Program-made: the position numbers and the translations under genes
Notes under the pieces: model-generated
Seen by the model: the letters and a program-made list of their open reading frames with translations, nothing else
The model's database searches: none
What the model was told of the DNA's origin: nothing
DNA from: an uncultured Roseovarius sp.
Lineage (GTDB): Bacteria; Pseudomonadota; Alphaproteobacteria; Rhodobacterales; Rhodobacteraceae
Length of the DNA: 64,000 nucleotides
Assembly: GCA_947499555.1 (NCBI GenBank)
Contig: CANMOU010000003.1
Location: 526,404 to 590,403 of the forward strand
Direction: 5' to 3'
Shown: positions 1-64,000 of the stretch, one piece after another
How the letters are laid out: the number at the start of each line of letters is the position of its first letter
Position numbering within the stretch: the stretch's first letter is position 1

Positions 1-185
1 GGTCGCCATGGCGCTGGACCCCCGCGTGATCTGGGAACCTGAAATAGAAGCAACGTTCTGCGTCATCCGTTCTGGGAGACAGCTGTCTGTTCACGCAGCA
101 GAGAACGTTTGAGCCTCACATGAAGGCTATGGGACGGCAAGTCAACTATGTGAGTTATTTATCTAAACGATGTTTCGAATAAGTC
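1..185. other. Left-edge stretch, no supported gene
   Basis: A plus-strand frame is open from the left edge (from base 2) and ends at a TGA at 110-112, giving about 36 residues that I do not recognise. It could be the tail of a gene cut by the window edge or a chance open frame. No terminator hairpin follows it. Nothing else in this stretch can be supported. Confidence 0.3.
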
Positions 186-344
186 TCACGGCTTATCTCG
201 TTTAAGTCGCGCTGCCCGCAGCCGCTCCGTTTTGGCGCGTCGAGCTTTTTCTTCGGCGCGAAGGATGTCGCGTGCAGCGCGGTTCGTTCGGTCTGCTCTC
301 GATTCCAGCCTGGTAGGGCGAAATTGCGTTTCTTTGGGTTGCAT
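186..344 (-). CDS. Small basic protein, 52 residues
   Basis: An ATG at 344 opens a 52-residue frame ending in TGA at 186. It is preceded by AAAGGG about nine bases upstream. The peptide is rich in Arg, Lys, Ala and Glu and looks like one long charged helix, with a central stretch ADRTNRAARDILRAEEKARR. This composition resembles short uncharacterised proteins that I associate with roseobacters, but I cannot name a family. The overlapping frame that starts ATGAAAGGG upstream has no such regular composition. The function is unknown; nucleic-acid binding is only a guess from the charge. No operon partner is visible. Confidence 0.55.
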   Translation of the reverse strand: MQPKETQFRPTRLESRADRTNRAARDILRAEEKARRAKTERLRAARLKRDKP

Positions 345-741
345 TCAGTACACCCTTTCATGGAACGGGATCATGAAGTTAGACGACAGGCACTTTTCTT
401 TATGAGAGTTTGACCCATTGCGAACCAGCAACGCGGCAACATGTACACATTGGGTTTCGTTTTGAAGGCTGCATCCCTACCGCCTAAACTAGCGCTTTGA
501 CCTGGAATGACAAATTGCGGAGCTGGTTGCATTCCGAGCATTTGCCAAGGACCGTAGAAAATCTTGCCTTCGCTCGCAGAAAACCAATATCGGCATTGTC
601 CGCATGTACGACCTTCTCGCTCCAAGACCTACGAGTTTGCCTGACTGTTTTCGTCGATGTCTGCTTTGAGCCCAAAGTGAAGGATGCTGCGCAACGCACG
701 GAGGTCAGCTTTGACAAGTCACCGGGCAACTTGTGTATTAG
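345..741. other. About 400 bp without a supportable gene
   Basis: Several open frames of 70-95 codons cross this stretch on both strands, but none has a ribosome-binding site, a recognisable domain or protein-like composition. One plus-strand frame runs into the 3' end of the TPR gene. I see no clear terminator, repeat or RNA structure. It may be decayed coding or mobile-element sequence. Confidence 0.4.
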
Positions 742-2409
742 CTACGTCAACACCGCTTGCATTGCGGCTTGCGCACAATGACAAGAAGCACCCACCGGCA
801 GATCGGACCGCGCGGCTGCCAACATCAAACGTTGACGGATCAGTTTGGCTTCTGCCGTGTCTCCGGCACCCCGTCGCTCTAGGCACGCGTCCAACCCTTT
901 AAGGCTCCAGATATTATCCGGGTGGATACAGGCGCGCGGCAGATTGCCCGCGAGGCCCAGATCTTCCCGGTAGGCCTTTTCCGCCACATCGATCAAGCCC
1001 TGTTCCAGGGCAAGCGCGCCGAGCGCGTGGCGCACGGGTTGCATCCAGCCCCAAGGTTCATCGTAGGGCAGTGCATCCTCCAGAGCGATTGCCTCCCGAA
1101 AATGGGCGAATGCGACGTCGTAGTTTTCCTTTCGGTACTCGATCTCGCCATCCAGCATCTGCTGCGCCACGGCCAGCAAGTCGATGCATTGATTGTTGTG
1201 CTGGTAACGGCTTTCAGGGACGCGGGCACGGGCGGCCATGAACTCTTCGCGCGCTAGCTCCGCCTCAGCGACGCTCCCAATCGCGGCATGCGCCACGCCC
1301 TTTGCATAGAGCAGGATCGCGGTCGTATAGCTGTAGAGTGTCTGATCTTCGGGCAACGGTTCGGCAATGATGTCGTGCCAGCGTCCGAAGCGAATCTGCA
1401 CATGAGTCTTCATCGACAGATTGCTTTCCATATAGTCCGCCATGGGCGGGCTTTCGATGCGCAGCAACTCCTCCGGCACCTCTCTCAAAATCTCTTCGGC
1501 TGCCGCTATTGCCGGTTCGTATTGCCCAAGAAACATCGCGCCATAGATGGCAAAACGATAATTGTGAATCCGATAGGCGGTATAGAAATTTACGCGACCC
1601 TGTTGCTCGGCGACGCGCAAATCGGCTTCTACGCCTTTGAGGTTCCAATACACCACATCCCGGTAAGCCCCGCATTGGATATCAATATGCGTGGGCATAT
1701 GAATAAGATGTCCCGCGTCGGGGACAAGCTCTCGTAGATGGTCGCAGGCAACGAGCGCTTTTTCGGGCGTTGACGACATTTCCATGAGATGAATGTAAAG
1801 ATGCAAGATGCCGGGATGTGCCTGACCCACTGGCGTCTCTATGAAACTCTCCAGCACCCGCTGCGCCTCAAGCGTGTTGGCACCATCGGCAACGCCGCCG
1901 CTGTGAATGTCCCACATTTTCCAGGGTGTCTGGTTCAGGATCGACTCTGCATAAACAGTGGCCACGTCGGCATCGTCCGGAAATCTCGCAAAGACATCCG
2001 CCATCGATGCGGCGAAGGCATCGTTCCATGGTTTCTGATCTTTGACTGGGGTTCGTTGCGGATATCTCGACGGCAGCGCTTGGATCAAGGCGCGTTCAAC
2101 ATCGGAGACTTTGTCGATGAGGCTGATCGCCGATTGCGTATGACTATAGGCCGTTGCAAGTGTATCTTGCTTCGTAGTGGCATCCATCATCCACCATTCG
2201 TAATTGTAATTTGGGCCGGCGGCAAAAGCGATCCCCCAATGGGCCATCGCGCAGTCTGGATCATGTTCCAGTGCGTTCTGGAAGCATTCAATGGCCAATT
2301 CATGATTGTACGCATAGGTCCAAACCAAGCCCCGATCAAACCATAGCTGAGCCTTGTTCGACGCAGTTGTGACTGGCCGAGAAAACGGCCCCAAATCAAA
2401 GTCTGTCAT
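742..2409 (-). CDS. Tetratricopeptide-repeat protein
   Basis: The chosen ATG (2409) gives 555 residues and has GAGGG five bases upstream. It begins MTDFDLGPFSRPVTTAS, the usual beginning of a family of roughly 550-residue soluble TPR proteins. The first repeat (FDRGLVWTYAYNHELAIECF) is followed by further helical TPR-like pairs to the C-terminus, with the conserved block AHWGIAFAAGPNYNYEW near residue 60. A TTG at 2487 with AAAGGAG upstream would add 26 residues resembling a weak signal peptide, so a secreted form cannot be excluded. Such proteins are assumed to be protein-interaction scaffolds; no substrate is known. The gene stands alone. Confidence 0.82.
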   Translation of the reverse strand: MTDFDLGPFSRPVTTASNKAQLWFDRGLVWTYAYNHELAIECFQNALEHDPDCAMAHWGIAFAAGPNYNYEWWMMDATTKQDTLATAYSHTQSAISLIDKVSDVERALIQALPSRYPQRTPVKDQKPWNDAFAASMADVFARFPDDADVATVYAESILNQTPWKMWDIHSGGVADGANTLEAQRVLESFIETPVGQAHPGILHLYIHLMEMSSTPEKALVACDHLRELVPDAGHLIHMPTHIDIQCGAYRDVVYWNLKGVEADLRVAEQQGRVNFYTAYRIHNYRFAIYGAMFLGQYEPAIAAAEEILREVPEELLRIESPPMADYMESNLSMKTHVQIRFGRWHDIIAEPLPEDQTLYSYTTAILLYAKGVAHAAIGSVAEAELAREEFMAARARVPESRYQHNNQCIDLLAVAQQMLDGEIEYRKENYDVAFAHFREAIALEDALPYDEPWGWMQPVRHALGALALEQGLIDVAEKAYREDLGLAGNLPRACIHPDNIWSLKGLDACLERRGAGDTAEAKLIRQRLMLAAARSDLPVGASCHCAQAAMQAVLT

Positions 2410-2603
2410 GGGCACCCTCACAGAAAAACCGTGAGCAGAATAGGTTAAAGCGCCCCAAAAAAGAAACAGCGGACATTGCCATCTCAAAGATAATTGTCTC
2501 CTTTGTCCCGCAAAGCCGAGCTAAATCCACCGGACCAAACTTTGGAATAGAGGGTCAACCGCTCGCACGGTTCCCAAGGTTCAACCGGCCTCAGGAGCCA
2601 TGC

Positions 2604-3068
2604 CTACAGCACCTTTCGAAACACGATCTTATCATCGCCCTTGTCCCAGAAATCGCGGATCTGCGCCTCTTCCTCATATCCCTGCGATACATAGAATCTC
2701 CGGGCCGTTGAATAGGCCTGCGCCCCGGACGTTTCCACGATTACCAAGCGCTGCCTCATCAGTCGCAAATGCGCTTCAACACCCGCGATAAGCACAGAAC
2801 CACAGCCTTGCCCCTGCAGCTCTGGCAGCACGGCAAGGGCAAGCATGTTCCAGGTGCCCTGGGTAAGCTCTTCCGGCCTCGTGCAGACGAAGCCCACGGC
2901 CACACCCTTGTGGTGGCAACTCAGCCAGAAGGCCGCGCTTTGTCCGGTCAGGTAAGGCGCCATTAGGTCCGGCAGCAGGTTACTTGGGAAAAGCCCGGTG
3001 CCATTGAGCACGGTTTGCAGCGCCGGTATATCGGCGGCAGTGGTTGGCTTCACAAAGGTTTGCCGCAT
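2604..3068 (-). CDS. GNAT acetyltransferase, YjhQ-type antitoxin candidate
   Basis: This 154-residue protein has the GNAT fold signature: the acetyl-CoA loop ELQGQGCGSVLIAGVE (around residues 85-100) and the C-terminal block with STARRFYVSQGYEEE. The start at 3068 is preceded by AGGAGAGG at good spacing; an ATG at 3101 would make it overlap the upstream gene. It begins ten bases after the stop of the yjhX homologue, so the two are very probably co-transcribed. In E. coli the yjhX (topAI) toxin is paired with yjhQ, a GNAT-family antitoxin. The same gene order and spacing here suggest the same role, although an ordinary small-molecule or protein acetyltransferase remains possible. Confidence 0.85.
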   Translation of the reverse strand: MRQTFVKPTTAADIPALQTVLNGTGLFPSNLLPDLMAPYLTGQSAAFWLSCHHKGVAVGFVCTRPEELTQGTWNMLALAVLPELQGQGCGSVLIAGVEAHLRLMRQRLVIVETSGAQAYSTARRFYVSQGYEEEAQIRDFWDKGDDKIVFRKVL

Positions 3069-3078
3069 GGGTCCTCTC

Positions 3079-3336
3079 CTATCTGTTATCAAGCTGCGCA
3101 TTGACCGATCTCAGCCCCAGCCGGGTGATCCGATACGGCGCGCTATGGCGGGATTGGATGAGTTTGCGTTTTCGCAGACGGTCAAATAGGGGCAGGGTGC
3201 AATCAGACAGCACATGTCCGTCGCGGGTGAAACAGATTACGCTGTCGACCTTGCCGTTCTCCTGACGGTCAAAATGGATCGCGCCGCCCTGCGCAAGCAC
3301 ATGCAGCACGCGTTGTTCGTGTCTTGAGATATTCAC
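3079..3336 (-). CDS. yjhX: YjhX/TopAI-family toxin
   Basis: Starting at the GTG at 3336 the product is 85 residues and begins MNISRHEQRVLHVLAQGG; it ends with RSVNAQLDNR. Length, ends and the central block LLSDCTL-like (HVLSDCTLPLFDRLRKRKLI) match the YjhX family as I know it. E. coli YjhX is reported to inhibit DNA topoisomerase I and is held in check by YjhQ. The frame is open further upstream, but the family N-terminus fixes the GTG start; no strong ribosome-binding site is visible before it. The GNAT gene follows after ten bases. Imperfect inverted repeats about 30-60 bp upstream could be involved in autoregulation. Confidence 0.88.
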   Translation of the reverse strand: MNISRHEQRVLHVLAQGGAIHFDRQENGKVDSVICFTRDGHVLSDCTLPLFDRLRKRKLIQSRHSAPYRITRLGLRSVNAQLDNR

Positions 3337-3367
3337 TGGTTTGTCTCGTAGATTCAGGTCAGCCCAA

Positions 3368-3397
3368 AAGGCACCCGGCGTCCCGCGCGGGTGTCTT
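3368..3397. repeat. Inverted repeat upstream of yjhX
   Basis: AAGGCACCCG and CGGGTGTCTT form a ten-base stem with one mismatch around a ten-base loop. It lies 32-61 bases upstream of the yjhX start. It could be an operator for autoregulation of the toxin-antitoxin pair or a structured leader; the sequence alone does not decide. Confidence 0.4.
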
Positions 3398-3817
3398 TGA
3401 AATGGAATTGGCCCGGGTCGGTTGGGCCTAGCGGCTGACCGCAATCGTAGACATAAACTCTCCGTCGTTCGCGTTTTGCGATACGTAAGCCGGACCTAGG
3501 CTCTTGACGGAGGGGATACAAGGGCATGCCGCGGCGCCTGTCTGTTTGAGATGCATTTGCCGCACCGCACCGACGTAATACCGACGCAATACCGACGTGA
3601 TACCGACGTGGCGATTTGGGCCTTTTGGGATCACGCCGAGGTGGAAATTGACTATGGAACGCAGGCCGCTTGGCATTTGCGCACTGCACAGGGACATTCC
3701 GCCCGGTTTTTCAGCATGTATACAGTTGCATTCCTCTAACCTCTTGATGCGACAAATAAATCTGTTCCCATCCGCTGCCCGGGCCGCTAGATTGCCACCA
3801 GTCACAGAGTACAGAAC
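3398..3817. other. Intergenic region between yjhX and the DUF3422 gene
   Basis: The region separates divergently transcribed genes and must hold promoters for both. It contains the 11-bp direct repeats at 3571-3613. An antisense open frame runs through it from inside the DUF3422 gene but has no start signal or protein-like composition. I see no gene. Confidence 0.5.
3571..3613. repeat. Four tandem 11-bp direct repeats
   Basis: CGACGTAATAC, CGACGCAATAC, CGACGTGATAC and a partial CGACGTGGCG follow one another without gaps. The period equals about one helical turn, so a protein could bind all copies on one face of the helix. They lie about 205-250 bp upstream of the DUF3422 start and about 235 bp upstream of yjhX. 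Confidence 0.75.
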
Positions 3818-5098
3818 ATGCCCCCGATCCAAGACCACCCCCTCCGCTACCAGCTCGCCAACGAACTCCACGCGCGCCCCTTTCCCACCGTCAAGGCCCC
3901 CGCCACCGCCGTCTTCCTCGCGGTCAAACGCCTCGACAGCGCCGCCGCACGCGACCGGAATGCGGATCTGGAGCATTTGCTGGCGCTCTTGGATCGCTAT
4001 GGCGCGCCGCATCCGCAGCCGGACGCTTCGCACTATTCTGGCGATCTGGGGCATTACAGCCTGAAATGGGAAAGCCATACGGAATTCGTGACCTACACCG
4101 CTTTCCGCGATGGTGTCAGCGACCGGCCTTTTGATCCTGCGGATTTTGAAGTTTTTCCAACAGATTGGCTCGACAGTTTGCCGGGGCACAGAGTGACATC
4201 GGCGCTGATACGGATCGAGACCTCCAAAGAGGACGCGGCGGTTCGCACCGATGTTGCAGAACATTTCGTATCTGAAAGCGTCGCCGTCGCACGTGTGCTT
4301 GACGACACCGCCATTGTGGCTGGTGATTTTCGCATCGATGCGGCCGGTCACCTGCGCTTTCTGATCAATGCGTCAGAAGATACCGGCGCGCGCCGGATCG
4401 GCCGGATTGTCCAGCGCCTGTGCGAAATCGAAACCTACAAAGCGATGTCCATGCTTGGCCTGGCCCGCGTGCGGGATATGGGGCCGGAACTGGGTGCGCT
4501 TGACCAGCGCCTGACACAACTCATCAGCCATATGCCCGGCGGTGCCGTGAATGCAGAGGACACGCTGGATGACCTTCTGGCCATTTCAGCAGAGCTTGAG
4601 GGCATGGTCGCGCGGTCTTCCTACCGATTTGGCGCCACCGCCGCCTACGAGCAGATCGTCAAGCAGCGCATCGATGTTCTGCGAGAAGAGCGGTTTCTGG
4701 GCCGTCAGACCTTTGGCGAGTTCATGATGCGTCGCTACGATCCTGCGATGCGCACGGTCCGGTCCACCAAAGAGCGGCTGGATGCCATGGCGGACCGCGC
4801 GATGCGCGCGGGCGAGCTGTTGCGCACGCGCGTGGATGTTGAGCGCAGTGCACAGAACCAGGATGTGCTCGAAAGCATGAACCGCCGCGCCGACCTGCAA
4901 CTGCGCCTGCAGCGCACTGTTGAGGGCCTGAGCGTAGTGGCAATCAGCTACTACGCGGTGTCGCTTGCGGGCTACGTGCTTTATCCTCTGGCCGAGCCGA
5001 CCGGATTAAGCAAAGACATGTTGACCGCGCTGGTCGCATTTCCGATCCTGCTTCTCGTCTGGTGGCTGGTGCGCCGTATCCGGCGAAAACTGGAGTGA
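3818..5098 (+). CDS. DUF3422 family membrane-anchored protein
   Basis: The 426-residue product begins with the conserved DUF3422 block HPLRYQLANELHARPF. The large N-terminal part is soluble and includes a helical, probably coiled region (about residues 230-350). Two hydrophobic segments near the C-terminus (about 365-388 and 400-420), followed by an Arg/Lys-rich end, anchor it in the membrane. The family occurs widely in proteobacteria and has no established function that I know of. The ATG at 3818 agrees with the conserved N-terminus, although the ribosome-binding site is weak. It converges with the next gene on the minus strand, with 24 bases between the stops. Confidence 0.85.
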   Translation: MPPIQDHPLRYQLANELHARPFPTVKAPATAVFLAVKRLDSAAARDRNADLEHLLALLDRYGAPHPQPDASHYSGDLGHYSLKWESHTEFVTYTAFRDGVSDRPFDPADFEVFPTDWLDSLPGHRVTSALIRIETSKEDAAVRTDVAEHFVSESVAVARVLDDTAIVAGDFRIDAAGHLRFLINASEDTGARRIGRIVQRLCEIETYKAMSMLGLARVRDMGPELGALDQRLTQLISHMPGGAVNAEDTLDDLLAISAELEGMVARSSYRFGATAAYEQIVKQRIDVLREERFLGRQTFGEFMMRRYDPAMRTVRSTKERLDAMADRAMRAGELLRTRVDVERSAQNQDVLESMNRRADLQLRLQRTVEGLSVVAISYYAVSLAGYVLYPLAEPTGLSKDMLTALVAFPILLLVWWLVRRIRRKLE

Positions 5099-5122
5099 AG
5101 AAAGGGCCCCGTTGCGGTACGA

Positions 5123-5881
5123 CTACTCTGCCGCAACAATCCCGTATCTCCGAAGCTCTTGTGGCAAAAGAACATAGATTTCATCCGGCGGCGTGGTCAA
5201 AGCGGGAACCATGACCAGTGGATCAATGCCCATCTCATCAAGAAAAAGCATCACTTCGCCCTGTCCGGCCTGAATATCTTCCACGGCAAAAGAGGCGGGG
5301 AGGATCGAGCTTTCACCGAAGTAATGCTGGTGCACGCCCACTTGCGCCTTTTCATCCACCTCCCGTTCCACTCCGCCCATCAGGATATAGGGGCAGGCGG
5401 AATAGCAGTACTCCCCGGCCAGCATACGGGTATTGATGCCGGTTTGCCGAATGTAGCGGCCAAGCTCCAATGCGTCGCCCACAACCCCGCCGGGGGATTG
5501 CAGGATCAGCCACTCTGGGGCAGGCTGGGTGTCTTGCAGAAGCTTGATGATCCGCTCCGCATCGCCTTCGCTGACGCCACCTTCAAGGCGATAGGTGGTC
5601 CCATCGGATTTCGTAAGCACAAGCCGGTCCGGAAGTTGCCCAGGATCACGGGCAGGGCGCGTTGCGGGGCGGTCTCGACCGGGGTTGAAAACCCTCCGCT
5701 GGTCACCGGGACGCACCGGCTCGGTCAGGCGCGGGGCATCGGGGCCAAAGCCGGGCAGGGCAAACCGCGCTTGCTGCACATCGCCCAGCACAAGAAACGC
5801 GCCAATCGCCAGCTGGAACACCAATACTGCCGTCAGAACACGCGCCACAAGCGGGCCTCTGGGCTTTTGAGGTTTGCTCAT
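5123..5881 (-). CDS. Predicted periplasmic ClpP-like serine protease (COG3904-type)
   Basis: The 252-residue protein has an N-terminal membrane segment (about residues 12-33), a Pro/Arg-rich linker, and a crotonase/ClpP-like domain from about residue 80. Key elements are LILQSPGGVVGDALELG and GEYCYSACPYILMGG; the Ser in the second is the expected nucleophile. The following segment contains VHQHYFGE, whose His residues could complete the active site. The topology puts the domain in the periplasm. Its ATG overlaps the stop of the upstream coiled-coil membrane gene in an ATGA junction, so the two are translationally coupled. The substrate is unknown; the catalytic assignment is from motif reading only. 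Confidence 0.75.
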   Translation of the reverse strand: MSKPQKPRGPLVARVLTAVLVFQLAIGAFLVLGDVQQARFALPGFGPDAPRLTEPVRPGDQRRVFNPGRDRPATRPARDPGQLPDRLVLTKSDGTTYRLEGGVSEGDAERIIKLLQDTQPAPEWLILQSPGGVVGDALELGRYIRQTGINTRMLAGEYCYSACPYILMGGVEREVDEKAQVGVHQHYFGESSILPASFAVEDIQAGQGEVMLFLDEMGIDPLVMVPALTTPPDEIYVLLPQELRRYGIVAAE

Positions 5882-7170
5882 GACTTGGTGCCTGTGATGG
5901 GACTTATCTTGCCGTCCTTCGGGGCGTCGGGTCTTGGCTGCGCCGTCTTTGGCGCGCTGCCTTCGATCTCTTGCGAGACAGCAAGAGCGGCGCGCAATTC
6001 GGCAATCGTCATCGTATCTTCAATGACCGTGCCGTCGCGCAAATAGCGGATCACGCCTTGGGTGATCGCAAGGATCAGGACGAGAACAGCCGGCAAAAGA
6101 TCAATCGCGATGGCCCCGGCCCAGGAGGGCACGAAGTTGCGCGCATAAAGGATGACCGCGTCGGCAGAGGAAATGGGCGTGTAGACCACCTCGGGCGCCG
6201 GTTCGAGCGCCGCGACGGTCTGGGCGGCGTTTTCAAGCGTCGAGGCACGTTGCCCCAGCACTTCAAGCACCGAGGTGATCGTGGCGGCCTGATCGCTGCG
6301 GCCTTCGGCGGTCCGGCTGTCCAGTTCCGGCAAGACCACGGATGCCGCCAGATCCTGAGCCGCCCGTTCCACAAGCGGGGCAACGGTCAACTGCCGCATC
6401 TGAGTGATGAGGCCCTGCAGACGCACGGCGGCCTCGGAAAACTCAACTGATCGCGCCTCGACAGGGCCGGGCTCAACAGTGAGCGCGCGCATCCTGCTGA
6501 GGATCGCGTTGCCTTCGGCAAAGGCGGTTTCCACGAGAGGCGTCTGTTGTGCAATCTGCGTCTCCAGCGCGCTCAGCTCTGATGATTTCTGGCGCAGCAC
6601 ACGAAACACCGCGCCGCGTCCGGCGAGACCGGAAAGATTACCAGTTGCCTCTTGTTCGCTGAGATCCTCAAACGATTGCCGCACGCGTGCCACGTCACGT
6701 TCCAGCGCCTGACCTGTCAGCGCGATCTCATGCGCGCGTTCCAGGCTTTGCTGATAATCCTGCACGGTTTTTGCCAGATGCTGCTCGACCGCTGCCGATC
6801 CTGCCAAAGCGGCCGCATTGAGCCAGCTCGACATCGCCACAATCGCGAGCGAACCCAGACCCATAGCACCCAACAACGCCACCCGCGCGCGTGCCGTGGT
6901 CACCGCTGGATAGAGCCTCAGAAGGTAAGACCAGAAGACGAAAATTCCGACAGAGACCGCCACGGAATACGCCAGCGCCGCAAAGGTCGAAAGCGCACCG
7001 GTGTCATCGAGAAGGGATGACACGCCAAGATAGGTGTAGATACCCGAGGCAACCGCCAGCACGCCAAGCGCCGTACCAGAGAACGTGTTGAGCCAGTCAA
7101 CATGGCCTTCGAGTTCCTGCGCATAACGCACGGAGCGCGACGTCGCGCTGTCTTTGGACTTATCGGTCAT
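5878..7170 (-). CDS. Membrane protein with long periplasmic coiled coil
   Basis: This 430-residue protein has three hydrophobic segments at about residues 28-52, 58-90 and 95-125. A long Ala/Gln/Glu/Leu-rich helical stretch (about 125-335) looks like a coiled coil. A fourth membrane segment (about 343-372) precedes a short hydrophilic tail. I do not recognise a named family. It is the first gene of a two-gene operon with the predicted ClpP-like protease, overlapping it by four bases. An obligate membrane partner or regulator of that protease is a reasonable inference, nothing more. Confidence 0.75.
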   Translation of the reverse strand: MTDKSKDSATSRSVRYAQELEGHVDWLNTFSGTALGVLAVASGIYTYLGVSSLLDDTGALSTFAALAYSVAVSVGIFVFWSYLLRLYPAVTTARARVALLGAMGLGSLAIVAMSSWLNAAALAGSAAVEQHLAKTVQDYQQSLERAHEIALTGQALERDVARVRQSFEDLSEQEATGNLSGLAGRGAVFRVLRQKSSELSALETQIAQQTPLVETAFAEGNAILSRMRALTVEPGPVEARSVEFSEAAVRLQGLITQMRQLTVAPLVERAAQDLAASVVLPELDSRTAEGRSDQAATITSVLEVLGQRASTLENAAQTVAALEPAPEVVYTPISSADAVILYARNFVPSWAGAIAIDLLPAVLVLILAITQGVIRYLRDGTVIEDTMTIAELRAALAVSQEIEGSAPKTAQPRPDAPKDGKISPITGTKS

Positions 7171-7295
7171 ACTTCACACCTCTCCCGCAGAACGGGGCCT
7201 CGTTGGGCCAACTTGCGGAGTATGGAAGCCCTGCGCGAAACATCAAGTCAGGCTCTTGTGATCGGCAGGACTTGCACGAAAAATGCGGGAAAGTC

Positions 7296-7325
7296 TTGTC
7301 AATGTTCTTGAAATGTTCGTATGAT
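7296..7325 (+). promoter_or_regulatory. Predicted mmcB promoter
   Basis: TTGTCA (7296-7301) and TATGAT (7320-7325) form near-consensus -35 and -10 boxes with an 18-base spacer. Transcription would begin about seven bases after the -10, at or next to the ATG at 7333, so the mRNA is probably leaderless. The LexA box fills the spacer. Confidence 0.7.
7304..7318 (+). promoter_or_regulatory. LexA (SOS) box of the alphaproteobacterial type
   Basis: GTTC-N7-GTTC is present exactly (GTTCTTGAAATGTTC). This direct repeat is the known LexA operator in alphaproteobacteria. Its position between the -35 and -10 boxes is ideal for repression of mmcB. Confidence 0.85.
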
Positions 7326-7332
7326 GCGGCGC

Positions 7333-7782
7333 ATGCAAGACGCAGTTTCTACGATCATCTCGCTTAAGCCCGGTCAGCTTCTGGCACGGGGTGTCTGCCG
7401 TCATTTGCTCAGCTATGATTTTGTGAGCGTGGAAGAATTCACGCCTGAGCGGGGCAAACGCGTGGACGTGATGGCAATTGGTCCAAAAGGCGAGATCTGG
7501 GTCGTGGAATGCAAGTCCAGCCGGGCAGATTTCACGTCTGATGCGAAATGGGACGGGTATCTGGAATGGTGTGACCGCTATTTCTGGGCCGTGGATGAGG
7601 CGTTTCCCACCGATCTTTTGCCCGAAGGCACGGGGCTCATGATCGCGGATGCCTATGATGCGCAGATCATCCGCATGGCGCCCGAGACAAAACTGCCAAC
7701 CGCACGGCGCACGGCCCTGACCCGGCGATTTGCGCGGCAGGCGGCCCTCAGGTTGCAGAGCGCACGGGACCCAGGTCTTTAG
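7333..7782 (+). CDS. mmcB: MmcB family DNA repair protein
   Basis: This 149-residue protein belongs to the MmcB family, putative nucleases of the restriction-endonuclease-like fold linked to DNA-damage tolerance and studied in Caulobacter. The core is KRVDVMAIGPKGEIWVVECK followed by SSRADF, giving the D...ExK arrangement of that fold. In-frame ATGs exist at 7321 and 7324, but they lie inside the predicted -10 box. The ATG at 7333 is therefore chosen, with a leaderless transcript. The LexA operator immediately upstream indicates SOS induction. The gene converges with the short DUF6324 gene. Confidence 0.9.
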   Translation: MQDAVSTIISLKPGQLLARGVCRHLLSYDFVSVEEFTPERGKRVDVMAIGPKGEIWVVECKSSRADFTSDAKWDGYLEWCDRYFWAVDEAFPTDLLPEGTGLMIADAYDAQIIRMAPETKLPTARRTALTRRFARQAALRLQSARDPGL

Positions 7783-7788
7783 AGAAAA

Positions 7789-7977
7789 TCAGCCTTTACG
7801 CGCCTCGGCGGCGTTGGCGGCGGCAAGGATTTCGTCGGCAATCTCGCGCGCCTCTTCGGGATCGAAATCCATCGGGATTTCCATTTTTCCCGCCTCGATG
7901 AACAGCCGCACCATACCTTGATCGGTAGGCCCGATTTGCAGGTTGGCTTCAATGTCGCGTTCTTCGTTGATGCCCAT
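7789..7977 (-). CDS. DUF6324 family small protein
   Basis: The 62-residue acidic protein begins MGINEERDIEANLQIGPTDQ and contains EIPMDFDPEEAREIADEI. It corresponds to a short family of Rhodobacterales that I know as DUF6324. It has no membrane segment or known active site; the second half is one amphipathic helix. A GAGGT-like ribosome-binding site precedes the ATG. Function unknown. Confidence 0.75.
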   Translation of the reverse strand: MGINEERDIEANLQIGPTDQGMVRLFIEAGKMEIPMDFDPEEAREIADEILAAANAAEARKG

Positions 7978-8094
7978 GGTGACCTCCGAAAGTGCAGACC
8001 GGGCTTAGCGTCTCAGCGCGTGCCGTGCAAGTCGCCCGGGCCTGCGCAAAGAGTCTTGCATTCGCGCGGCGGGAAAGTTACATCGCCGGGCAGT

Positions 8095-8171
8095 GCCGCC
8101 TTAGCTCAGTTGGTTAGAGCGCTGGATTGTGGATCCAGAGGTCCCCTGTTCAAGCCAGGGAGGCGGTACCA
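8095..8171 (+). tRNA. tRNA-His (anticodon GTG)
   Basis: The cloverleaf is complete: acceptor GCCGCCT/AGGCGGT, D arm with GCTC, anticodon arm CTGGA-TTGTGGA-TCCAG with anticodon GTG, T arm CCCTG-TTCAAGC-CAGGG, and encoded CCA at 8169-8171. The discriminator at 8168 is A, the terminal pair is G1-U72, and the base before position 1 is T. The G-1 and C73 found in most tRNA-His are therefore not encoded. Loss of G-1 is documented for a group of alphaproteobacteria including Rhodobacterales and Caulobacter. Confidence 0.95.
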
Positions 8172-8173
8172 CC

Positions 8174-8485
8174 TCACTCTCCCACCTCAATCGCGATCTC
8201 CTGCCGTAACTCGCCGGTCTTGGCGTTAAAGATCAGAATCTTGTTGTCGCCCGTCACCACCGCGTACCAGCCATCGCCGCGCGTATAGGCCGTGGGCACC
8301 GTGCCGTCGGGCAGGGTGATCTCATCAGGTATCTCGGGGCCGAACGCGTCCGAGAACTTGGTGACAAAAAGCGCCACGATCACTATGAACCCCACAACCA
8401 TCACGGCGGTCAGAACCGTCACCAGAAGGCGCAGGTATTTCACCAGCCCGGGGTCGATGGGGTTTGGATCTGGAGTGTCATTCAT
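8174..8485 (-). CDS. DUF6476 family small membrane protein
   Basis: The product has 103 residues, with a short hydrophilic N-terminus, one membrane segment (about 16-40, LLVTVLTAVMVVGFIVIVAL) and a soluble C-terminal domain containing DGWYAVVTGDNKILIFNAKTG. I assign it to DUF6476 from memory of this architecture in Rhodobacterales. The start at 8485 is preceded by GGAAGGGG. The start codon overlaps that of rluD on the other strand (shared CATG), so each leader lies inside the other gene. The stop lies two bases from the tRNA-His 3' end. Confidence 0.8.
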   Translation of the reverse strand: MNDTPDPNPIDPGLVKYLRLLVTVLTAVMVVGFIVIVALFVTKFSDAFGPEIPDEITLPDGTVPTAYTRGDGWYAVVTGDNKILIFNAKTGELRQEIAIEVGE

Positions 8486-9524
8486 GGGCGAGGCCCCTTC
8501 CAAGACGATATCGGTGCGCATCGCGGCCGATCCGCCGCCTCGCCTTGATAAGGCGCTTGCGCGCGATGTGCCAGAGGCGGCGGCCTTGTCGCGCACGCGG
8601 CTGGCCAGGCTTATTGCAGACGGCCTTGTGGTGATGAAGGGGCAGGCGATCACCGATCCCAAACGAAAGGTGGATGAGGGCGACATCATCGAGATCACGG
8701 TCCCGCAAGCTCAAGAGCTAGACACCGTGGCGCAGGATATTGCGCTCGACGTGGTGCATGAAGATGCCGACCTCATCGTGGTGAACAAACCGGCGGGGCT
8801 GGTGGTGCATCCGGCACCGGGAAGCCCGGATGGCACGCTGGTAAATGCGCTCTTGCATCATTGCGGCGCCAGCCTGTCGGGGATTGGCGGGGAAAAACGG
8901 CCCGGGATCGTGCACCGGATCGACAAGGATACCTCGGGCCTTCTCGTCGTGGCGAAAACCGACGCGGCCCATCACGGGTTGGCCGCTCAGTTTGAGGCCC
9001 ACAGCGTTGAGCGCAAGTATCTCGCGCTCGTGCATGGCAGGCCTGATGCGGCGGATCCGCGTCTGCGTGGCATCAAGGGCGCAAGTTTTGAGCCGGGCAA
9101 TATCCTCAAACTCACCACGCAGCTCACGCGCCACAAGACGGACCGGCAGAAACAGGCGGTGGTGTTTCAGGGCGGGCGGCACGCGGTGACGCGCGCACGG
9201 CGGATCGAGACATTTGGGACGCCACCGCAGCTTTCCATGCTGGAATGCTGGCTCGAGACGGGCCGGACGCATCAGATCCGAGTGCATATGGCCCATGCCG
9301 GGCATGGATTGGTTGGTGATCCGGTCTATGGCGGACGACGCAAATTGAATGCCGGGGCATTGAATGCAGAGGCTTTCGCCGCTGTAAACGCCTTTGCCCG
9401 TCAGGCGCTTCACGCAGCGGTTTTGGGCTTTGAGCACCCGGTTTCGAAGGAAATCCTACAGTTTGAAGCGCCATTACCCTCTGATTTTGAGGAACTTGTG
9501 GGAAAATTGCGTCGTTGCGCCTGA
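8484..9524 (+). CDS. rluD: RluA/RluD-family 23S rRNA pseudouridine synthase
   Basis: The 346-residue enzyme has an N-terminal S4 RNA-binding domain (about residues 15-75). The catalytic domain carries the signature HRIDKDTSGLLVVAKT, whose first Asp is the nucleophile, and GRTHQIRVHMAHAGHGLVGD. RluD makes pseudouridines in helix 69 of 23S rRNA; the exact target is inferred, since other RluA-type enzymes share these motifs. The ATG at 8484 has GGAG nine bases upstream and overlaps the divergent DUF6476 start. rpoH follows after about 175 bases, an arrangement I know from other alphaproteobacteria. Confidence 0.88.
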   Translation: MGEAPSKTISVRIAADPPPRLDKALARDVPEAAALSRTRLARLIADGLVVMKGQAITDPKRKVDEGDIIEITVPQAQELDTVAQDIALDVVHEDADLIVVNKPAGLVVHPAPGSPDGTLVNALLHHCGASLSGIGGEKRPGIVHRIDKDTSGLLVVAKTDAAHHGLAAQFEAHSVERKYLALVHGRPDAADPRLRGIKGASFEPGNILKLTTQLTRHKTDRQKQAVVFQGGRHAVTRARRIETFGTPPQLSMLECWLETGRTHQIRVHMAHAGHGLVGDPVYGGRRKLNAGALNAEAFAAVNAFARQALHAAVLGFEHPVSKEILQFEAPLPSDFEELVGKLRRCA

Positions 9525-9634
9525 TTTGAAACATTTCCGCATGGCTGTGCACCTTCTCGTGAAAACCCTGTCACACCACTGGCAGGCATCCGGCTGAGCA
9601 TTCATATTCTGTTAAACAATTCGGTTCATCTGAT

Positions 9635-9662
9635 CTTGAAAACAGGCCAGCTGTGCTTAAAT
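9635..9662 (+). promoter_or_regulatory. Possible heat-shock (RpoH-type) promoter of rpoH
   Basis: CTTGAAA (9635-9641) and CTTAAAT (9656-9662) are spaced by 14 bases, 36 bases upstream of the rpoH start. CTTGAAA is the classic -35 of sigma-32 promoters; the -10 is a poorer match. Autoregulated rpoH promoters are known in alphaproteobacteria. Suggestive only. Confidence 0.4.
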
Positions 9663-9698
9663 CAATGTTAACTCCTTAAACATTGGAGGAACGAGGAC

Positions 9699-10595
9699 AT
9701 GAGTAACTACGCAAATCTTCCAGCACCGTCGCCAGAGGCCGGTCTGAACCGATATCTACAGGAAATCCGCAAATTTCCGCTATTAGAGCCGGAACAGGAA
9801 TACATGCTGGCCAAAGCCTGGGTCGAAAAAGAAGACACAGATGCCGCCCATCAAATGGTCACGAGCCACCTGCGCTTGGCAGCCAAGATCGCCATGGGCT
9901 ATCGCGGCTATGGTCTGCCGCAGGCCGAGGTGATTTCCGAGGCCAATGTTGGCCTGATGCAGGCCGTCAAACGCTTTGACCCGGAAAAGGGCTTTCGCCT
10001 CGCCACCTATGCGATGTGGTGGATCCGCGCCAGCATTCAGGAATACATCCTGCGCAGCTGGTCGATGGTCAAACTGGGCACGACAAGCGCGCAGAAAAAG
10101 CTCTTCTTCAACCTGCGCAAGGCCAAGGCCCGTATCGGCGCGCTCGAAGAAGGCGATATGCACCCCGATAATGTGGCGCGAATTGCCCATGATCTAGGCG
10201 TCACCGAGGATGAAGTGATTTCCATGAACCGGCGGATGTCGGGCGGAGATGCCTCTCTGAATGCCACCGTGGGCACTGAAGGCGAAGGCGCCATGCAGTG
10301 GCAGGATTGGCTGGAAGACGAGGATGCCGATCAGGCCGGGGATTATGAAGCCAAGGATGAGCTTGAGGCGCGGCGCGAGTTGCTGGCCGAGGCGATGTCG
10401 GTGCTCAATGACCGTGAGAAAGATATTCTCACGCAGCGTCGCCTGAGCGACCAGACCATCACGCTTGAGGATCTGAGCGAGCAATATGATGTAAGCCGTG
10501 AACGCATCCGTCAGATCGAGGTGCGCGCCTTTGAAAAACTTCAAAAGCGCATGCGCTCTTTGGCGCAGGAAAAGGGTATGCTGAGCTCAGTCTAG
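9699..10595 (+). CDS. rpoH: RNA polymerase sigma factor RpoH (sigma-32)
   Basis: The 298-residue sigma factor lacks region 1.1. It shows region 2 (SEANVGLMQAVKRFDPEKGF, then RLATYAMWWIRASIQEYILR), the RpoH-specific box QKKLFFNLRK and region 4.2 with SEQYDVSRERIRQIE. It directs transcription of chaperone and protease genes on heat or other protein stress. The ATG is preceded by TTGGAGGAACGAGGAC, a strong ribosome-binding site. A perfect nine-base hairpin terminator follows. Many Rhodobacterales carry two rpoH copies; which one this is cannot be told from the window. Confidence 0.95.
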   Translation: MSNYANLPAPSPEAGLNRYLQEIRKFPLLEPEQEYMLAKAWVEKEDTDAAHQMVTSHLRLAAKIAMGYRGYGLPQAEVISEANVGLMQAVKRFDPEKGFRLATYAMWWIRASIQEYILRSWSMVKLGTTSAQKKLFFNLRKAKARIGALEEGDMHPDNVARIAHDLGVTEDEVISMNRRMSGGDASLNATVGTEGEGAMQWQDWLEDEDADQAGDYEAKDELEARRELLAEAMSVLNDREKDILTQRRLSDQTITLEDLSEQYDVSRERIRQIEVRAFEKLQKRMRSLAQEKGMLSSV

Positions 10596-10618
10596 ATTTT
10601 TCTGCAAACATTCTTCCG

Positions 10619-10655
10619 ATGGCCCCTTCCAGATGTGGAGAGGGGCCATTATTTT
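10619..10655 (+). terminator. Rho-independent terminator of rpoH
   Basis: ATGGCCCCT and AGGGGCCAT form a perfect nine-base stem around a 13-base loop, followed by TATTTT. It lies 24 bases after the rpoH stop. Confidence 0.85.
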
Positions 10656-10689
10656 GCGCATAGATTTCGCTTAGTAAGTTGATCCGATC

Positions 10690-11727
10690 TTGCGCGCCTT
10701 TTTCATCATCTGTTTCCTGGCCCTCACCGCCTGTGCCCCACGCGAGGCGGCGCAATATGCCGTCGCCGTTCCCGAGGCGCAGATTGAGCAAGTCTATGTG
10801 GCAACACAAAAGGCGCTCGACAATAACGGACAAACATTTGGCGAGCGCCGGACCGGCGAAATGCAATACTTCCGGGCGGCGGTGTCAATCCCGCCGACAC
10901 ATGAGCCCGGCTCGATCCAGTGGCCGGAGGGCCCGCCAGATGCCGCCACGGATTTCGTTGTCACCGAGACCGAAGTCTATGGGTCTGCCTCGCCGTTCAT
11001 TGGAACGGTCAAGTTAAATCGCCCGGGGCGAGAGACGCAGGTGTTTGTCCACGGGTACAATTCGACATTGTCCGACGGCATGTTTCGCACCGCTCAGATG
11101 CGTAAGGATTTCGGTGTTGAGGCGCCGACGGTTCTCTTTTCCTGGGCGTCTGCGGGTGATCCGCGGGGCTACATCTATGACCGCGACAGCGTGCTTTACG
11201 CCCGTGACGATCTTGAAGCTCTGTTGAAACAGCTGACAAGCGGGGCAAATGACCGTGTCGTCATTATGGCCCACTCGATGGGCTCGCAGCTTGTCATGGA
11301 AGTGATGCGTCAGGCGGCTTTGCGTGGCGACCGAACGCTCTTGCGCCGGATCAGCGCCGTGGTGCTGATGTCTCCTGATATCGATCCTGACGTGTTTCGC
11401 AGACAGGCCGAGGCGGTTGGCGATCTTCCGGACCCGTTCCTGATCTTCGTCTCGCAACAAGACCGCGCACTGGGTCTGGCAAGCTTCATCACCGGACGCA
11501 AACCCCGCCTTGGCGTGATTGATAACCCTGACGCGGTCGAGGGTCTCCCGGTGCGTGTCATTGATTTCACCGCGCTGGCAAATGGCGAAGGTCTTGATCA
11601 TGCCGTGGCCACGACCTCTCCGGCCGCGATATCTGTGCTCAGGGGGATGATCTCTCAGGCCGGGTCGGGGCAACCGGCGTTCCAGCGTTACATGGTTCTT
11701 ACGACATTGCCCGCGCTTGGCCCTTAG
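10690..11727 (+). CDS. Lipoprotein alpha/beta hydrolase (DUF900)
   Basis: The 345-residue protein starts at a TTG and has a short signal peptide with lipobox LTAC, so Cys15 should be lipidated after export. The alpha/beta hydrolase domain has the oxyanion block VFVHGYNS (around residue 120), the nucleophile elbow AHSMGSQ (Ser about 200) and a late His in GLDHAVA. It matches the DUF900 group of predicted esterases/lipases. The substrate is unknown, and the location is probably the periplasmic face of a membrane. The ribosome-binding site is weak. It is preceded by the rpoH terminator, so it forms its own unit. Confidence 0.8.
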   Translation: MRAFFIICFLALTACAPREAAQYAVAVPEAQIEQVYVATQKALDNNGQTFGERRTGEMQYFRAAVSIPPTHEPGSIQWPEGPPDAATDFVVTETEVYGSASPFIGTVKLNRPGRETQVFVHGYNSTLSDGMFRTAQMRKDFGVEAPTVLFSWASAGDPRGYIYDRDSVLYARDDLEALLKQLTSGANDRVVIMAHSMGSQLVMEVMRQAALRGDRTLLRRISAVVLMSPDIDPDVFRRQAEAVGDLPDPFLIFVSQQDRALGLASFITGRKPRLGVIDNPDAVEGLPVRVIDFTALANGEGLDHAVATTSPAAISVLRGMISQAGSGQPAFQRYMVLTTLPALGP

Positions 11728-11849
11728 AGCCCTATTTCGTCAAGCCAGAGCCAAATATTTGCCCCTTTCTTGTGCGCATATAGCGCCAAGGAAACTTGGC
11801 CCAAGCTGTGGAAACGCCTTAAAAACAGGGCTTGGGAAAGGGCAAACAG

Positions 11850-13157
11850 GTGAAAAAGCTCGATACTGTCGCAAGCAATTGGACGGCGCTTATCGGATGC
11901 GCCTGCCTTGGCTTGGGCCTTGTCTATTGCGCCATGGTGCCTGCGGAGAACCCGGTTTCAGGAGCGCTCTTCCTGCTCATGTGCTACCTCATCCCCGTCG
12001 CTCTTTTCGAAATTCTGGGTCGCAAGATTCATCGCCGCGCCTCGACCGGTCTTGATTGGGAAACCTCTCGGAGCCCGAATTTGCAGCGCGTGGTTGTCAA
12101 GCTGGTTGGCTTCTTCGGGATCATGGCGGCGATGATCGCCATCCATGCTGTTTTCCGGATCTACGCGGTGGAGCGGCTGATCCTGCCACTTGCCGCGCTG
12201 CAGTTGCTCTTGCCTGTCTGTCTGCCTTTGGTGATTGCCTACTTCTATTTTGTTGACCGGCGCATGCGCGAGCCGCATGACGGCTATTATGAGTTCGGTC
12301 AACTGCTCCTGCGGCGCAACACGGATCCGGATTGGGCGCTTCTGAGAGACTTCGCGCTGGGCTGGATGATCAAGGGGTTCTTCCTGCCTGTGATGTTCGC
12401 CTATCTCGCGCTGCAGATGCCGCGCCTGCACCTTGATCTGAACCAATTGATGCAAGGGCCGGTTGCGGCGGCGGTCTATCTCACCACGGCTTTGGTGATT
12501 GTCGAACTTACAATTGTCGTTGTTGGCTACGCCATGACACTCCGGCTTTTTGATGCGCATATCCGCTCGCCAAATGGACTTCTTGGCGCCTGGGTTGTCA
12601 CGCTGATCTGCTACGAGCCTTTCAACAAGATCGCCTCTGGCCAAATCTATCCTTATCGTACTGAACAGGACTGGTCTGCGGTCGCAGGTGATTATGCACT
12701 TCTGATGTGGCCCTGGATTATCCTTGTCCTTTCGGCGTTCCTGCTGTGGGTCTGGGCCACGGCGATTTTTGGATTGCGCTGGTCCAATCTCACCCATCGT
12801 GGGATCATAACCAACGGGCCTTACGCCTTCACCAAGCACCCTGATTACGTTGCAAAGAGCCTTTTCTTCTGGCTCACCGCCGCGCCTTTCCTGACAGCCG
12901 CCACGCCCTGGCAGGCGGTGACCGGCACGCTGTCGCTCTTTGTCATCAACGCTGTCTATTTCGGGCGTGCCCGGATGGAGGAAAAGCATCTGTCCGAGGA
13001 CCCCGATTATGTCGAATATGCGCTGGCAATGAACGAGCGCAGCATCTTCCGTGGAATGGCCAGGTATCTTCCGTTTCTGACCTACCATGCGCCGGACCGG
13101 CAGGGGTCTGACACAGGGCGGAAGAGTGACGCGCCACAAGGCCTGCCTGCCGAGTAA
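11850..13157 (+). CDS. Multi-spanning membrane methyltransferase-like protein (ICMT/PEMT type)
   Basis: The 435-residue protein has about nine or ten hydrophobic segments. Near the C-terminus it carries ITNGPYAFTKHPDYVAKSLF and RMEEKHLSEDPDYVEYA, which match the SAM-binding region of isoprenylcysteine carboxyl methyltransferase-like and phospholipid methyltransferase-like families. The substrate is unknown. The GTG at 11850 is preferred because AAAGGG lies six bases upstream; a TTG at 11832 would add six residues. The polar C-terminus beyond the last helix is about 30 residues long. The gene stands alone between the DUF900 lipoprotein and the YbiI-like pseudogene. Confidence 0.75.
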   Translation: MKKLDTVASNWTALIGCACLGLGLVYCAMVPAENPVSGALFLLMCYLIPVALFEILGRKIHRRASTGLDWETSRSPNLQRVVVKLVGFFGIMAAMIAIHAVFRIYAVERLILPLAALQLLLPVCLPLVIAYFYFVDRRMREPHDGYYEFGQLLLRRNTDPDWALLRDFALGWMIKGFFLPVMFAYLALQMPRLHLDLNQLMQGPVAAAVYLTTALVIVELTIVVVGYAMTLRLFDAHIRSPNGLLGAWVVTLICYEPFNKIASGQIYPYRTEQDWSAVAGDYALLMWPWIILVLSAFLLWVWATAIFGLRWSNLTHRGIITNGPYAFTKHPDYVAKSLFFWLTAAPFLTAATPWQAVTGTLSLFVINAVYFGRARMEEKHLSEDPDYVEYALAMNERSIFRGMARYLPFLTYHAPDRQGSDTGRKSDAPQGLPAE

Positions 13158-13226
13158 TTCCGCCACGGTCCGGCGATTGCAGCCTGCCGAGAAGCGTCTT
13201 ACATTTATCTTCCAAAGGAGATGGAC

Positions 13227-13497
13227 ATGGCTGGCGGCTGGGCGCGCGATGGCGCGGTAAACGAACAGATTGAGGCCTCGATTGAGGATGAGCTACAGCG
13301 CCTGAAAGCGACAATCGCGCCCCATGGGCGAGAGCCTCACGCATTGCGCGGAATGCGAAGAACCCATCCCCGAGGCGCGGCGTCAGGCGATCCCGGGTGT
13401 GAAGCTTTGCATTGACTGCATGCAGGAGCGTGACAGCGCCTATCAGGTACGCTCCGGGATCAACAGGCGGGGGTCTAAGGACAGTCAGTTGAAGTGA
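13227..13497 (+). pseudogene. Frameshifted YbiI-type DksA/TraR C4 zinc-finger protein
   Basis: The first frame (ATG at 13227, AAAGGAG six bases upstream) encodes MAGGWARDGAVNEQIEASIE, the N-terminus of YbiI-type proteins. The rest of the family is in the +1 frame: MGESLTHCAECEEPIPEARR, then GVKLCIDCMQE and the C-terminus NRRGSKDSQLK ending at TGA 13497. Removing one C from the CCCC run at 13320-13323 joins the parts into about 89 residues, the family length, with both zinc CxxC pairs intact. This is either a recent frameshift, a homopolymer sequencing error, or slippage. An in-frame ATG at 13324 could still yield the zinc-finger half. Confidence 0.88.
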
Positions 13498-13685
13498 GGG
13501 GGTAGGTGGGTGTCCGCTGAAAGCCCTTAGTCGATACTCTATTACGGTCGCAACACAGGGCCGTGCCCGACCTCGGGCGGGCGCCGTAACATCAGAACGA
13601 GTGCGATTTATCGTTGAGATTTGCCCACATGCGTCTTTCTAAATTCAAACGTAGAAATGCGCCCTCTCGGGGGGAGATCGGGCGC

Positions 13686-13719
13686 GGCCCGGCGGCGCTT
13701 CGCGCCTTTGTTCCGGGCC
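13686..13719. repeat. Nested inverted repeat, intergenic
   Basis: GGCCCGG (13686-13692) pairs with CCGGGCC (13713-13719) and encloses a second hairpin GGCGC-TTC-GCGCC. It lies just downstream of the minus-strand gene ending at 13749, on its far side, and could end that transcript. GC-rich hairpins of this look are common between genes in roseobacters. No T run is adjacent. Confidence 0.5.
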
Positions 13720-13748
13720 AAATATGCAAACAGTGGATTTAGTTCAAG

Positions 13749-14165
13749 TTAACCAAACAATGCGATCGGAATATCGCCTGCGTTTTGTACCTGTAGTGGC
13801 TCGCCTATCGCCTGTGCCATGTCCTCTGGCATATCAGCTCTTACTTCCGGGCGAACGAAAACAGGGGATATGCTTCCCGGTGTGAAGGCCGCATAGGGAC
13901 CAATCTTCAGGAGTTCAAAGATACTCAGGTATAAATCTGCGTGAGCGCAAGGGCGAAAAATACAAACACCTGTTACAAGACCATTTTCCTCCGACAGCGT
14001 AAAATCGCAGCTGTTGAGATCGTCATATACCAGGCCGAAGAAGCCACCTTTTTGATCGCTCGCTTGTTTCCCAAAGGCATCAAGTACTCGACTTGCTTCA
14101 ATCCCGTGGCCCTTGCCGTTTTTGAAACCTTGAATGTAGATTTCGGTGCTCACGCGCTGATACAT
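13749..14165 (-). CDS. Hypothetical protein, 138 residues
   Basis: The frame from the ATG at 14165 encodes an acidic soluble protein beginning MYQRVSTEIYIQGFKNGKG. It has no signal peptide, membrane segment or motif that I recognise. The stretch SISPVFVRPEVRADMPEDMA near the C-terminus looks like ordered protein. Base composition is less GC-rich than its neighbours, which may mean it was acquired. The short upstream distance to the pepF 3' end (75 bases, same strand) allows co-transcription. A TTG six bases earlier is an alternative start. Confidence 0.6.
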   Translation of the reverse strand: MYQRVSTEIYIQGFKNGKGHGIEASRVLDAFGKQASDQKGGFFGLVYDDLNSCDFTLSEENGLVTGVCIFRPCAHADLYLSIFELLKIGPYAAFTPGSISPVFVRPEVRADMPEDMAQAIGEPLQVQNAGDIPIALFG

Positions 14166-14240
14166 TCCCAAGTCGGAGATGAGGGATCATACTTTCTTTC
14201 CCCAATCACCGAAAGGCAAAGTCGTCATACTTTGCAAACC

Positions 14241-16061
14241 TCACCCCTCCATCGCCTCAAGCTCATCAATAAAGCCCGAGATCATGCTAAGACCCTTATC
14301 CCAGAAGGCCGGGTCTGAGGCGTCCAACCCAAAGGGCGCCAGAAGCTCTTTGTGGTGCATCGACCCGCCTGCCTTGAGCATATCGAAATACTTGTCCTGA
14401 AACCCGTCTGGGTTTTCTTCATAGACCGCATAAAGCGCGTTCACCAACCCGTCACCAAAGGCATAGGCATAGACGTAGAAGGGTGAGTGCACGAAATGCG
14501 GGATATAGGCCCAGAAACTCTCGTAGCCGTTCATGAACTCAAACGCAGGCCCAAGGCTTTCCCACTGCACCGACATCCAGAGCGCGCCAATGTCTTCGGG
14601 CGTCAGCTCGCCCTCGCGTCGTGCGGCGTGCAGTTTGCATTCAAAATCATAAAACGCGATCTGGCGGACGACCGTGTTGATCATGTCCTCAACCTTGCCC
14701 GCCAAAAGCACCTTGCGCTCGGCCTGATCTTTGGCTCCGTCAAGCATTTTGCGGAAGGTGAGCATTTCACCAAAGACCGATGCTGTTTCGGCCAGCGTGA
14801 GAGGCGTTGACGACAAAAGCTCTCCCTGCTCAGCCGCCAGCACCTGATGCACGCCGTGGCCCAGCTCATGCGCCAAAGTCATGACATCACGTGGTTTTCC
14901 AAGGTAGTTTAGCATCACATAGGGATGCACATTCGTCACCGTGGGATGGGCAAAAGCACCCGGCGCCTTGCCCGGCTTCACGCCCGCATCAATCCAGCCC
15001 TTGTTAAAGAACGGATCGGCCAGATCGCCCATGCGTGGATCAAATGCACTATAGGCCTCCATCACCATTTTCTGCGCCTGCGGCCAGTCGATGACCTTGG
15101 TGTCATCCATCGGTAGGGGTGCGTTGCGGTCCCAGACCTGCATCTTATCCAGCCCCAGCCATTTGCGCTTGAGCTCGTAGTAACGATGGCTGAGCTTGGG
15201 ATAGGCCGCCACAACCGCATTGCGCAGCGCCTCGACCACCTCGGCCTCAACATCGTTGGACAGGTGCCGCCCGGTCTGTGCCGTGGGCATGTTGCGCCAG
15301 CGGTCGAGCACCTCTTTTTCCTTGGCCGACGTGTTGTGCACGCGGGCGAAGATCTTAATGTTTTCCTGAAACACACGCGCCAACTCAAGGCTGGCGGCCT
15401 CGCGTTTGCTACGGTCCTGTTCGGTCAGCAGGTTGAGCGTGCTCTCAATGCCCATCTCTTCGCCATCTACATCAAAGCTGAGTCCCGCGATGGTTTCGTC
15501 AAAAAGCCGCTCCCATGCGTCGCCGACAACACCCAGATCATGCAGAAATTTCTCAAGCTCATCAGAGAGTTGATGTGGCTTCATTGCTTGGATGCGACGG
15601 ATGACCGGCGCGTAGCGGGCAAGGCCTGCATTCTCGGCATACATCGCCTTCAATGCATCTGCATCCAAGCGGTTCAGTTCCAGCGTGAAGAACACCAGCG
15701 GCGTGGTGAAGTTGGTGATTTTCTCCTGACAATCGGACATGAATTTTGCCCGCGCGCCATCGGTTGTCTGCTGGTAATAGCGCAGCCCCGCATAGGACAT
15801 GATGCGCCCGGCGATGTTTGAGATTTTCTCGTTCCGCTCAATGCAGGTGAGCAGGCCGGCCGCGTCAAGATCATCAAGCTTGCCCTCGTAATCGGCGGCA
15901 AAGGCGGCGCAGTTCTCCTCAAGCCATTCCAGATCGCGGGCCAGTTCCGGTGCGTCCTCTCCGGTGTAAAGATCATCCAGGTTCCATTCCGGCAAATCGC
16001 CAAGGTTCTCTGCGCCAGAGGCGGCATTGGCGTCACGGACGGGGAAGGGAAGATGGATCAT
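14241..16061 (-). CDS. pepF: M3 family oligoendopeptidase F
   Basis: The 606-residue cytoplasmic metallopeptidase carries the zinc motif HELGH (MTLAHELGHGVHQVLAAEQG) and the downstream glutamate in LAETASVFGEMLTF, the third zinc ligand. Length and arrangement fit oligoendopeptidase F of the pepF/M3 group, which hydrolyses short peptides including cleaved signal peptides. The N-terminal helical domain (about residues 20-190) caps the active-site channel in this family. GGAG six bases before the ATG supports the start. It lies downstream of the ligase/exonuclease pair but is separated by two hairpins. Confidence 0.92.
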   Translation of the reverse strand: MIHLPFPVRDANAASGAENLGDLPEWNLDDLYTGEDAPELARDLEWLEENCAAFAADYEGKLDDLDAAGLLTCIERNEKISNIAGRIMSYAGLRYYQQTTDGARAKFMSDCQEKITNFTTPLVFFTLELNRLDADALKAMYAENAGLARYAPVIRRIQAMKPHQLSDELEKFLHDLGVVGDAWERLFDETIAGLSFDVDGEEMGIESTLNLLTEQDRSKREAASLELARVFQENIKIFARVHNTSAKEKEVLDRWRNMPTAQTGRHLSNDVEAEVVEALRNAVVAAYPKLSHRYYELKRKWLGLDKMQVWDRNAPLPMDDTKVIDWPQAQKMVMEAYSAFDPRMGDLADPFFNKGWIDAGVKPGKAPGAFAHPTVTNVHPYVMLNYLGKPRDVMTLAHELGHGVHQVLAAEQGELLSSTPLTLAETASVFGEMLTFRKMLDGAKDQAERKVLLAGKVEDMINTVVRQIAFYDFECKLHAARREGELTPEDIGALWMSVQWESLGPAFEFMNGYESFWAYIPHFVHSPFYVYAYAFGDGLVNALYAVYEENPDGFQDKYFDMLKAGGSMHHKELLAPFGLDASDPAFWDKGLSMISGFIDELEAMEG

Positions 16062-16119
16062 GGTACACTCCGAAATTGGTTTCGTCTGACATAGGCGGGG
16101 CGGGGCGGGGCCTCAACCC

Positions 16120-16167
16120 CAAGTCTTTTGACAAAAAGACTTGGCAAAAGCCTTTTGAAGGCTTTTG
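16120..16167. repeat. Two adjacent hairpins between the ligase gene and pepF
   Basis: CAAGTCTTT pairs with AAAGACTTG (16120-16143), and directly next CAAAAGCC pairs with GGCTTTTG (16145-16167). They follow the stop of the minus-strand ligase gene, so they may terminate its transcript, with the TTTTT of the second unit serving as the run. The paired arrangement also resembles a dispersed intergenic repeat. Confidence 0.65.
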
Positions 16168-16171
16168 CTCC

Positions 16172-17764
16172 TTAGCCGTATTGCGCCAGCATCTGGCGCA
16201 GGTCCTCAATCGTGTTGGCCTCTTGCACCGGTTTGTCATGCCGCCAGCGTTTCATGCGGGGAAAGCGCAAGGAGACACCGGATTTGTGGCGCGTCGATTC
16301 CGCGATGCCTTCAAAAGCGATTTCAAACACATGTTCGGCACGCACCTGCCGCACCGGGCCAAACCGCTGAAGCGTGTTCTTGCGCACCCAGGCCGTGATC
16401 TTGCGAAACTCCGCATCGGTCAACCCGGAATACGCCTTGGTAAAGGGGACAAGCTCATTGCCGTCGCGCACCGCAAAGGTGAAATCCGTGAAAAGATTGG
16501 CGCGCCGCCCATGGCCCTGCTGCGCATAGATCATCACCGCGTCAATCGTGAGCGGATCAAGCTTCCACTTCCACCAATCCCCTTTCTTGCGGCCGGTGTG
16601 ATAGGGGCTAGATGCGCGCTTGATCATCAGCCCTTCGGCGCGTTCTTCGCGGGCTGTGTCGCGTAGATCGGCTAGTGTTTTCCATGACTTGAACGGCAGC
16701 ACTGAAGACGCGCGCAGCGGTGCATCCTCTGGCAGGGTGCCCAATATGGTATCAAGCCTGGCACGTCGTTCAGCGAACGGCATTTCGCGCAGATCAACTC
16801 CATTTTCCTCCAGAAGATCATAGGCCAGCACGATCACAGGGGCATCTTTCAAGAGCGTTTTCGGCACGGTCTTGCGCCCAATCCGCTTTTGAAGCGCGTT
16901 AAACGGCATTGGCGCGGATCCGTCCCACGCGACGATCTCGCCATCGATCACCGTGCCATCCGGCACGAAATCCCGCGCGCGCGCCAGTTCGGGGAACCTG
17001 TCCGTCATCAGCTCTTCACCGCGTGACCACACGAAATGGTCTGCGCCGCGCAGGATCAATTGCCCGCGAATGCCGTCCCATTTCCATTCCGCGAGCCAGT
17101 CTGATGGATCGCCCAAGGTCTCGGGCGCATCCTCCAGCCCGTAGGCGAGACAAAACGGGTACGGTCGCGACAGATCGGCACCGGCATCCTCGGCTTCGAT
17201 CAAGGTCTCCCAACTTACCGTATCGGGTGTCCAATCCCCCATCAGCCGGTGCGCCAGTTCTGCCTCGTCCCGACCGGTGGCTTGCGCCAGAGCGCGGGTC
17301 ATCAGCTTGCGGCTGATGCCAATACGAAACCCGCCGGTCAGAAGCTTGTTGAAGACAAGCCGTTCCTGCGCGCTCATCTGGTCCCAGGCCTCCAGCACGG
17401 CGGCCTTGCGCGCCGCGTCGTCCTCGACCCCAAGCGCGCGCAGGCGGGCTATCCATGTGCTTAGGTCTTCATCTTGATCCCGGCTGGCCTCGGGCAGTAC
17501 CAGCGCGATGGTTTCGGCCAGATCTCCCACGATGGGATAGCTTTCCTCAAACAGCCAAAGCGGAATGCCCGCCCGTTCTGCCGCCCATTCGCGCAGTTTC
17601 GTTGTGGTGACCGCCCGCTTGGGCCTGCGTCCGGAAAACAGCGCCACGCACCAAAGCTTGTCTTCTTCCGGCGCGATGCCGAAGTAACGGGCCAGTTCGG
17701 TCACCTTGACGCTGGTTTTGGTGGTCTGATCAAGGGCGGTATAGAGCGCTGTGAACTGTTTCAT
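16172..17764 (-). CDS. ATP-dependent DNA ligase of the exonuclease-associated type
   Basis: The 530-residue ligase has an N-terminal DNA-binding domain (to about residue 190). The nucleotidyltransferase core has motif I EWKWDGIRGQ, whose Lys takes the AMP, followed by GEIVAWDG and EGLMIKR. The OB domain ends with VSLRFPRMKRWR. It seals nicks using ATP, in addition to the NAD-dependent LigA expected elsewhere. Its ATG overlaps the stop of the associated exonuclease gene (ATGA), so the two are coupled. Such ligases form a repair module with a metallo-beta-lactamase exonuclease and often an Lhr helicase and a phosphoesterase; the last two are absent here. Known as the cisplatin-damage-response ligase type. 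Confidence 0.92.
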   Translation of the reverse strand: MKQFTALYTALDQTTKTSVKVTELARYFGIAPEEDKLWCVALFSGRRPKRAVTTTKLREWAAERAGIPLWLFEESYPIVGDLAETIALVLPEASRDQDEDLSTWIARLRALGVEDDAARKAAVLEAWDQMSAQERLVFNKLLTGGFRIGISRKLMTRALAQATGRDEAELAHRLMGDWTPDTVSWETLIEAEDAGADLSRPYPFCLAYGLEDAPETLGDPSDWLAEWKWDGIRGQLILRGADHFVWSRGEELMTDRFPELARARDFVPDGTVIDGEIVAWDGSAPMPFNALQKRIGRKTVPKTLLKDAPVIVLAYDLLEENGVDLREMPFAERRARLDTILGTLPEDAPLRASSVLPFKSWKTLADLRDTAREERAEGLMIKRASSPYHTGRKKGDWWKWKLDPLTIDAVMIYAQQGHGRRANLFTDFTFAVRDGNELVPFTKAYSGLTDAEFRKITAWVRKNTLQRFGPVRQVRAEHVFEIAFEGIAESTRHKSGVSLRFPRMKRWRHDKPVQEANTIEDLRQMLAQYG

Positions 17765-18774
17765 TCCGGCCCGTCCGTCATAGGCTCGTCATCCAGCGTT
17801 TCGCCCGTAAACTCGGTTGGAACAACCTGCGCGTTATACCCGCTTTCGTTCAGCCGTCGCGCAAAGATATCCGTATAACCGTGCGTGACAAATACATTTT
17901 CCGCACCTGTTTCCTTGATTGCCGCATTCAGCCCGGGCCAGTCGGCATGATCAGAAATCACAAACCCCCGGTCGACCGCGCGCCGCCGCCGAACGCCGCG
18001 CAGGCGCATCCAGCCACTGGCAAATCCCGTGGTGCCGGGGCGAAACCGCCGGGCCCAGCTGCTGCCCAACGCGCCGGGCGGAGCGAGCACCAGCGCACCG
18101 GGAAAAACCTTGGGATCAAGATCCGGGCTGACATGGACCGTGTCGGGTAGTTCAAGCCCCTGCGCGCGCAGCACCGCATTGGTGTTCTCCACCGCGCCAT
18201 GGGTCAGGATCGGGCCAATCGACGGGTCCAGCAAGGACATCACCCGCTGCGCCTTGCCCAGCGAATAGGCCCCCAGAAGGCTGAAGATGCCATTGGCTGC
18301 GTTTTCCGCCCACCACGCGTTGATTTGGGCTGCAACCGCATCTTCGTCGGCCCAGGTGAAGACAGGCAATCCGAAGGTGCATTCGGAAATGAAGCTGTGA
18401 CAGCGCACCGGTTCAAAAGGTTCGGATAGCCTGTCTGGCGCGGTCTTAAAATCGCCCGAAACGACCCAGACCTCGCCGCCAACCTCAACCCGGATCTGCG
18501 CCGAGCCCGGCACATGCCCTGCAGGATGAAATGACACGCTTGCATCGCCAATGCGGCGCGTTTCGCCATAGGCCACGGTTTCCAGCGTGATATCGCCCAG
18601 CCTGTGGTGCATCACCGGTGCGGCGGGGCCTGTCGCCAGATAGCGCGCGTGCCCCGGTCTTGCATGATCCGCGTGTCCATGGGTGATCAGCGCACGATCC
18701 ACGGGTTTCCATGGATCGATAAAGAAATCCCCGGCCTCGCAGTAAATGCCCTGTGGTCTGAACGATAATACCAT
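17761..18774 (-). CDS. Ligase-associated DNA exonuclease (metallo-beta-lactamase fold)
   Basis: From the ATG at 18774 the product is 337 residues. It has the metal-binding signature ITHGHADHARPGH and later ligands in HPAGHVPGSAQ and VSGDFKT, plus VISDHADWPG typical of the beta-CASP/SNM1-like group. It is predicted to trim DNA ends or flaps before ligation by the coupled ligase. The frame is open 156 bases further upstream, but the homology and context favour 18774. It is the first gene of the two-gene operon and diverges from the FAH-family gene across about 99 bases. Confidence 0.9.
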   Translation of the reverse strand: MVLSFRPQGIYCEAGDFFIDPWKPVDRALITHGHADHARPGHARYLATGPAAPVMHHRLGDITLETVAYGETRRIGDASVSFHPAGHVPGSAQIRVEVGGEVWVVSGDFKTAPDRLSEPFEPVRCHSFISECTFGLPVFTWADEDAVAAQINAWWAENAANGIFSLLGAYSLGKAQRVMSLLDPSIGPILTHGAVENTNAVLRAQGLELPDTVHVSPDLDPKVFPGALVLAPPGALGSSWARRFRPGTTGFASGWMRLRGVRRRRAVDRGFVISDHADWPGLNAAIKETGAENVFVTHGYTDIFARRLNESGYNAQVVPTEFTGETLDDEPMTDGPE

Positions 18775-18873
18775 GGCCTCAAGATAGGGTGCCGATGCGC
18801 CGCGACCATAGTCCTGTCTTGCACCTGACAGCCCGCTCTTTATCGTGATGCAAAGAGAAACAGGGGGATAGCT

Positions 18874-19704
18874 ATGCGGTTTGTGCGCTATGGCGCGCCG
18901 GGGCAGGAAAAACCCGGTGTTTTGGACCAAGACGGAAAAGTCCGTGATCTGGGCGGCATTCTCCCCGATTTATCAGGTGTCTATTTGTCTGACCTGCCAA
19001 AGGTGGACCCCGCAACCCTGCCTTTGGTTGACGGCACGCCACGTCTCGGACCACCGGTGGGGCAGGTGGGTAAGCTCATCTGCATCGGTCTCAATTACAC
19101 AGATCACGCCGCTGAGTTGAACATGCCCTTTCCCGACCACCCGGTTGTGTTCATGAAAGCCACCTCCGCCATCATCGGTGCCAATGACACGGTGCGCCTG
19201 CCACGAGGATCGACCCATGGGGATTGGGAAATCGAGTTGGGCGTGGTGATCGGCAAAGCCGCCTCTTATGTGAGCGAACAAGAGGCTTTGAGCCATGTGG
19301 CAGGCTACACCATCGTCAACGATGTCTCGGAACGCCGCTTTCAGCTGGAGCTGTCGGGCCAATGGACCAAGGGCAAAAGCTGCGACACCTTCGCGCCCAT
19401 CGGCCCCTGGCTGGTGACACCGGATGAGATCGCGGACGCGCAAGACCTTGCGATGACCTTGGATGTAAACGGCGCGCGGATGCAGACCGGGCACACGTCA
19501 AAGATGATTTTCCCGGTGGCCGAGATCATTTCGCATTTAAGCGAATTGATGACGCTTCATCCCGGCGACGTGATCGCCACAGGCACGCCACCGGGCGTGG
19601 GCATGGGGCAGACGCCTAAGCGTTTCCTTGCTGAAGGCGATGTGATGGAGCTTGAGATTGGTGGTCTGGGCAGACAAAACTTGCCTGTGGCCCGGACGCC
19701 TTAG
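18874..19704 (+). CDS. Fumarylacetoacetate hydrolase family protein
   Basis: The 276-residue enzyme has the FAH-fold core: CIGLNYTDHAAELNM, the metal ligands in WEIELGVVIG and DVSERRFQ, and the C-terminal MTLHPGDVIATGTPPGVGMG. Members cleave or isomerise beta-diketo acids (acylpyruvases, 2-hydroxyhepta-2,4-diene-1,7-dioate isomerase, fumarylacetoacetase-like); the substrate cannot be read from the sequence. AGGGGGA precedes the ATG. The gene is not next to other aromatic-degradation genes. Its last 89 bases overlap the convergent hydrolase gene. Confidence 0.9.
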   Translation: MRFVRYGAPGQEKPGVLDQDGKVRDLGGILPDLSGVYLSDLPKVDPATLPLVDGTPRLGPPVGQVGKLICIGLNYTDHAAELNMPFPDHPVVFMKATSAIIGANDTVRLPRGSTHGDWEIELGVVIGKAASYVSEQEALSHVAGYTIVNDVSERRFQLELSGQWTKGKSCDTFAPIGPWLVTPDEIADAQDLAMTLDVNGARMQTGHTSKMIFPVAEIISHLSELMTLHPGDVIATGTPPGVGMGQTPKRFLAEGDVMELEIGGLGRQNLPVARTP

Positions 19705-20647
19705 GGAACTGATAGGTTTGGAAAAAATGCGTCAGGCATGCGGTAATATGGCCTCGCGTTTGCGCGTCTTCCATCAAGACCTCGTGCCGGGCACCTTCGC
19801 TGATCTCCAGAACACCGCCCGGCCATCGCGCCATGCGGTCATGGACGCGTCGGGGGTCAACCACGTCTTCATCGGTGCCCAAAACCGTCAGGCAGGGCAC
19901 ATCAGGTGAGGGGAGCCGCGAAAGCCGCCGTGTCTCTGACAGGGCCTCATAAAGCCAGCGCAGGCTTGGTCCGCCAAGCTTCAGTCCCGGCTGGGCCTCT
20001 ACCTGCCGGATCATGTACTCGTACATTTCCGGGTCGCGGGTCAGGCGGTTGGTCTTGAATGGTTCAGAGATGACATAGGCCTCGGGCAGCGTGCTAGGCG
20101 CGTACCCTTTGTCGAAGCCCAGGATCCGGCTTGTCCAGGACAGCCCCCAGGCGAATGGGCGTGTCAGCGCAGACATATCGATCCCCCACATCGGCGCCGA
20201 AAATGCCGCGGCGGTCACCGGAAGTCCTTCCATCAGGGCGCGAAGGCCGATTGAGCCTCCCATGGAATGCGCCAGAAGGAACCACGGCTTGGGCAGCCCA
20301 AGCTCATCTGCCGCTTTGACCACGGCGGCGACGTCCAGTTGATATTCAGAAAAATCACCGACATGACCCAGCATCGGGTCGTCTGTGGGTCGATCGGCCA
20401 GACCTTGTCCACGCCAATCGACGGCCGCAACATGCAGACCGGAACCGCAAAGATCGGCTGCATTTATCCCATATTTTTCAATATATTCGGTGCGCCCTGG
20501 AAAAAGCAGGACAGTGCCGGAAAGTCCTGAACCCTGTCCGGGCCACACCCCAATGCGGATGCGCACACCGTCTTCTGCCACGATCCAATAGGCCTTTCCC
20601 CCTTCGGGTCCTTCGGCCAGATCGGCATAGAACGGCGCGCTCTGCAT
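19616..20647 (-). CDS. Alpha/beta hydrolase, PldB-like lysophospholipase
   Basis: The 343-residue protein has the hydrolase fold with oxyanion segment LLFPGRTEYIEKYG, HGD-equivalent VDWRGQGLADRP, the nucleophile elbow LLAHSMGGSIG, acid VLGTDEDVVD and His in GARHEVLMED. It resembles the lysophospholipase/monoacylglycerol lipase group. A GTG directly before the ATG is an alternative start. Translation starts four bases after the stop of the upstream SCP2 gene, so the two form an operon that suggests lipid handling. About 30 C-terminal residues, polar and without fold, are encoded opposite the end of the FAH gene and may be a run-on extension. Confidence 0.85.
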   Translation of the reverse strand: MQSAPFYADLAEGPEGGKAYWIVAEDGVRIRIGVWPGQGSGLSGTVLLFPGRTEYIEKYGINAADLCGSGLHVAAVDWRGQGLADRPTDDPMLGHVGDFSEYQLDVAAVVKAADELGLPKPWFLLAHSMGGSIGLRALMEGLPVTAAAFSAPMWGIDMSALTRPFAWGLSWTSRILGFDKGYAPSTLPEAYVISEPFKTNRLTRDPEMYEYMIRQVEAQPGLKLGGPSLRWLYEALSETRRLSRLPSPDVPCLTVLGTDEDVVDPRRVHDRMARWPGGVLEISEGARHEVLMEDAQTRGHITACLTHFFQTYQFPKASGPQASFVCPDHQSQAPSHRLQQGNA

Positions 20648-20651
20648 CACG

Positions 20652-20939
20652 TCAGCTCAGGACACTGCCAAGCTTCATGGCCATACCCATGTCGCCATCA
20701 ACGGCCAGCTTGCCGGACATAAACGCCGCTGTCGGGTCAAGATCGCCATCGAGAATGGATTGAAACGTGTCTACATCCGCGGTGAGCGTGACATCTGTGT
20801 CGTCATCGCCGGCGCGCACGCCATCGTCGTCGATCACGATAGAGCCTTCGCCCTCGATCACGAATTTTGCGCTGCCATCCAGGCCGCCGCTCATCTTGCT
20901 GCTCAGCGCCTCTACGGCAGCTGCAACCACGTCGCTCAT
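20652..20939 (-). CDS. SCP2 sterol/lipid-binding domain protein
   Basis: This 95-residue protein is a stand-alone SCP2 domain with the typical DVTLTADVDTFQSILDGDLD and AAFMSGKLAVDGDMGMAMKL. Such domains bind fatty acids, acyl-CoA or other lipids in a hydrophobic tunnel. It is the first gene of an operon with the lysophospholipase-like hydrolase, consistent with lipid turnover. AGGAC-type ribosome-binding bases precede the ATG. Confidence 0.9.
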   Translation of the reverse strand: MSDVVAAAVEALSSKMSGGLDGSAKFVIEGEGSIVIDDDGVRAGDDDTDVTLTADVDTFQSILDGDLDPTAAFMSGKLAVDGDMGMAMKLGSVLS

Positions 20940-21009
20940 CTTTTGTCCTCCAAATTGTGAAAAGGCAGGACTATGAATCCCGCCATCGCGCGCTAAACTG
21001 AGTCTTACT

Positions 21010-21570
21010 ATGAGCGTTCAAAACACTTTTCTCAATTCTATCGTCGCGGCACTTTTCGTGACAGTCATGTTTTCCTTACCTGCAGCGGCGCAGGAGACAC
21101 GTCTTGATGAGCTTTTTGTGCAGCTCTCAGAGGCCGAGCCGAAAGAGGCGCGGCGCGTGGCGAAGGAAATCGAGCTGGAACTGACCAAATCGGGGTCTCC
21201 ATCGGCTGATCTGTTGCTCAAACGTGGCACAGATGCGCTTGACGCCGGCGATGTGTCCGGTGCGATTGACCATCTGACGGCGCTGACCGACCATGCGCCG
21301 AATTTTGCCGAAGGCTGGCATATGCGTGCCGTGGCCTATTCCGAAGCAGAGCTTTTTGGACCGGCCTTGGAAGATATCGAACGGGCGCTCGCGCTCGAAC
21401 CTCGTCATTACAATGCAATCGCAAGCCTTGGCGGCATCCTGTCGCGAATTGACCGGCCTGAAATGGCAAGGGACGCTTTTGAACTTGCACTGGCTATACA
21501 TCCCCACCACGAGGACGTATCCGAAGCTCTGAAACATGTTGAACGCCAGATCGGCGGTTCGGAACTCTGA
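21010..21570 (+). CDS. Exported TPR protein
   Basis: The 186-residue protein has a Sec signal peptide (about residues 8-29, cleavage likely after PAAA) and then two or three tetratricopeptide repeats. The clearest are ALEDIERALALEPRHYNAIA and ARDAFELALAIHPHHEDVSE. The mature form should lie in the periplasm as a small helical scaffold. The helicase gene follows after 20 bases on the same strand, so read-through is possible, although no functional link is evident. Confidence 0.8.
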   Translation: MSVQNTFLNSIVAALFVTVMFSLPAAAQETRLDELFVQLSEAEPKEARRVAKEIELELTKSGSPSADLLLKRGTDALDAGDVSGAIDHLTALTDHAPNFAEGWHMRAVAYSEAELFGPALEDIERALALEPRHYNAIASLGGILSRIDRPEMARDAFELALAIHPHHEDVSEALKHVERQIGGSEL

Positions 21571-21590
21571 AATCAAGAAGGGGACGGCCG

Positions 21591-24401
21591 ATGGCCGAGC
21601 AGTCCAGGACCCTGGCGGTCCTTGGCCCGACAAATACCGGAAAAACGCATTACGCAATTGAGCGGATGCTAGGCTACCGCACTGGAATCATTGGACTTCC
21701 TTTGCGCCTTCTGGCGCGAGAGGTCTATGACAAGATTGTCGCCGTGCGCGGGCCGTCCGTGGTTGCGCTTGTGACTGGTGAGGAACGTATTGTGCCGCCG
21801 CGCACGCAATATTGGGTTTGCACGGTCGAGGCGATGCCCGAAGGTATCGGCGCTGATTTCGTTGCGGTGGATGAGATTCAGCTCTGCGCCGATCCCGAGC
21901 GGGGCCACGTCTTCACCGACCGGCTTTTGCGCATGCGAGGCCTGCGCGAGACCCAGTTTCTTGGTGCACACACCATGCGCGGCGTGATTTCAGAGCTTGT
22001 ACCAGGCGTTGAATTCCTGGGCCGAAGCCGGATGTCGAATTTGACCTATTCGGGTTCGAAAAAGATAAGCAAGATGCCGTCCCGAAGTGCAATAGTCGGC
22101 TTTTCGGTCGATAATGTGTATGCAATGGCAGAGTTGTTGCGCCGTCAGAAAGGCGGTGCAGCAGTTGTTATGGGCGCGTTGAGCCCGCGCACACGCAATG
22201 CACAGGTCGATCTTTATCAAAATGGCGATGTTGACTACCTGGTGGCGACCGATGCGATCGGCATGGGACTTAATCTTGATATCAATCACGTCGCCTTTTC
22301 ATCGCTCACAAAGTTCGACGGTCGGCGGATGCGAACACTGGCGCCGAATGAGTTGGCCCAGATCGCCGGGCGTGCGGGTCGCGGGATGAGCCATGGCACC
22401 TTTGGCGTCACCGGTGAAGCACCTGAGCTGCCCGACGATATGGCGCAGGCCATCATGGATCATCGCTTTGCGCCCATTCGCAGACTGGAATGGCGCAATG
22501 CCGACCTGCGCTTTGGCACGGTAGAGACGCTGATCGCGTCATTAGAGGAAAAACCCAGCAATGACCGGCTGAAACGCGCAAGAGACGCGGATGACATTAT
22601 TGCTCTGAAAGCACTTGCCGCAGAGGCCGAGGTGCAGGCCCGCGCCAGTGATGCAAAGTCTGTCCGCCTGCTTTGGGATGTGTGTCGTGTCCCCGATTTC
22701 CGGGGCATCAGCCATTCCGAACATGCTAGCCTTTTAGAGCGTATTTTCAGCGACTTGCACGAAAACGGCCAAGTTTCCGAGGACTGGTTTGCCAGCCAGG
22801 TGCAGCGTATTGATCGTACCGATGGCGATATTGATACGCTTTCCAAGCGATTGGCATTTATCCGCACATGGACCTATGTGGCGCAACGAAATGGCTGGAT
22901 TGCGGATGAAAGCCATTGGCGCGAGGCGACACGCGCTGTAGAAGACCGCTTGTCAGACGCGCTGCATGACGCGCTGACACAAAGATTTGTGGATCGGCGT
23001 ACATCTGTGCTTTTGCGCCGACTCAAGCAGAAGGAGGCCATAGTGGCCGAAGTGAACGACAAAGGTGACGTGACGGTCGAGGACGAATTTGTTGGCCGTC
23101 TGGATGGGTTCCGTTTTATTCAGGACAAGACGGCGGGTGGACAAGAGGCGAAGGCCCTGAGCCAGGCCAGCCTGCAGGCGCTGACGCCACATTTCCATCT
23201 GCGCGCGGACAAATTCTATAACGCGCCGGACACCGAGATTGATTTTACCGAACAGGGCGGCCTGATGTGGGGGGAATATGCCGTCGGCAAGCTTGTCGCC
23301 GGAGCTGACCCCCTGAAGCCACAAGTCTCTGCATTTGTCGATGAAGCGGCAGGAGATGATGTCGCGCAAAAGGTGCAACGCCGCCTGCAACATTTCATTG
23401 ACCGCAAGATTGCGACGCTTTTCGAGCCACTTTTGAATATCCAGCGGGATGAGGCACTGGCCGGGTTGGCGCGGGGATTTGGGTTCCAACTTGTTGAAAA
23501 CTTTGGAATCATTCCGCGCGGCGACGTGGCAGATGAAGTCAAGGCGCTCGATCAGGATTCACGCGGCCAGTTGCGCAAGCACGGTGTGCGATTTGGCCAG
23601 TTCACAATCTTCATGCCCTTGCTTCTAAAACCTGCGCCAACGCGGTTGCGGCTTGTGCTGTGGTCGCTGGCGCAAAATCTGGACGAATTCCCCGAAGCGC
23701 CGCCGCCGGGTCTTGTCACGGTCCCGTCCGGGTCCGCGCATCCCCGGGGGTATCATTCCATGTCCGGCTATCGGGCCGCAGGCGAACGGGCTGTGCGCAT
23801 TGATATGCTGGAGCGCCTTGCTGATATGCTGCGTGCCGAAGACAGCCGCAGCGGGTTCGAGGCTAATCCCGATATGCTGTCGATCACGGGCATGACGCTT
23901 GAGCAATTTGCCGATCTGATGCAGGGGCTTGGCTACAAGGCCGAGCGAGGCGAACGTGAAAAAGCAAAGGCCGCGGCGGTGGCAAACCCCGCCGGAGCGG
24001 TGGTTGTCGAAGGTGAAGAGATAACGGCGACAACGGGTGAGGTGCCGGAAACTGGCGCTGAGATGATAGAGGCCGCCGAGGCCGCAGCCGAAGAAGTCAA
24101 GGCCGAGGCTGCCGCAGAGGAAACAGTCGAGACGGCAAAACCTGACGACGCGGAGGCCCCTGAAAGTGAAGTCTTTTTCACATTCACCTGGGCTGGCCGC
24201 GCAAATCGCGGTCGCAATGAGCAGCGTCGCCCCGGCGGCGGCAAACCCAAGCCGAAAGGTGGCAAGCCGAACCGGGGCAAAGGCAAATCCAACCGCGATA
24301 ACGGGCCGAAATCCTTCTCGGCCAAGCCCGCCAAGAAAGACAAGATCGATCCTGATAACCCGTTCGCAGCGGCGCTCATGGGGCTGAAGGACAAAGGCTA
24401 G
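21591..24401 (+). CDS. SUV3-like RNA/DNA helicase
   Basis: The 936-residue SF2 helicase has Walker A GPTNTGKTHYA near the N-terminus and the DExH-type box VDEIQLC. Motifs V/VI are DAIGMGLNLDI and QIAGRAGRG. This order matches the SUV3 family (mitochondrial RNA degradosome helicase and its alphaproteobacterial relatives). The central and C-terminal helical domains (about 330-760) are followed by an Ala/Glu-rich acidic stretch and a Lys/Gly/Arg-rich tail typical of RNA contact. The gene heads a block helicase-S4-fdxA-carD that I know from many alphaproteobacteria. GTG of the S4 gene follows four bases after the stop. Confidence 0.92.
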   Translation: MAEQSRTLAVLGPTNTGKTHYAIERMLGYRTGIIGLPLRLLAREVYDKIVAVRGPSVVALVTGEERIVPPRTQYWVCTVEAMPEGIGADFVAVDEIQLCADPERGHVFTDRLLRMRGLRETQFLGAHTMRGVISELVPGVEFLGRSRMSNLTYSGSKKISKMPSRSAIVGFSVDNVYAMAELLRRQKGGAAVVMGALSPRTRNAQVDLYQNGDVDYLVATDAIGMGLNLDINHVAFSSLTKFDGRRMRTLAPNELAQIAGRAGRGMSHGTFGVTGEAPELPDDMAQAIMDHRFAPIRRLEWRNADLRFGTVETLIASLEEKPSNDRLKRARDADDIIALKALAAEAEVQARASDAKSVRLLWDVCRVPDFRGISHSEHASLLERIFSDLHENGQVSEDWFASQVQRIDRTDGDIDTLSKRLAFIRTWTYVAQRNGWIADESHWREATRAVEDRLSDALHDALTQRFVDRRTSVLLRRLKQKEAIVAEVNDKGDVTVEDEFVGRLDGFRFIQDKTAGGQEAKALSQASLQALTPHFHLRADKFYNAPDTEIDFTEQGGLMWGEYAVGKLVAGADPLKPQVSAFVDEAAGDDVAQKVQRRLQHFIDRKIATLFEPLLNIQRDEALAGLARGFGFQLVENFGIIPRGDVADEVKALDQDSRGQLRKHGVRFGQFTIFMPLLLKPAPTRLRLVLWSLAQNLDEFPEAPPPGLVTVPSGSAHPRGYHSMSGYRAAGERAVRIDMLERLADMLRAEDSRSGFEANPDMLSITGMTLEQFADLMQGLGYKAERGEREKAKAAAVANPAGAVVVEGEEITATTGEVPETGAEMIEAAEAAAEEVKAEAAAEETVETAKPDDAEAPESEVFFTFTWAGRANRGRNEQRRPGGGKPKPKGGKPNRGKGKSNRDNGPKSFSAKPAKKDKIDPDNPFAAALMGLKDKG

Positions 24402-24404
24402 GAT

Positions 24405-24794
24405 GTGAGCGACGCCTCCCAGCCGAAAATTCGGCTCGACAAGTGGCTCTGGCATGCCCGCTTCTTCAAAACTCGGGGCTTGTCGGCAAAGACCGTTTCG
24501 GCAGGCCATGTGAGGGTCAACAAGATCAAGGTTTCAAAGCCGTCGCATGGCGTCGGTCTGGGCGATGTGCTGACCTTCGCGCAGGCCCGAGACATTCGGG
24601 TGATCCGTATCCAGGCCTTGGGCACACGTCGCGGACCGGCCTCCGAGGCGCAGACGCTATATGAGGATCTTGATCCTCCAAAACCCCGATCCGAGACCCT
24701 CGTTCCGCAATCTCCACAGTTTGAGGGAAAAGGGCGTCCGACAAAGCGTGATCGTCGCAAACTCGATCTTAACCGATCAGATACGCTTGAATGA
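24405..24794 (+). CDS. S4-domain RNA-binding protein (Hsp15/HslR-like)
   Basis: The 129-residue protein has an S4 domain in its first 60 residues (IRLDKWLWHARFFKTRGLSA, then VRVNKIKVSKPSHGVGLGD) and a basic C-terminal tail ending KRDRRKLDLNRSDTLE. E. coli Hsp15 binds free 50S subunits carrying nascent chains; this relative may act in ribosome rescue or assembly. The start is a GTG within four bases of the helicase stop, so translation is coupled. fdxA follows after about 50 bases. Confidence 0.9.
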   Translation: MSDASQPKIRLDKWLWHARFFKTRGLSAKTVSAGHVRVNKIKVSKPSHGVGLGDVLTFAQARDIRVIRIQALGTRRGPASEAQTLYEDLDPPKPRSETLVPQSPQFEGKGRPTKRDRRKLDLNRSDTLE

Positions 24795-24845
24795 TGCTGG
24801 CCCTTGAATTAGGTGAGGCCCAGACCGGATGAACAAGAGACGACC

Positions 24846-25184
24846 ATGACCTATATCGTCAACGACAGCTGCATCGAGTGCAAATATACCGATTGTGTCG
24901 AAGTCTGCCCCGTGGACTGCTTCTACGAAGGCGAGAACATGCTTGTTATCCATCCGGATGAATGCATCGATTGTGGGGTCTGCGAACCTGAATGCCCTGC
25001 CGATGCGATCCGCCCGGACACAGAACCCGACATGGAAAAATGGGTCGAGTTCAATCGCAAATATTCTGAGATGTGGCCGGTGATCATCACTAAGAAAGAC
25101 CCGTTGCCAAATGCGGATGAGCGTGACGGCGAAGAAGGCAAGCTGGAAAAGTATTTCTCCGAAAACCCCGGCGAAGGCGGCTGA
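24846..25184 (+). CDS. fdxA: Seven-iron ferredoxin FdxA
   Basis: The 112-residue ferredoxin starts [20 protein letters not shown] with the cysteine pattern for a [3Fe-4S] plus [4Fe-4S] pair; the second block is [12 protein letters not shown]. It transfers electrons at low potential in the cytoplasm. The conserved N-terminus fixes the ATG at 24846. It is located between the S4 gene and carD, the usual alphaproteobacterial order, and is followed by its own terminator. Confidence 0.95.
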
Positions 25185-25297
25185 ACTGATTCGTTTGGAA
25201 CCATGTCTTGGGGCCGGGCGTGGCAACAGCTAAATGCAGACGCATATAAGGCCTACCTGTCTGTAACTTAACGTCATTTCAACCCAATGCTGCGGCT

Positions 25298-25320
25298 GCA
25301 CTTCCGCGAAGTGCTTTTTT
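25298..25320 (+). terminator. Rho-independent terminator downstream of fdxA
   Basis: GCACTTC-CGC-GAAGTGC forms a perfect seven-base stem followed immediately by six T residues. It separates fdxA from carD. Confidence 0.9.
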
Positions 25321-25472
25321 ATGATATGATCTTGGCAGCAATGTAGTTTATCGCACGATATCCATGTCACCCGCGCTGCCGCCTGGGGATGGGTATTTTT
25401 GCGCTCTGGGCTAGGGACCAAGCCGTCGGAGAACAGGCCGACGCATTATGAAACGCGATAAGGAAAATCTGA

Positions 25473-25982
25473 ATGAGCAAATCAAAAAAGTCCGAATTCC
25501 GGCCTGATGATTATGTGGTCTACCCTGCGCATGGTGTGGGCCAGATCCTGTCCATCGAAAAGCAAGAGATCGCAGGCATCGAATTGGAACTCTTTGTGAT
25601 TTCTTTTGAGAAAGACAAGATGACGCTTCGGGTTCCGACGCACAAAGCAGCCGAGATCGGCATGCGCAGCCTGTCGAGCCCGGACGTCGTGTCCAAGGCG
25701 ATGACAACGCTTAAAGGCAAGGCCAAAGTGAAGCGGGCCATGTGGTCGCGCCGGGCGCAGGAGTATGAGCAAAAGATCAACTCCGGTGACCTTATTGCCA
25801 TTGCCGAAGTCGTCCGCGATTTGCACCGGACCGATGACCAGCGTGAGCAAAGCTATTCCGAACGTCAGCTTTACGAGGCCGCACTTGAGCGTCTGACACG
25901 TGAGGTTGCCGCCGTCAGCGGTGGCGATGAGGTTTCCGCCGCCAAGCAGGTGGATGACGTCTTGATCTCGCGCGCCGCGTGA
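25473..25982 (+). CDS. carD: CarD family transcriptional regulator
   Basis: The 169-residue protein has the CarD/Mfd-type RNA polymerase interaction domain in its first 70 residues (YVVYPAHGVGQILSIEKQEI) and a helical C-terminal DNA-binding domain (about 75-165). CarD binds the RNA polymerase beta subunit and stabilises open promoter complexes; in alphaproteobacteria it is linked to rRNA promoter control and viability. The gene has its own upstream region of about 150 bases after the fdxA terminator and a strong terminator behind it. Confidence 0.95.
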   Translation: MSKSKKSEFRPDDYVVYPAHGVGQILSIEKQEIAGIELELFVISFEKDKMTLRVPTHKAAEIGMRSLSSPDVVSKAMTTLKGKAKVKRAMWSRRAQEYEQKINSGDLIAIAEVVRDLHRTDDQREQSYSERQLYEAALERLTREVAAVSGGDEVSAAKQVDDVLISRAA

Positions 25983-26000
25983 TCTGATCGAAACGAACGG

Positions 26001-26027
26001 AAAGCCGCGCCTCCAAGCGCGGCTTTT
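26001..26027 (+). terminator. Rho-independent terminator of carD
   Basis: AAAGCCGCGC and GCGCGGCTTT form a ten-base stem with a CTCCAA loop, followed by more T residues. It lies 19 bases after the carD stop and directly before the end of convergent cobS. Confidence 0.95.
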
Positions 26028-26028
26028 T

Positions 26029-26784
26029 TCATGGCAGAAGGCAAAGCAGCACGGCGATTTCCACCACTTGCTGTGTCGCGCCAAGGATATCGCCTGTCTG
26101 CCCGCCGATTTTGGCCATGGCAAGGCGGCGCATGCCCCATGTCACAAGCGCCGCGCACAGCCCGGCAATGATGATCTGCCCACCAAGCAGGAAAATCCCC
26201 AGAACGATTGCAATCAGCACGGCCATTGTCGCGGCATTCTCGGGCACGGTGCCAACGCCATGTGACATGCCGCTGCTTCGCGCATGCGGCAAGCTCGTCA
26301 TCAGGACAGGCATTGCGGCCCGCGACAAGAGCGCAACCGCCAAGAGGGCCGGAACGGCAATCTGTGGCCCAGCCGCAAACAAGGCGGAGAGTGCCACCCA
26401 TCTTGCTGCGAGCGAAAGGACCAGCGCAATAACGCCATAAGCGCCAATTCGGCTGTCTTTCATGATCTCAAGGCGCCGTTCCGCCGTCCAACCGCCCCAA
26501 AGGCCATCTGCGGTATCCGACAAGCCGTCTTCGTGCATGGCGCCGGTCGAGATAACGAGAATGCTGAGCGAGACCAAAGCGCTTACCGGTGCGCCCCAGC
26601 CAATCCAAATCGCGACTAATCCACCGATCGCGGCCAGACCAGCGGGGATCAAGCCGACAAGGGGATAAGCCCACGCTGCGCGCGAGGCGCGAGAGGCGTC
26701 TCGCACCTTCACCGGGACACGTGTCAGAAGGCTCAGGGCAAGCGGCAGATCCTGCCAATGCATAAGCTCTTGGTCGTTTTTCAT
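26029..26784 (-). CDS. cobS: Adenosylcobinamide-GDP ribazoletransferase CobS
   Basis: The 251-residue integral membrane enzyme has the family signature [20 protein letters not shown] and about six membrane segments. It joins adenosylcobinamide-GDP to alpha-ribazole in the last steps of cobalamin synthesis. The ATG at 26784 is chosen; an in-frame ATG seven codons later is possible. It is transcribed divergently from cobT across about 80 bases, too short for a cobalamin riboswitch, and I see none. A very long antisense frame through cobT upstream of this start is an artefact of codon composition. Confidence 0.93.
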
Positions 26785-26866
26785 GCCAAACGCGGCCTTT
26801 TTCATCTGTGCCCTGACTTTAGCCTGCGATACACGAAGAGATGCCATACATGCAAATGGGGACCAC

Positions 26867-27883
26867 ATGATCGCCAATTTCGCCACGAAAGCGGCTGTGA
26901 AAGAAGCTTTGGACCACCTCCCAGAGATAGATGCAGCTGCATTTGAACTGGCTGCTGCCCGCAATTCCGAATTGACCAAGCCACCCGGCGCGTTGGGGCG
27001 ACTGGAAGATCTGGCAATCTGGTATTGTGGCTGGCGCGGAACCGAAAAAGCGACGGTGGAGAAACCGCAAATCATTGTTTTTGCGGGAAACCACGGTGTC
27101 ATGGCCCAAGGTGTTTCGACCTTTCCTGCTGATGTCACGGCGCAGATGGTCGCGAATTTCAATTCCGGTGGTGCCGCGATCAACCAATTGGCCAAGGCGG
27201 CAGGTGCAACACTGAGCGTGAAGGCCCTGCAACTGGAGAGGCCAACCAAAGATTTCACCAAAGGGCCCGCGCTTGGCGAGGCAGAGTTTCTTGCCGCCAT
27301 GCAGGAAGGGGCAGAGGCCGTTGACCCGGCTGCGGATGTGCTTGTTGTTGGCGAAATGGGGATCGGAAACACCACATGCGCTGCCGCAATGGCATTGGCG
27401 CTTTTTGGCGGTGATGCAAAGGACTGGACCGGGGCAGGGACGGGCGTCAGCGGCCCCGCGTTACAAAACAAGGTCACGGTCGTGGCCCAGGGTGTGGCCG
27501 CGAACGAAACCTGCAAGGGGGACGGTCTGGAGACCTTGCGATGCCTCGGCGGGCGCGAGATTGCGGCCATGGCAGGGGCGATCATGGCAGCGCGGCTTTT
27601 GCGGATACCGGTCATTCTGGATGGCTTTATCTGCACCGCCGCGGCTGCGGCTCTGCAGGTCGAACATCCGGATGCCCTTGATCATACAGTCGCCGGTCAT
27701 GTCAGTGCCGAAACTGCCCATTCAAGGCTTCTGAGCCATATTCAAAAAGACCCGATCTTATCGCTCGGCATGCGCCTTGGCGAAGCCTCCGGCGGGGCCT
27801 TGGCCATCACTATCCTCAAATCCGCGCTGGCCTGCCATTCCGGAATGGCGACCTTTGCCGAAGCGGGCGTCAGTGACGGCTGA
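26867..27883 (+). CDS. cobT: Nicotinate-nucleotide-dimethylbenzimidazole phosphoribosyltransferase CobT
   Basis: The 338-residue enzyme makes alpha-ribazole phosphate, the lower-ligand precursor used by CobS. Visible motifs are [39 protein letters not shown] and the C-terminal catalytic Glu in FAEAGVSDG. The ATG at 26867 fits the family N-terminus. With cobS on the other strand it forms the lower-ligand assembly pair. Its TGA abuts the stop of the convergent antiporter gene with no base between. Confidence 0.95.
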
Positions 27884-29821
27884 TCACGCCTCCGAACGGT
27901 CCGTGTCCTCTTCGATACCGGCGGCCTCTTCTTCTTCCCGACGAGAGAGAAGCATGGTCTGCAACTCGGTTTCCAGTTCCTTGGCCCGCGCGATATAGGC
28001 TTTGTTTTCAATGGTCGGGATGTTTGGGTCCCAAAGAGCGGCAAGTTCACGCACCGAGCGGCGATCATAATGATAGAATGTCTTGTGCAACTCTGCCGAT
28101 TCAAATTCTGATAGACCAATGTTTTCAAGTACATAACGGCCTGCGCGCAAGGCGCTGTCAAAGACCTCTCGCACGATGTCATCCGCCCCCGCCTGGTACA
28201 GGCGGAACACATGCGTCCGGTCTCTGGCCCGGGCCACGATATGTAGATCAGGCCGTTCGCGCCGCGCAAAGGCAACAAGTCGCGTGGTCGCTTCGGGATC
28301 ATCCAAAGCGGCCACCAGAACCGATGCCGTGCCCAATCCGGCGGCATGCAGAAGCTCGGGCCGTCCCGGGTCACCCAGGAACCCCTTGATCCCAAATCTG
28401 CGCATACGCTGGATCGCCTCAAGGTCATGGTCCAGCACAACGGTATCAAACCCGCTTGAACGCACCATACGATTGACCACCTGACCAAACCGGCCGATCC
28501 CGGCAATGATGACCGGACCCTGGCTGTCGATCTCGTCGGCTTGCGGCACATCGCTGGTCTCGGTCATGCGATGCGAAAGCCAATCGTAAAGAATAAACAA
28601 AAGCGGTGTGATCAGCATTGAGATCGCAATCACAAGAAGCAGCGTTTCGCGCAGCTCGGTCGGGATCACATTGTGCTGACCTGAGAAATTGATCAGCACG
28701 AAGCCAAACTCTCCGGCCTGCGCAAGGCTTAGGGTAAAAAGCCACAGGTCACGTCCGTGAAGGCCGAAGAAGCGTCCAAGGACAAAAAGGATGCCCCCCT
28801 TGATCAGAATAAGCGAAAAGGTAAGCGCCAGAATTGTGAAGAATGACGCAAAGAGCAGCGAAAAGTTGATACCCGCGCCGACTGCGATGAAAAACAGGCC
28901 AAGCAGCAAACCCTTGAACGGTGCGATGTCGCTTTCAAGCTCGTGCCGAAACTCTGACGACGCCAAAACCAGACCGGCCAGGAAAGCGCCCAAAGCCGGG
29001 GAAAGACCCACAAGGCTCATGACAAAGGCGATACCAACCACAATCAGAAGGGCCAGCGCCGTGTACATCTCGCGCAGACGCGATGTATGGATAAAGCGAA
29101 AGACCGGGCGCGTCAGATAGACACCGGCGAGGATAATTCCGACAATCGCGCCTAGCGTGACAAGTGTCACGCCCCAGCCCGGTAGGCTTTGGATAAAGGA
29201 TTGTGCCGCCTCGATATTTGCGCCGCCGTGGTCGTCTCCGTGGGTGGCGTCGCTGGCCTCTGAGAGACGCTGCAACGTCTCGCCAAGGATCATGTCCGGG
29301 GTCTTGGGAAGCGCCAGCAGCGGCAAAAGCGCGAGCATTGGGATGACCGCGATATCCTGTGTCAGAAGCGTGGAAAAAGTCGACCGCCCGCCGCCGGTTT
29401 GCATCAACCCTTTTTCAGAAAGGGTTTGCAGCACAATGGCGGTCGAGGAGAGGGAAAAAACCAGCCCGATCGCCAACGCGACGCTCCAGCTGAGCCCCAG
29501 AAGCATGCAGGCCGCCATCACCGCAAGGGCAGTGATCGTGACCTGCAGACCGCCCAGACCCAGCAATTTGTGGCGCATTTCCCAAAGCGCCTTGGGTTCA
29601 AGCTCCAGTCCGATGAGAAAGAGCATCATCACCACGCCGAATTCAGCAAAATGCTGCAGCTCTTCTGCGGCATGCCCGCCTAGAAAACCCGGTATCTGGC
29701 CGATCACGATGCCCGCCGCCAGATAGCCCAGAACCGATCCAAGGCCCATGCGTGCGGCGATGGGCACCGCGATCACAGCGGCGGCTAGAAAGATTGTCGC
29801 CTGAAAGAAGAAGCCTTCCAT
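27884..29821 (-). CDS. CPA2 family K+/H+ antiporter with TrkA-N domain (KefB/KefC-like)
   Basis: The 645-residue protein has about 12-13 membrane segments in the first 400 residues (sodium/hydrogen exchanger fold). A cytoplasmic Rossmann domain begins at VIIAGIGRFGQVVNRMV and continues through LGDPGRPELLHAAG, the NAD-binding RCK/TrkA-N fold. This is the layout of KefB/KefC glutathione-gated potassium efflux systems; the gating ligand here is unknown. The C-terminus is charged and helical. It starts nine bases after the lrp-type regulator stop, so both are co-transcribed. Confidence 0.9.
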   Translation of the reverse strand: MEGFFFQATIFLAAAVIAVPIAARMGLGSVLGYLAAGIVIGQIPGFLGGHAAEELQHFAEFGVVMMLFLIGLELEPKALWEMRHKLLGLGGLQVTITALAVMAACMLLGLSWSVALAIGLVFSLSSTAIVLQTLSEKGLMQTGGGRSTFSTLLTQDIAVIPMLALLPLLALPKTPDMILGETLQRLSEASDATHGDDHGGANIEAAQSFIQSLPGWGVTLVTLGAIVGIILAGVYLTRPVFRFIHTSRLREMYTALALLIVVGIAFVMSLVGLSPALGAFLAGLVLASSEFRHELESDIAPFKGLLLGLFFIAVGAGINFSLLFASFFTILALTFSLILIKGGILFVLGRFFGLHGRDLWLFTLSLAQAGEFGFVLINFSGQHNVIPTELRETLLLVIAISMLITPLLFILYDWLSHRMTETSDVPQADEIDSQGPVIIAGIGRFGQVVNRMVRSSGFDTVVLDHDLEAIQRMRRFGIKGFLGDPGRPELLHAAGLGTASVLVAALDDPEATTRLVAFARRERPDLHIVARARDRTHVFRLYQAGADDIVREVFDSALRAGRYVLENIGLSEFESAELHKTFYHYDRRSVRELAALWDPNIPTIENKAYIARAKELETELQTMLLSRREEEEAAGIEEDTDRSEA

Positions 29822-29830
29822 GAAACCCCG

Positions 29831-30286
29831 TCAGAGAGGCAAGGGCGCATCCGCCTTGCATTGATCCATCACGATCTGCGACTGAACCTTGGCCACAGCA
29901 GGGTGCGGTAGCAGCACCTCGTGAATGAGCCGGTTAAGATCACGCAAATCCGTACAATACACACGTAACAGGTAATCCGAGCTTCCCGTCAACGTCCAGC
30001 CGCTCACAATCTCGGGCCGTGTTGACACAAGTCGTGTGAAACCTTTCGCCTGCTCCGGTCGGTGGCTTTCCAGTTGCACCTGCACGAAGGCCTGAACGTG
30101 AAGCCCAAGCTTATCTGCATTCAGCTTTGCCGTGTAAGACCGGATGAGCCCATCCTTTTCAAGCCGCGCCCGTCGGCGACCGATCTGGCTTGGCGATAGT
30201 CCAAGCGTCTCGCCAAGCTCTTGTGTTGTAAGCTGCGCGTCTTTCTGCAACTCGGATAGAAGCCTGATATCAGTGTCGTCAAACAT
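29831..30286 (-). CDS. Lrp/AsnC family transcriptional regulator
   Basis: The 151-residue protein has an N-terminal winged helix (DIRLLSELQKDAQLTTQELG, then GLSPSQIGRRRARLEKDGLI) and a C-terminal RAM ligand-binding domain with GWTLTGSSDYLLRVY. It is divergent from hppD, and the shared 135-bp region carries three dyad motifs, so it very probably senses tyrosine, phenylalanine or a related amino acid and controls hppD and itself. The antiporter gene follows in the same operon. Confidence 0.92.
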   Translation of the reverse strand: MFDDTDIRLLSELQKDAQLTTQELGETLGLSPSQIGRRRARLEKDGLIRSYTAKLNADKLGLHVQAFVQVQLESHRPEQAKGFTRLVSTRPEIVSGWTLTGSSDYLLRVYCTDLRDLNRLIHEVLLPHPAVAKVQSQIVMDQCKADAPLPL

Positions 30287-30377
30287 ATGCGGAAATTATG
30301 CATAGATAGATACTTTCTTGCAAGTTTTGTGCAAAAATTTCCACGATCTGGCCGAAGAATGCGCAAAAACTGTGCGC
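30287..30377. promoter_or_regulatory. Three Lrp-like dyad sites between the regulator gene and hppD
   Basis: Three related imperfect palindromes occur: ATGCGGAAATTATGCAT (30287-30303), TTGCAAGTTTTGTGCAA (30318-30334) and ATGCGCAAAAACTGTGCGCT (30359-30378). Each has TGC/GCA arms and an A/T-rich centre, as known for Lrp/AsnC operators. They are spaced about 31 and 42 bases apart, near multiples of a helical turn. Confidence 0.65.
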
Positions 30378-30421
30378 TATAGGACCTATTTTCAAAAGGT
30401 AGCCTCAGTAGGAGCTGACCA

Positions 30422-31513
30422 ATGGGTCCTTTTCCACATGACCGCCCGCAATCGATCATCACGCCCGAGAACCCCGCGGGAACCGATGGTTTTGAATTTG
30501 TCGAGTTTGCACATCAAGATCCCCAGGAATTGCGGGATTTGTTCGCACAGATGGGCTACGAGCACGTGGCCAATCACAAGACGCGGTCGATCGAGCTTTG
30601 GCAGCAAGGCGACATCACTTATGTGCTCAACGCCGATGAAGACAGCTTTGGCGGTCAGTTCGCGAAAGAACACGGGCCCTGCGCACCCGCGATGGGTTGG
30701 CGCGTGGTGGATGCCGAGCACGCATTTAAGCGTGCCGTCTCATTGGGTGCCACTCCGTATGATGGGCAAGGCAAGGTTCTCGACGTTCCGGCCATCTCCG
30801 GGATTGGCGGCAGCCTGATCTACTTCATTGATCAGTATCACGCGACATCGCCCTATAATGAAGAATACACTTGGCTTAAGACATCAAAGCCCGAAGGTGT
30901 CGGGTTCTACTATCTCGATCACCTGACCCACAACGTCTATCGCGGCAACATGGACAAGTGGTTTGCCTTCTACAGCAAACTGTTCAATTTCCGCGAAATC
31001 CGGTTTTTCGATATCGAGGGCAAGTTCACCGGGCTGTTTTCCCGCGCACTGACCTCGCCCTGCGGGCGCATCCGCATTCCGATCAACGAGGATCGTGGCG
31101 AGACCGGTCAGATCGTCAGCTATCTCAAGAAATACAAGGGCGAGGGCATCCAGCACATCGCCGTGGGCGCGCATGACATCTATGACGCCACAGACGAGAT
31201 CGCGGCGCGCGGTCTGCGCTTCATGCCGGGGCCCAACGATGCCTATTACGAGATGTCCAAGACCCGCGTGCAGGGCCATGAAGAGCCGCTGGACAGAATG
31301 AAGAAACACGGCATCCTGATCGACGGCGAAGGCGTCGTCGATGGCGGCGAGACGCGCATCCTGTTGCAGGTCTTCTCGAAAACCGTGATCGGGCCGATTT
31401 TCTTCGAGTTCATCCAGCGCAAGGGCGATGACGGGTTTGGCGAGGGCAATTTCAAGGCACTTTTCGAGTCGATCGAGCGCGAGCAGATTGAAAGCGGCGA
31501 GATCGCAGCTTAG
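30422..31513 (+). CDS. hppD: 4-hydroxyphenylpyruvate dioxygenase
   Basis: The 363-residue iron enzyme converts 4-hydroxyphenylpyruvate to homogentisate in tyrosine breakdown. The metal ligands are visible: His in LDHLTHNVYRG, His in IQHIAVGAHDIYD, and Glu in IFFEFIQRKGDDGFGEGNF, which is the family C-terminal signature. AGGAG seven bases before the ATG supports the start. The downstream homogentisate genes are not in the window. Regulation by the divergent Lrp-type protein is likely. Confidence 0.96.
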   Translation: MGPFPHDRPQSIITPENPAGTDGFEFVEFAHQDPQELRDLFAQMGYEHVANHKTRSIELWQQGDITYVLNADEDSFGGQFAKEHGPCAPAMGWRVVDAEHAFKRAVSLGATPYDGQGKVLDVPAISGIGGSLIYFIDQYHATSPYNEEYTWLKTSKPEGVGFYYLDHLTHNVYRGNMDKWFAFYSKLFNFREIRFFDIEGKFTGLFSRALTSPCGRIRIPINEDRGETGQIVSYLKKYKGEGIQHIAVGAHDIYDATDEIAARGLRFMPGPNDAYYEMSKTRVQGHEEPLDRMKKHGILIDGEGVVDGGETRILLQVFSKTVIGPIFFEFIQRKGDDGFGEGNFKALFESIEREQIESGEIAA

Positions 31514-31515
31514 TG

Positions 31516-31541
31516 ACGCGGCCCCCTTGTGAGGGCCGCGT
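31516..31541. terminator. Hairpin between convergent hppD and the ankyrin gene
   Basis: ACGCGGCCC pairs with GGGCCGCGT in a perfect nine-base stem with an eight-base loop. It lies two bases after the hppD stop. It lacks a strong T run, so it may act as a weak bidirectional terminator or protect the 3' end. Confidence 0.6.
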
Positions 31542-31547
31542 GTTGGG

Positions 31548-33272
31548 TTATTGCTGCGTAAGGAGGTGCAGCACTTCTTTGTCATCATGGCCTTCGGCGA
31601 GCGTGGCGAGTGTTGTGCCCTTGCCATCTGTCACGGTGGTGTCGGCACCATGATCTAGCAGCGCTTGCACCGCGTTCGGGTGATTGTTGCCCACGGCCAC
31701 AGCGAGGGGTGTGAGCCAATCGGTTTGGGCCGGTGCGTCGCCGGGGCGGATGTCGGCAAAGCGCATATTTAGGCGGGCAGGGTCCTCGGACAGGCGCTTT
31801 TCCAGTTGCACGGTGTTGCCGCGCGCGGCGGCGGTGAAGATGTCCATTTCCTGGGTGTCGAGCAGGGCAATGATGTCGGCGTGACCTGCGTGGATAGCCC
31901 AGCCGATGGGCGGCTGGTGGTAACTGTCGTCGCGGATCGTCGGATTAGCGCCTGCGTCCAGCAACAAATCGACCATCACCAGATCACCGCGCAGCGCGGC
32001 TTCGTGCAGCGGGGTGCGTCCAGGTCGCAGGTTCAAGTCGAATCCCAATGAAATCATGGTCTTGAGCGCGGGAAGATTGCCCAGTTTGACCGCATCGCAC
32101 AGCATGTCGCGCGGCCGGACGTGCATCTTCAGGTCGGGCGCATCCGCCAGCAAAGCCTGCGCTTTTTCCAGCTCACCAGCCATGCAGGCCATTTCGAACG
32201 CATCCTTCGCACTGCCAGGATCGGTATCCGCCCCGGCCTCGGCCAGCAGCGTGGCAATCCCGGTCTGGCCCAGAAGCAGAGCCGCCTGATAGGGCGTCTT
32301 GCCGTGCGTGCGGTTGTCATAGCTGTCATCGGGCGTGTCCAGATCCGCGCCATGATCGATCAGCAGGCGCACCCGGTCGGCAAAGCCGCGATGAATGGCC
32401 TGGAACATCTGAAAGCGCATCGTCGCGGACGGGTGCGGCACAAGCTGGTCGCCGACCTGCAGATACCAGTTGTTCTTGTCCGCCGCGGTCAGCCCGTGAT
32501 CCAGAAGCAGTTTCAGCCAAGCATTGTCGGACTCGAAACACCGGTTATAGGCGGCCTGACTGTCATTGGGGTTGGCCCCGGCCGCCAGAAGGGCGCGGGC
32601 AAAGGGGAACATGTCGGGATGCTCGGGCTGGTTGACGGGGCCGCCTTCGCCCTGGCCAAAGACGCCGGTCAGCGCGGTAAAACGATATTGCCCGCCCCAC
32701 ATGTAATACGCGTTGGGATCCGCGCCCCGGTCCAGCAGAACCTGCCCGGCGGGCCAGGACGAGCGGCCCGGCATGCGAGCATAGGAGGCATACATCAGAG
32801 GCGGCCACATGAAAAAACCGCCGGGCTTGTTCAGCAGGGCCGGGTCACGGTCGAGCCACGCCGCCACCCGCGCCGCGTCCCCGATCGCAGCGGCGGTGTA
32901 GATGCTGGCCTGGGCAATCTCTGGCTGTTCTGCCAGCAGGTCCGCGGCCATCTGAAACCGCTTTGGTCCGAAATCCGGCACATCGCCATAGGCCACGGTC
33001 ACCAGGTCGAGAAAGCGGTTGGCATTCTGGTCGCCGGAATGATCGTGCGTGCCGTCGATATGGGCCTTGAGGCGGGTCCAGCTTGAAAACCCGTGGCTGC
33101 GGGCGACGACCAGCTGCGCCTGCTGCAGGGAAATCGCGGCGGGATCGCCGAAATAGGGTCCGACCTGTTTCAGTGCATCGTGGCTATGTGCGCGCACGGC
33201 TTTCAGCAGCGTCTTGGCACGTTTCTTGAGGTTTTCAAGATTGTGTGAGGGCGGAAGGGGCGTAAACGCCAT
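31548..33272 (-). CDS. Large ankyrin-repeat protein
   Basis: The start at 33272 is preceded by a near-perfect AAAGGAGG and gives 574 residues. The N-terminal segment (about 1-90: LPPSHNLENLKKRAKTLLKA, then GFSSWTRLKAHI) is found on many bacterial ankyrin proteins. The remainder has at least six ankyrin units, e.g. GRTPLHEAALRGDLVMVDLL and LTPLAVAVGNNHPNAVQALL. No signal peptide is seen, so it should be cytoplasmic and act by binding proteins. Partner unknown. An open frame upstream of 33272 lacks a ribosome-binding site. Confidence 0.88.
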   Translation of the reverse strand: MAFTPLPPSHNLENLKKRAKTLLKAVRAHSHDALKQVGPYFGDPAAISLQQAQLVVARSHGFSSWTRLKAHIDGTHDHSGDQNANRFLDLVTVAYGDVPDFGPKRFQMAADLLAEQPEIAQASIYTAAAIGDAARVAAWLDRDPALLNKPGGFFMWPPLMYASYARMPGRSSWPAGQVLLDRGADPNAYYMWGGQYRFTALTGVFGQGEGGPVNQPEHPDMFPFARALLAAGANPNDSQAAYNRCFESDNAWLKLLLDHGLTAADKNNWYLQVGDQLVPHPSATMRFQMFQAIHRGFADRVRLLIDHGADLDTPDDSYDNRTHGKTPYQAALLLGQTGIATLLAEAGADTDPGSAKDAFEMACMAGELEKAQALLADAPDLKMHVRPRDMLCDAVKLGNLPALKTMISLGFDLNLRPGRTPLHEAALRGDLVMVDLLLDAGANPTIRDDSYHQPPIGWAIHAGHADIIALLDTQEMDIFTAAARGNTVQLEKRLSEDPARLNMRFADIRPGDAPAQTDWLTPLAVAVGNNHPNAVQALLDHGADTTVTDGKGTTLATLAEGHDDKEVLHLLTQQ

Positions 33273-33459
33273 CCTGGGCCTCCTTTCGTAACGTCCGGTA
33301 CCCGCGCCCTCGGACCTGAAAAGAGGTTCGAAAGTTGTCTTGGTCTTCTCAACAGATGGGCTTGGCCCTTCCCGCGGATCAGGCGCCGTCTGCACGGCAA
33401 CCCTAATCTCTCACGAAACCGGTTCGATTCAAAGCGGAAATCTTGGCAAAATCCTTGGG

Positions 33460-36246
33460 TCAGCCGCTCGGCATTTTCAGAACAACGTTCCGGCCGCCCT
33501 TCACATAGCGAATTTCGCTGTCGCCGATTGCGGCAACCCGACCGCCATCAAGCCTGTCGCCGATCTTCACCTTCTTGTAACGACCGTTGGGCATGCGCAC
33601 CAAGGCACGACGGTTCGAAGGAGAGCCATAAACCCCGATCAGGTTGACCCGACGCAGCTTCAGCACGTTTTGCTCTGTGGCCGCGCGCGCCACTGTTGTT
33701 GCGGTGGGGGCGCTGGGCGTGACACGCTGATTGGAAGGCACAACCGCCGCTGTCTGCACCGCCTGCGTTTGCTGCTGCTGACTTCGTTGAACAATCTGCG
33801 CCATGTTTTGCGGACGGGTCTGCGGCTTGAGCGAAGCCTGAACGGCCTGCGATGTCGCCCCGGCAAAGGGATCAGGTTGCTGCTGCACAGCGGCAGCAAT
33901 TGCAGCTTCCACCGATGCGGTGTCCGCCGAGGGTAACGCAGCCGCAGTCGTCGATGCCGCCGCAGCTTGCTCTGCTAGCTCCTGCGCGCTTTGAGGCCGC
34001 AGTTTCGGGCGCAGACCGGCCAGTTCACTGCGCGTGCGGCCACCAAGATTGCTCCGCTCATTCTGTTCGGACAGATCGCCGGGGCGTGGCCTTGGCCGGA
34101 TTTCTGCCAGACGCGCCAGTGCCGGGTCGGTGGGCACCACTTCCTCGCCCTCGACCACAAGCTGTGCCGGAGGATCAGGACGCTCGCCCGGCACAAGACG
34201 TGGCTGACCGGCAAAGACACGGATGCCGCTCGGCGTGACGGCACCATTCGGCGTAGCCTGAACAAGGCCGCGTCCATCAAGCGCAAACACCGTATCGGCG
34301 GCAGGCGGATCAAGCTGTGTCTGCGGGCGCAGATCGCTTTGAAGCGTTGCCAGGTCTGGCAGGGCAACGGCATCCTGCTCACTGACCTTGGGATCGATCG
34401 ATGTCAGGTAAAAATCTTCAAGCGCAATGCTCTCTGGCGCAACTGGCGCTTCCGGGGCACGCTGCCAAACGCCGGTCACGGCATAGCGGGCGCGGGCCTC
34501 TTCCTGGGTAAGCTGCGCCGGGCGCGCATCTGGCTGGGCTTCTTGTGGGGGTGTCTCATGATCAAGGGATGTTCCGGGCAGTGACGCAACCGTTGCGCCA
34601 AACTCACCCGTCTCGAGAGTGAAATCCGGCTCCTCTTCGGCAAGTTCCTCGGCGGTCGCATCCTCGACGTCCGGAACCGACGCAACAGTCGTGTCGTCCG
34701 GCCCACCACGCAACATGCGCGAGATCCCGTCATCCAGGAAGATCGAGGCCCAGGCGGCAACGCCCACCAGGAAAATCAGCAAGGCCGCCGTGAGCACGAC
34801 GCCCAGGAAACGTGGTTTCCCTCCGACGCGCACCGGTTCGCGCGCGCCAAAGATCGTCATGCGCTGGCGCTCATCCTGATCAGGTTCAAAGGCGTTTTCG
34901 GTTTCTTTGGCCGTATATCGGGCTGTGGCCTTCGCAATCAGCGCGTCACGCCGGGAGGCAAAGGACGGCGCATCATCCGAAACGTCCGGCGCCACGGCAG
35001 AGGGAACCGATGCCATCAGCCTTTCGTCATCGGAGGCACTAAGCGATGCGCCCAGACGTATGGCCGTGTCCTGAGAGACAACCGTCTCTGGCAACACCTG
35101 CTCAATAGGTGGCACCTCGGGTGGCGCGGCACTGATCGCAGGCTCGGTCCGAAGCGGTGGTTCAGTGCGCTCTTCCGGCTCAGTTTCTGCCTCAGGTTCG
35201 AGGCCGGTGTTGTCGGGCTGCCTTGTCGCACCGGACAACTTGGGTGCCGATGTCGCGGGCGCATCGCGCATTGCGCGGATGGATGTGAAGGCGACCGCCG
35301 CCTCAGGAACATCGTCTGGTTCAGCTTCCGTTACGCTTTCGGCATCTTCGCCCGGATCGGCTGTGTCGTCATCGGTCCCGGAGGCTTCGACAGCGTCCGT
35401 GTCATCAACTGCGCTCTCCGCGTTGTTCGAAGATGCAAACAGGAAAGGATCCGAATCGTCATCTGGGATCAGCGGGTCATCCAGAACACTCACGCGGGGC
35501 TGCGGCACCGCCTCTTCGGTGGTGGGTTGGACATCCTGATCCCTGTCGCCATCTGACAGATCGTCAAATCCTGACCTGACCGCGTCAGAGGTTTCTGGCT
35601 GGGCCTTCTCCTCGGCAGCGTCGATATCCTTGAAAAGGTTGTCTTCAGGCTCTGGCTCCGGCTCGGTTTTGATGTCTGGCTCTTGCGCGGGTAGTCGTGC
35701 ATCGCCGATGACCCGGATCGCGGCCGTGTCGCGGACCACATGGCTGCCGTCTGCCAGCAGCTCAGCCGCTGTTTTCGTCTGGCCGAACCATGGCTCGCCG
35801 ACAAAGTCCATGCTTTCGGGAATGGCAACGAAGCACAGCGGGTTAAACCCGTGATCCTTCGCGAACGCTTCTGCCTCGTTCAAGGTGTCCGCCGCCACTG
35901 CGGCGATGTAAACCTGCCCTGCGCTGATGGACCAGTCATAGACCAGATCATCAATTGCGTAAGGCGTCGCGCCATCCAAAGCCCGCGCCACGGCGTCTGC
36001 TATTTCGTCTGGTCCCAGCCCTTCGGCATCGACCTGGAGGTACCGAATTTGATCATTCGGCAAAACAAGCTTTGTATGAACGCTTGCGGACTCAAACAGC
36101 TTTGCCTTCTCAAGAAGCGCCGCCAAGTCACCAGAAAGATTACCAGAGTCGAGGCTGACCTCGCCGACCATATGCCAGCCGGGAAAGGCCCGGTGCAAAA
36201 GGCCGATGCCATCAAAGGACAGGGTTAAGGCAAAATTCGGTTTCAT
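33460..36246 (-). CDS. 928-residue membrane protein with GspL-like and PilP/GspC-like ends
   Basis: Residues about 1-175 look like an actin-like PilM/GspL-type cytoplasmic domain (FALTLSFDGIGLLHRAFPGW, then YDWSISAGQVYIAAVAADTL). An acidic disordered stretch follows to about 470. One membrane helix (about 476-500, LGVVLTAALLIFLVGVAAWA) leads into a long Pro/Gln/Ala-rich periplasmic linker. The last 65 residues (NLIGVYGSPSNRRALVRMPN, then GDRLDGGRVAAIGDSEIRYV) resemble the PilP/GspC homology region. Similar proteins in Rhodobacteraceae are usually called hypothetical. It stands alone, with no pilus or secretion genes near it. The domain assignments are by eye. Confidence 0.7.
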   Translation of the reverse strand: MKPNFALTLSFDGIGLLHRAFPGWHMVGEVSLDSGNLSGDLAALLEKAKLFESASVHTKLVLPNDQIRYLQVDAEGLGPDEIADAVARALDGATPYAIDDLVYDWSISAGQVYIAAVAADTLNEAEAFAKDHGFNPLCFVAIPESMDFVGEPWFGQTKTAAELLADGSHVVRDTAAIRVIGDARLPAQEPDIKTEPEPEPEDNLFKDIDAAEEKAQPETSDAVRSGFDDLSDGDRDQDVQPTTEEAVPQPRVSVLDDPLIPDDDSDPFLFASSNNAESAVDDTDAVEASGTDDDTADPGEDAESVTEAEPDDVPEAAVAFTSIRAMRDAPATSAPKLSGATRQPDNTGLEPEAETEPEERTEPPLRTEPAISAAPPEVPPIEQVLPETVVSQDTAIRLGASLSASDDERLMASVPSAVAPDVSDDAPSFASRRDALIAKATARYTAKETENAFEPDQDERQRMTIFGAREPVRVGGKPRFLGVVLTAALLIFLVGVAAWASIFLDDGISRMLRGGPDDTTVASVPDVEDATAEELAEEEPDFTLETGEFGATVASLPGTSLDHETPPQEAQPDARPAQLTQEEARARYAVTGVWQRAPEAPVAPESIALEDFYLTSIDPKVSEQDAVALPDLATLQSDLRPQTQLDPPAADTVFALDGRGLVQATPNGAVTPSGIRVFAGQPRLVPGERPDPPAQLVVEGEEVVPTDPALARLAEIRPRPRPGDLSEQNERSNLGGRTRSELAGLRPKLRPQSAQELAEQAAAASTTAAALPSADTASVEAAIAAAVQQQPDPFAGATSQAVQASLKPQTRPQNMAQIVQRSQQQQTQAVQTAAVVPSNQRVTPSAPTATTVARAATEQNVLKLRRVNLIGVYGSPSNRRALVRMPNGRYKKVKIGDRLDGGRVAAIGDSEIRYVKGGRNVVLKMPSG

Positions 36247-36341
36247 CGACAGGGCTCTAGCACCAGTACATTCGCGGTCAAACTCCGCTACAAGACGACA
36301 CCATTTTACAGCAGCTTCTCGCCGAGGAAAAGGTTAACGCG

Positions 36342-36363
36342 GTGGCGCGAATGGCCGCGCCAC
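36342..36363 (-). terminator. Hairpin downstream of metY
   Basis: GTGGCGCG pairs with CGCGCCAC (eight perfect pairs, six-base loop) 14 bases beyond the minus-strand metY stop. The following minus-strand bases are only moderately T-rich (CCTTTTCC farther on), so its strength is uncertain. Confidence 0.6.
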
Positions 36364-36376
36364 GCAATTTTGTTGA

Positions 36377-37678
36377 TCAGGCGCTGGCTTTGGCGAGTGC
36401 CTGGTCGAGATCGGCAATAATATCGTCGGGGTCTTCGATCCCGATCGAGATGCGCACCACGTTGGGCGCCGCGCCAGCCGCCTCCTGTTGTGCCGGCGTC
36501 AACTGCCGGTGCGTTGTGGAGGCTGAGTGGATGATCAAAGAGCGCGCATCGCCAAGATTCGCGACATGGCTGAAAAGCTCGAGGTTATCAACAAGCTTCA
36601 CACAACCCTCATAGCCCGATTTCAACGCGACCGTGAAGAGCGCGCCCGCGCCTTTCGGGCAGACCTTCGCCACGCGCTTGTAATATGGCGACGATTTCAG
36701 ACCAGCATAGGTCACCGCCTCAACCCGGTCGTCCTTTTCAAGCCATTCCGCCACGATCTGCGCATTCTCAACATGCTTTTGCATCCGCAGGCTCAGCGTT
36801 TCGATCCCCATCAGCGTGTAATGCGCCGCCTGTGGGTTGAGTGTCATGCCCAGATCGCGCAGGCCTACAGCAATACTATGGAAAGTATAGGCCAGCGGGC
36901 CGAATGTTTCGTGGAATTTCAGCCCGTGATAGGCCGGTTCCGGTTCGCTGAGCGAGGGAAACTTGTCAGAGGCAGACCAGTCAAACTTACCGGAATCCAC
37001 AACGATACCGCCCGTAACCGTTCCATTGCCGGTCAGGTACTTGGTCAGCGAGTGCACCACCAGCGTCGCCCCATGTTCAATCGGGCGGCAGAGGTAGGGC
37101 GAGGCGGATGTGTTGTCGACAATAAGCGGCAGGCCCGCGTCATCGGCCACTTTGGCCACCGCTTTGAGATCGGTGATATAGCCGCCAGGATTGGCGATGG
37201 ATTCGCAGAACACTGCACGCGTGTCGTCATCGATGGCCGCCTTGATCGCATCCAGATCGTCGAAATCGACAAAGGTCGCTGACCAGCCGAACCGCTTGAT
37301 TGTCTGGCTGAACTGCGTGACCGAACCACCGTAAAGCCTTGTAGAGACAACAACATTCTTTCCCGGACCCATGAGCGGGAAGAGCGCCATGATCTGTGCG
37401 GCATGGCCTGAAGAACAACAGACCGCGCCAACGCCACCTTCCAGCGTCGCGACACGTTCCTGCAACACCGCCACAGTTGGGTTGGTCAGGCGGGAATAGA
37501 TGTACCCCACTTCCTGCAGGTTAAAAAGCGCCGCGGCATGCTCTGCATCGCGAAACACGAAGGCCGTGGTCTGATAAATCGGCGTTTGTCGTGCCCCCGT
37601 CGCCGGGTCAGGTCGCGCGCCGGCATGGATTTGCAGCGTGTCAAAACCGAAGGAATGAATGCGATCATCATCAGACAT
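36377..37678 (-). CDS. metY: O-acetylhomoserine sulfhydrylase (aminocarboxypropyltransferase)
   Basis: The 433-residue PLP enzyme of the Cys/Met metabolism family starts with FGFDTLQIHAGARPD and has the PLP-lysine segment VVHSLTKYLTGNGTVTGG. The closing block NVVRISIGIEDPDDII is typical. The length and the insert around LSEPEPAYHGLKFHETFG fit MetY rather than MetB/MetZ. It makes homocysteine from O-acetylhomoserine and sulfide. GGGAGG before the ATG supports the start. I looked for a SAM-II or SAM/SAH riboswitch in the 130-bp leader and did not see one. Confidence 0.93.
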   Translation of the reverse strand: MSDDDRIHSFGFDTLQIHAGARPDPATGARQTPIYQTTAFVFRDAEHAAALFNLQEVGYIYSRLTNPTVAVLQERVATLEGGVGAVCCSSGHAAQIMALFPLMGPGKNVVVSTRLYGGSVTQFSQTIKRFGWSATFVDFDDLDAIKAAIDDDTRAVFCESIANPGGYITDLKAVAKVADDAGLPLIVDNTSASPYLCRPIEHGATLVVHSLTKYLTGNGTVTGGIVVDSGKFDWSASDKFPSLSEPEPAYHGLKFHETFGPLAYTFHSIAVGLRDLGMTLNPQAAHYTLMGIETLSLRMQKHVENAQIVAEWLEKDDRVEAVTYAGLKSSPYYKRVAKVCPKGAGALFTVALKSGYEGCVKLVDNLELFSHVANLGDARSLIIHSASTTHRQLTPAQQEAAGAAPNVVRISIGIEDPDDIIADLDQALAKASA

Positions 37679-37813
37679 GTAAGCCTCCCAAATTCGTTCC
37701 CAAAAGGGTTAGGGGAAAGGCGGCGTCAGGACAACTCAATTCCCGATGCGCATATCTCTGTTCGCGGCATTTGGGTATTTGGAAACAAGAAAGAAGCCAG
37801 AGGGATTTTTGTC

Positions 37814-38815
37814 CTACCGCATCCAGAACCCATGTCGTTTGATCGTGTTGCGGATGGCCTGTTCCCGGCGGGGCAGGTTCTCGCGGTCAAAAAGCTCGCG
37901 CACTTTGCGCCCGCGCCCGTGGAAGACCATGAACTTAATCGGATCGTAGGACTTGAGCACTTTCTTGATCGGATTGGGCGCGGTGATTTCTTCAAGCACC
38001 TCCACCACGCGATCCGCCTCCCGTGCATAGAGCAGCGGAAGCAGGCGATAGTGGCAGGTCACATCCCCATCGAGCAGCCCCTCGGGCAGCGTATCGCGGC
38101 CACCGCCGAGCGAATGGATCACAAGCGGCAGCGCAACCTGGTCCAGCCAGGGATCAAGCGACTGACAGACAAGCTCTTTTGGCGGGTCGTCCCGGATTGC
38201 CAGCGCATATTCGAGAAACCGCTGACCAAACACATGAGGGCACCGGTAGAAGAAGTACCCGGCGTTAAAATAGAGATAGCGTTTCCAGTATTCGTCCGGA
38301 TAGGCCGGGTCGAGCGAAGTTGCGAAATCCAGTCCGAACTTGTCATAAAGCGCGCCCCAAGTGTCGTGATACCCCGGTCCATAAAGCTGAATTTCCGGCC
38401 AGGTGCCCTCGCGCCGCAGCGAGGCGGAGGGCCGGTCAAAATCGAACGGCACCTGCAACAGATCCCCCGTCACAAGCGTGTCGGTATCGAAGAACACGAA
38501 CGGTTCGCCCTCGGGCAAGACAGAGAGCGCCTCGATCTTGTTGCCATAGGGATAGCTCTGCCCGAAATGGCGGCTTTCAAAGGGGATGATCTTTGCCCCA
38601 AGCTCTTCCAGAAGCTTGCGCACATCTCCCCGCAATGTCGGATCGTTCTTCCAAAGAGCGCCGGGTTGTGGTTCGGCAATGTAGAGCTGTCCGGCAAAAT
38701 CCGGGCTGCTGGCCTGCAAACTGGCGGCAAAAAGCACGGCCTCGAACTGAAGCCTGCCAGACTGCCCCACGATGAGGATGTTAAATGGCTGTTTTGTCTG
38801 CTCTTTGCCGGCCAT
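37814..38815 (-). CDS. Glycosyltransferase-like protein, GT8-type DxD
   Basis: The 333-residue soluble protein contains FVFFDTDTLVTGDL, a DxD metal/nucleotide-sugar motif in the context seen in GT8-type enzymes, preceded by SYPYGNKIEALSVL. Other parts include YLYFNAGYFFYRCP, also GT8-like. No signal peptide or membrane helix is visible, so it should be cytoplasmic. The acceptor and sugar are unknown. The ATG at 38815 is preferred; a GTG at 38851 has no ribosome-binding site. It diverges from the large plus-strand cluster starting at 39079. Confidence 0.7.
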   Translation of the reverse strand: MAGKEQTKQPFNILIVGQSGRLQFEAVLFAASLQASSPDFAGQLYIAEPQPGALWKNDPTLRGDVRKLLEELGAKIIPFESRHFGQSYPYGNKIEALSVLPEGEPFVFFDTDTLVTGDLLQVPFDFDRPSASLRREGTWPEIQLYGPGYHDTWGALYDKFGLDFATSLDPAYPDEYWKRYLYFNAGYFFYRCPHVFGQRFLEYALAIRDDPPKELVCQSLDPWLDQVALPLVIHSLGGGRDTLPEGLLDGDVTCHYRLLPLLYAREADRVVEVLEEITAPNPIKKVLKSYDPIKFMVFHGRGRKVRELFDRENLPRREQAIRNTIKRHGFWMR

Positions 38816-39078
38816 GTTCGCCCCGGTTGGCCTGTTTGTCTTTTGTCGCACTATAGGGGGCGTTTGCGATTTGCGCGAGAGGCCGATTACCCGAAAGTCA
38901 CATCAAACCGCGCCCGTCACAAAAACAGGATTGTCTGCGCGCGCGCGGGGCGTCATGATTTGGCCATCTGCCGGGTGTAAATCGCGTCTTTCAGGCGCGT
39001 GCTGCCACCCCAAAGCTTAAAAAAACGGAATTAGACCCCATATATATCAATGGGATAGGTCAAAAGAGGGAGATTTGA

Positions 39079-40155
39079 ATGGCGAATTTGGATGCGCAGG
39101 TCCGCGAAAGCCAAGCTCAGGTTGAAGAGGCGCAAGCCAAGATTCAGGAGCTGACAAGCCGCATTGAAGAGGCGCGGAGCAAGATCAAGGGCGGCGAAGA
39201 TGCAACACTAGACATCGAGAATGCCTCATTGGACGAGGTGCATGCGCATACCGAGATCATGAACGCCAATATTGCCGAGCTCATTATGGGGCTCGATGAT
39301 ATCACCGCAGGATTTTCCAAGGATTTCGACGAAATGCGCGGCAAGACCGGCTGGGAAAGCTTGGTTGGGATCTTCAGCAGCGCGAAATCCGACAGCATGC
39401 GGCAGGATCGTATTCGCACCGCGAGCATTGATGACAAGCTGCAGGATCTGATTTCCAAGTCCGACGTGATCGTGAGCCTTCTGGAAGGCCAGTTGCGCAC
39501 GCTGGAAGAGCATAAGGTAAAGGTTGAGGGCAACCTGACCGAAACATTGGACGAGCGCGAATTGACCGTGGGAGAGCTGGAGACGCTGCGCACCGATATT
39601 CAGGGTATGGACCCCAAGATCATCGAGTTGGAAAACAAGATCGCCAATGAAACGGATGCTGCTGCCCGCACCAAGCTGGAAACTGAACTGGCTGAGATGA
39701 ACGCCAAATACAACGAAATGGTCCAGCAAGAGCAGGTCAAGCTCGCCAAATCCCAGACGCTGGAGCGTTACATCGAGAAGGGCAAGACCTGGGTCGACAG
39801 CCTGCAGAACCAGGCCGCCACGCAGATGGTGCTCATCAACAAGCTGCAGACCGACACCAAGCAGCGCGTGGTGCTGTATGACGCGCTGACCAAATCGCTG
39901 AAGACGGCGCAGCAACAGGATGTCGCCCACCGCATCAACGAAATCGGCGTGCAAACCGACCAAGAGGCACAGTCGGCCATGGCCGGCATTGGGGCGGCGA
40001 CCAACAAGCGGATGGCCGATATGCTCGAGGCGCATGAAGATCACATGGTCTTTGCCCGCGAGGTCTTGGAAGCCAAGGCCAAGGCGGATGAACGCTTTGC
40101 CCGGCGCTTTGCCAAGATCATCGAGAAACACGACGCCAACGCGTATGGAGGCTAG
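39079..40155 (+). CDS. TelA-like coiled-coil protein, first gene of an uncharacterised cluster
   Basis: The 358-residue protein is almost wholly helical. It has an N-terminal coiled coil (residues 1-45), a middle domain with WESLVGIFSSAKSDSMRQDR, and further long coiled segments. The order of helices and the segment QNQAATQMVLINKLQTDTKQ recall TelA (toxic-anion-resistance) proteins, but the similarity is only by eye. There is no signal peptide or membrane helix. GGGAG six bases before the ATG is a good ribosome-binding site. The next gene starts three bases after the stop, so it opens an operon with a small membrane protein and, further on, an AAA+ ATPase. Confidence 0.72.
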   Translation: MANLDAQVRESQAQVEEAQAKIQELTSRIEEARSKIKGGEDATLDIENASLDEVHAHTEIMNANIAELIMGLDDITAGFSKDFDEMRGKTGWESLVGIFSSAKSDSMRQDRIRTASIDDKLQDLISKSDVIVSLLEGQLRTLEEHKVKVEGNLTETLDERELTVGELETLRTDIQGMDPKIIELENKIANETDAAARTKLETELAEMNAKYNEMVQQEQVKLAKSQTLERYIEKGKTWVDSLQNQAATQMVLINKLQTDTKQRVVLYDALTKSLKTAQQQDVAHRINEIGVQTDQEAQSAMAGIGAATNKRMADMLEAHEDHMVFAREVLEAKAKADERFARRFAKIIEKHDANAYGG

Positions 40156-40158
40156 GCC

Positions 40159-40320
40159 ATGGGATTGGGAGTAGCCCTGATTGCACTTTGCGTGCTCTGC
40201 CTCATCGTGTCCTTTGTCTTTACCGTCCCGGCTTGGATCAACCTGATGGGCATTCTGTTTGGCATTGCGGGCCTCGTGATGATCGGCAAGGGCCGGAAGG
40301 GTGGCGGGGACAGCGCGTGA
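40159..40320 (+). CDS. Small membrane protein, 53 residues
   Basis: The ATG at 40159 opens a 53-residue frame with two hydrophobic segments (ALIALCVLCLIVSFVFTV and INLMGILFGIAGLVMIG) and a basic Gly-rich tail. GGAGGC ahead of the ATG overlaps the end of the upstream gene. The three-base gap behind the TelA-like gene and the 20-base overlap with the next gene show that it is translated as part of the operon. It probably forms a hairpin in the inner membrane. It is short enough to be missed by standard gene calling. Confidence 0.75.
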   Translation: MGLGVALIALCVLCLIVSFVFTVPAWINLMGILFGIAGLVMIGKGRKGGGDSA

Positions 40321-41467
40321 CTTCGGACTTTATGACGCGATGATGGAAACCGCATCTTCGACCCACGATCGTGCGGCCCTTACCGATCTTTTCGCCTCAC
40401 GCCGCTACTTTGCCAAGTTCGAGAAGATCACCGCGCATCTGAACCGTGTCGCCGCCGTGATGCAGGCCGAAGGCGCGCTCACCAAGCAAGAGGTTGAGGT
40501 GCTGACGGCCTATGTGCAGGCCATCGCCTACACGTTCAAGGCGCTGGCGATGAAATACCTACTGGTGGGGCGCGACACCGGGCAATTCTTCGGCTCTCTG
40601 CAGATGGATGTCGAGGAAAGCGGCTTTCCGATGTTCTCCGAACTGATGGTCATGGCCAATGACGCAGCTCAGGCCTGGCAGCACCTCGATGGCCAGCCGG
40701 GGGTCGAGACACTCAAGCGTCAGATGGTCGAGCAGATCATCTCTGATCGTGAGATACCCACACGACTGCAATTTGCCCTGTCGCAAAGGCTTTATTACGA
40801 AGAGCTGGTCAAAGGGCACCTCTTCTGGGCGCAGAATGATCCGAAGATCATCTGGCTGGAAGGGCTCAAAGACCGCCGCCGCTACTTGCTGCACTGGGCC
40901 AGTTATGACAGCCAGGTCAACCTGCCGACCATTTACCTGATGGAGCTCGAGGATACGGGCCGTCGCAGTTTGGGCAAGGATGAACGTCGCTGGCCCGAAG
41001 TGCAGGCGCATCTAATGGCCCAAGCCTTGGGTGGTCTGAAACTTCTGACCATCGCCAAGGGGTTCGACGAAAGCTTTGACGATCTGCACCCCAAACGCCT
41101 GCGCCGCCTTCATGTGGGGCCGATGTACAGCCATGCCTTCACGCGCCAGACCGGGCCGATGCGCGACGTGCTGGCCGAAGCGCAGGCGCCCAAAGGTCAG
41201 GACTGGGCGCTGGCCTGGACCGATGAGGTGTTGGAAAGCGAACGGGTGATTGAAGAGAAATCCGGCTGGTTCGGCACGGTGGAACGAGAGGTCTTTGCGC
41301 TCGATCCGTTCTCGGGCAAGGGCGCGGAAACCGGGGCGACGCGCATGGAGCGTGCCATCATCCTGCCCGAACGCCCCTATCAGGTTCTGGCCGAAAAGAA
41401 CCCGCCGGGTTTTGGCAGCGTGACCAAATACGTGGTCAGCCCGGGCGGGCGGGTGTTGAGGTATTGA
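40301..41467 (+). CDS. Uncharacterised 388-residue cluster protein
   Basis: The frame begins at a GTG overlapping the small membrane gene by 20 bases, with AAGGG at workable spacing; ATGs at 40340 and 40343 are alternatives. The first 150 residues are helical (SRRYFAKFEKITAHLNRVAA). The rest is mixed, with segments such as FWAQNDPKIIWLEGLKDRRR and LHPKRLRRLHVGPMYSHAFT. I recognise no family, active site, signal peptide or membrane helix. Location between a TelA-like gene and an AAA+ ATPase gene suggests that it is a soluble part of the same complex. Confidence 0.7.
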   Translation: MAGTARDFGLYDAMMETASSTHDRAALTDLFASRRYFAKFEKITAHLNRVAAVMQAEGALTKQEVEVLTAYVQAIAYTFKALAMKYLLVGRDTGQFFGSLQMDVEESGFPMFSELMVMANDAAQAWQHLDGQPGVETLKRQMVEQIISDREIPTRLQFALSQRLYYEELVKGHLFWAQNDPKIIWLEGLKDRRRYLLHWASYDSQVNLPTIYLMELEDTGRRSLGKDERRWPEVQAHLMAQALGGLKLLTIAKGFDESFDDLHPKRLRRLHVGPMYSHAFTRQTGPMRDVLAEAQAPKGQDWALAWTDEVLESERVIEEKSGWFGTVEREVFALDPFSGKGAETGATRMERAIILPERPYQVLAEKNPPGFGSVTKYVVSPGGRVLRY

Positions 41468-41488
41468 AGATAATGGATTGAAGCAAGA

Positions 41489-42364
41489 ATGGTTGAATAC
41501 ACAAAACTCAAACAAGTTTCGTTAAAAGATCACCCGGAAATTCGTGAAGAATGGGTGCAGAATGTCATCGCCGAGGATCCAAGTATCTTAGGCCTTGGAG
41601 AGGTTTACCTCAGAGACCGCGAAAGGATCCAACCGAAGGCGGGCAGGCTTGATCTGCTTCTGCAAGATCCAGAAACAAGTCGCCGGTACGAGGTCGAAAT
41701 TCAACTTGGTGCGACGGACCCGTCGCATATAATTCGAGCTTTGGAATATTGGGACATAGAGCGCAGGCGTTACCCGCAATACGACCATTGTGCGGTCATT
41801 GTGGCCGAGGAGATAACGGCACGTTTTCTAAATGTGATTTCTTTGTTTAATGGCCAAATTCCACTGATTGCAATTCAGATGAAGGCCGTCGAAACCGAAG
41901 GCCATGTGTCTCTGTTCTTCACGAAGGTGCTTGACGAAATTGCTTTGGGACTTGTCGATGAGGACGAAGACGCAGCATCGGCTCCAGCAGATAGAGCGTA
42001 TTGGGAAAGCAAGTCCAACCCAAAGATCGTTAAGCTCGCAGATCATCTCCTTTCTGAGTTGAAAGAGTTAGAGCCGACGCTGGAGCTGAATTACAATAAG
42101 CACTATATCGGCCTGTCTAGGAATGGACAGGCCTTCAATTTCGTCACTTTTCGACCCAAAAAACAGAGATTTAACTTAGAAGTTAAGTTGCCCAGAACTG
42201 ACGCGATTGATGAACTCATCGAGGGCTCGGGGATCGACACTCTTGAATACAACAGCCGGTGGTCGATGTATCGGTTGTCGCTTCGGCCAGAAGACCTACA
42301 GAAAAGTCGAGACGTTGTTGAACGCTTGTGCCGGGATGCCTACACTCGGCGAGTTTCCCAATGA
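41489..42364 (+). CDS. PD-(D/E)XK nuclease-like protein with DUF5655-type C-terminus
   Basis: The 291-residue protein contains AGRLDLLLQDPETSRRYEVE followed by IQLG, an arrangement D...ExQ compatible with a NucS-like PD-(D/E)XK active site. The C-terminal third (ELEPTLELNYNKHYIGLSRN through WSMYRLSLRPEDL) matches the DUF5655 type as I remember it. Base composition is clearly more AT-rich than the flanking genes (38 percent GC in 42121-42180), and flanking junctions of 21 and 58 bases are looser than in the rest of the cluster. It therefore looks like a later insertion. The role could be defence or DNA processing; unproven. Confidence 0.75.
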   Translation: MVEYTKLKQVSLKDHPEIREEWVQNVIAEDPSILGLGEVYLRDRERIQPKAGRLDLLLQDPETSRRYEVEIQLGATDPSHIIRALEYWDIERRRYPQYDHCAVIVAEEITARFLNVISLFNGQIPLIAIQMKAVETEGHVSLFFTKVLDEIALGLVDEDEDAASAPADRAYWESKSNPKIVKLADHLLSELKELEPTLELNYNKHYIGLSRNGQAFNFVTFRPKKQRFNLEVKLPRTDAIDELIEGSGIDTLEYNSRWSMYRLSLRPEDLQKSRDVVERLCRDAYTRRVSQ

Positions 42365-42422
42365 ACTTTGTTAACTGCGTACCCAAGGGTTTGGGTCTGC
42401 ACACCCTAAATAGGATATCCAG

Positions 42423-44357
42423 ATGAGTTTGACGGCCGATACGATGGAGCTTCGCGAAGAAGACATCACCAAGCATTACGAGGCGGCCGCGGCGATGTTG
42501 GCGGGGTTTGATCACACCCCGCGTATTGCAAAGCCTGTCGAGGGCGAGGCGCAGGAGAAATCGGCCGGTCTGGGCACGCGGCGGCGGTTTCGCACCACGA
42601 CGCCTGGGCTGGTGACCCGCTCAACCGCGCGGCCTGAGGGCGTTCAACTGACCGCGCGTATCGAGGGCGCGGATGATGGCGACCCGCTGGTCAGCCCTCT
42701 GCAGGCGACGGTCCTGCACGGGCTGCGCCGGGCCTTGGCCATCGCGTTGGCGGTGGGTGAGCAGTTTGCCGAAGCCACAGGGCTTGCCGATCTGCGCCGC
42801 GCCAATCTGGCGGGGTCTCTGGCCGAGGCGCGAAAATCCGAATTTACCGCGCTTCTGGGGGCCGAGGCGCTGGCCGTGGGGCACGTGTTTGGCAATGCCA
42901 CCGCCTTTCTCATGGGTCCACATAGCTCTGAGGTGAGCGTCGAGGTGGGCGATGTTGAGGAGGTGCTTAGCGACAACGCGCAACTGATGCTGCACGGCGC
43001 ATTGTGGGAGCTGGACCAGGATATTGCGGCCCATGCGGGCGATGATGCGCGGCTCGTTGCGACCGTCGCGGCCTTTGCCGAGCAGTTGATGGAAAAGATC
43101 ACCCTGCGCGCCCAAAACGCCGGAAGGCTCGAGGCCTTTACCGGCGCAAGCTGGCGCGTGGAGGCGGATGACTTCACCATTCGCGGCTTTGAGCCTGCGG
43201 CCAAGGGCAAATCGACAACCCTGACCATGACTTTCAAAAAACCCCATGAGGTCGTGGGCAACCACATCGCCAAGTATCAGGCTTTGAAGCTTTCCAAGAT
43301 GCTCATGGCCTATGATTTCGACCGGCGTCTTAACCCGTTTGCCGAACTGGGCGGGTTCATTTTCACCTTCATGGGCGATGGCAAACCGGGGACGGGGAAG
43401 ACCACGCTCATTCAGATGATGGCGGGCTTGATCAACGAGTATTGCCAGAACGCAGGCTACGCCTTTCGCTACCAGAACCTCAGCACGGACAGCATCGACA
43501 GCTATCAGGGCAAGTCGGCACAAAATGCCAAGGCGTTTATCAACAACGTGCTTGATCCGGGCGTCATCGGCTTTGGCACGATTGATGACATAGACCAATT
43601 GGCGGGTAAGCGCGGCGACCGGCAATCAAGCGCCGGGCAGCTCGAGATCACTGCCGTGCTGATGGAAAGCTTTGCGGGCGCCAACACCGTGGTGCGCGGC
43701 AATTGCACCTTTGGCATGTTCTCGAACTATCCCGAGAATGTGGATGACGCCCTGCGCCAACGCGCTGGGGCGCGGTTTCTTGTCGACGGGCCCCAGACGC
43801 GCGAGGATTACATCGACATCCTTTACCTTCTGATGGGCAAGAACCACGACATCCCGCTGGGCGAGCATGAGGTCTATGCCGCCCAGGAAATCAAAAAGGC
43901 CGTCGCGGCGAGTTTTGAGTCTCACAGCCGCCCGCATGAGGACGGGCTTTTGAAAGTCTATGACCGGGTATCCAAAGACATCGGCGCGCTCGACACGATT
44001 GCCAAGATGGGTACGTATCTCAAGGGCATTCAGGAGGCCGATGAGCGCTTTACCGGACGGGCGATCAAGAACATCACCGATGCGGTGAAGGTGCGGGCCA
44101 TGGACTTTGAACTGCCCGATGAATGGATGGAAAACCCCGATCTGTTCCTGTTCAAGGATTACGACACCAAGAAAGCCATGATCGAAGAGCTGCGCCAGCC
44201 CATCACCATCGAAATGGTGATACAGGAAATCAACCGCTACGCGGATTCAGAGTTCCGCTATGCGGATAAATCCGACGAGGTGGCCATTGAGACCGCCGTG
44301 CGTGAGATGGGGCGCATGGAAGAAGCCAAGCGGCGGTATCTGGAGGGGAAGGGGTGA
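42423..44357 (+). CDS. AAA+ ATPase, core of the uncharacterised cluster
   Basis: The 644-residue protein has a unique N-terminal region (about 1-300) and an AAA+ domain. Walker A is GDGKPGTGKTT (around 318-328), Walker B-like IDDIDQL (around 388-394), a sensor-1-type Asn in MFSNYPENVDDALRQRAG, and an Arg pair in the same segment that could be the finger. The C-terminal helical part ends in a charged tail. The layout recalls MoxR-like or Vps4-like remodelling ATPases, but I cannot assign a subfamily. No membrane segment is present. Neighbours are coiled-coil and membrane proteins, so it may remodel a membrane-bound complex. AGGATATCC precedes the ATG. Confidence 0.85.
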   Translation: MSLTADTMELREEDITKHYEAAAAMLAGFDHTPRIAKPVEGEAQEKSAGLGTRRRFRTTTPGLVTRSTARPEGVQLTARIEGADDGDPLVSPLQATVLHGLRRALAIALAVGEQFAEATGLADLRRANLAGSLAEARKSEFTALLGAEALAVGHVFGNATAFLMGPHSSEVSVEVGDVEEVLSDNAQLMLHGALWELDQDIAAHAGDDARLVATVAAFAEQLMEKITLRAQNAGRLEAFTGASWRVEADDFTIRGFEPAAKGKSTTLTMTFKKPHEVVGNHIAKYQALKLSKMLMAYDFDRRLNPFAELGGFIFTFMGDGKPGTGKTTLIQMMAGLINEYCQNAGYAFRYQNLSTDSIDSYQGKSAQNAKAFINNVLDPGVIGFGTIDDIDQLAGKRGDRQSSAGQLEITAVLMESFAGANTVVRGNCTFGMFSNYPENVDDALRQRAGARFLVDGPQTREDYIDILYLLMGKNHDIPLGEHEVYAAQEIKKAVAASFESHSRPHEDGLLKVYDRVSKDIGALDTIAKMGTYLKGIQEADERFTGRAIKNITDAVKVRAMDFELPDEWMENPDLFLFKDYDTKKAMIEELRQPITIEMVIQEINRYADSEFRYADKSDEVAIETAVREMGRMEEAKRRYLEGKG

Positions 44358-44445
44358 GCGGTCTGTTTCCTGCAGTCCCGCAAGTGATAAGGGACCTTAT
44401 GGTCGGCTGGGAGACCCCGGTTTATGCCCGGGGCGGCGCAAACAT

Positions 44446-44748
44446 ATGACCGCCCTCATCCTCACATCACTTGCAGCTCTTGGTCTCGGTGCTGTGCTAC
44501 CTCTCAAATCACTTCTGGTGCTCTTCCTCGGTGGGGTCCTTCTGCTCTTCGTGATCCATTTCGGCACAATTGCTCTGACCGGTTTCGGTGGGCTTCCGGC
44601 CAGTGACGCGCTTTTGCTTTTTGAAGGGCAGTGGAGCTATTACCTGGCCTATTCCGCAGAACATGCGCTGCGCCGGTTTGCCATACCTGTGATCCTGTTC
44701 GGGGCCGTGCTGATGTGGCGTCTGAGCCGAAAGGAGGATGTGGTTTGA
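44446..44748 (+). CDS. Small membrane protein, about three helices
   Basis: The 100-residue protein starts MTALILTSLAALGLGAVLPL and has hydrophobic segments at about 3-20, 22-48 and 78-95. The last is followed by RLSRKEDVV on the cytoplasmic side. No family is recognised. The stop overlaps the TTG start of the next gene (TTGA), which fixes its frame within the operon. The 88-base gap before it contains a small hairpin, CCCCGG paired with CCGGGG. Confidence 0.7.
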   Translation: MTALILTSLAALGLGAVLPLKSLLVLFLGGVLLLFVIHFGTIALTGFGGLPASDALLLFEGQWSYYLAYSAEHALRRFAIPVILFGAVLMWRLSRKEDVV

Positions 44749-45380
44749 GCCTGCTGGAGTCAAAACCATGGAGCGTCGCCTTGGGCCTCGGGGCGGTCCT
44801 CATCGCCCTGGCCTTCTGGGCGGCCTCTGTTTTTGAAGGCTCCGGGTTGCTGAGCACCACACCCCCCGCCACTGAGGCAAACCCGACCCCACAACCAGAC
44901 ACCGACGAGAGCACCATCCTCGCTCTTTACCAATCCGCCTTCACCGCCTGGGCTGCGCTGGTCCTGTTGATCCCGGCCTATGCCTATTACCTTTCGCAAG
45001 GGGCAAATCGTGGCTGGATGGCTTTCTGGACGGCGTCTTACCTGGCTTATCTGGTGCATCTTTATGTCTCGGCGTTTCTCTTTTTTGGCGGCGATTTTGC
45101 CTGGATGACCAGTTCCTCGCGGGTCAGCGCCTTTTGGCCCGGAATGCTGCTTATCCCGTGGTGGGGATTGGACATCGTCTTGGCGTTCAAATCCATCGAT
45201 GCCGCATGGGTCCGCATTCAGCGCGGGGTTTTGCATCTGGGCACATTTGTGCTTTTCTTTGGCGGCTCAGTGATCAAAGGGGAAACGATGACGATCAAAG
45301 CGCTGGGTATCGTGTTTGCACTCGTGGCATTGGCCTGCCTGATCAAACCCCGCCTCACCGCCTCCGGAAAGGAAGCCTGA
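44745..45380 (+). CDS. Polytopic membrane protein, about six helices
   Basis: The TTG at 44745 is chosen because AAAGGAGG lies seven bases upstream and the stop of the preceding gene overlaps it by four bases. The 211 residues contain about six membrane segments with a Pro/Thr-rich periplasmic loop (around residues 35-55) after the first. There is no recognised transporter or enzyme motif. It is a likely membrane anchor or channel-like part of the cluster. The DUF6638 gene starts one base after its stop. Confidence 0.7.
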   Translation: MSLLESKPWSVALGLGAVLIALAFWAASVFEGSGLLSTTPPATEANPTPQPDTDESTILALYQSAFTAWAALVLLIPAYAYYLSQGANRGWMAFWTASYLAYLVHLYVSAFLFFGGDFAWMTSSSRVSAFWPGMLLIPWWGLDIVLAFKSIDAAWVRIQRGVLHLGTFVLFFGGSVIKGETMTIKALGIVFALVALACLIKPRLTASGKEA

Positions 45381-45381
45381 C

Positions 45382-46788
45382 ATGCACCGCCTGATCCAAT
45401 CCGGCCTCATGTTTGGCAATCTGGTCCACGTGGCCAGCCCCGCACTGGTTGAGCGGTACAACCGGGCGCTCAAGTCGCTGACGGGCAAGACGACCAAGCT
45501 GACGGATTTCTACATCGACATTTCGGGCTACTCCCCCGAGATCGGCCATGAATTGGGCGATGACCTGTACCTCAACCATGCAGGCGTGAACCGACAGTTC
45601 ATCCTGCTCACCACGGATCAGAAAACAGCGCCTTTGCTCAACGCCAAATTCTCCACCGCGCGCGGCATTCTGCGGCAGTTCATCGAGGAAAACGAGTCTG
45701 CGCTTTTTGCTCTCACGGCCCGCGACGCGGTGGCCGGGGAGTTGGTGAATTCGGTCTATGACATGTCCTCGCCCGCGCGGCTTTTTGATATTCGCAAGAT
45801 CACGGTCGAGGCCGATACGACCAACGGCGCGCTGGGGCAGGCGGATGAACTGGCCCAGAAGGTTGATCGCTTCATGTCCGAAGAGGATGCGTGGTTTGAT
45901 GATGTACTCATCGCCGAGATGATCGAACTGGCCGGCCAGACCGGTAACGTGCTGCGAAACCCCATTGAGCTCAAGCAGATGAGCTTTGAGCAGCGCAATT
46001 ACTGGACCGACCATTTCGGCGGCGTCTACCTTTTTCAGGATCTCGATTTACCCGGCGTGATTTGTTCCGCTGACAGCGCACTTTTCGAAGGCGGTCCGAT
46101 TGAGTATGTCTTTGATCTCAGGCATAGAAATCGTATTGCCGGGTTCCTCGAACTCAACGGTCTGGTGGAGCCCATTGTCAAAGCGCGCGGCATCGACGCC
46201 GCGGCGATCCTGCGCCAGAAGATGGATTTCATCCTGGTCGATGCCCTGGCTGGTGAAGGGCTTGATCTGGCGGGGCGCTCTCCTTCCGAAATGCGCCGCC
46301 TCGCGCGCCGCTATGCCAGCCACCTGCCGCGAGAATTCCATACGCTGAACGCGCTGCTGAACTGGGCGGAAAATGGCGGGCCCTGGCCAGTGATCAGCTC
46401 GGATGATCCGGCGTTTTTCTACACGCTGCGCGCGGCTGCACATAAGGATGCCGATCTGGTCAATATGCTTCTGAGCGAACTTGCCCCGAAAGACATCCGA
46501 CAGCTTTTCATCTGCCACAAGACGCTTTTCTACCGCCAATACGCGACCTGGTCGGACGCCAAAAAGAACTATGTCGTCGATCTGCTGATCAATGAGTACC
46601 AAGTGGACAAGCTTGGCACGCGCGAGGCGCTTTTCGGGCATGAGGCCCCGATGGAAGAGCCCGAACCCGCGCCGCCGCCGCCTCCGAAAAAGAAGATTGA
46701 CCGCGTGGGGCCCTGGGGGGCGGTGCGCGCAGTGTCGCGCCGCGGAAGAGGGCCGGATGGACCTGTGGCCAATAAGGGAAGGAGATAG
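45382..46788 (+). CDS. DUF6638 family protein
   Basis: The 468-residue soluble protein begins MHRLIQSGLMFGNLVHVASP and contains NHAGVNRQFILLTTDQKTAP and SKFSTSRGIL-like (KFSTARGILRQFIEENESAL), which I associate with DUF6638 of Rhodobacterales. The C-terminal end has a Pro run and a basic tail. Function unknown. It is tightly linked to the upstream membrane gene (one base) and the following membrane gene (three bases), and shares the cluster with the AAA+ ATPase. Confidence 0.75.
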   Translation: MHRLIQSGLMFGNLVHVASPALVERYNRALKSLTGKTTKLTDFYIDISGYSPEIGHELGDDLYLNHAGVNRQFILLTTDQKTAPLLNAKFSTARGILRQFIEENESALFALTARDAVAGELVNSVYDMSSPARLFDIRKITVEADTTNGALGQADELAQKVDRFMSEEDAWFDDVLIAEMIELAGQTGNVLRNPIELKQMSFEQRNYWTDHFGGVYLFQDLDLPGVICSADSALFEGGPIEYVFDLRHRNRIAGFLELNGLVEPIVKARGIDAAAILRQKMDFILVDALAGEGLDLAGRSPSEMRRLARRYASHLPREFHTLNALLNWAENGGPWPVISSDDPAFFYTLRAAAHKDADLVNMLLSELAPKDIRQLFICHKTLFYRQYATWSDAKKNYVVDLLINEYQVDKLGTREALFGHEAPMEEPEPAPPPPPKKKIDRVGPWGAVRAVSRRGRGPDGPVANKGRR

Positions 46789-46791
46789 GGG

Positions 46792-47058
46792 ATGGCAGCA
46801 CTTGCACGGCTCTTGGTGATCGGCTTTGTCGTCTGCACCATAATTTACATTTGCCTGTCGCTCTATTCACGCGCCGTGCGACGCGGCAAGCTCAAGGAAT
46901 GGTGGGAAGAAGAAGGACGCCCCGGCGATCTTGATACCTATGTCCGCAAAGGGCTTGAAGAATACGATGGCTCACTCCGGCGCAAATTGATCTGGGGTGT
47001 CTATGTGGTGCCGTTCAGCATCGTGGCGGCGATCATCTATTTCACCAATTTCCATTAG
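46792..47058 (+). CDS. Small membrane protein, 88 residues
   Basis: Two membrane segments are visible: LLVIGFVVCTIIYICLSLYS near the N-terminus and VYVVPFSIVAAIIYFTNF at the C-terminus. They flank a charged middle (KLKEWWEEEGRPGDLDTYVR). AAGGGAAGGAGATAGGGG gives an excellent ribosome-binding site. The family is unknown to me. It sits between the DUF6638 and DUF1523 genes with gaps of three and eleven bases. Confidence 0.75.
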   Translation: MAALARLLVIGFVVCTIIYICLSLYSRAVRRGKLKEWWEEEGRPGDLDTYVRKGLEEYDGSLRRKLIWGVYVVPFSIVAAIIYFTNFH

Positions 47059-47069
47059 GGGGTGGCATT

Positions 47070-47726
47070 ATGGTTTACGTGAAATGGATTTTCTGGGTGG
47101 TCTTCTGGCTCTTCTGGGCGGCGTTCTTCCACTACACGCTGCCACAGGTCGATATCGCCCGCGTCACCGACACCTACGAAAAACGGATTGATTTCGGCGA
47201 GAATTCAATCTTCTGGGCCAGTCCCGATGTGGGCAATGACGGCACGTTGGCCAATCGGGATGTGTTTTTCATTCAGACAGTGCGCGCCAACGGCTCAACC
47301 ATGGTCTATCGCAATGAAGACACCGGCTGGAGCTGGCCGCCTTACTTCAAGTTCGACACCTCAAACCTGCAGGCCGAAGCCGCAGATCAGAAATCGACCG
47401 CAGACGCGCCCAAATGGGTGGCCATCAAGCATTATGGCTGGCGCAACGAATTCCTGTCGATCTTCCCCAACGCGGTCGGCGTCAGCCCGGTTTCTGGCCC
47501 CGATGCCCCGAAAGGCATACCTTGGGTGAACCTGATCATTCTTGTGGTCTTTGGTCTTGCCGTGCTTCTGGCATGGCGCATCTGGCGGCGTTTCCGCGCC
47601 CGCCGGATAGACCCGATGGTGGACGGAATTGAGGCGGGGTTCGATGCCGCTGGCAACGCCGTTTCGGAACAGCGCGGGCGCGTGCGCCGGTGGCTCGACA
47701 CCTGGAAGCCCAAGCACAAACGCTAA
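47070..47726 (+). CDS. DUF1523 family membrane protein
   Basis: The 218-residue protein matches DUF1523: an N-terminal membrane helix (WIFWVVFWLFWAAFFHYTLP), then RIDFGENSIFWASPD, VYRNEDTGWSWPPYFKFDTS and HYGWRNEFLSIFPNAVGVSP. A second helix (about 150-170) leads into a basic C-terminal tail. The conserved domain should face the periplasm. Function unknown. It is the last gene of the cluster; its stop overlaps the stop of the convergent sulfotransferase-like gene. Confidence 0.85.
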   Translation: MVYVKWIFWVVFWLFWAAFFHYTLPQVDIARVTDTYEKRIDFGENSIFWASPDVGNDGTLANRDVFFIQTVRANGSTMVYRNEDTGWSWPPYFKFDTSNLQAEAADQKSTADAPKWVAIKHYGWRNEFLSIFPNAVGVSPVSGPDAPKGIPWVNLIILVVFGLAVLLAWRIWRRFRARRIDPMVDGIEAGFDAAGNAVSEQRGRVRRWLDTWKPKHKR

Positions 47727-48631
47727 AGCGAGTTCGCAGCAAGTCTTACGAAATGGGCAATCTCGGCCTGCTCTGAAGCGCGGAACCGGTCGCTGACCCA
47801 CTCAGGCAGCGTCAGACGATCTAGCGGGTTCGGAGCACTCTGCACCACCTGCGCGCGCAGTTGGTTGATAAGCTCGGGACGTTTCGTCTCTGATCCCATC
47901 GCGATATGTCGCAACGCCTCGATCTGTGCGGCATCAAGCGTATCCTCGGCTGGGGCAGGGGAAAAGACGAACCGATGGGCCTCAACGCCCAGATCCCTCA
48001 GAAACGTCCGCATATAGGTCTCTGCCCCAAGGCGGATGCGTTCATGCGCGCGCATCGTGACCTGCAGGTTGTCATGCAATGACGCAAGCCGTTCGCGCAG
48101 CCCCTCGAAATCAACCGAGTCAACGGCCACGGCGCGGCAGAATCCGTCAATATCCAGATTGGTTATGCCAAGTCGAATGGCTTCGGAATAAAGGCTAGTG
48201 AGATAGGTTTCGGGATTGCGCGAATAGATAAGGATCTTGCTTTTGCGAAGCGGAAGGCCTCTGACGATGTGACGAAAGCAGGTATGCGCCCGTGGATAGA
48301 AGGCCGGCGTTTCAAGACCCATCGCGAAGGCCTCATGCATTGCCGGCCCCAGACATTGATCATTCGAGAACAAGACCTTCTTCGCGCCAGCCGCCCGCGC
48401 GGCATCGGCCACGGCATGATTAGTGCCGACCAGCGCGTCGATTTCCGGCGTAGGTTTGTTTGGATCACATAGCCTGCGGACAACCCGTCTCTGCCTGACG
48501 ACGGCCTTCGGCATCTCGGCATTGACGTAAAACACGTTTTGCGCGCGCAAGGCTTCAAGATTGCGCGAAAGCGTTTCCTGCACATATGGCGTCGACGTCT
48601 GGTGGACGCCCAGATGAAAGAAATATTGCAT
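47723..48631 (-). CDS. Sulfotransferase-like protein with degenerate P-loop
   Basis: The 302-residue protein begins MQYFFHLGVHQTSTPYVQET. This resembles the 5'-phosphosulfate-binding loop of PAPS-dependent sulfotransferases (HIGxxKTGTTxLQ), but the Lys is replaced by Gln and the TT by TP. A 3'-phosphate-type segment KILIYSRNPETYLTSLYSEA is present. It may be a divergent sulfotransferase or a non-catalytic relative. No signal peptide. The gene stands alone downstream of the CoA-ligase gene, with 152 bases between them. Confidence 0.6.
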   Translation of the reverse strand: MQYFFHLGVHQTSTPYVQETLSRNLEALRAQNVFYVNAEMPKAVVRQRRVVRRLCDPNKPTPEIDALVGTNHAVADAARAAGAKKVLFSNDQCLGPAMHEAFAMGLETPAFYPRAHTCFRHIVRGLPLRKSKILIYSRNPETYLTSLYSEAIRLGITNLDIDGFCRAVAVDSVDFEGLRERLASLHDNLQVTMRAHERIRLGAETYMRTFLRDLGVEAHRFVFSPAPAEDTLDAAQIEALRHIAMGSETKRPELINQLRAQVVQSAPNPLDRLTLPEWVSDRFRASEQAEIAHFVRLAANSL

Positions 48632-48783
48632 GGACCTGCTCGGTGCCTGTTTTTTGTTGTTTATTATCTACATAGTGTAGCAGGTCACTGCGACTCCCGC
48701 AACATTTGTCAACACTTACACATCGCGCGGTCAACCTGCTGATAGTGGGTGACAGGACGGAGTCTTGCCTTGCAGCAAAGCCG

Positions 48784-50880
48784 CTAGAAATCATTGCCCA
48801 GGCAAAACGCGTCAACAGCGAGAACGCTTTCTTCGTAAACAAAAAGCGGGTTAATCTCTATTTCCGCAATGTCGTGGGCTTGCGACACCGCGCAATCTGC
48901 CAATGACATCAAGGCTTTCACCACCATGTCTTTGTCTGCGGCCGGGTTTCCCCGGAAGCCGTCCAGAAGGCGCACAATGCGCAAACTGTTAAGCGCGCGC
49001 TCAATCTCTTGATGACGACTTGGCAACAAAAGAGAGACCGTGTCGCCCAAAAGCTCAACCAGAACGCCACCGCTACCGATTGTCATGGACAACCCAAACT
49101 GTGGATCGTGGCGGATCCCGACCACGAGTTCGGCAAGCGGTGGGGGTGCCATAGCCTCGATCAGAAAACTGTCAGTCACAGCATCTGGCGCATGTTGCGT
49201 CACCGCCAAATGCATGTCGCTTGCGGCCTGCACAAGCGCCTCGGGCGTGGCAATGTTCAACGCCACCGCACCTGCATCCGTTTTATGCGATAGCGCCGGT
49301 CCCATCATCTTGAGCGCAACGGGATAGTCGAGTTCCGCTGCGACATCGCCGATGGCATCACCTTTCACCACGCGCCCGAAGGGCACGGGAAGTCCGATTT
49401 TCGACAGGAGTGTTTTGGCCTCTGCTTCGCTCAAGAGCCGTGTTCGGTTTCCAGCGCGAGGCGTAACAAACGGATCTGGCGGCCATGCGTCGATCCGGGT
49501 TTGGGCGGCACGCCACCAGGCTGCATCCCTTATGGCGTTTAGCGTCTCATGAATGCCCTGCATCGGGGCCACGCCAAGGTCGAGGTAACGCTCACGGATA
49601 TGGTATCCCATATTTTCCGGGATCGTCGCGCAGATCGCCGCGGGAACGCCCGCCTCAGCAGCGGCTTCTGCGAAGGCCAGCCCATCATTGAGGTAAAGCT
49701 GCTCGGTTTCATCAAGGCCTCGGGCCGGGTAATCCTGGACCAGAACCGTCGCGTTCGCCGGGATCTGTCGCATGGCTTCTGCGAAGACAGGTTTTGTTTT
49801 CTCGGCCTGCCCCCAGATCGGTGTGGTGTAATCGAGCGGATTGCTCATCGTCGCAATGGGCGGCAGCAAAGCTGTCAGGGCTTCCTGCGCCCTGGCGCCT
49901 GGAAGTGGAAACTCCAGACCGATCGTTTCACCATGATCGGCCAGCATCGTCGCCCCGCCACCAGAGCACGTGAACCCCAGCACATTGCGTCCTTTCGGGG
50001 CTCCCACAACGCAGAGGTACTTCAACGTCTCCAGCATCTGCGAGGGGTTGGTCACGCTAATCACCCCGGTGCGCTCAAAAAGGGCCTGATAAAGAGTGTT
50101 CGAACCGGCAAGTGACCCTGTATGGCTGAGCGTCAGGCTTTCACCGATGGCCGATGAGCCGGTCTTAAGCGCCACAATCGGCGTGCCCGCCTGAAGCGCC
50201 TTCAAGGCCACCCGCTCGAATGCGGACACATCTGCCAGCCCCTCAATATGAAGCCCGATCGCGCGCACCTCTTCGCGGTCACACAGAAGATCAACGAGCT
50301 CGGTCAGCCCCAGATCGCCCTGATTGCCCACCGACATCATATAGGCCATCGGCAAAGATCGGCGGCTCATGGTGATGTCAGACGAAAACATCCCCGACTG
50401 CGTGATGATCGCCGCACCATAGCCCGGACACGTGCCGCCGTGGGCAAAAGGCCAAAGGGCAGATTTACCAACATAGTTGATCAGGCCGTAACAATTGGGC
50501 CCGATCAAGACCATATCGCCGAGCGCCGCTTTCAGTGCATCTTCAAGCACACGGCCTTCATCATGCGCCTCCGCAAACCCGGCGGAATAACACACGATGC
50601 CGCCTGCCTCCATCTTGGCCAAGGTCGCCACCGCCTTTGGCACAGCCGGCGCGGGAATGGCCAGAAACACTGCGTCGGGCGCTTCGGGAAGATCATCAAG
50701 CGTCGCCACGCAATTCACTCCGGCCAACGTTTCCCGATTGGGGTTTACGACCCACGTTTGCCCTGCAAACCCCGCGCGCCGCGCCTCGCCGATGGCCACA
50801 GCCGCATCGCGCCCGCCAACGAAGGCGATGTGGCGCGGGTTCAGAAGGCGTTCGAAATTGCGTCGCTTCGCAGGCGTCAT
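48784..50880 (-). CDS. ADP-forming acyl-CoA synthetase (acetate-CoA ligase family)
   Basis: The 698-residue protein fuses the CoA-binding and ligase domains (about 1-460; LNPRHIAFVGGRDAAVAIGE, then LSHTGSLAGS) to a C-terminal ATP-grasp domain (about 475-698; YPVALKMMGPALSHKTDAGA). It forms an acyl-CoA with release of ADP. The translation start lies four bases after the stop of the acyl-CoA dehydrogenase gene, so both are in one operon with the BKACE gene. In that setting gamma-butyrobetaine or carnitine is a reasonable acid substrate, replacing the AMP-forming CaiC; this is inference. Confidence 0.88.
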   Translation of the reverse strand: MTPAKRRNFERLLNPRHIAFVGGRDAAVAIGEARRAGFAGQTWVVNPNRETLAGVNCVATLDDLPEAPDAVFLAIPAPAVPKAVATLAKMEAGGIVCYSAGFAEAHDEGRVLEDALKAALGDMVLIGPNCYGLINYVGKSALWPFAHGGTCPGYGAAIITQSGMFSSDITMSRRSLPMAYMMSVGNQGDLGLTELVDLLCDREEVRAIGLHIEGLADVSAFERVALKALQAGTPIVALKTGSSAIGESLTLSHTGSLAGSNTLYQALFERTGVISVTNPSQMLETLKYLCVVGAPKGRNVLGFTCSGGGATMLADHGETIGLEFPLPGARAQEALTALLPPIATMSNPLDYTTPIWGQAEKTKPVFAEAMRQIPANATVLVQDYPARGLDETEQLYLNDGLAFAEAAAEAGVPAAICATIPENMGYHIRERYLDLGVAPMQGIHETLNAIRDAAWWRAAQTRIDAWPPDPFVTPRAGNRTRLLSEAEAKTLLSKIGLPVPFGRVVKGDAIGDVAAELDYPVALKMMGPALSHKTDAGAVALNIATPEALVQAASDMHLAVTQHAPDAVTDSFLIEAMAPPPLAELVVGIRHDPQFGLSMTIGSGGVLVELLGDTVSLLLPSRHQEIERALNSLRIVRLLDGFRGNPAADKDMVVKALMSLADCAVSQAHDIAEIEINPLFVYEESVLAVDAFCLGNDF

Positions 50881-50884
50881 GCGG

Positions 50885-52045
50885 TCACGCCCCAAGCGGG
50901 CGCAGAATGGACCGGGTGATGATGTGGCGCTGGATCTCAGAGGTCCCGTCCCAGATCCGCTCCAGCCGTGAATCGCGCCAGAGCCGTTGGATCGCCAGTT
51001 CTTCCATCAGCCCCATCCCGCCATGAATCTGCACCGCGTCATCCGCAAGCTGGTTAAGCATTTCCGAGCAGAACACCTTGACCATCGCCGCGTCCTGATC
51101 GGCCATCTGCCCGGCCTCATACCGCCGGACCGCGTCGATCACCATCAGGTCTGCCGCGCGCAAATTCATCGCGCCGTCGGCCAGCCGAAATCCGGTGGCC
51201 TGAAATTGCCCGATGGGTTTGCCAAACTGCTGTCGGTTGGCGGCCCATTCGGTGGCCATCTCCAGAATGCGTTCGGCCTTGCCGCAGCACGACGCACCGA
51301 CCCAGATGCGCCCCATGCCGAGCCACTGGTTGGCCACCTCAAACCCTTTGCCCTCTTCGCCCAAAATCTGATCCGGCCCAAGCCGCACATTGTCGAAACT
51401 AAGCGCAAAGGTCTTGTAGCCGCGGTAGCTCACCGATTTGGTCCCCTCACGACACTCAAATCCCGTCAGGCCCACATCCACCAGAAACGCTGTCACGCGC
51501 TTGCGCGGTCCCCGTGTGGTTTCATCGACCCCGGTCGCGGCAAAAACAATGGCGAAATCAGGCATGCAGGGCCCGGAGATGAAATGTTTTGAGCCATTGA
51601 GGATCCAGTCATCTCCATCCCGCACCGCATTGGATTTCATGCCCATGGCATCCGATCCGGCCTCGGGTTCTGTCAGCGCAAAAAGCTCCCGCTTTTCCCC
51701 CCGCACGCAGGGCAGCAGATACCGTTCGCGCTGATCGCCCTCACAGGCTAGCAAAATCTCGGTTGGCCGCGCGGCCCAGGAATGAAGCGCATGGGTACTC
51801 TTGCCGTATTCGCGCTCTATAAGCCGCATCATCTGCAGGCTGAGGCCCCCGCCGCCCACCTCCTCGGGCAGGTTGCAGGCAAACAGGCCCAGCTCTTTCG
51901 CGCGCGCCTCAATCTGACGACCAAGCTCTTCTGGCACCTCACCGGTCTGATCGACCATCTCCTCATGCGGATAAAACTGCTCTTCCATGAACCCGCGCAC
52001 CGTGGCCAAAAGCAGTTCTTCTTCGTGGGACATCTGAAAACTCAT
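50885..52045 (-). CDS. Acyl-CoA dehydrogenase
   Basis: The 386-residue flavoenzyme carries FALTEPEAGSDAMGMKSNAV and the C-terminal QIHGGMGLMEELAIQRLWRD. In the usual catalytic region the sequence reads MEELAIQRLWRDSR, consistent with the family's C-terminal signature. It oxidises an acyl-CoA to the 2-enoyl-CoA. It lies between the BKACE gene (11-base gap) and the CoA-ligase gene (4-base gap). Its probable substrate is gamma-butyrobetainyl-CoA, giving crotonobetainyl-CoA, inferred from the neighbouring caiD and carnitine dehydrogenase genes. Confidence 0.92.
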   Translation of the reverse strand: MSFQMSHEEELLLATVRGFMEEQFYPHEEMVDQTGEVPEELGRQIEARAKELGLFACNLPEEVGGGGLSLQMMRLIEREYGKSTHALHSWAARPTEILLACEGDQRERYLLPCVRGEKRELFALTEPEAGSDAMGMKSNAVRDGDDWILNGSKHFISGPCMPDFAIVFAATGVDETTRGPRKRVTAFLVDVGLTGFECREGTKSVSYRGYKTFALSFDNVRLGPDQILGEEGKGFEVANQWLGMGRIWVGASCCGKAERILEMATEWAANRQQFGKPIGQFQATGFRLADGAMNLRAADLMVIDAVRRYEAGQMADQDAAMVKVFCSEMLNQLADDAVQIHGGMGLMEELAIQRLWRDSRLERIWDGTSEIQRHIITRSILRPLGA

Positions 52046-52056
52046 CGCATGCTCCT

Positions 52057-52947
52057 TCAGGTATCGGCCCCACGCAGGCCCAGCTTGTTGCGCGCCTCCT
52101 GCGGTGTCAGGACACGCCCGCCCATGCGCTCAATGATCTCCACCACCCGCGCCACCAGCTGGCCGTTGGTGGCTGGTACGCCGCGATCCAGCCAGATATT
52201 ATCCTCCAGCCCGACACGGACATTCCCGCCAAGCGCAACAGCGGCGGCGGCCATGGGCATCTGCATGCGGCTGATCCCGAAACTGGCCCAGCTTGCACCA
52301 GGCGGCAGTTGCGCCTTCATTGCCGCCATGGTCTCGACCGTCTGGTCCGCGCCCCAGGGAATGCCGAGGCACAGCTGAAACATCGGTGGCGCATCGATCA
52401 GCCCTTCCTCGACCATCGCGCGGGCAAAGCGGATATGGCCCAGATCGAACACTTCCAGTTCTGGCTTCACGCCCCATTCCTGCGTCAACTGCGCCATGCG
52501 CCGCAATGTGGGCGGGGTCGAGATGTAAATCTCGTCGCCATTGCCAAAATTCAACGTCCCGCAATCAAGCGAACAGATTTCAGGCAGGCACTCTTTGACA
52601 TGCGCCAAACGGTCTTCGGGGCCGATCATATCCGTGCCCGGTCCGGGCAGCGCGGGATCCTCGGTCGAGGGCACCCAATCGCCCCCCATCCCGGCAGTCA
52701 GGTTGATCACCACATCCGTGTCACTGGCGCGCACCAGATCCACCGCCTCCTTGAAAAGCTCTGGATCGCGCGAGCCTTTGCCCGTCTTGGGGTCGCGCAC
52801 ATGCAGATGTGCGATCGCGGCACCCGCTTGCGCAGCTTCAATCGCAGCATCGGCGATTTCCCTTGGGGTAACTGGCACATGCGGGTTCTTGGCCGTGGTG
52901 TCGCCCGCTCCTGTGACGGCACATGTCACGATGGTTTCGAAATTCAT
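52057..52947 (-). CDS. BKACE family beta-keto acid cleavage enzyme (3-dehydrocarnitine cleavage likely)
   Basis: The 296-residue enzyme has the metal-binding block [20 protein letters not shown] and [20 protein letters not shown]. The family (DUF849) condenses a beta-keto acid with acetyl-CoA, releasing acetoacetate and a new acyl-CoA. With carnitine dehydrogenase-like and CdhR-like genes adjacent, the expected reaction is 3-dehydrocarnitine plus acetyl-CoA to betainyl-CoA plus acetoacetate. AGGAGG five bases before the ATG at 52947 fixes the start. It is the first gene of the operon and diverges from the regulator gene. Confidence 0.9.
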
Positions 52948-53058
52948 CAGCGCCTCCTGCGTTGCCTTGAGTTTGGAACGCGCAGGAAATTCGAATGTCG
53001 ATTTTTCGTCGCGATCATGATAGCAATGGCGAAAAATACCACTTGGTAGTACTTGCCC

Positions 53059-54120
53059 ATGACCGGCCCCGAACATTCCAAGCCATCGGACCCAATGCGT
53101 GTTGTCTGTGTGCTTTTGCCCCGGTTCAACATGTTTGGCCTGTTAAGTCTGCTGGAGCCTGTGCGCGTTGGCAATTACCTCTCGGACTCCCCGCTCTACG
53201 AGCACAGTTTTCACACCACAAAGCCGGGCAAAATCACCGCCAGCAACGGAATGGAAATCACCTGCGAAGCCCTGCCTTACAAACTGACCGGTAATGACAT
53301 TATCGTTGTCGCCGGAAGCTGGGGGGCAGAGCATTATGATGACCCGGTTCTCTTCAACTGGCTCAGACGGCAGGCGCGCATGGGCGCGCGGCTTTGCGCA
53401 CTGGAAATCGCAACTTACATCTTTGCCCGCGCCGGGCTTCTGAGCCGCAAGCAGGCGACCACCCATTGGTCCTATCTGCCTGGGTTTCAAGAAAAATATC
53501 CTGATATCCTAGCCACGGAGCAACTCTTTACCATCAGCGGTCGGATCATGACCTGCGCGGGATCCACAGCCGCTACGGACCTCATGTTACATCTCATGCG
53601 ACAGGATCACGGCGCCCCGCTGGCGGGAGAGATTTCAGACAACATCATGCATCATCCCATGCGGCCGGCCGACGCACCACAGCGTCAAACCATGGGACGC
53701 GGCTTTGATGCACAGCATCCGGCCGTCCAGTCGGCGATTGGTATAATCGAAGACCATATCAGCGAACCGATCCGCGTGCCCGAGATCGCCGCGCGTGTTG
53801 GCATGTCGCAACGACAACTCGAACGCCAGTTCAAACAGGCCATCGGCTGTTCCATCGTGCAATTCGGCACGCTTTTGCGGCTTCAGCATGCACGTGTCTT
53901 GCTGGTTTCAACCGATTTGGGCGTGCGAGAGATTTCTGCCGCAACGGGCTTTAATTCGCTGTCGCATTTCGCCTACACCTTTCGCAAATGCTTTGGCCGC
54001 CGCCCGAGCGATTACAGGCAGGCCTGGCCGGAACAGGAAGACGCCCCGAAATGGCCCGGCACGCTGGCCAAGTATCTCGACACGCTTCCTGTGAACCGGC
54101 AGTTGCTCAAAGACAGCTAG
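53059..54120 (+). CDS. GlxA/CdhR-type transcriptional activator (DJ-1/PfpI plus AraC)
   Basis: The 353-residue regulator has an N-terminal DJ-1/PfpI-like domain ([49 protein letters not shown]) and a C-terminal AraC HTH pair ([20 protein letters not shown], then [20 protein letters not shown]). This architecture is that of GlxA-family activators; CdhR, the carnitine dehydrogenase regulator of Pseudomonas, belongs here. It lies between the two halves of the carnitine-type gene set, divergent from the BKACE gene and overlapping the stop of the dehydrogenase gene by four bases. An ATG at 53095 is a possible later start. Confidence 0.88.
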
Positions 54121-55061
54121 GCGGTATCACGCAGCGCTTTCAGCACCGCCACGATCTTACGGTCCCGCTCTGCGGCCATGTCTTCGAAATGGCGCTGACC
54201 GGCCATCGCGTTGCAGCCGTCCACCATCCGGTCGCGCAGCTCCTGCGTCAGCTCAGGTGCATCGAGCCGCGTCCAGGGCCATTTCAGGGCGGGGCCAAAC
54301 TGATCGAGGTTCGTGGCCATGCCACCTGCACCACAAGCGACGTGAAAAGCCATGCACTGACCTTGGACAACCATCCGCGGGGCAGGACCGTTTTTTAAGG
54401 CGATATCAATATCTTCCGGCGTGGCTTCGCCATTGGCCACCATGTGCAGCGCCTCACGCCAAAGCGCCTCTTGCAAACGGGTGGCAACAAAGCCTGGGAT
54501 TTCCTTTTTCATCACAAGCGGTGCTTTGCCCGCGTGCGCGTAGAACACCGCGGCCCAGTCCACCGCCGCCGGATCGGTCCTTTTCCCGCCGATAATCTCG
54601 ACCAGCGGCAAAAGATAGGGCGGGTTGAACGGATGCCCGATCACGCAGCGTTCTGGCGTGGTGCAGTCTGCTGCAATATCGGTCATGGTCATGCCCGACG
54701 TCGAGGAGCCGATCACCACCTCAGCGGGAACAATTTCACCCAGCCGGGCGTAAAGCGCCTGTTTGATCTCTGGCCGCTCTGGTGCGCTTTCTTGAATGAA
54801 GCCCGCGCCGTCGGCAGCCTCTTCCAGATCGGATGTAACCTTCAACCGGTCCAGAGACGCCCCTTCGGCCAGCCCCAGAGAGGTCAGGCTGATCCACCCG
54901 GTCTCCACCACCGACATCAGTGCGTCACGCTCTTCTGGCGCGTGGATATAGGCGGTGACATCATATCCCTGCGCCAGAAAATGCGCGGCCCACCCCCCGC
55001 CGATGGGTCCGGCGCCAATGCTGGTCACGCGCGTGACAGAAGCTGGATCACGATAGGCCAT
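54117..55061 (-). CDS. L-carnitine dehydrogenase-like protein (3-hydroxyacyl-CoA dehydrogenase fold)
   Basis: The 314-residue NAD enzyme has the Rossmann motif SIGAGPIGGGWAAHFLAQGY, then GFIQESAPERPEIKQALYAR, IGSSTSGMTMTDIA and GHPFNPPYLLPLVEIIGG. These stretches are close to bacterial carnitine 3-dehydrogenase (CdhA/LcdH) as I remember it, including the late motif LPWT-like (LKWPWTRLDAPELT). It oxidises carnitine to 3-dehydrocarnitine, the substrate of the BKACE enzyme. Its ATG overlaps the stop of the CaiD-like gene by one base (TGATG). A GTG one codon earlier is possible. Confidence 0.88.
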   Translation of the reverse strand: MAYRDPASVTRVTSIGAGPIGGGWAAHFLAQGYDVTAYIHAPEERDALMSVVETGWISLTSLGLAEGASLDRLKVTSDLEEAADGAGFIQESAPERPEIKQALYARLGEIVPAEVVIGSSTSGMTMTDIAADCTTPERCVIGHPFNPPYLLPLVEIIGGKRTDPAAVDWAAVFYAHAGKAPLVMKKEIPGFVATRLQEALWREALHMVANGEATPEDIDIALKNGPAPRMVVQGQCMAFHVACGAGGMATNLDQFGPALKWPWTRLDAPELTQELRDRMVDGCNAMAGQRHFEDMAAERDRKIVAVLKALRDTA

Positions 55062-55864
55062 CACTCGCCCTTGAACTTAGGTTCGCGTTTTTCGACAAAG
55101 GCGGCCACGCCCTCTGCCGCATCATCGGATTTCAGCATCTTGCGATAGACCGGCATCGGGTCGGTGCGCATCTTGTGGAATGCCTCTTGCAGCGGCTGGC
55201 ATTCGATCTCGCGCTGCACCTCCTTGACCGACTGCATGGCCAAAGGTGCCGACCATGCGATGCTGGCGGCCCATTCCCGCGCAGCATCCATCAGTTGATC
55301 GGCTGGCACCACCTTGTTTACCAGCCCGTAATGCGCCGCCTCCGTCGCGCTCATCCGGCGGCCCAGAAGGAACATCTCCATCGCAATGTTGTGCGGAATG
55401 CGCCGTGGCAGGCGTTGAAGTGCACCGGCATCGGGCACAATGCCCAGCGGCATTTCCGGCAGGCCGAACTCCACATGATCAGCCGCGATGAGCAGATCGC
55501 AGGCCATCGCCATCTCGAACCCGCCCCCAATCGCCAGCCCGTTGATCGCCGCAATCACCGGCTTGTTGAGCGCCCAGTTTTCCGTCAGCCCGGTGAAGCC
55601 GCCAAAACCGTACTCATCCGCCTCCCACCAGTTATCAAGGCTCATTTCCCCGGCATTAAGTGCCTTGAGATCCCAACCGGCAGAAAAGATCTTGTCGCCG
55701 CCCCCGGTCAGGATCGCACAGCGCAGCTCTTTATCCTCGTGCAGTTCCTGAAACGCGGCGGCCAGCGCCTGTGAAGTGGCCACGTCAATGGCGTTCACCT
55801 TGGGCCGGTCGAGCGTGACCTCAAGAACATGGCCCTCCCGGACCACCTTCACTCCGTCTGACAT
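55061..55864 (-). CDS. caiD: CaiD-like enoyl-CoA hydratase (carnitinyl-CoA dehydratase)
   Basis: The 267-residue crotonase has LEVTLDRPKVNAIDVATSQA, the oxyanion segment IFSAGWDLKALNAG and GLAIGGGFEMAMACDLLIAA with LPEMPLGIVPDAGALQRLPR. The SAGWDLKA block and the C-terminus EKREPKFKGE closely recall CaiD of E. coli, which interconverts crotonobetainyl-CoA and carnitinyl-CoA. TTAAGGAGACAATGCC precedes the ATG. It is coupled to the carnitine dehydrogenase gene and follows the LLM gene by 12 bases. Confidence 0.85.
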   Translation of the reverse strand: MSDGVKVVREGHVLEVTLDRPKVNAIDVATSQALAAAFQELHEDKELRCAILTGGGDKIFSAGWDLKALNAGEMSLDNWWEADEYGFGGFTGLTENWALNKPVIAAINGLAIGGGFEMAMACDLLIAADHVEFGLPEMPLGIVPDAGALQRLPRRIPHNIAMEMFLLGRRMSATEAAHYGLVNKVVPADQLMDAAREWAASIAWSAPLAMQSVKEVQREIECQPLQEAFHKMRTDPMPVYRKMLKSDDAAEGVAAFVEKREPKFKGE

Positions 55865-55876
55865 GGCATTGTCTCC

Positions 55877-56911
55877 TTAATGGAAGGCCGGGATGACCTC
55901 GTCGCAGAACAGCTTCATCGAGCGTTTCTGCGCCGCCAGATCAAGCCCCATGGACGCATAGTAAATGAATTCATCTACGCCCAAAGCCTCGTATTTCTTG
56001 AGCTTTTCGATCACCACATCGGGCGTGCCGAAAAGCAGGTTTTCTTCCAGCATGACAGGATCATACTGCTCGCGCCCCTCGAGTTCGGCCAATGGGATTT
56101 GCGCGGGAAAGCCGTTGTTCACTCCCCCTGCATTGCGAAAGAGGTTCTCAAACTGCCCCAGCACCAGCCGGATCGCATCAAGCGCCTTTTGACGGTCGGC
56201 CTCATTGTCCCACACCGCCGCATGGCGCATCATCGCGAAGGTTGGGCGGAACCCGTTATCGGCCTTGGCCACAGCCTCATCGAGATGTTTTTTGTAAAGC
56301 TCCGCCTCCGAGAAGGGCCGCGTCAAAGGCCAGCTCATGACATGGCATTTTTCGCGCAGGGCATAATCATAAGTGATAGGAGAGCGCGCCGCGACCCAGA
56401 CAGGCACCTCTGACTGCAGCGGCTTGGGGCAGGAGGTCGAAGTCGGAAACTGCCAGAACTCTCCGTCATGGGCGTAATCCCCTTCCCAGAGCGCGCGCAC
56501 GGCAGGCAGCATTTCTTGCATGTATTGCCAGGCATCCGATTGCTTCAGCCCCGGGCGCATGCGATCGAACTCTCTCTGGTAAGCCCCTGACCCAATACCG
56601 AATTCCAGCCGCCCGTCGCTGATCAGATCAAGGAATGCCGCCTCTCCGGCAAGGTTGATAGGGTGCCAATAGGCCGCCGTCGCCACCGCCGTGCCAAGCC
56701 GGATGCGGTCCGTGTGCTCGGCCCACCATGTCAGGATCTGAAACGGGTTCGGCGCGATGGTCATCTCAAGTGCGTGATGCTCGGCGGCCCAGACGATGTT
56801 GAACCCGCCAGCCTCTGCCATCTGCACCATCTCAAGCGTGTGATCACGCACCGCACGCATATCCGCGCTATCGTCCATACGCTCCAGATTGACGGCGAGT
56901 TGGAATTTCAT
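55877..56911 (-). CDS. LLM class flavin-dependent oxidoreductase
   Basis: The 344-residue protein is a bacterial luciferase-like TIM barrel: MVQMAEAGGFNIVWAAEHHA near the start, then RIRLGTAVATAAYWHPINLA and GRLEFGIGSGAYQREFDRM. Such enzymes use FMNH2 or F420 to oxygenate or oxidise small organics. Its place between the aldehyde dehydrogenase and caiD genes (12-base gaps, GGGAGG ribosome-binding site) puts it in the same pathway. A specific role, for example an N- or C-oxygenation of a trimethylammonium compound, cannot be read from the sequence. Confidence 0.88.
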   Translation of the reverse strand: MKFQLAVNLERMDDSADMRAVRDHTLEMVQMAEAGGFNIVWAAEHHALEMTIAPNPFQILTWWAEHTDRIRLGTAVATAAYWHPINLAGEAAFLDLISDGRLEFGIGSGAYQREFDRMRPGLKQSDAWQYMQEMLPAVRALWEGDYAHDGEFWQFPTSTSCPKPLQSEVPVWVAARSPITYDYALREKCHVMSWPLTRPFSEAELYKKHLDEAVAKADNGFRPTFAMMRHAAVWDNEADRQKALDAIRLVLGQFENLFRNAGGVNNGFPAQIPLAELEGREQYDPVMLEENLLFGTPDVVIEKLKKYEALGVDEFIYYASMGLDLAAQKRSMKLFCDEVIPAFH

Positions 56912-56923
56912 GATCTGCCTCCC

Positions 56924-58405
56924 TCAGCGCATCACAAACGGATTTGCCATCGGTGCGTCGGACATGTTCATCCACACGGTCTTGGGGCGGGTGTAATCAT
57001 ACATCGCCTGAAACCCGCTTTCGCGCCCATAGCCCGATCCTTTGATCCCGCCAAACTCGGCGATGGGCGAGACCACGCGATAAGTGTTGACCCAGACAAT
57101 GCCTGCGCGCACCGCATCGGCCATGCGCAGGCTCCGCGCGCTGTTTTGCGTAAAGATCCCCGCCGCCAACCCATGTTCGGTGTCGTTGGCCAGCGCAATC
57201 ACCTCTTCCTCGGTTTTGAAGCGCTGCACGCAGAGGACCGGGCCAAAAAGTTCGGTGTCGACAATGCGCAGGTCCTGGTGCGGGCAGGCGAGGATTGTGG
57301 GCTCAAAGAAAAGCCCCTCCATCCCCTCAGGCCGCTTGCCGCCGGTGAGCAGATCGGCCCCTTCGCGTTGCGCATGTGCCAGCTCCCGCTCGATATGATC
57401 ACGCTGGCCTGTGGTGCAAAGCGGCCCCATCTGCGTTTCATCAAGCAATGGATCGCCGATCCTGATTTCCTTGGCCTGCGCCACCATGCGGTCGAGAAAT
57501 TCATCGGCGATATCGTCCTGCAGATAAAGCCGTGACCCCGCGACGCAGCTTTGACCCGTTGCGCCGAAAATCCCGGCGATCGACGCGTTCACAGCGCTTT
57601 CGATATTGGCGTCCTCGAACACGATGAAGGGCGATTTGCCGCCCAGCTCAAGGCTCACTTCGGCAAAGTTGTTCTTGGAGTTTTCCAGCACATGCCGCGC
57701 CGCGCCTGGCCCACCGGTAAAGGATATGCGCGCGACTTTTTTGTGCCCCGTGAGCGCCCGCCCACAGGGTTCGCCATGGCCCGTCACGATATTGACCACA
57801 CCGGGCGGAAACCCGGCCGTCTCGATGAGTTTGCCGAATTCCAGCATGGCGGCAGAGGCATGTTCCGACGCCTTCAGAACCACGGTGTTGCCCGCCGCCA
57901 AAGCGGGTCCAATTTTCACCGCCACTAGGAATAGCTGCGAATTCCACGGCACCACCGCCGCCACTACCCCCAATGGCTCCCGCTTGGTAAAGACAAACAG
58001 ATCAGGTTTGTCGATGGGCAGGGTCTCTCCACTGATCTTGTCGGCGCAACCCGCAAAGAACTGAAAGAACTCGGCGATGTATTTCGCCTGCCACTTGGTT
58101 TCCTTGAGCATCTTGCCGGTATCGATGGTTTCTGTCCGGCCAAGCTCTTCGGAATGCTCTGCCAGAAGTTCTGCTAGCTTGCGCAGACAGGCACCGCGCT
58201 GTGTCGGTGTCATCTGCGACCATGGTCCATTGAGAAACGCGTCATGCGCCGCTTCAACGGCACGATTCACGTCGTCTTCGGTGGCCTCGGGGACACGCGA
58301 CCAGATCTCACCGGTGGCCGGGTTTACGCTGTCGAAGACGCCACCATCCGACGCATCCACCCACTCGCCATTGATCAGCATTTGATAGGTTTGGATATCG
58401 GACAT
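56924..58405 (-). CDS. NAD(P)-dependent aldehyde dehydrogenase
   Basis: The 493-residue enzyme has the catalytic Glu in EVSLELGGKSPFIVFED and the catalytic Cys in FGATGQSCVAGSRLYL, with VPWNSQLFLVAVKIGPALAA for cofactor binding. It is the first gene of the operon that includes caiD and carnitine dehydrogenase genes. A 4-trimethylaminobutyraldehyde or similar betaine aldehyde is a plausible substrate, inferred only from context. The ATG is followed by a family-typical N-terminus (MLINGEWVDASDG). A 13-bp perfect inverted repeat lies about 62-92 bases upstream. Confidence 0.9.
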   Translation of the reverse strand: MSDIQTYQMLINGEWVDASDGGVFDSVNPATGEIWSRVPEATEDDVNRAVEAAHDAFLNGPWSQMTPTQRGACLRKLAELLAEHSEELGRTETIDTGKMLKETKWQAKYIAEFFQFFAGCADKISGETLPIDKPDLFVFTKREPLGVVAAVVPWNSQLFLVAVKIGPALAAGNTVVLKASEHASAAMLEFGKLIETAGFPPGVVNIVTGHGEPCGRALTGHKKVARISFTGGPGAARHVLENSKNNFAEVSLELGGKSPFIVFEDANIESAVNASIAGIFGATGQSCVAGSRLYLQDDIADEFLDRMVAQAKEIRIGDPLLDETQMGPLCTTGQRDHIERELAHAQREGADLLTGGKRPEGMEGLFFEPTILACPHQDLRIVDTELFGPVLCVQRFKTEEEVIALANDTEHGLAAGIFTQNSARSLRMADAVRAGIVWVNTYRVVSPIAEFGGIKGSGYGRESGFQAMYDYTRPKTVWMNMSDAPMANPFVMR

Positions 58406-58466
58406 GCCCAGTCTCCCCGTCTTTGGCTACGATTCTCATTCTTGAGTGATCCGCGCCTCGGGCATG

Positions 58467-58497
58467 CATTTTTTCGTCACTTGATGACGAAAAAATG
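58467..58497. promoter_or_regulatory. Perfect 13-bp inverted repeat between the Rieske gene and the aldehyde dehydrogenase gene
   Basis: CATTTTTTCGTCA and TGACGAAAAAATG form a perfect dyad around the five bases CTTGA. It is located 57 bases beyond the Rieske gene stop and 62 bases upstream of the aldehyde dehydrogenase start. It could be an operator of the betaine operon or a terminator for the Rieske gene. A half-site TGACGAAAA recurs at 60956-60964, upstream of the solute-binding-protein gene, which favours an operator. Confidence 0.6.
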
Positions 58498-58553
58498 ATC
58501 ATCGCCCCCGTCATCGCGAGAGCGCGCGTTCGTGTCTGTGTGAACTGGCCACT

Positions 58554-59591
58554 TCAGGCCAGGGCCGCATCCGCAGTGCGTTCCTGATCAATCAGGATCT
58601 CCAACTGCCGGCGAAACCGCAACTGGCCCCCATCAATAGGCAGGTCGATATGCGGTGTTGTCTTGCCGCTCATGCCCTTTTGCACCTCGTTGAGAACATC
58701 GCGATCCTCCTCAAACGCATGTTTTACATCCTCGCTCATCATTTCCGAGAGCTCTTCGTCATCGGGCCGAATATTGCGAAGCTGGAACCAATAATACCGC
58801 GTACGATTGCGGGTTTCGGGCGTCATGAAGTTATAGCTGTCCATGACGAAGGTCTTGTCGTGCAAAGCCCCGTCTTCGCCACCGGTTCCGGCAGGGGTAA
58901 ACACCGCCTTGATTAGCGCGTGACAGGGGTAGCGCACTTCGTAATGCTGCAGCCGGTCACAATTGCCGTCGAATTCGACGATTTTCTTATAAAACGGCGC
59001 TGGCTCCACATCCATCATCCAGCGCCAGACCGTGATCCCATCCTCTTTTTTGGTAATGCGCAGCGGTGTGTCCTCGGTCGCGGCTTGTCCGAAAGACGAC
59101 TGGTGAACCCAGGCCACATGAGTGGGGTCGAGCAAATTGTCCGTGACAAAAAGATAGTTGCAGTCAATCTCAAGAGCTTTGCCGCGGTTCATGCCCCAAA
59201 CGGGATTGTCGAAATTCTCAATCTCAAAAATCTCGCTCGGATCAGCCAGCGCCGGATTGCCCATCCAGATCCAGACAAGCCCATACCGTTCTTCGGTCGG
59301 ATAGGCATGCACCTTTGCGTTTGAGGGAATGTTGCCTTGCCCAGGTGCGTGGATGCATTGCCCTGCGCCATTGAAGGTCAGGCCATGATAGCCGCACTCG
59401 ACAGCATCCCCTTTGCGCCTGCCTTTGGTCAATGGCAGCTTTCGATGCGGGCATGCGTTTTCCAGAGCCACGATTGCACCGGCACTGTCTCGGAACATGC
59501 AGATGCTTTCTTCCAGCAGCATCACATCTTGCAGGTCTTCAGTGATCTCGTCACTCCAGGCGGCGACATACCAGGCATTGCGCAAAAACAT
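58554..59591 (-). CDS. Rieske non-heme iron oxygenase, VanA-like
   Basis: The 345-residue oxygenase has the Rieske cluster ligands in CPHRKLPLTKG and CGYHGLTFNG and the mononuclear iron site DNLLDPTHVAWVH (D-x2-H-x4-H), as in vanillate O-demethylase and related mono-oxygenases. It should remove an O- or N-alkyl group or hydroxylate a small organic; the substrate is unknown. The ATG at 59591 has AGGGA nine bases upstream; upstream in-frame codons lack a ribosome-binding site. No reductase gene is in the window. It is divergent from a second Rieske oxygenase gene across a 176-bp region with palindromes. Confidence 0.88.
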   Translation of the reverse strand: MFLRNAWYVAAWSDEITEDLQDVMLLEESICMFRDSAGAIVALENACPHRKLPLTKGRRKGDAVECGYHGLTFNGAGQCIHAPGQGNIPSNAKVHAYPTEERYGLVWIWMGNPALADPSEIFEIENFDNPVWGMNRGKALEIDCNYLFVTDNLLDPTHVAWVHQSSFGQAATEDTPLRITKKEDGITVWRWMMDVEPAPFYKKIVEFDGNCDRLQHYEVRYPCHALIKAVFTPAGTGGEDGALHDKTFVMDSYNFMTPETRNRTRYYWFQLRNIRPDDEELSEMMSEDVKHAFEEDRDVLNEVQKGMSGKTTPHIDLPIDGGQLRFRRQLEILIDQERTADAALA

Positions 59592-59622
59592 GTGACTCGT
59601 CCCTTCGTTTTGGCTTTGGTCA

Positions 59623-59636
59623 ACTGTGATCACGAC
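59623..59636. promoter_or_regulatory. Imperfect copy of the ACTGTGATCACAGT operator
   Basis: ACTGTGATCACGAC matches 11 consecutive bases of the perfect palindrome at 59720-59733 and lies 32 bases upstream of the VanA-like start. The copies are 97 bases apart, one near each divergent gene. Confidence 0.6.
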
Positions 59637-59719
59637 TACCACAGCTTTTTTCAAAAGCAATAATGAGTTCTGTTTCTTCCATTTTTGACTGGTTTCAAAA
59701 ATCTTGAACAGAATCGGTA

Positions 59720-59733
59720 ACTGTGATCACAGT
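59720..59733. promoter_or_regulatory. Perfect 14-bp palindrome, probable GntR/FCD operator
   Basis: ACTGTGATCACAGT is fully palindromic and lies 35 bases upstream of the second Rieske gene. It contains GT-N4-AC, close to operators of the GntR family (GT-Nx-AC), and a GntR/FCD gene is 3 kb downstream. TGTGA/TCACA without the CRP spacer argues against a CRP site. Confidence 0.65.
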
Positions 59734-59767
59734 ATGGAAACCTCCGCGCGCAAAATAGGGTTTCATC

Positions 59768-60925
59768 ATGCTGGACAAAAATGCGGCGCAGCCGACCGAC
59801 CCGGTCACTCACCTACGACAGGAACTTTCAGCGCGGGCGGGCCTGCCTGCGGATGAGGCCTGGGCCATGCCGGCGCACTATTATACGTCTGCTGACTTTC
59901 TTGAGGCGGAGACCGACGAAGTGTTGCGACGCGAATGGATGTGCATCGGCCATGTTGGCGAGCTGCGCAAGCCGGGGGATTTCTTCACCACAGAGCTTTT
60001 GGGGGAACAACTGCTTGCCGTGCACAGCGAAGATGGAAGCATTCGCGTTCTCTCCAATGTTTGCCGCCATCGCGGCAATGTCGTGGCCGAAGGGCGGGGT
60101 TCTGCACGCAAGTTTGTCTGCAGCTATCACGCATGGGCGTATGACACGACTGGCGCACTGAAAGTCGCGCCTTTCATGAAGCGTCAACGTCGTTTCGATC
60201 AGTCAAAATGCAGCCTGCCGGAATTTGCCAGTGAAATCTGGATGGGCTGGCTGTTTGTCAATCTTGATGGGATGGCAGAGCCTCTGGGCCCGCGTCTGGC
60301 CGGGCTGGAAGGCGTCATTGGCAATTACCACCAAGACGAGCGCCACCTGGTGTTTCTGGAAGAAGATGTCTGGGCCTGCAATTGGAAAGCCCTGTTTGAG
60401 AACTTCATGGAAGGCTATCACCTGAGTGCCACGCATCTGACCACGCTGCATCCGGTGACGCCGACGAAACTGTGCCAGAAAATGGTGACGGGACCCGCCT
60501 GGACCGGATTTCACGCCTGTTATGATCCCGATTATCCCCCGCGTGAGCCGTTTCATCCGGACCTGACAGAGTTTGAGCGGAACAATTCGCCGATGTATGG
60601 CGTCTTTCCCAATCTTCTGGTTGGGATGGGCACGGATTTCACGCTGTTTATGATCATTCGCCCCGATGGCCCGGAACATGTGCGCATCCGCTGGGGCGTG
60701 ACCGGTCAGCAAGATGCGCCCGAGGCCGAGGCCACGCAGAAATACGTGGGCCTCTGCAAGTCGTTCAATGTTGAAGACAAAGAAAAGCTGGAGACCTTGC
60801 AGGTCGCCATGCGCACGCGAAACTTTCCCGGCGGACCATTGGCGCCGGATGAATTTGAAGGAACGATCTGGGACTTCATCCAGTACATGGGCGCGCGCAT
60901 GGGGGCCGATGTTGCTGTCAAATGA
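59768..60925 (+). CDS. Rieske oxygenase alpha subunit, quaternary-amine (CntA/GbcA) type
   Basis: The 385-residue oxygenase has Rieske ligands in CRHRGNVVAEG and CSYHAWAYD. The iron site is NWKALFENFMEGYHLSATH, where Glu replaces the bridging Asp of most ring-hydroxylating oxygenases. That Glu is also present in carnitine (CntA) and glycine betaine (GbcA) oxygenases as I recall their sequences, so a trimethylammonium or N-methylated substrate is plausible. No reductase partner is nearby. A perfect palindrome upstream points to substrate-controlled expression. It is followed after 104 bases by a solute-binding protein gene on the same strand. Confidence 0.85.
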   Translation: MLDKNAAQPTDPVTHLRQELSARAGLPADEAWAMPAHYYTSADFLEAETDEVLRREWMCIGHVGELRKPGDFFTTELLGEQLLAVHSEDGSIRVLSNVCRHRGNVVAEGRGSARKFVCSYHAWAYDTTGALKVAPFMKRQRRFDQSKCSLPEFASEIWMGWLFVNLDGMAEPLGPRLAGLEGVIGNYHQDERHLVFLEEDVWACNWKALFENFMEGYHLSATHLTTLHPVTPTKLCQKMVTGPAWTGFHACYDPDYPPREPFHPDLTEFERNNSPMYGVFPNLLVGMGTDFTLFMIIRPDGPEHVRIRWGVTGQQDAPEAEATQKYVGLCKSFNVEDKEKLETLQVAMRTRNFPGGPLAPDEFEGTIWDFIQYMGARMGADVAVK

Positions 60926-61029
60926 TGCGAAAATTGGACGCTTCGCTGCCGGATGTGACGAAAATTCTACAATGGCACAAGGCGCCAACTCACTAACCTT
61001 CTCATATAACAAACAACAGGGAAACGAAG

Positions 61030-62643
61030 ATGACACACAGAACTGACAAGCTCGTGCTTGACCGTATCGTCAGGGCAGGGCGCTCCCGTGGGATCAGTCG
61101 CCGCAGTTTTATGGGGCATGCCACGGCTGCAGGCCTGACCGTAACAGCCGCTAACACGCTTTGGACCACGCAGGTTTCGGCCGCAACGCCCAGCCAGGGC
61201 GGGCACCTTCGCGTGGCGATCCACGATGCCAACACGTCTGACGTGATGGACCCCGGTCAATACCTGTCGGTCTTCATGATTCAGCTGGCGCACGCATCTC
61301 GCAGTTACCTGACGCTTGTCAATCACGACGGAACGCTGGGGCCTGATCTGGCCGATAGCTGGGAGGCGTCTGCTGATGCGAAGGTCTGGACCTTTGAAAT
61401 CAACAAGAATGCCACGTTCCATGATGGCCGCGCGGTGACATCAAACGATGTGCTGGCCTCACTGCGCCACCACCTTGGTGAAGAAAGCACATCAGCCGCC
61501 AAATCGCTTTTGGCCAATGTCACGGATATTCGAGCCGATGGCGACCATACGGTTGTTATCGAACTCGACACTGGACTGGCTGATCTGCCTTACATCCTGA
61601 CCGACTACCACATTGCCGTTGTACCGGCTGACGCTGACGGCAAAGCGGCTTGGGAAGGTGGTATGGGGTGTGGTCCTTACAAGGTTGACAGCTGGGAGCC
61701 GGGCGTGCGCGCGAGCCTGAGCAAGCATGATGGCTGGCACAGGGAAGGAGCCTATTTCGACTCGCTCGAACTCATTGCGATCAATGATCCGAACGCCCGT
61801 CAGACAGCGCTTGTCTCGGGTGATGTTGACGCCGTCAGCTCGGTCGATCTCAAGACGCTCAACCTGCTGCGGCAGCGGCAGGGGATCGAAATCCTGAACC
61901 TGCCATCAGGCTCTGCGGTGACGCTTCCGATGCATGTGACAACGGCGCCCTTTGACAACAACGATGTGCGTATGGCGCTCAAACTTGCCATTGATCGCGA
62001 TGAACTTATTGAAAAGATCGTCTTTGGCACGGCGACAGTGGGCAACGATTTCCACATCTCGCCGAACATGCCCTACTATCCTGAGGATATCCCGCAACGA
62101 AGCTATGACCCGGAGAAGGCCAAGTACCACCTCAAACAGGCTGGCCTCGACAGTCTTGACCTGGACATGTCGGCCTCGGATTCGATCATGCCCGGTGCGG
62201 TTGATTTCGTAACTCTGTTTGCCCAGCAAGCCAAAGAGGCGGGCATCAACATCAAACCGGTCCGCGAGCCCGGTGATGGCTATTGGTCCGATGTCTGGCT
62301 AAAAAAGCCGTTCATCTTCTCCAAATGGGGCGCGCGCCCGACGCCGGACACGATGTTCACGCTGGCCTATAAGACCGGGGCGAGCTGGTCTGAGGCGTTC
62401 TGGAGCAATGAGCGCTTTGACGAGTTGCTGCTGCAGGCCAAAGCCGAGCTTGATGATGTCAAACGGGCCGAAATGTATCGCGAAATGGCGATGATCGCAC
62501 GGGATGACGGTGGCACCATCGTGCCGATGTTCACCAACTATGTCTATGCGCATAGCGACAAGGTGGGTCATCCCGAAAACGTGGGCAGCACCTGGGAAAT
62601 GGATGGCGCCCGCGCCTATGAACGGTGGTGGATGAAGACCTGA
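61030..62643 (+). CDS. Tat-exported ABC transporter solute-binding protein (family 5)
   Basis: The 537-residue protein begins with a twin-arginine signal (ISRRSFMGHATAAG, residues about 24-40; cleavage near SAA). It shows the family-5 peptide/opine/nickel-binding fold: LADSWEASADAKVWTFEINK, then GPYKVDSWEPG and NDVRMALKLAIDRDELIEKI. It should capture a substrate in the periplasm for an ABC importer, but no permease or ATPase genes lie in the window. AGGGAAACGAAG precedes the ATG. Position between the Rieske gene and the GntR gene suggests uptake of the Rieske substrate. Confidence 0.92.
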   Translation: MTHRTDKLVLDRIVRAGRSRGISRRSFMGHATAAGLTVTAANTLWTTQVSAATPSQGGHLRVAIHDANTSDVMDPGQYLSVFMIQLAHASRSYLTLVNHDGTLGPDLADSWEASADAKVWTFEINKNATFHDGRAVTSNDVLASLRHHLGEESTSAAKSLLANVTDIRADGDHTVVIELDTGLADLPYILTDYHIAVVPADADGKAAWEGGMGCGPYKVDSWEPGVRASLSKHDGWHREGAYFDSLELIAINDPNARQTALVSGDVDAVSSVDLKTLNLLRQRQGIEILNLPSGSAVTLPMHVTTAPFDNNDVRMALKLAIDRDELIEKIVFGTATVGNDFHISPNMPYYPEDIPQRSYDPEKAKYHLKQAGLDSLDLDMSASDSIMPGAVDFVTLFAQQAKEAGINIKPVREPGDGYWSDVWLKKPFIFSKWGARPTPDTMFTLAYKTGASWSEAFWSNERFDELLLQAKAELDDVKRAEMYREMAMIARDDGGTIVPMFTNYVYAHSDKVGHPENVGSTWEMDGARAYERWWMKT

Positions 62644-62659
62644 ATAGGGTCTCAGACAC

Positions 62660-63355
62660 ATGGCGCCGGTTGCCTGCAAGTTGTCGATCATGCCAGATAC
62701 CGGCATGGTCGACACTGCCGAACCCAAAGACGCATCTCTCTCTGAGAAAATCTACACGACATTGAAACAGCGTTTGATGCTTGGGCATTACCTGCCTGGT
62801 GACAGGCTTTCGATGCGCAAACTGGCCGAAGAATTCGGCACCAGCCCGATGCCGGTGCGCGAAGCACTGAAGCATCTCGCCTCGGAGCGCGTTATCGAAA
62901 GCGCGGCGGCCAAGGCGTTTCATGTCCCCAGCCTCAATGGAAAACGTGCGGCCGATCTCTTTGATCTTCGGGCCTTGCTTGAGTGCGCCGCGCTTGAGGC
63001 GGTTGAAACTGCGTTCCCTGACGAGCTCATTTCAGAACTTTCGGCGCTTGCGGAACGGATGGATGCCCATCTGAAGCTGCGGGATTTTACCGCCTACATG
63101 GTGGACAACCACCGCTTTCACTTCTTGCTGTACCATCTGTCCGACAATCAAGATATGATTTCGATGATCGAACAGCTTTGGATGAAGACGGGGCCATCCC
63201 TGTTTCACGGGCTACAGGTCTCAGAAGCCGACAGCTTGCAATGGAATACCTTTCACAAGCAAATGGTCGTGGCTTTGAAAGAGGCTTGTATCGCTGATTT
63301 CGTGGCGCTTCTCCGCGCTGACATTCAGTGGGGTTCTGACTTCTACAAGATCTAG
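62660..63355 (+). CDS. GntR family transcriptional regulator (FCD subfamily)
   Basis: The 231-residue regulator has a winged helix (about 28-95: LPGDRLSMRKLAEEFGTSPM with VREALKHLASERVIE) and a helical FCD effector domain with metal-binding-type His residues (DNHRFHFLLYHLSDN). It starts 16 bases after the solute-binding-protein gene, so both are likely co-transcribed. It is the best candidate to bind ACTGTGATCACAGT in front of the Rieske genes. The exact start is uncertain: ATGs at 62690 and 62705 are alternatives and none has a clear ribosome-binding site. Confidence 0.9.
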   Translation: MAPVACKLSIMPDTGMVDTAEPKDASLSEKIYTTLKQRLMLGHYLPGDRLSMRKLAEEFGTSPMPVREALKHLASERVIESAAAKAFHVPSLNGKRAADLFDLRALLECAALEAVETAFPDELISELSALAERMDAHLKLRDFTAYMVDNHRFHFLLYHLSDNQDMISMIEQLWMKTGPSLFHGLQVSEADSLQWNTFHKQMVVALKEACIADFVALLRADIQWGSDFYKI

Positions 63356-63677
63356 CTCTTTGAATGCCCAAACCCCGGTGCGTTCGTTCAACAGCCAAGC
63401 GACGGGCGCGCAAAATCGATCCGGGGGATCGATTGGTTTGACCACGCGCATTGGTCTTGCGGCAGAGCAACGAGGTTATAGAGTTAGGGATTGGTGGTGG
63501 TCGCAGTCATTGTCGAACTAGTCTCTGCGGTTCATCCATGATCTTCCGAAACTGCAATGGCTGTTCCGGCTGGCTTTTTTACGAACAATTCGATTGGCCA
63601 AAAATACTCCCAGCTTATTAGCAATCGGAGCGACACCGTCGATGGCTGAGGTATATTGCCTGGAGCAATTTACACCA
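63356..63677. other. About 320 bp without a supported gene
   Basis: The region begins GC-rich, carries the inverted repeat at 63414-63434, and becomes AT-richer towards 63677. A minus-strand frame of about 90 codons crosses it but overlaps the end of the AraC gene and has no ribosome-binding site or recognisable domain. It may be decayed sequence at the border of an acquired segment. Confidence 0.4.
63414..63434. repeat. Perfect 9-bp inverted repeat
   Basis: AATCGATCC and GGATCGATT pair perfectly around GGG, 59 bases after the GntR stop. Neither flank has a T run, so a terminator role is doubtful. It may be a dispersed intergenic hairpin. Confidence 0.6.
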
Positions 63678-64000
63678 TCACAAAGACTTAATATCCATAA
63701 TAGCAATACTGCCGGGTGTCGTATGAAGACATTTTTTAAAACAATTGGTAAAGTGGGATTGATCTGTGAAACCGGTTGCATAGGAGATGTCACTTAGAGT
63801 TTGCGAGTTGGCTGTGTCGGACAACAAATACAATGACCTCGTTAATTTCATGGTACGGTAAAATATATTTGGGGACACGCCCAGAGCTCTTTTGAAGTTC
63901 CGAACAAAGTGAGAATGACTAACGTGTCTAACGTCAGCACCAATGGGACAGTTTAGGTCGATTTGATAAGGGAGGGTTTCTGGCACATCGTAACCACCAA
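63678..64000 (-). CDS. AraC family regulator, C-terminal part (runs off the right edge)
   Basis: The minus-strand frame is open from the right edge to the stop at 63678, so only about 107 C-terminal residues are present. They form the AraC-type double HTH: VRHVSHSHFVRNFKRALGVS, then TLSDISYATGFTDQSHFTNC with FKKCLHTTPG. The effector domain lies outside the window. Composition is clearly AT-richer than the rest (about 40 percent GC in 63841-63900), which suggests acquisition. Whether the gene is complete beyond the edge cannot be told. Confidence 0.75.
   Translation of the reverse strand, partial: GGYDVPETLPYQIDLNCPIGADVRHVSHSHFVRNFKRALGVSPNIFYRTMKLTRSLYLLSDTANSQTLSDISYATGFTDQSHFTNCFKKCLHTTPGSIAIMDIKSL

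Follow-up and report, generated by a model that had tools for sequence, protein, structure and literature searches.

Do ten closely spaced genes of an uncultured Roseovarius sp. make up a single machine, and what might such a machine do? The genes lie between positions 39079 and 47726 of the window, by which we mean the whole stretch of 64,000 nucleotides analysed here. They had been read, in an original prediction made from the sequence, as one ten-gene system with the likely role of a membrane remodelling or stress machine. Here we compare the cluster with related loci in the same order and beyond, and weigh this reading against others.

Organisation of the cluster

All ten plus-strand open reading frames (ORFs) were confirmed present (Table 1). 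From g1 to g10 the successive intergenic distances are 3, -20, 21, 58, 88, -4, 1, 3 and 11 bases, so that six of the nine junctions either overlap or are at most 11 bases wide, in keeping with the tight junctions first described; the start of g7 overlaps the end of g6 (TTGA overlap at 44745). Five membrane proteins had been predicted, and a simple 19-residue hydropathy scan found hydrophobic segments in the same five (g2, g6, g7, g9 and g10), those of g10 lying near its start and near residue 150. Pfam matches likewise uphold the assignments of the AAA+ ATPase, DUF6638 and DUF1523, and place DUF5655 in g4 (E 8.7e-7), while g1, g2, g3, g6, g7 and g9 have no Pfam match reaching the curated cut-off.

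Table 1. Genes of the cluster in the window. Core and slots are defined in the text; relatives are the 69 that were fetched; dN/dS is against the close relative G412.
Gene	Coordinates	Strand	Description	dN/dS
g1	39079..40155	+	358-aa coiled-coil core protein; in 69/69 relatives	0.034
g2	40159..40320	+	53 aa, two hydrophobic segments; slot g1-g3	0.086
g3	40301..41467	+	388-aa core protein; in 69/69 relatives; no Pfam or PDB match	
g4	41489..42364	+	nuclease-like, DUF5655 C-terminal domain; accessory cargo inserted in slot g3-g5	
g5	42423..44357	+	644-aa AAA+ ATPase, core; Pfam AAA E 8.1e-12	
g6	44446..44748	+	100-aa membrane protein, hydrophobic segment; slot g5-g8	0.12
g7	44745..45380	+	211-aa membrane protein, three hydrophobic segments; slot g5-g8	0.126
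g8	45382..46788	+	DUF6638 core protein; PF20343 E 2.2e-224	
g9	46792..47058	+	88 aa, two hydrophobic segments; in 69/69 relatives	
g10	47070..47726	+	DUF1523 membrane protein; PF07509 E 9.6e-71; in 69/69 relatives	

The close relative G412 shares nine of the ten genes, with dN/dS of 0.034–0.126 in this one genome pair, and lacks g4. Since g2 is among the nine genes kept under these ratios, this 53-residue ORF is probably real. The GTG at 40301, proposed as an overlapping start for g3, is open to doubt: in most of the aligned relatives the gene starts near the ATG at 40340/40343, which may be the true start, and g2 of G412 ends well before g3.

A fixed core in the order and beyond

Judged by comparison across loci, the ten genes are not one fixed machine, and divide into a fixed core and exchangeable cargo. 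The core consists of the coiled-coil protein g1, g3, the AAA+ ATPase g5 and the DUF6638 protein g8, plus g9 and the DUF1523 protein g10. These six genes occur in order in all 69 relatives fetched, and the core order is kept in 69 of the 73 full-length named loci. The original prediction had staked itself on co-occurrence across Rhodobacterales, which the core genes do display; as a conserved, real unit the proposed system thus survives in these six genes, and what falls away is the membership of g2, g4, g6 and g7. As these four are non-fixed members, the fixed stoichiometry read from the coupled starts does not follow.

Searched with profiles of g1, g5 and g8, the 121 genomes of the order split in two: 70 (58%) match all three profiles and the other 51 match none, the search of the core-free genomes being made with these three profiles. 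All three are present in one copy per genome, except that G076 has an extra 39-residue fragment matching the g5 profile. Three genomes of the same genus lack the core by these profiles. The quartet g1-g3-g5-g8 was also found in order in 13 of the 13 more distant loci examined, including those on rhizobial and Vibrio megaplasmids, as detected by profiles restricted to Rhodobacteraceae rows (earlier profiles had included Sinorhizobium and Vibrio rows); for these distant loci, five of ten plasmid matches were opened and seven of 12 matches outside the family were fetched. The quartet proteins have no hydrophobic segments, and the membrane proteins g9 and g10 join them in Rhodobacteraceae; among the 13 distant loci g10 is present in three (L103, L227 and L228) and g9 in one (L227, on retesting, the earlier scan having seen no proteins below 150 aa). 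Conservation of g1 is 70–87%; the Vibrio homologue of g3 has 25% identity and that of g8 carries a DUF6638 annotation. The g3 of L096, a wrong ORF call, was excluded from alignment A2.

The distribution is patchy, with 70 of 121 genomes carrying g1, g5 and g8 in an all-or-none manner, and bears the mark of horizontal transfer: L227, from another class, and L228, from another family, nest within the Rhodobacteraceae core tree by its topology, and core copies are also found on megaplasmids. As far as sequence can establish it, the core has been transferred between distant lineages. The ATPase g5 was found in no phage record. No core protein has a match near model level in NCBIfam or PADLOC, and PDB sequence searches with g1, g3 and g8 gave nothing useful. 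In our literature searches DUF6638 was not named in any paper found, the mentions of DUF1523, in four papers, look incidental from the listing, and no published description, name or function emerged for a cluster of such composition, as the original prediction had supposed.

Exchangeable cargo between the core genes

Three positions within the operon, between g1 and g3, g3 and g5, and g5 and g8, act as slots whose content is, on the loci compared, hypervariable. The 145 slot ORFs of at least 50 aa fall into 95 sequence clusters, 80 of which are singletons. These ORFs were picked by gap coverage, and some are probably wrong frames (e.g. L044, L042 and L041 in slot g1-g3); an earlier gene caller based on codon usage overlooked most slot genes and was set aside for the slots. 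Of the slot ORFs in the first set, 26 shorter than 75 aa and one duplicate protein were dropped. The loci L081 and L082 have cores with 94–99% nucleotide identity and unrelated cargo in both slots, a sequence comparison by which cargo has been replaced while the core stayed nearly identical. Long ORFs (180 aa or more) in slot g5-g8 have a GC content below that of their own core in 26 of 26 cases of the first set (mean -13.1 points). A second set of 66 loci gave the same direction in 30 of 31 (mean -12.3), with 10 loci duplicating the first set, four without core matches and five ORFs of the common family dropped, and with four long ORFs (L181, L122, L127 and L143) that look like g3 itself. The commonest slot family (28 ORFs, proteins with three transmembrane segments) has host-like GC.

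In the g5-g8 gaps, the fraction covered by ORFs is 0.94 on the plus strand and 0.52 on the other, and in 35 of 60 loci the slot ends in an ORF whose last 4 bases overlap the start of g8. Because it is read in the same direction, slot cargo is probably co-transcribed with the core. The size of the g5-g8 gap varies in distant loci too; slots are near-empty in some loci (L090-L092, gaps of 34–85 bases), and in the two Vibrio loci the core genes have no cargo between them.

In the window the slots are filled, on the evidence of their distribution, by three lineage-specific membrane proteins (g2, g6 and g7) and one inserted nuclease (g4). Orthologues of g2 were seen only in close relatives, namely G412, G416, G410 and the Roseovarius loci L106 and L107; L106 and G410 probably represent one genome. 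Homologues of g6 were found in one of the 69 relatives, five of the 73 full loci and G412, and g7 is present in G412 and the partial locus L150 (56%) and in none of the 69 relatives or 73 full loci by tblastn. For all three, comparison of the window with G412 indicates purifying selection. The GC content of g4 is 0.48, compared to 0.56–0.60 for g1, g3, g5 and g8, and the g3-g5 gap of G412 measures ~50 bp. The g4 nuclease has three matches in 121 genomes, two of the three within the operon or 89 bp beside it, and was found in 0 of 80 named loci.

Possible association with defence genes

Besides small membrane proteins, the slots of many loci hold an AT-rich gene of foreign type; the cargo types seen include an abortive-infection-like protein, an Mrr nuclease, an AbiJ-NTD4 protein, a DUF5655 nuclease, an exonuclease and toxin-antitoxin genes, while most slot ORFs carry no defence domain. 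Abortive-infection, Mrr and AbiJ domains recur in slot g5-g8 in two locus sets, the second again yielding putAbiC (2), Mrr_cat (2) and AbiJ_NTD4 (1), along with PIN_10 and DUF433. Two of the five putAbiC matches in 121 genomes lie inside slot g5-g8, compared to ~0.0007 expected if genomes are assumed to average 3.95 Mb; the putAbiC, Mrr and g4 families had already been seen when their association was tested. Only one of 43 Mrr_cat matches in the same genomes lies in a slot.

Counts of PADLOC matches at E 1e-3 revealed no enrichment in the slots, with 21 families for the slots (7 of 118 proteins), 13 for the nearest flanks and 37 for other genes of the genus. The two controls, both scanned with PADLOC rather than Pfam, were a random 118 of 139 usable nearest flanking proteins and a random 118 of 136 other proteins of the genus, of 75–360 aa. 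The background candidates are longer than the slot proteins (median 216.5 versus 115 aa), which inflates their match counts, and were drawn from the window and eight neighbourhoods, all within one genus, so that shared orthologues make them non-independent. Matches at E 1e-3 being common in both controls, we dropped these counts as support for defence cargo. The core proteins themselves have only weak matches to known defence systems in PADLOC-DB 2023, among them g5 to TRIP13 (2.1e-5) and IetA, and g1 to coiled-coil proteins such as LmuB (2.2e-4).

The ATPase and comparison with known systems

The match of g5 to the AAA ATPase family (PF00004) scores 46.2 bits against a cut-off of 21.2, and ATPase activity is predicted. 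Its Walker A, TIDD, sensor-1 Asn, ALRQRA and GR motifs do not vary across 12 aligned rows that reach as far as Vibrio and Sinorhizobium, which bears out the clear Walker motifs noted at the outset; we take these motifs to represent Walker B (TIDD), the arginine-finger region and sensor 1. Among classical AAA ATPases g5 comes nearest, weakly, to TRIP13/Pch2 in the PADLOC comparison and to an i-AAA protease ATPase domain (PDB 5ubv, 2.1e-4), from which it differs in a ~310-residue N-terminal region with no family near cut-off; nor do g1, g3 and g8 show a Pfam relation to the partners of TRIP13/Pch2 or i-AAA ATPases.

CBASS and other effector-swapping immune operons combine a fixed core with exchangeable effectors that include membrane proteins and nucleases, and some CBASS carry a TRIP13-like ATPase. 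The cluster resembles such operons in its fixed core and exchangeable cargo, and differs in that its cargo sits between core genes and its core genes have no cyclase, HORMA or CARF-type match in Pfam, NCBIfam or PADLOC. No nucleotidyltransferase match indicating a CD-NTase cyclase was found in any of the ten proteins, although a very diverged one could escape sequence profiles. The LypABC system of Caulobacter, likewise an alphaproteobacterial operon with an ATPase, is a CARD-NLR-like system linked to lysis that has an Orc1-like ATPase, TPR-like repeats, peptidase domains and a CARD (PMC13236601); none of these features was found by Pfam in the ten-gene cluster.

Possible functions of the cluster

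We propose that the cluster may be a conserved and so far undescribed AAA+ module of defence (conflict) or stress that is linked to the membrane, moves horizontally and has interchangeable effectors, a reading whose chances we judge to be evenly balanced. The slot cargo points to conflict or defence rather than envelope stress, short of proving it. The division into core and cargo, the all-or-none occurrence of g1, g5 and g8, the transfer of the core and the replacement of cargo are sequence-level observations, from which we infer a defence-type function. More specifically, and with chances somewhat below even, the four-gene AAA+ core found in Alpha- and Gammaproteobacteria (coiled coil, g3, ATPase and DUF6638) could represent an undescribed class of immune machine, a common membrane-linked trigger for interchangeable effectors at fixed operon positions, which horizontal transfer could re-arm with new nucleases or abortive-infection proteins. 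In the module as proposed, the ATPase ring and the coiled coil would sit at the inner membrane and sense or pass on a trigger such as envelope damage or infection by a phage; the triggered core would unleash or restrain the cargo protein, which might disable the membrane or cut nucleic acid; and swapping of cargo would diversify the response. Against the defence-type module stands the high conservation and single copy of the core, which is unusual for many defence genes, and the cargo-free Vibrio loci and the majority of slot ORFs without a defence domain count against it as well. The same holds for the weak PADLOC matches of the core proteins, the lack of PADLOC enrichment in the slots, the host-like GC of the commonest slot family, the single Mrr_cat match of 43 in a slot, and the absence of g5 from phage records.

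The envelope-stress reading of the original prediction leaned on a likeness of g1 to TelA, and has for that reason been demoted to a rival. The g1 protein is, like TelA, a coiled coil of similar length, and profile alignment of the two gives a weak 43-column match near the same positions. However, g1 shows no significant sequence or profile similarity to that family: the window protein has no PF05816 match at E 1, TelA is not among the best 25 of 40 families for 13 g1 proteins at E 5, and hhalign gives a probability of 1–2.4% (against 15 TelA frames from 25 loci). Identification of g1 as TelA is therefore rejected by the tests run. With a true TelA elsewhere in the genome (G000:C6:56326-57318) and no Ter-family Pfam match in the ten proteins, a TelA/Ter-type tellurite or toxic-anion stress cluster is very improbable. 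PspA/IM30 (Psp / ESCRT-III) gave no match for the window g1 and was absent from the families listed for the 13 g1 proteins.

Freed of TelA, the core may still serve envelope maintenance or stress as an AAA+ remodeller with coiled-coil and membrane partners, the slots being a hot spot of insertion whose unrelated genes, some of them defence-like, gain from an expressed operon. This is consistent with the single copy and the strength of purifying selection in the one genome pair compared, with the five membrane proteins, the native GC of the common slot family, the DUF1523 gene adjoining the core in all 69 relatives and the lack of enrichment in the PADLOC counts. We nevertheless consider it rather unlikely, given that 51 of 121 genomes, among them three of the same genus, lack g1, g5 and g8, that the core has moved between lineages, that defence-type domains recur in two locus sets, that cargo frequently overlaps the g8 start, and that no direct envelope evidence was found. 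Less probable again is a lineage-accessory operon with a metabolic or signalling role, whose gaps tolerate insertions of transient, functionally unrelated cargo. Rapid turnover as in L081 and L082, almost empty slots in other loci, and the many short slot ORFs, some probably in wrong frames, all suit such an operon, but the co-directional ORFs, a g5-g8 gap that varies even in distant loci, and the purifying selection on g2, g6 and g7 argue against it.

Implications

The core is present in 58% of the sampled genomes of the order, yet neither a name nor a function for it came up in our literature searches. If it is an envelope machine, it makes up a large portion of roseobacter and rhizobial biology that still lacks an assignment. 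If the slots are effector positions, as the module with interchangeable effectors would have it, the operon would be a catalogue of new effectors, gathering dozens of unrelated families in one place, and nearly identical cores that differ in their cargo would amount to a natural swap experiment on the re-arming of an immune core.

Core genes

All ten plus-strand genes were found at window positions 39079–47726 as the original prediction claimed, with six of the nine junctions being overlaps or gaps of at most 11 bases and hydrophobic segments in five of the proteins; the coiled-coil protein g1, the 388-aa protein g3 and g8 contain none. At curated cut-offs Pfam recognises g5 (AAA), g8 (DUF6638), g10 (DUF1523) and the nuclease-like g4 (DUF5655), and no other protein of the cluster. 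Nine of the genes show dN/dS of 0.034–0.126 between the window and one close relative, G412, and on this comparison are thus very likely real genes; g4 is absent from G412. The GTG start of g3 gives an N-terminal extension (window 40301–40343) that is missing in most relatives, and the alignment is better with ATG 40340 or 40343. The window's genome has its true TelA (PF05816, E 8.6e-109) on a different contig, at G000:C6:56326-57318.

Profiles for g1, g5 and DUF6638 match the same 70 of 121 genomes of the order, with one copy of each gene per genome apart from one extra fragment, and have no match in the remaining 51. In the 20 kb around DUF6638, taken from all 69 other positive genomes, the order g1, g3, g5, g8, g9 (an 88-aa protein), g10 is kept in every case, while relatives of g4 and g6 were each found in one neighbourhood and tblastn found g2 and g7 in none. 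The same six genes stand in order in 69 of 73 full-length loci from a second set of 80 named loci (Roseovarius, Ruegeria, Sulfitobacter, Shimia, Marivita and others) located via g5; these are the 80 best among 472 confirmed matches to g5, and at least 10 of them also belong to the first set. The predicted co-occurrence of the AAA+, DUF6638 and DUF1523 genes in other genomes is therefore borne out, but the conserved unit comprises six of the ten genes, and the membrane proteins g2, g6 and g7 and the nuclease g4 fall outside it.

Cargo slots

Spaces of 120 bp or more, here termed slots, separate g1 from g3 in 45, g3 from g5 in 10, and g5 from g8 in 62 of 70 loci. They contain 145 ORFs of 50 aa or more, which group into 95 clusters including 80 singletons; 104 of the ORFs (31 + 4 + 69) encode one or more hydrophobic segments. 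The most frequent family, with 28 members in slot g5–g8 (about 103–126 aa, median three hydrophobic segments), is host-like in GC and a candidate for a core component at the level of the lineage. Longer ORFs of the same slot (180 aa or more) have GC below that of their own core in 26/26 cases (mean 13.1 points) and, in the second locus set, in 30/31 (mean 12.3). Cargo is exchanged on near-identical cores: in loci L081 and L082 the core DNA is 94–99% identical, but in both slots the cargo is unrelated. A 4-base overlap of the last slot ORF with the start of g8 occurs in 35 of 60 loci.

Pfam assigned 18 families among 118 of the 145 slot proteins, including putAbiC (2), Mrr_cat with Mrr_N, AbiJ_NTD4, RNase_T with BRCT, Phd/YefM antitoxin and DUF5655. 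The 104 proteins taken from another 66 named loci gave 13 families, including putAbiC (2), Mrr_cat (2), AbiJ_NTD4, PIN_10, DUF433 and DUF2971. Two of the five putAbiC matches in the 121 genomes lie in slot g5–g8, a count made once the family had been seen; if a genome is taken as 3.95 Mb, the slots make up about 0.015% of the bases. For Mrr_cat the count is one of 43. Across the 121 genomes the g4 nuclease is matched three times: in the window, in G114 at 89 bp downstream of g10, and in G089, a genome outside the 70 that bear the core. An endonuclease-domain gene and IS4-type element occupy the equivalent of slot g5–g8 on S. meliloti pSymB. Locus L082 has three accessory units on one core (Table).

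Table. Accessory features at selected fetched loci (L184, S. meliloti pSymB)
Feature	Position	Place	Basis
RNase_T-BRCT protein	L082 8396-9277, reverse-complemented locus	slot g5-g8	Pfam
Probable Phd/YefM antitoxin and neighbour	L082 4613-5270, reverse-complemented locus	slot g1-g3	assigned by eye
g4-type nuclease	L082 11698-12558	just downstream of g10	
Commonest slot family, example	L043:10643-10984:-	slot g5-g8	
Endonuclease-domain gene and IS4-type element	L184:12106-13851	between ATPase and DUF6638-like gene	
DUF2333-annotated gene	L184:15340-16563	after DUF6638-like gene	annotation

Distribution and probable transfer

Within a phylum-wide sample of 398 genomes, 26 have g5, and 12 of these lie outside the family of the window. 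A tblastn search gave 10 plasmid records with g5 (Sinorhizobium, Shinella, Rhizobium, Vibrio) and none from phages. Profiles built from Rhodobacteraceae alone recovered g1, g3, g5 and g8 at all 13 distant loci examined, each time on a single strand and with the gene order unchanged; in the two Vibrio records these genes are spaced by 48–98 bases and followed by mfd. DUF1523 is present at three of the 13 (L103, L227, L228) and g9 at one (L227). In S. meliloti the DUF2333-annotated gene could be a stand-in for DUF1523.

In a concatenated-core tree (FastTree) two outside loci, L227 (a different class within the phylum) and L228 (a different family), nest within Rhodobacteraceae, which points to movement of the core by horizontal transfer. 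The nearest flanking genes differ between the 70 loci: they fall into 22 families on the upstream side and 34 on the downstream side, where the most widely shared family occurs at 25 loci. The core locus thus sits in several chromosomal settings. Within the window's genus, where the surroundings of one flanking gene were fetched for 11 of 18 genomes, the operon is at the same site in three and elsewhere in one; the other seven stretches carry no core gene, and three of these genomes lack g1, g5 and g8 genome-wide.

Proposed function

Searches of Pfam, NCBIfam and PADLOC 2023 gave no family or system that fits the core as a set, and DUF6638 is named nowhere in the literature searched; within these searches the AAA+ core system appears to be undescribed. 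Several results weigh against a defence reading. No recognised defence domain was found in the majority of slot proteins, and the core proteins have no good match to a defence family. PADLOC at E 1e-3 matched seven of 118 slot proteins, but also 13 families in the nearest flanking genes and 37 in other genes of the genus; since these controls match at least as often, the PADLOC counts give no support.

The AAA+ motifs of g5 are retained as far as Vibrio, and g5 is therefore likely, judging from these residues, to be an active ATPase. The core proteins may form a complex, anchored at the inner membrane by g9, g10 and the small slot proteins, in which the shared AAA+ core would control exchangeable membrane or nuclease effectors; its trigger would be infection or damage, and the response may be protective. 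Other immune operons are known to pair a fixed core with swappable effectors, and the present core with its cargo slots would be of that kind. The best-supported reading is that of a common AAA+ core whose exchangeable effectors would answer infection or damage.
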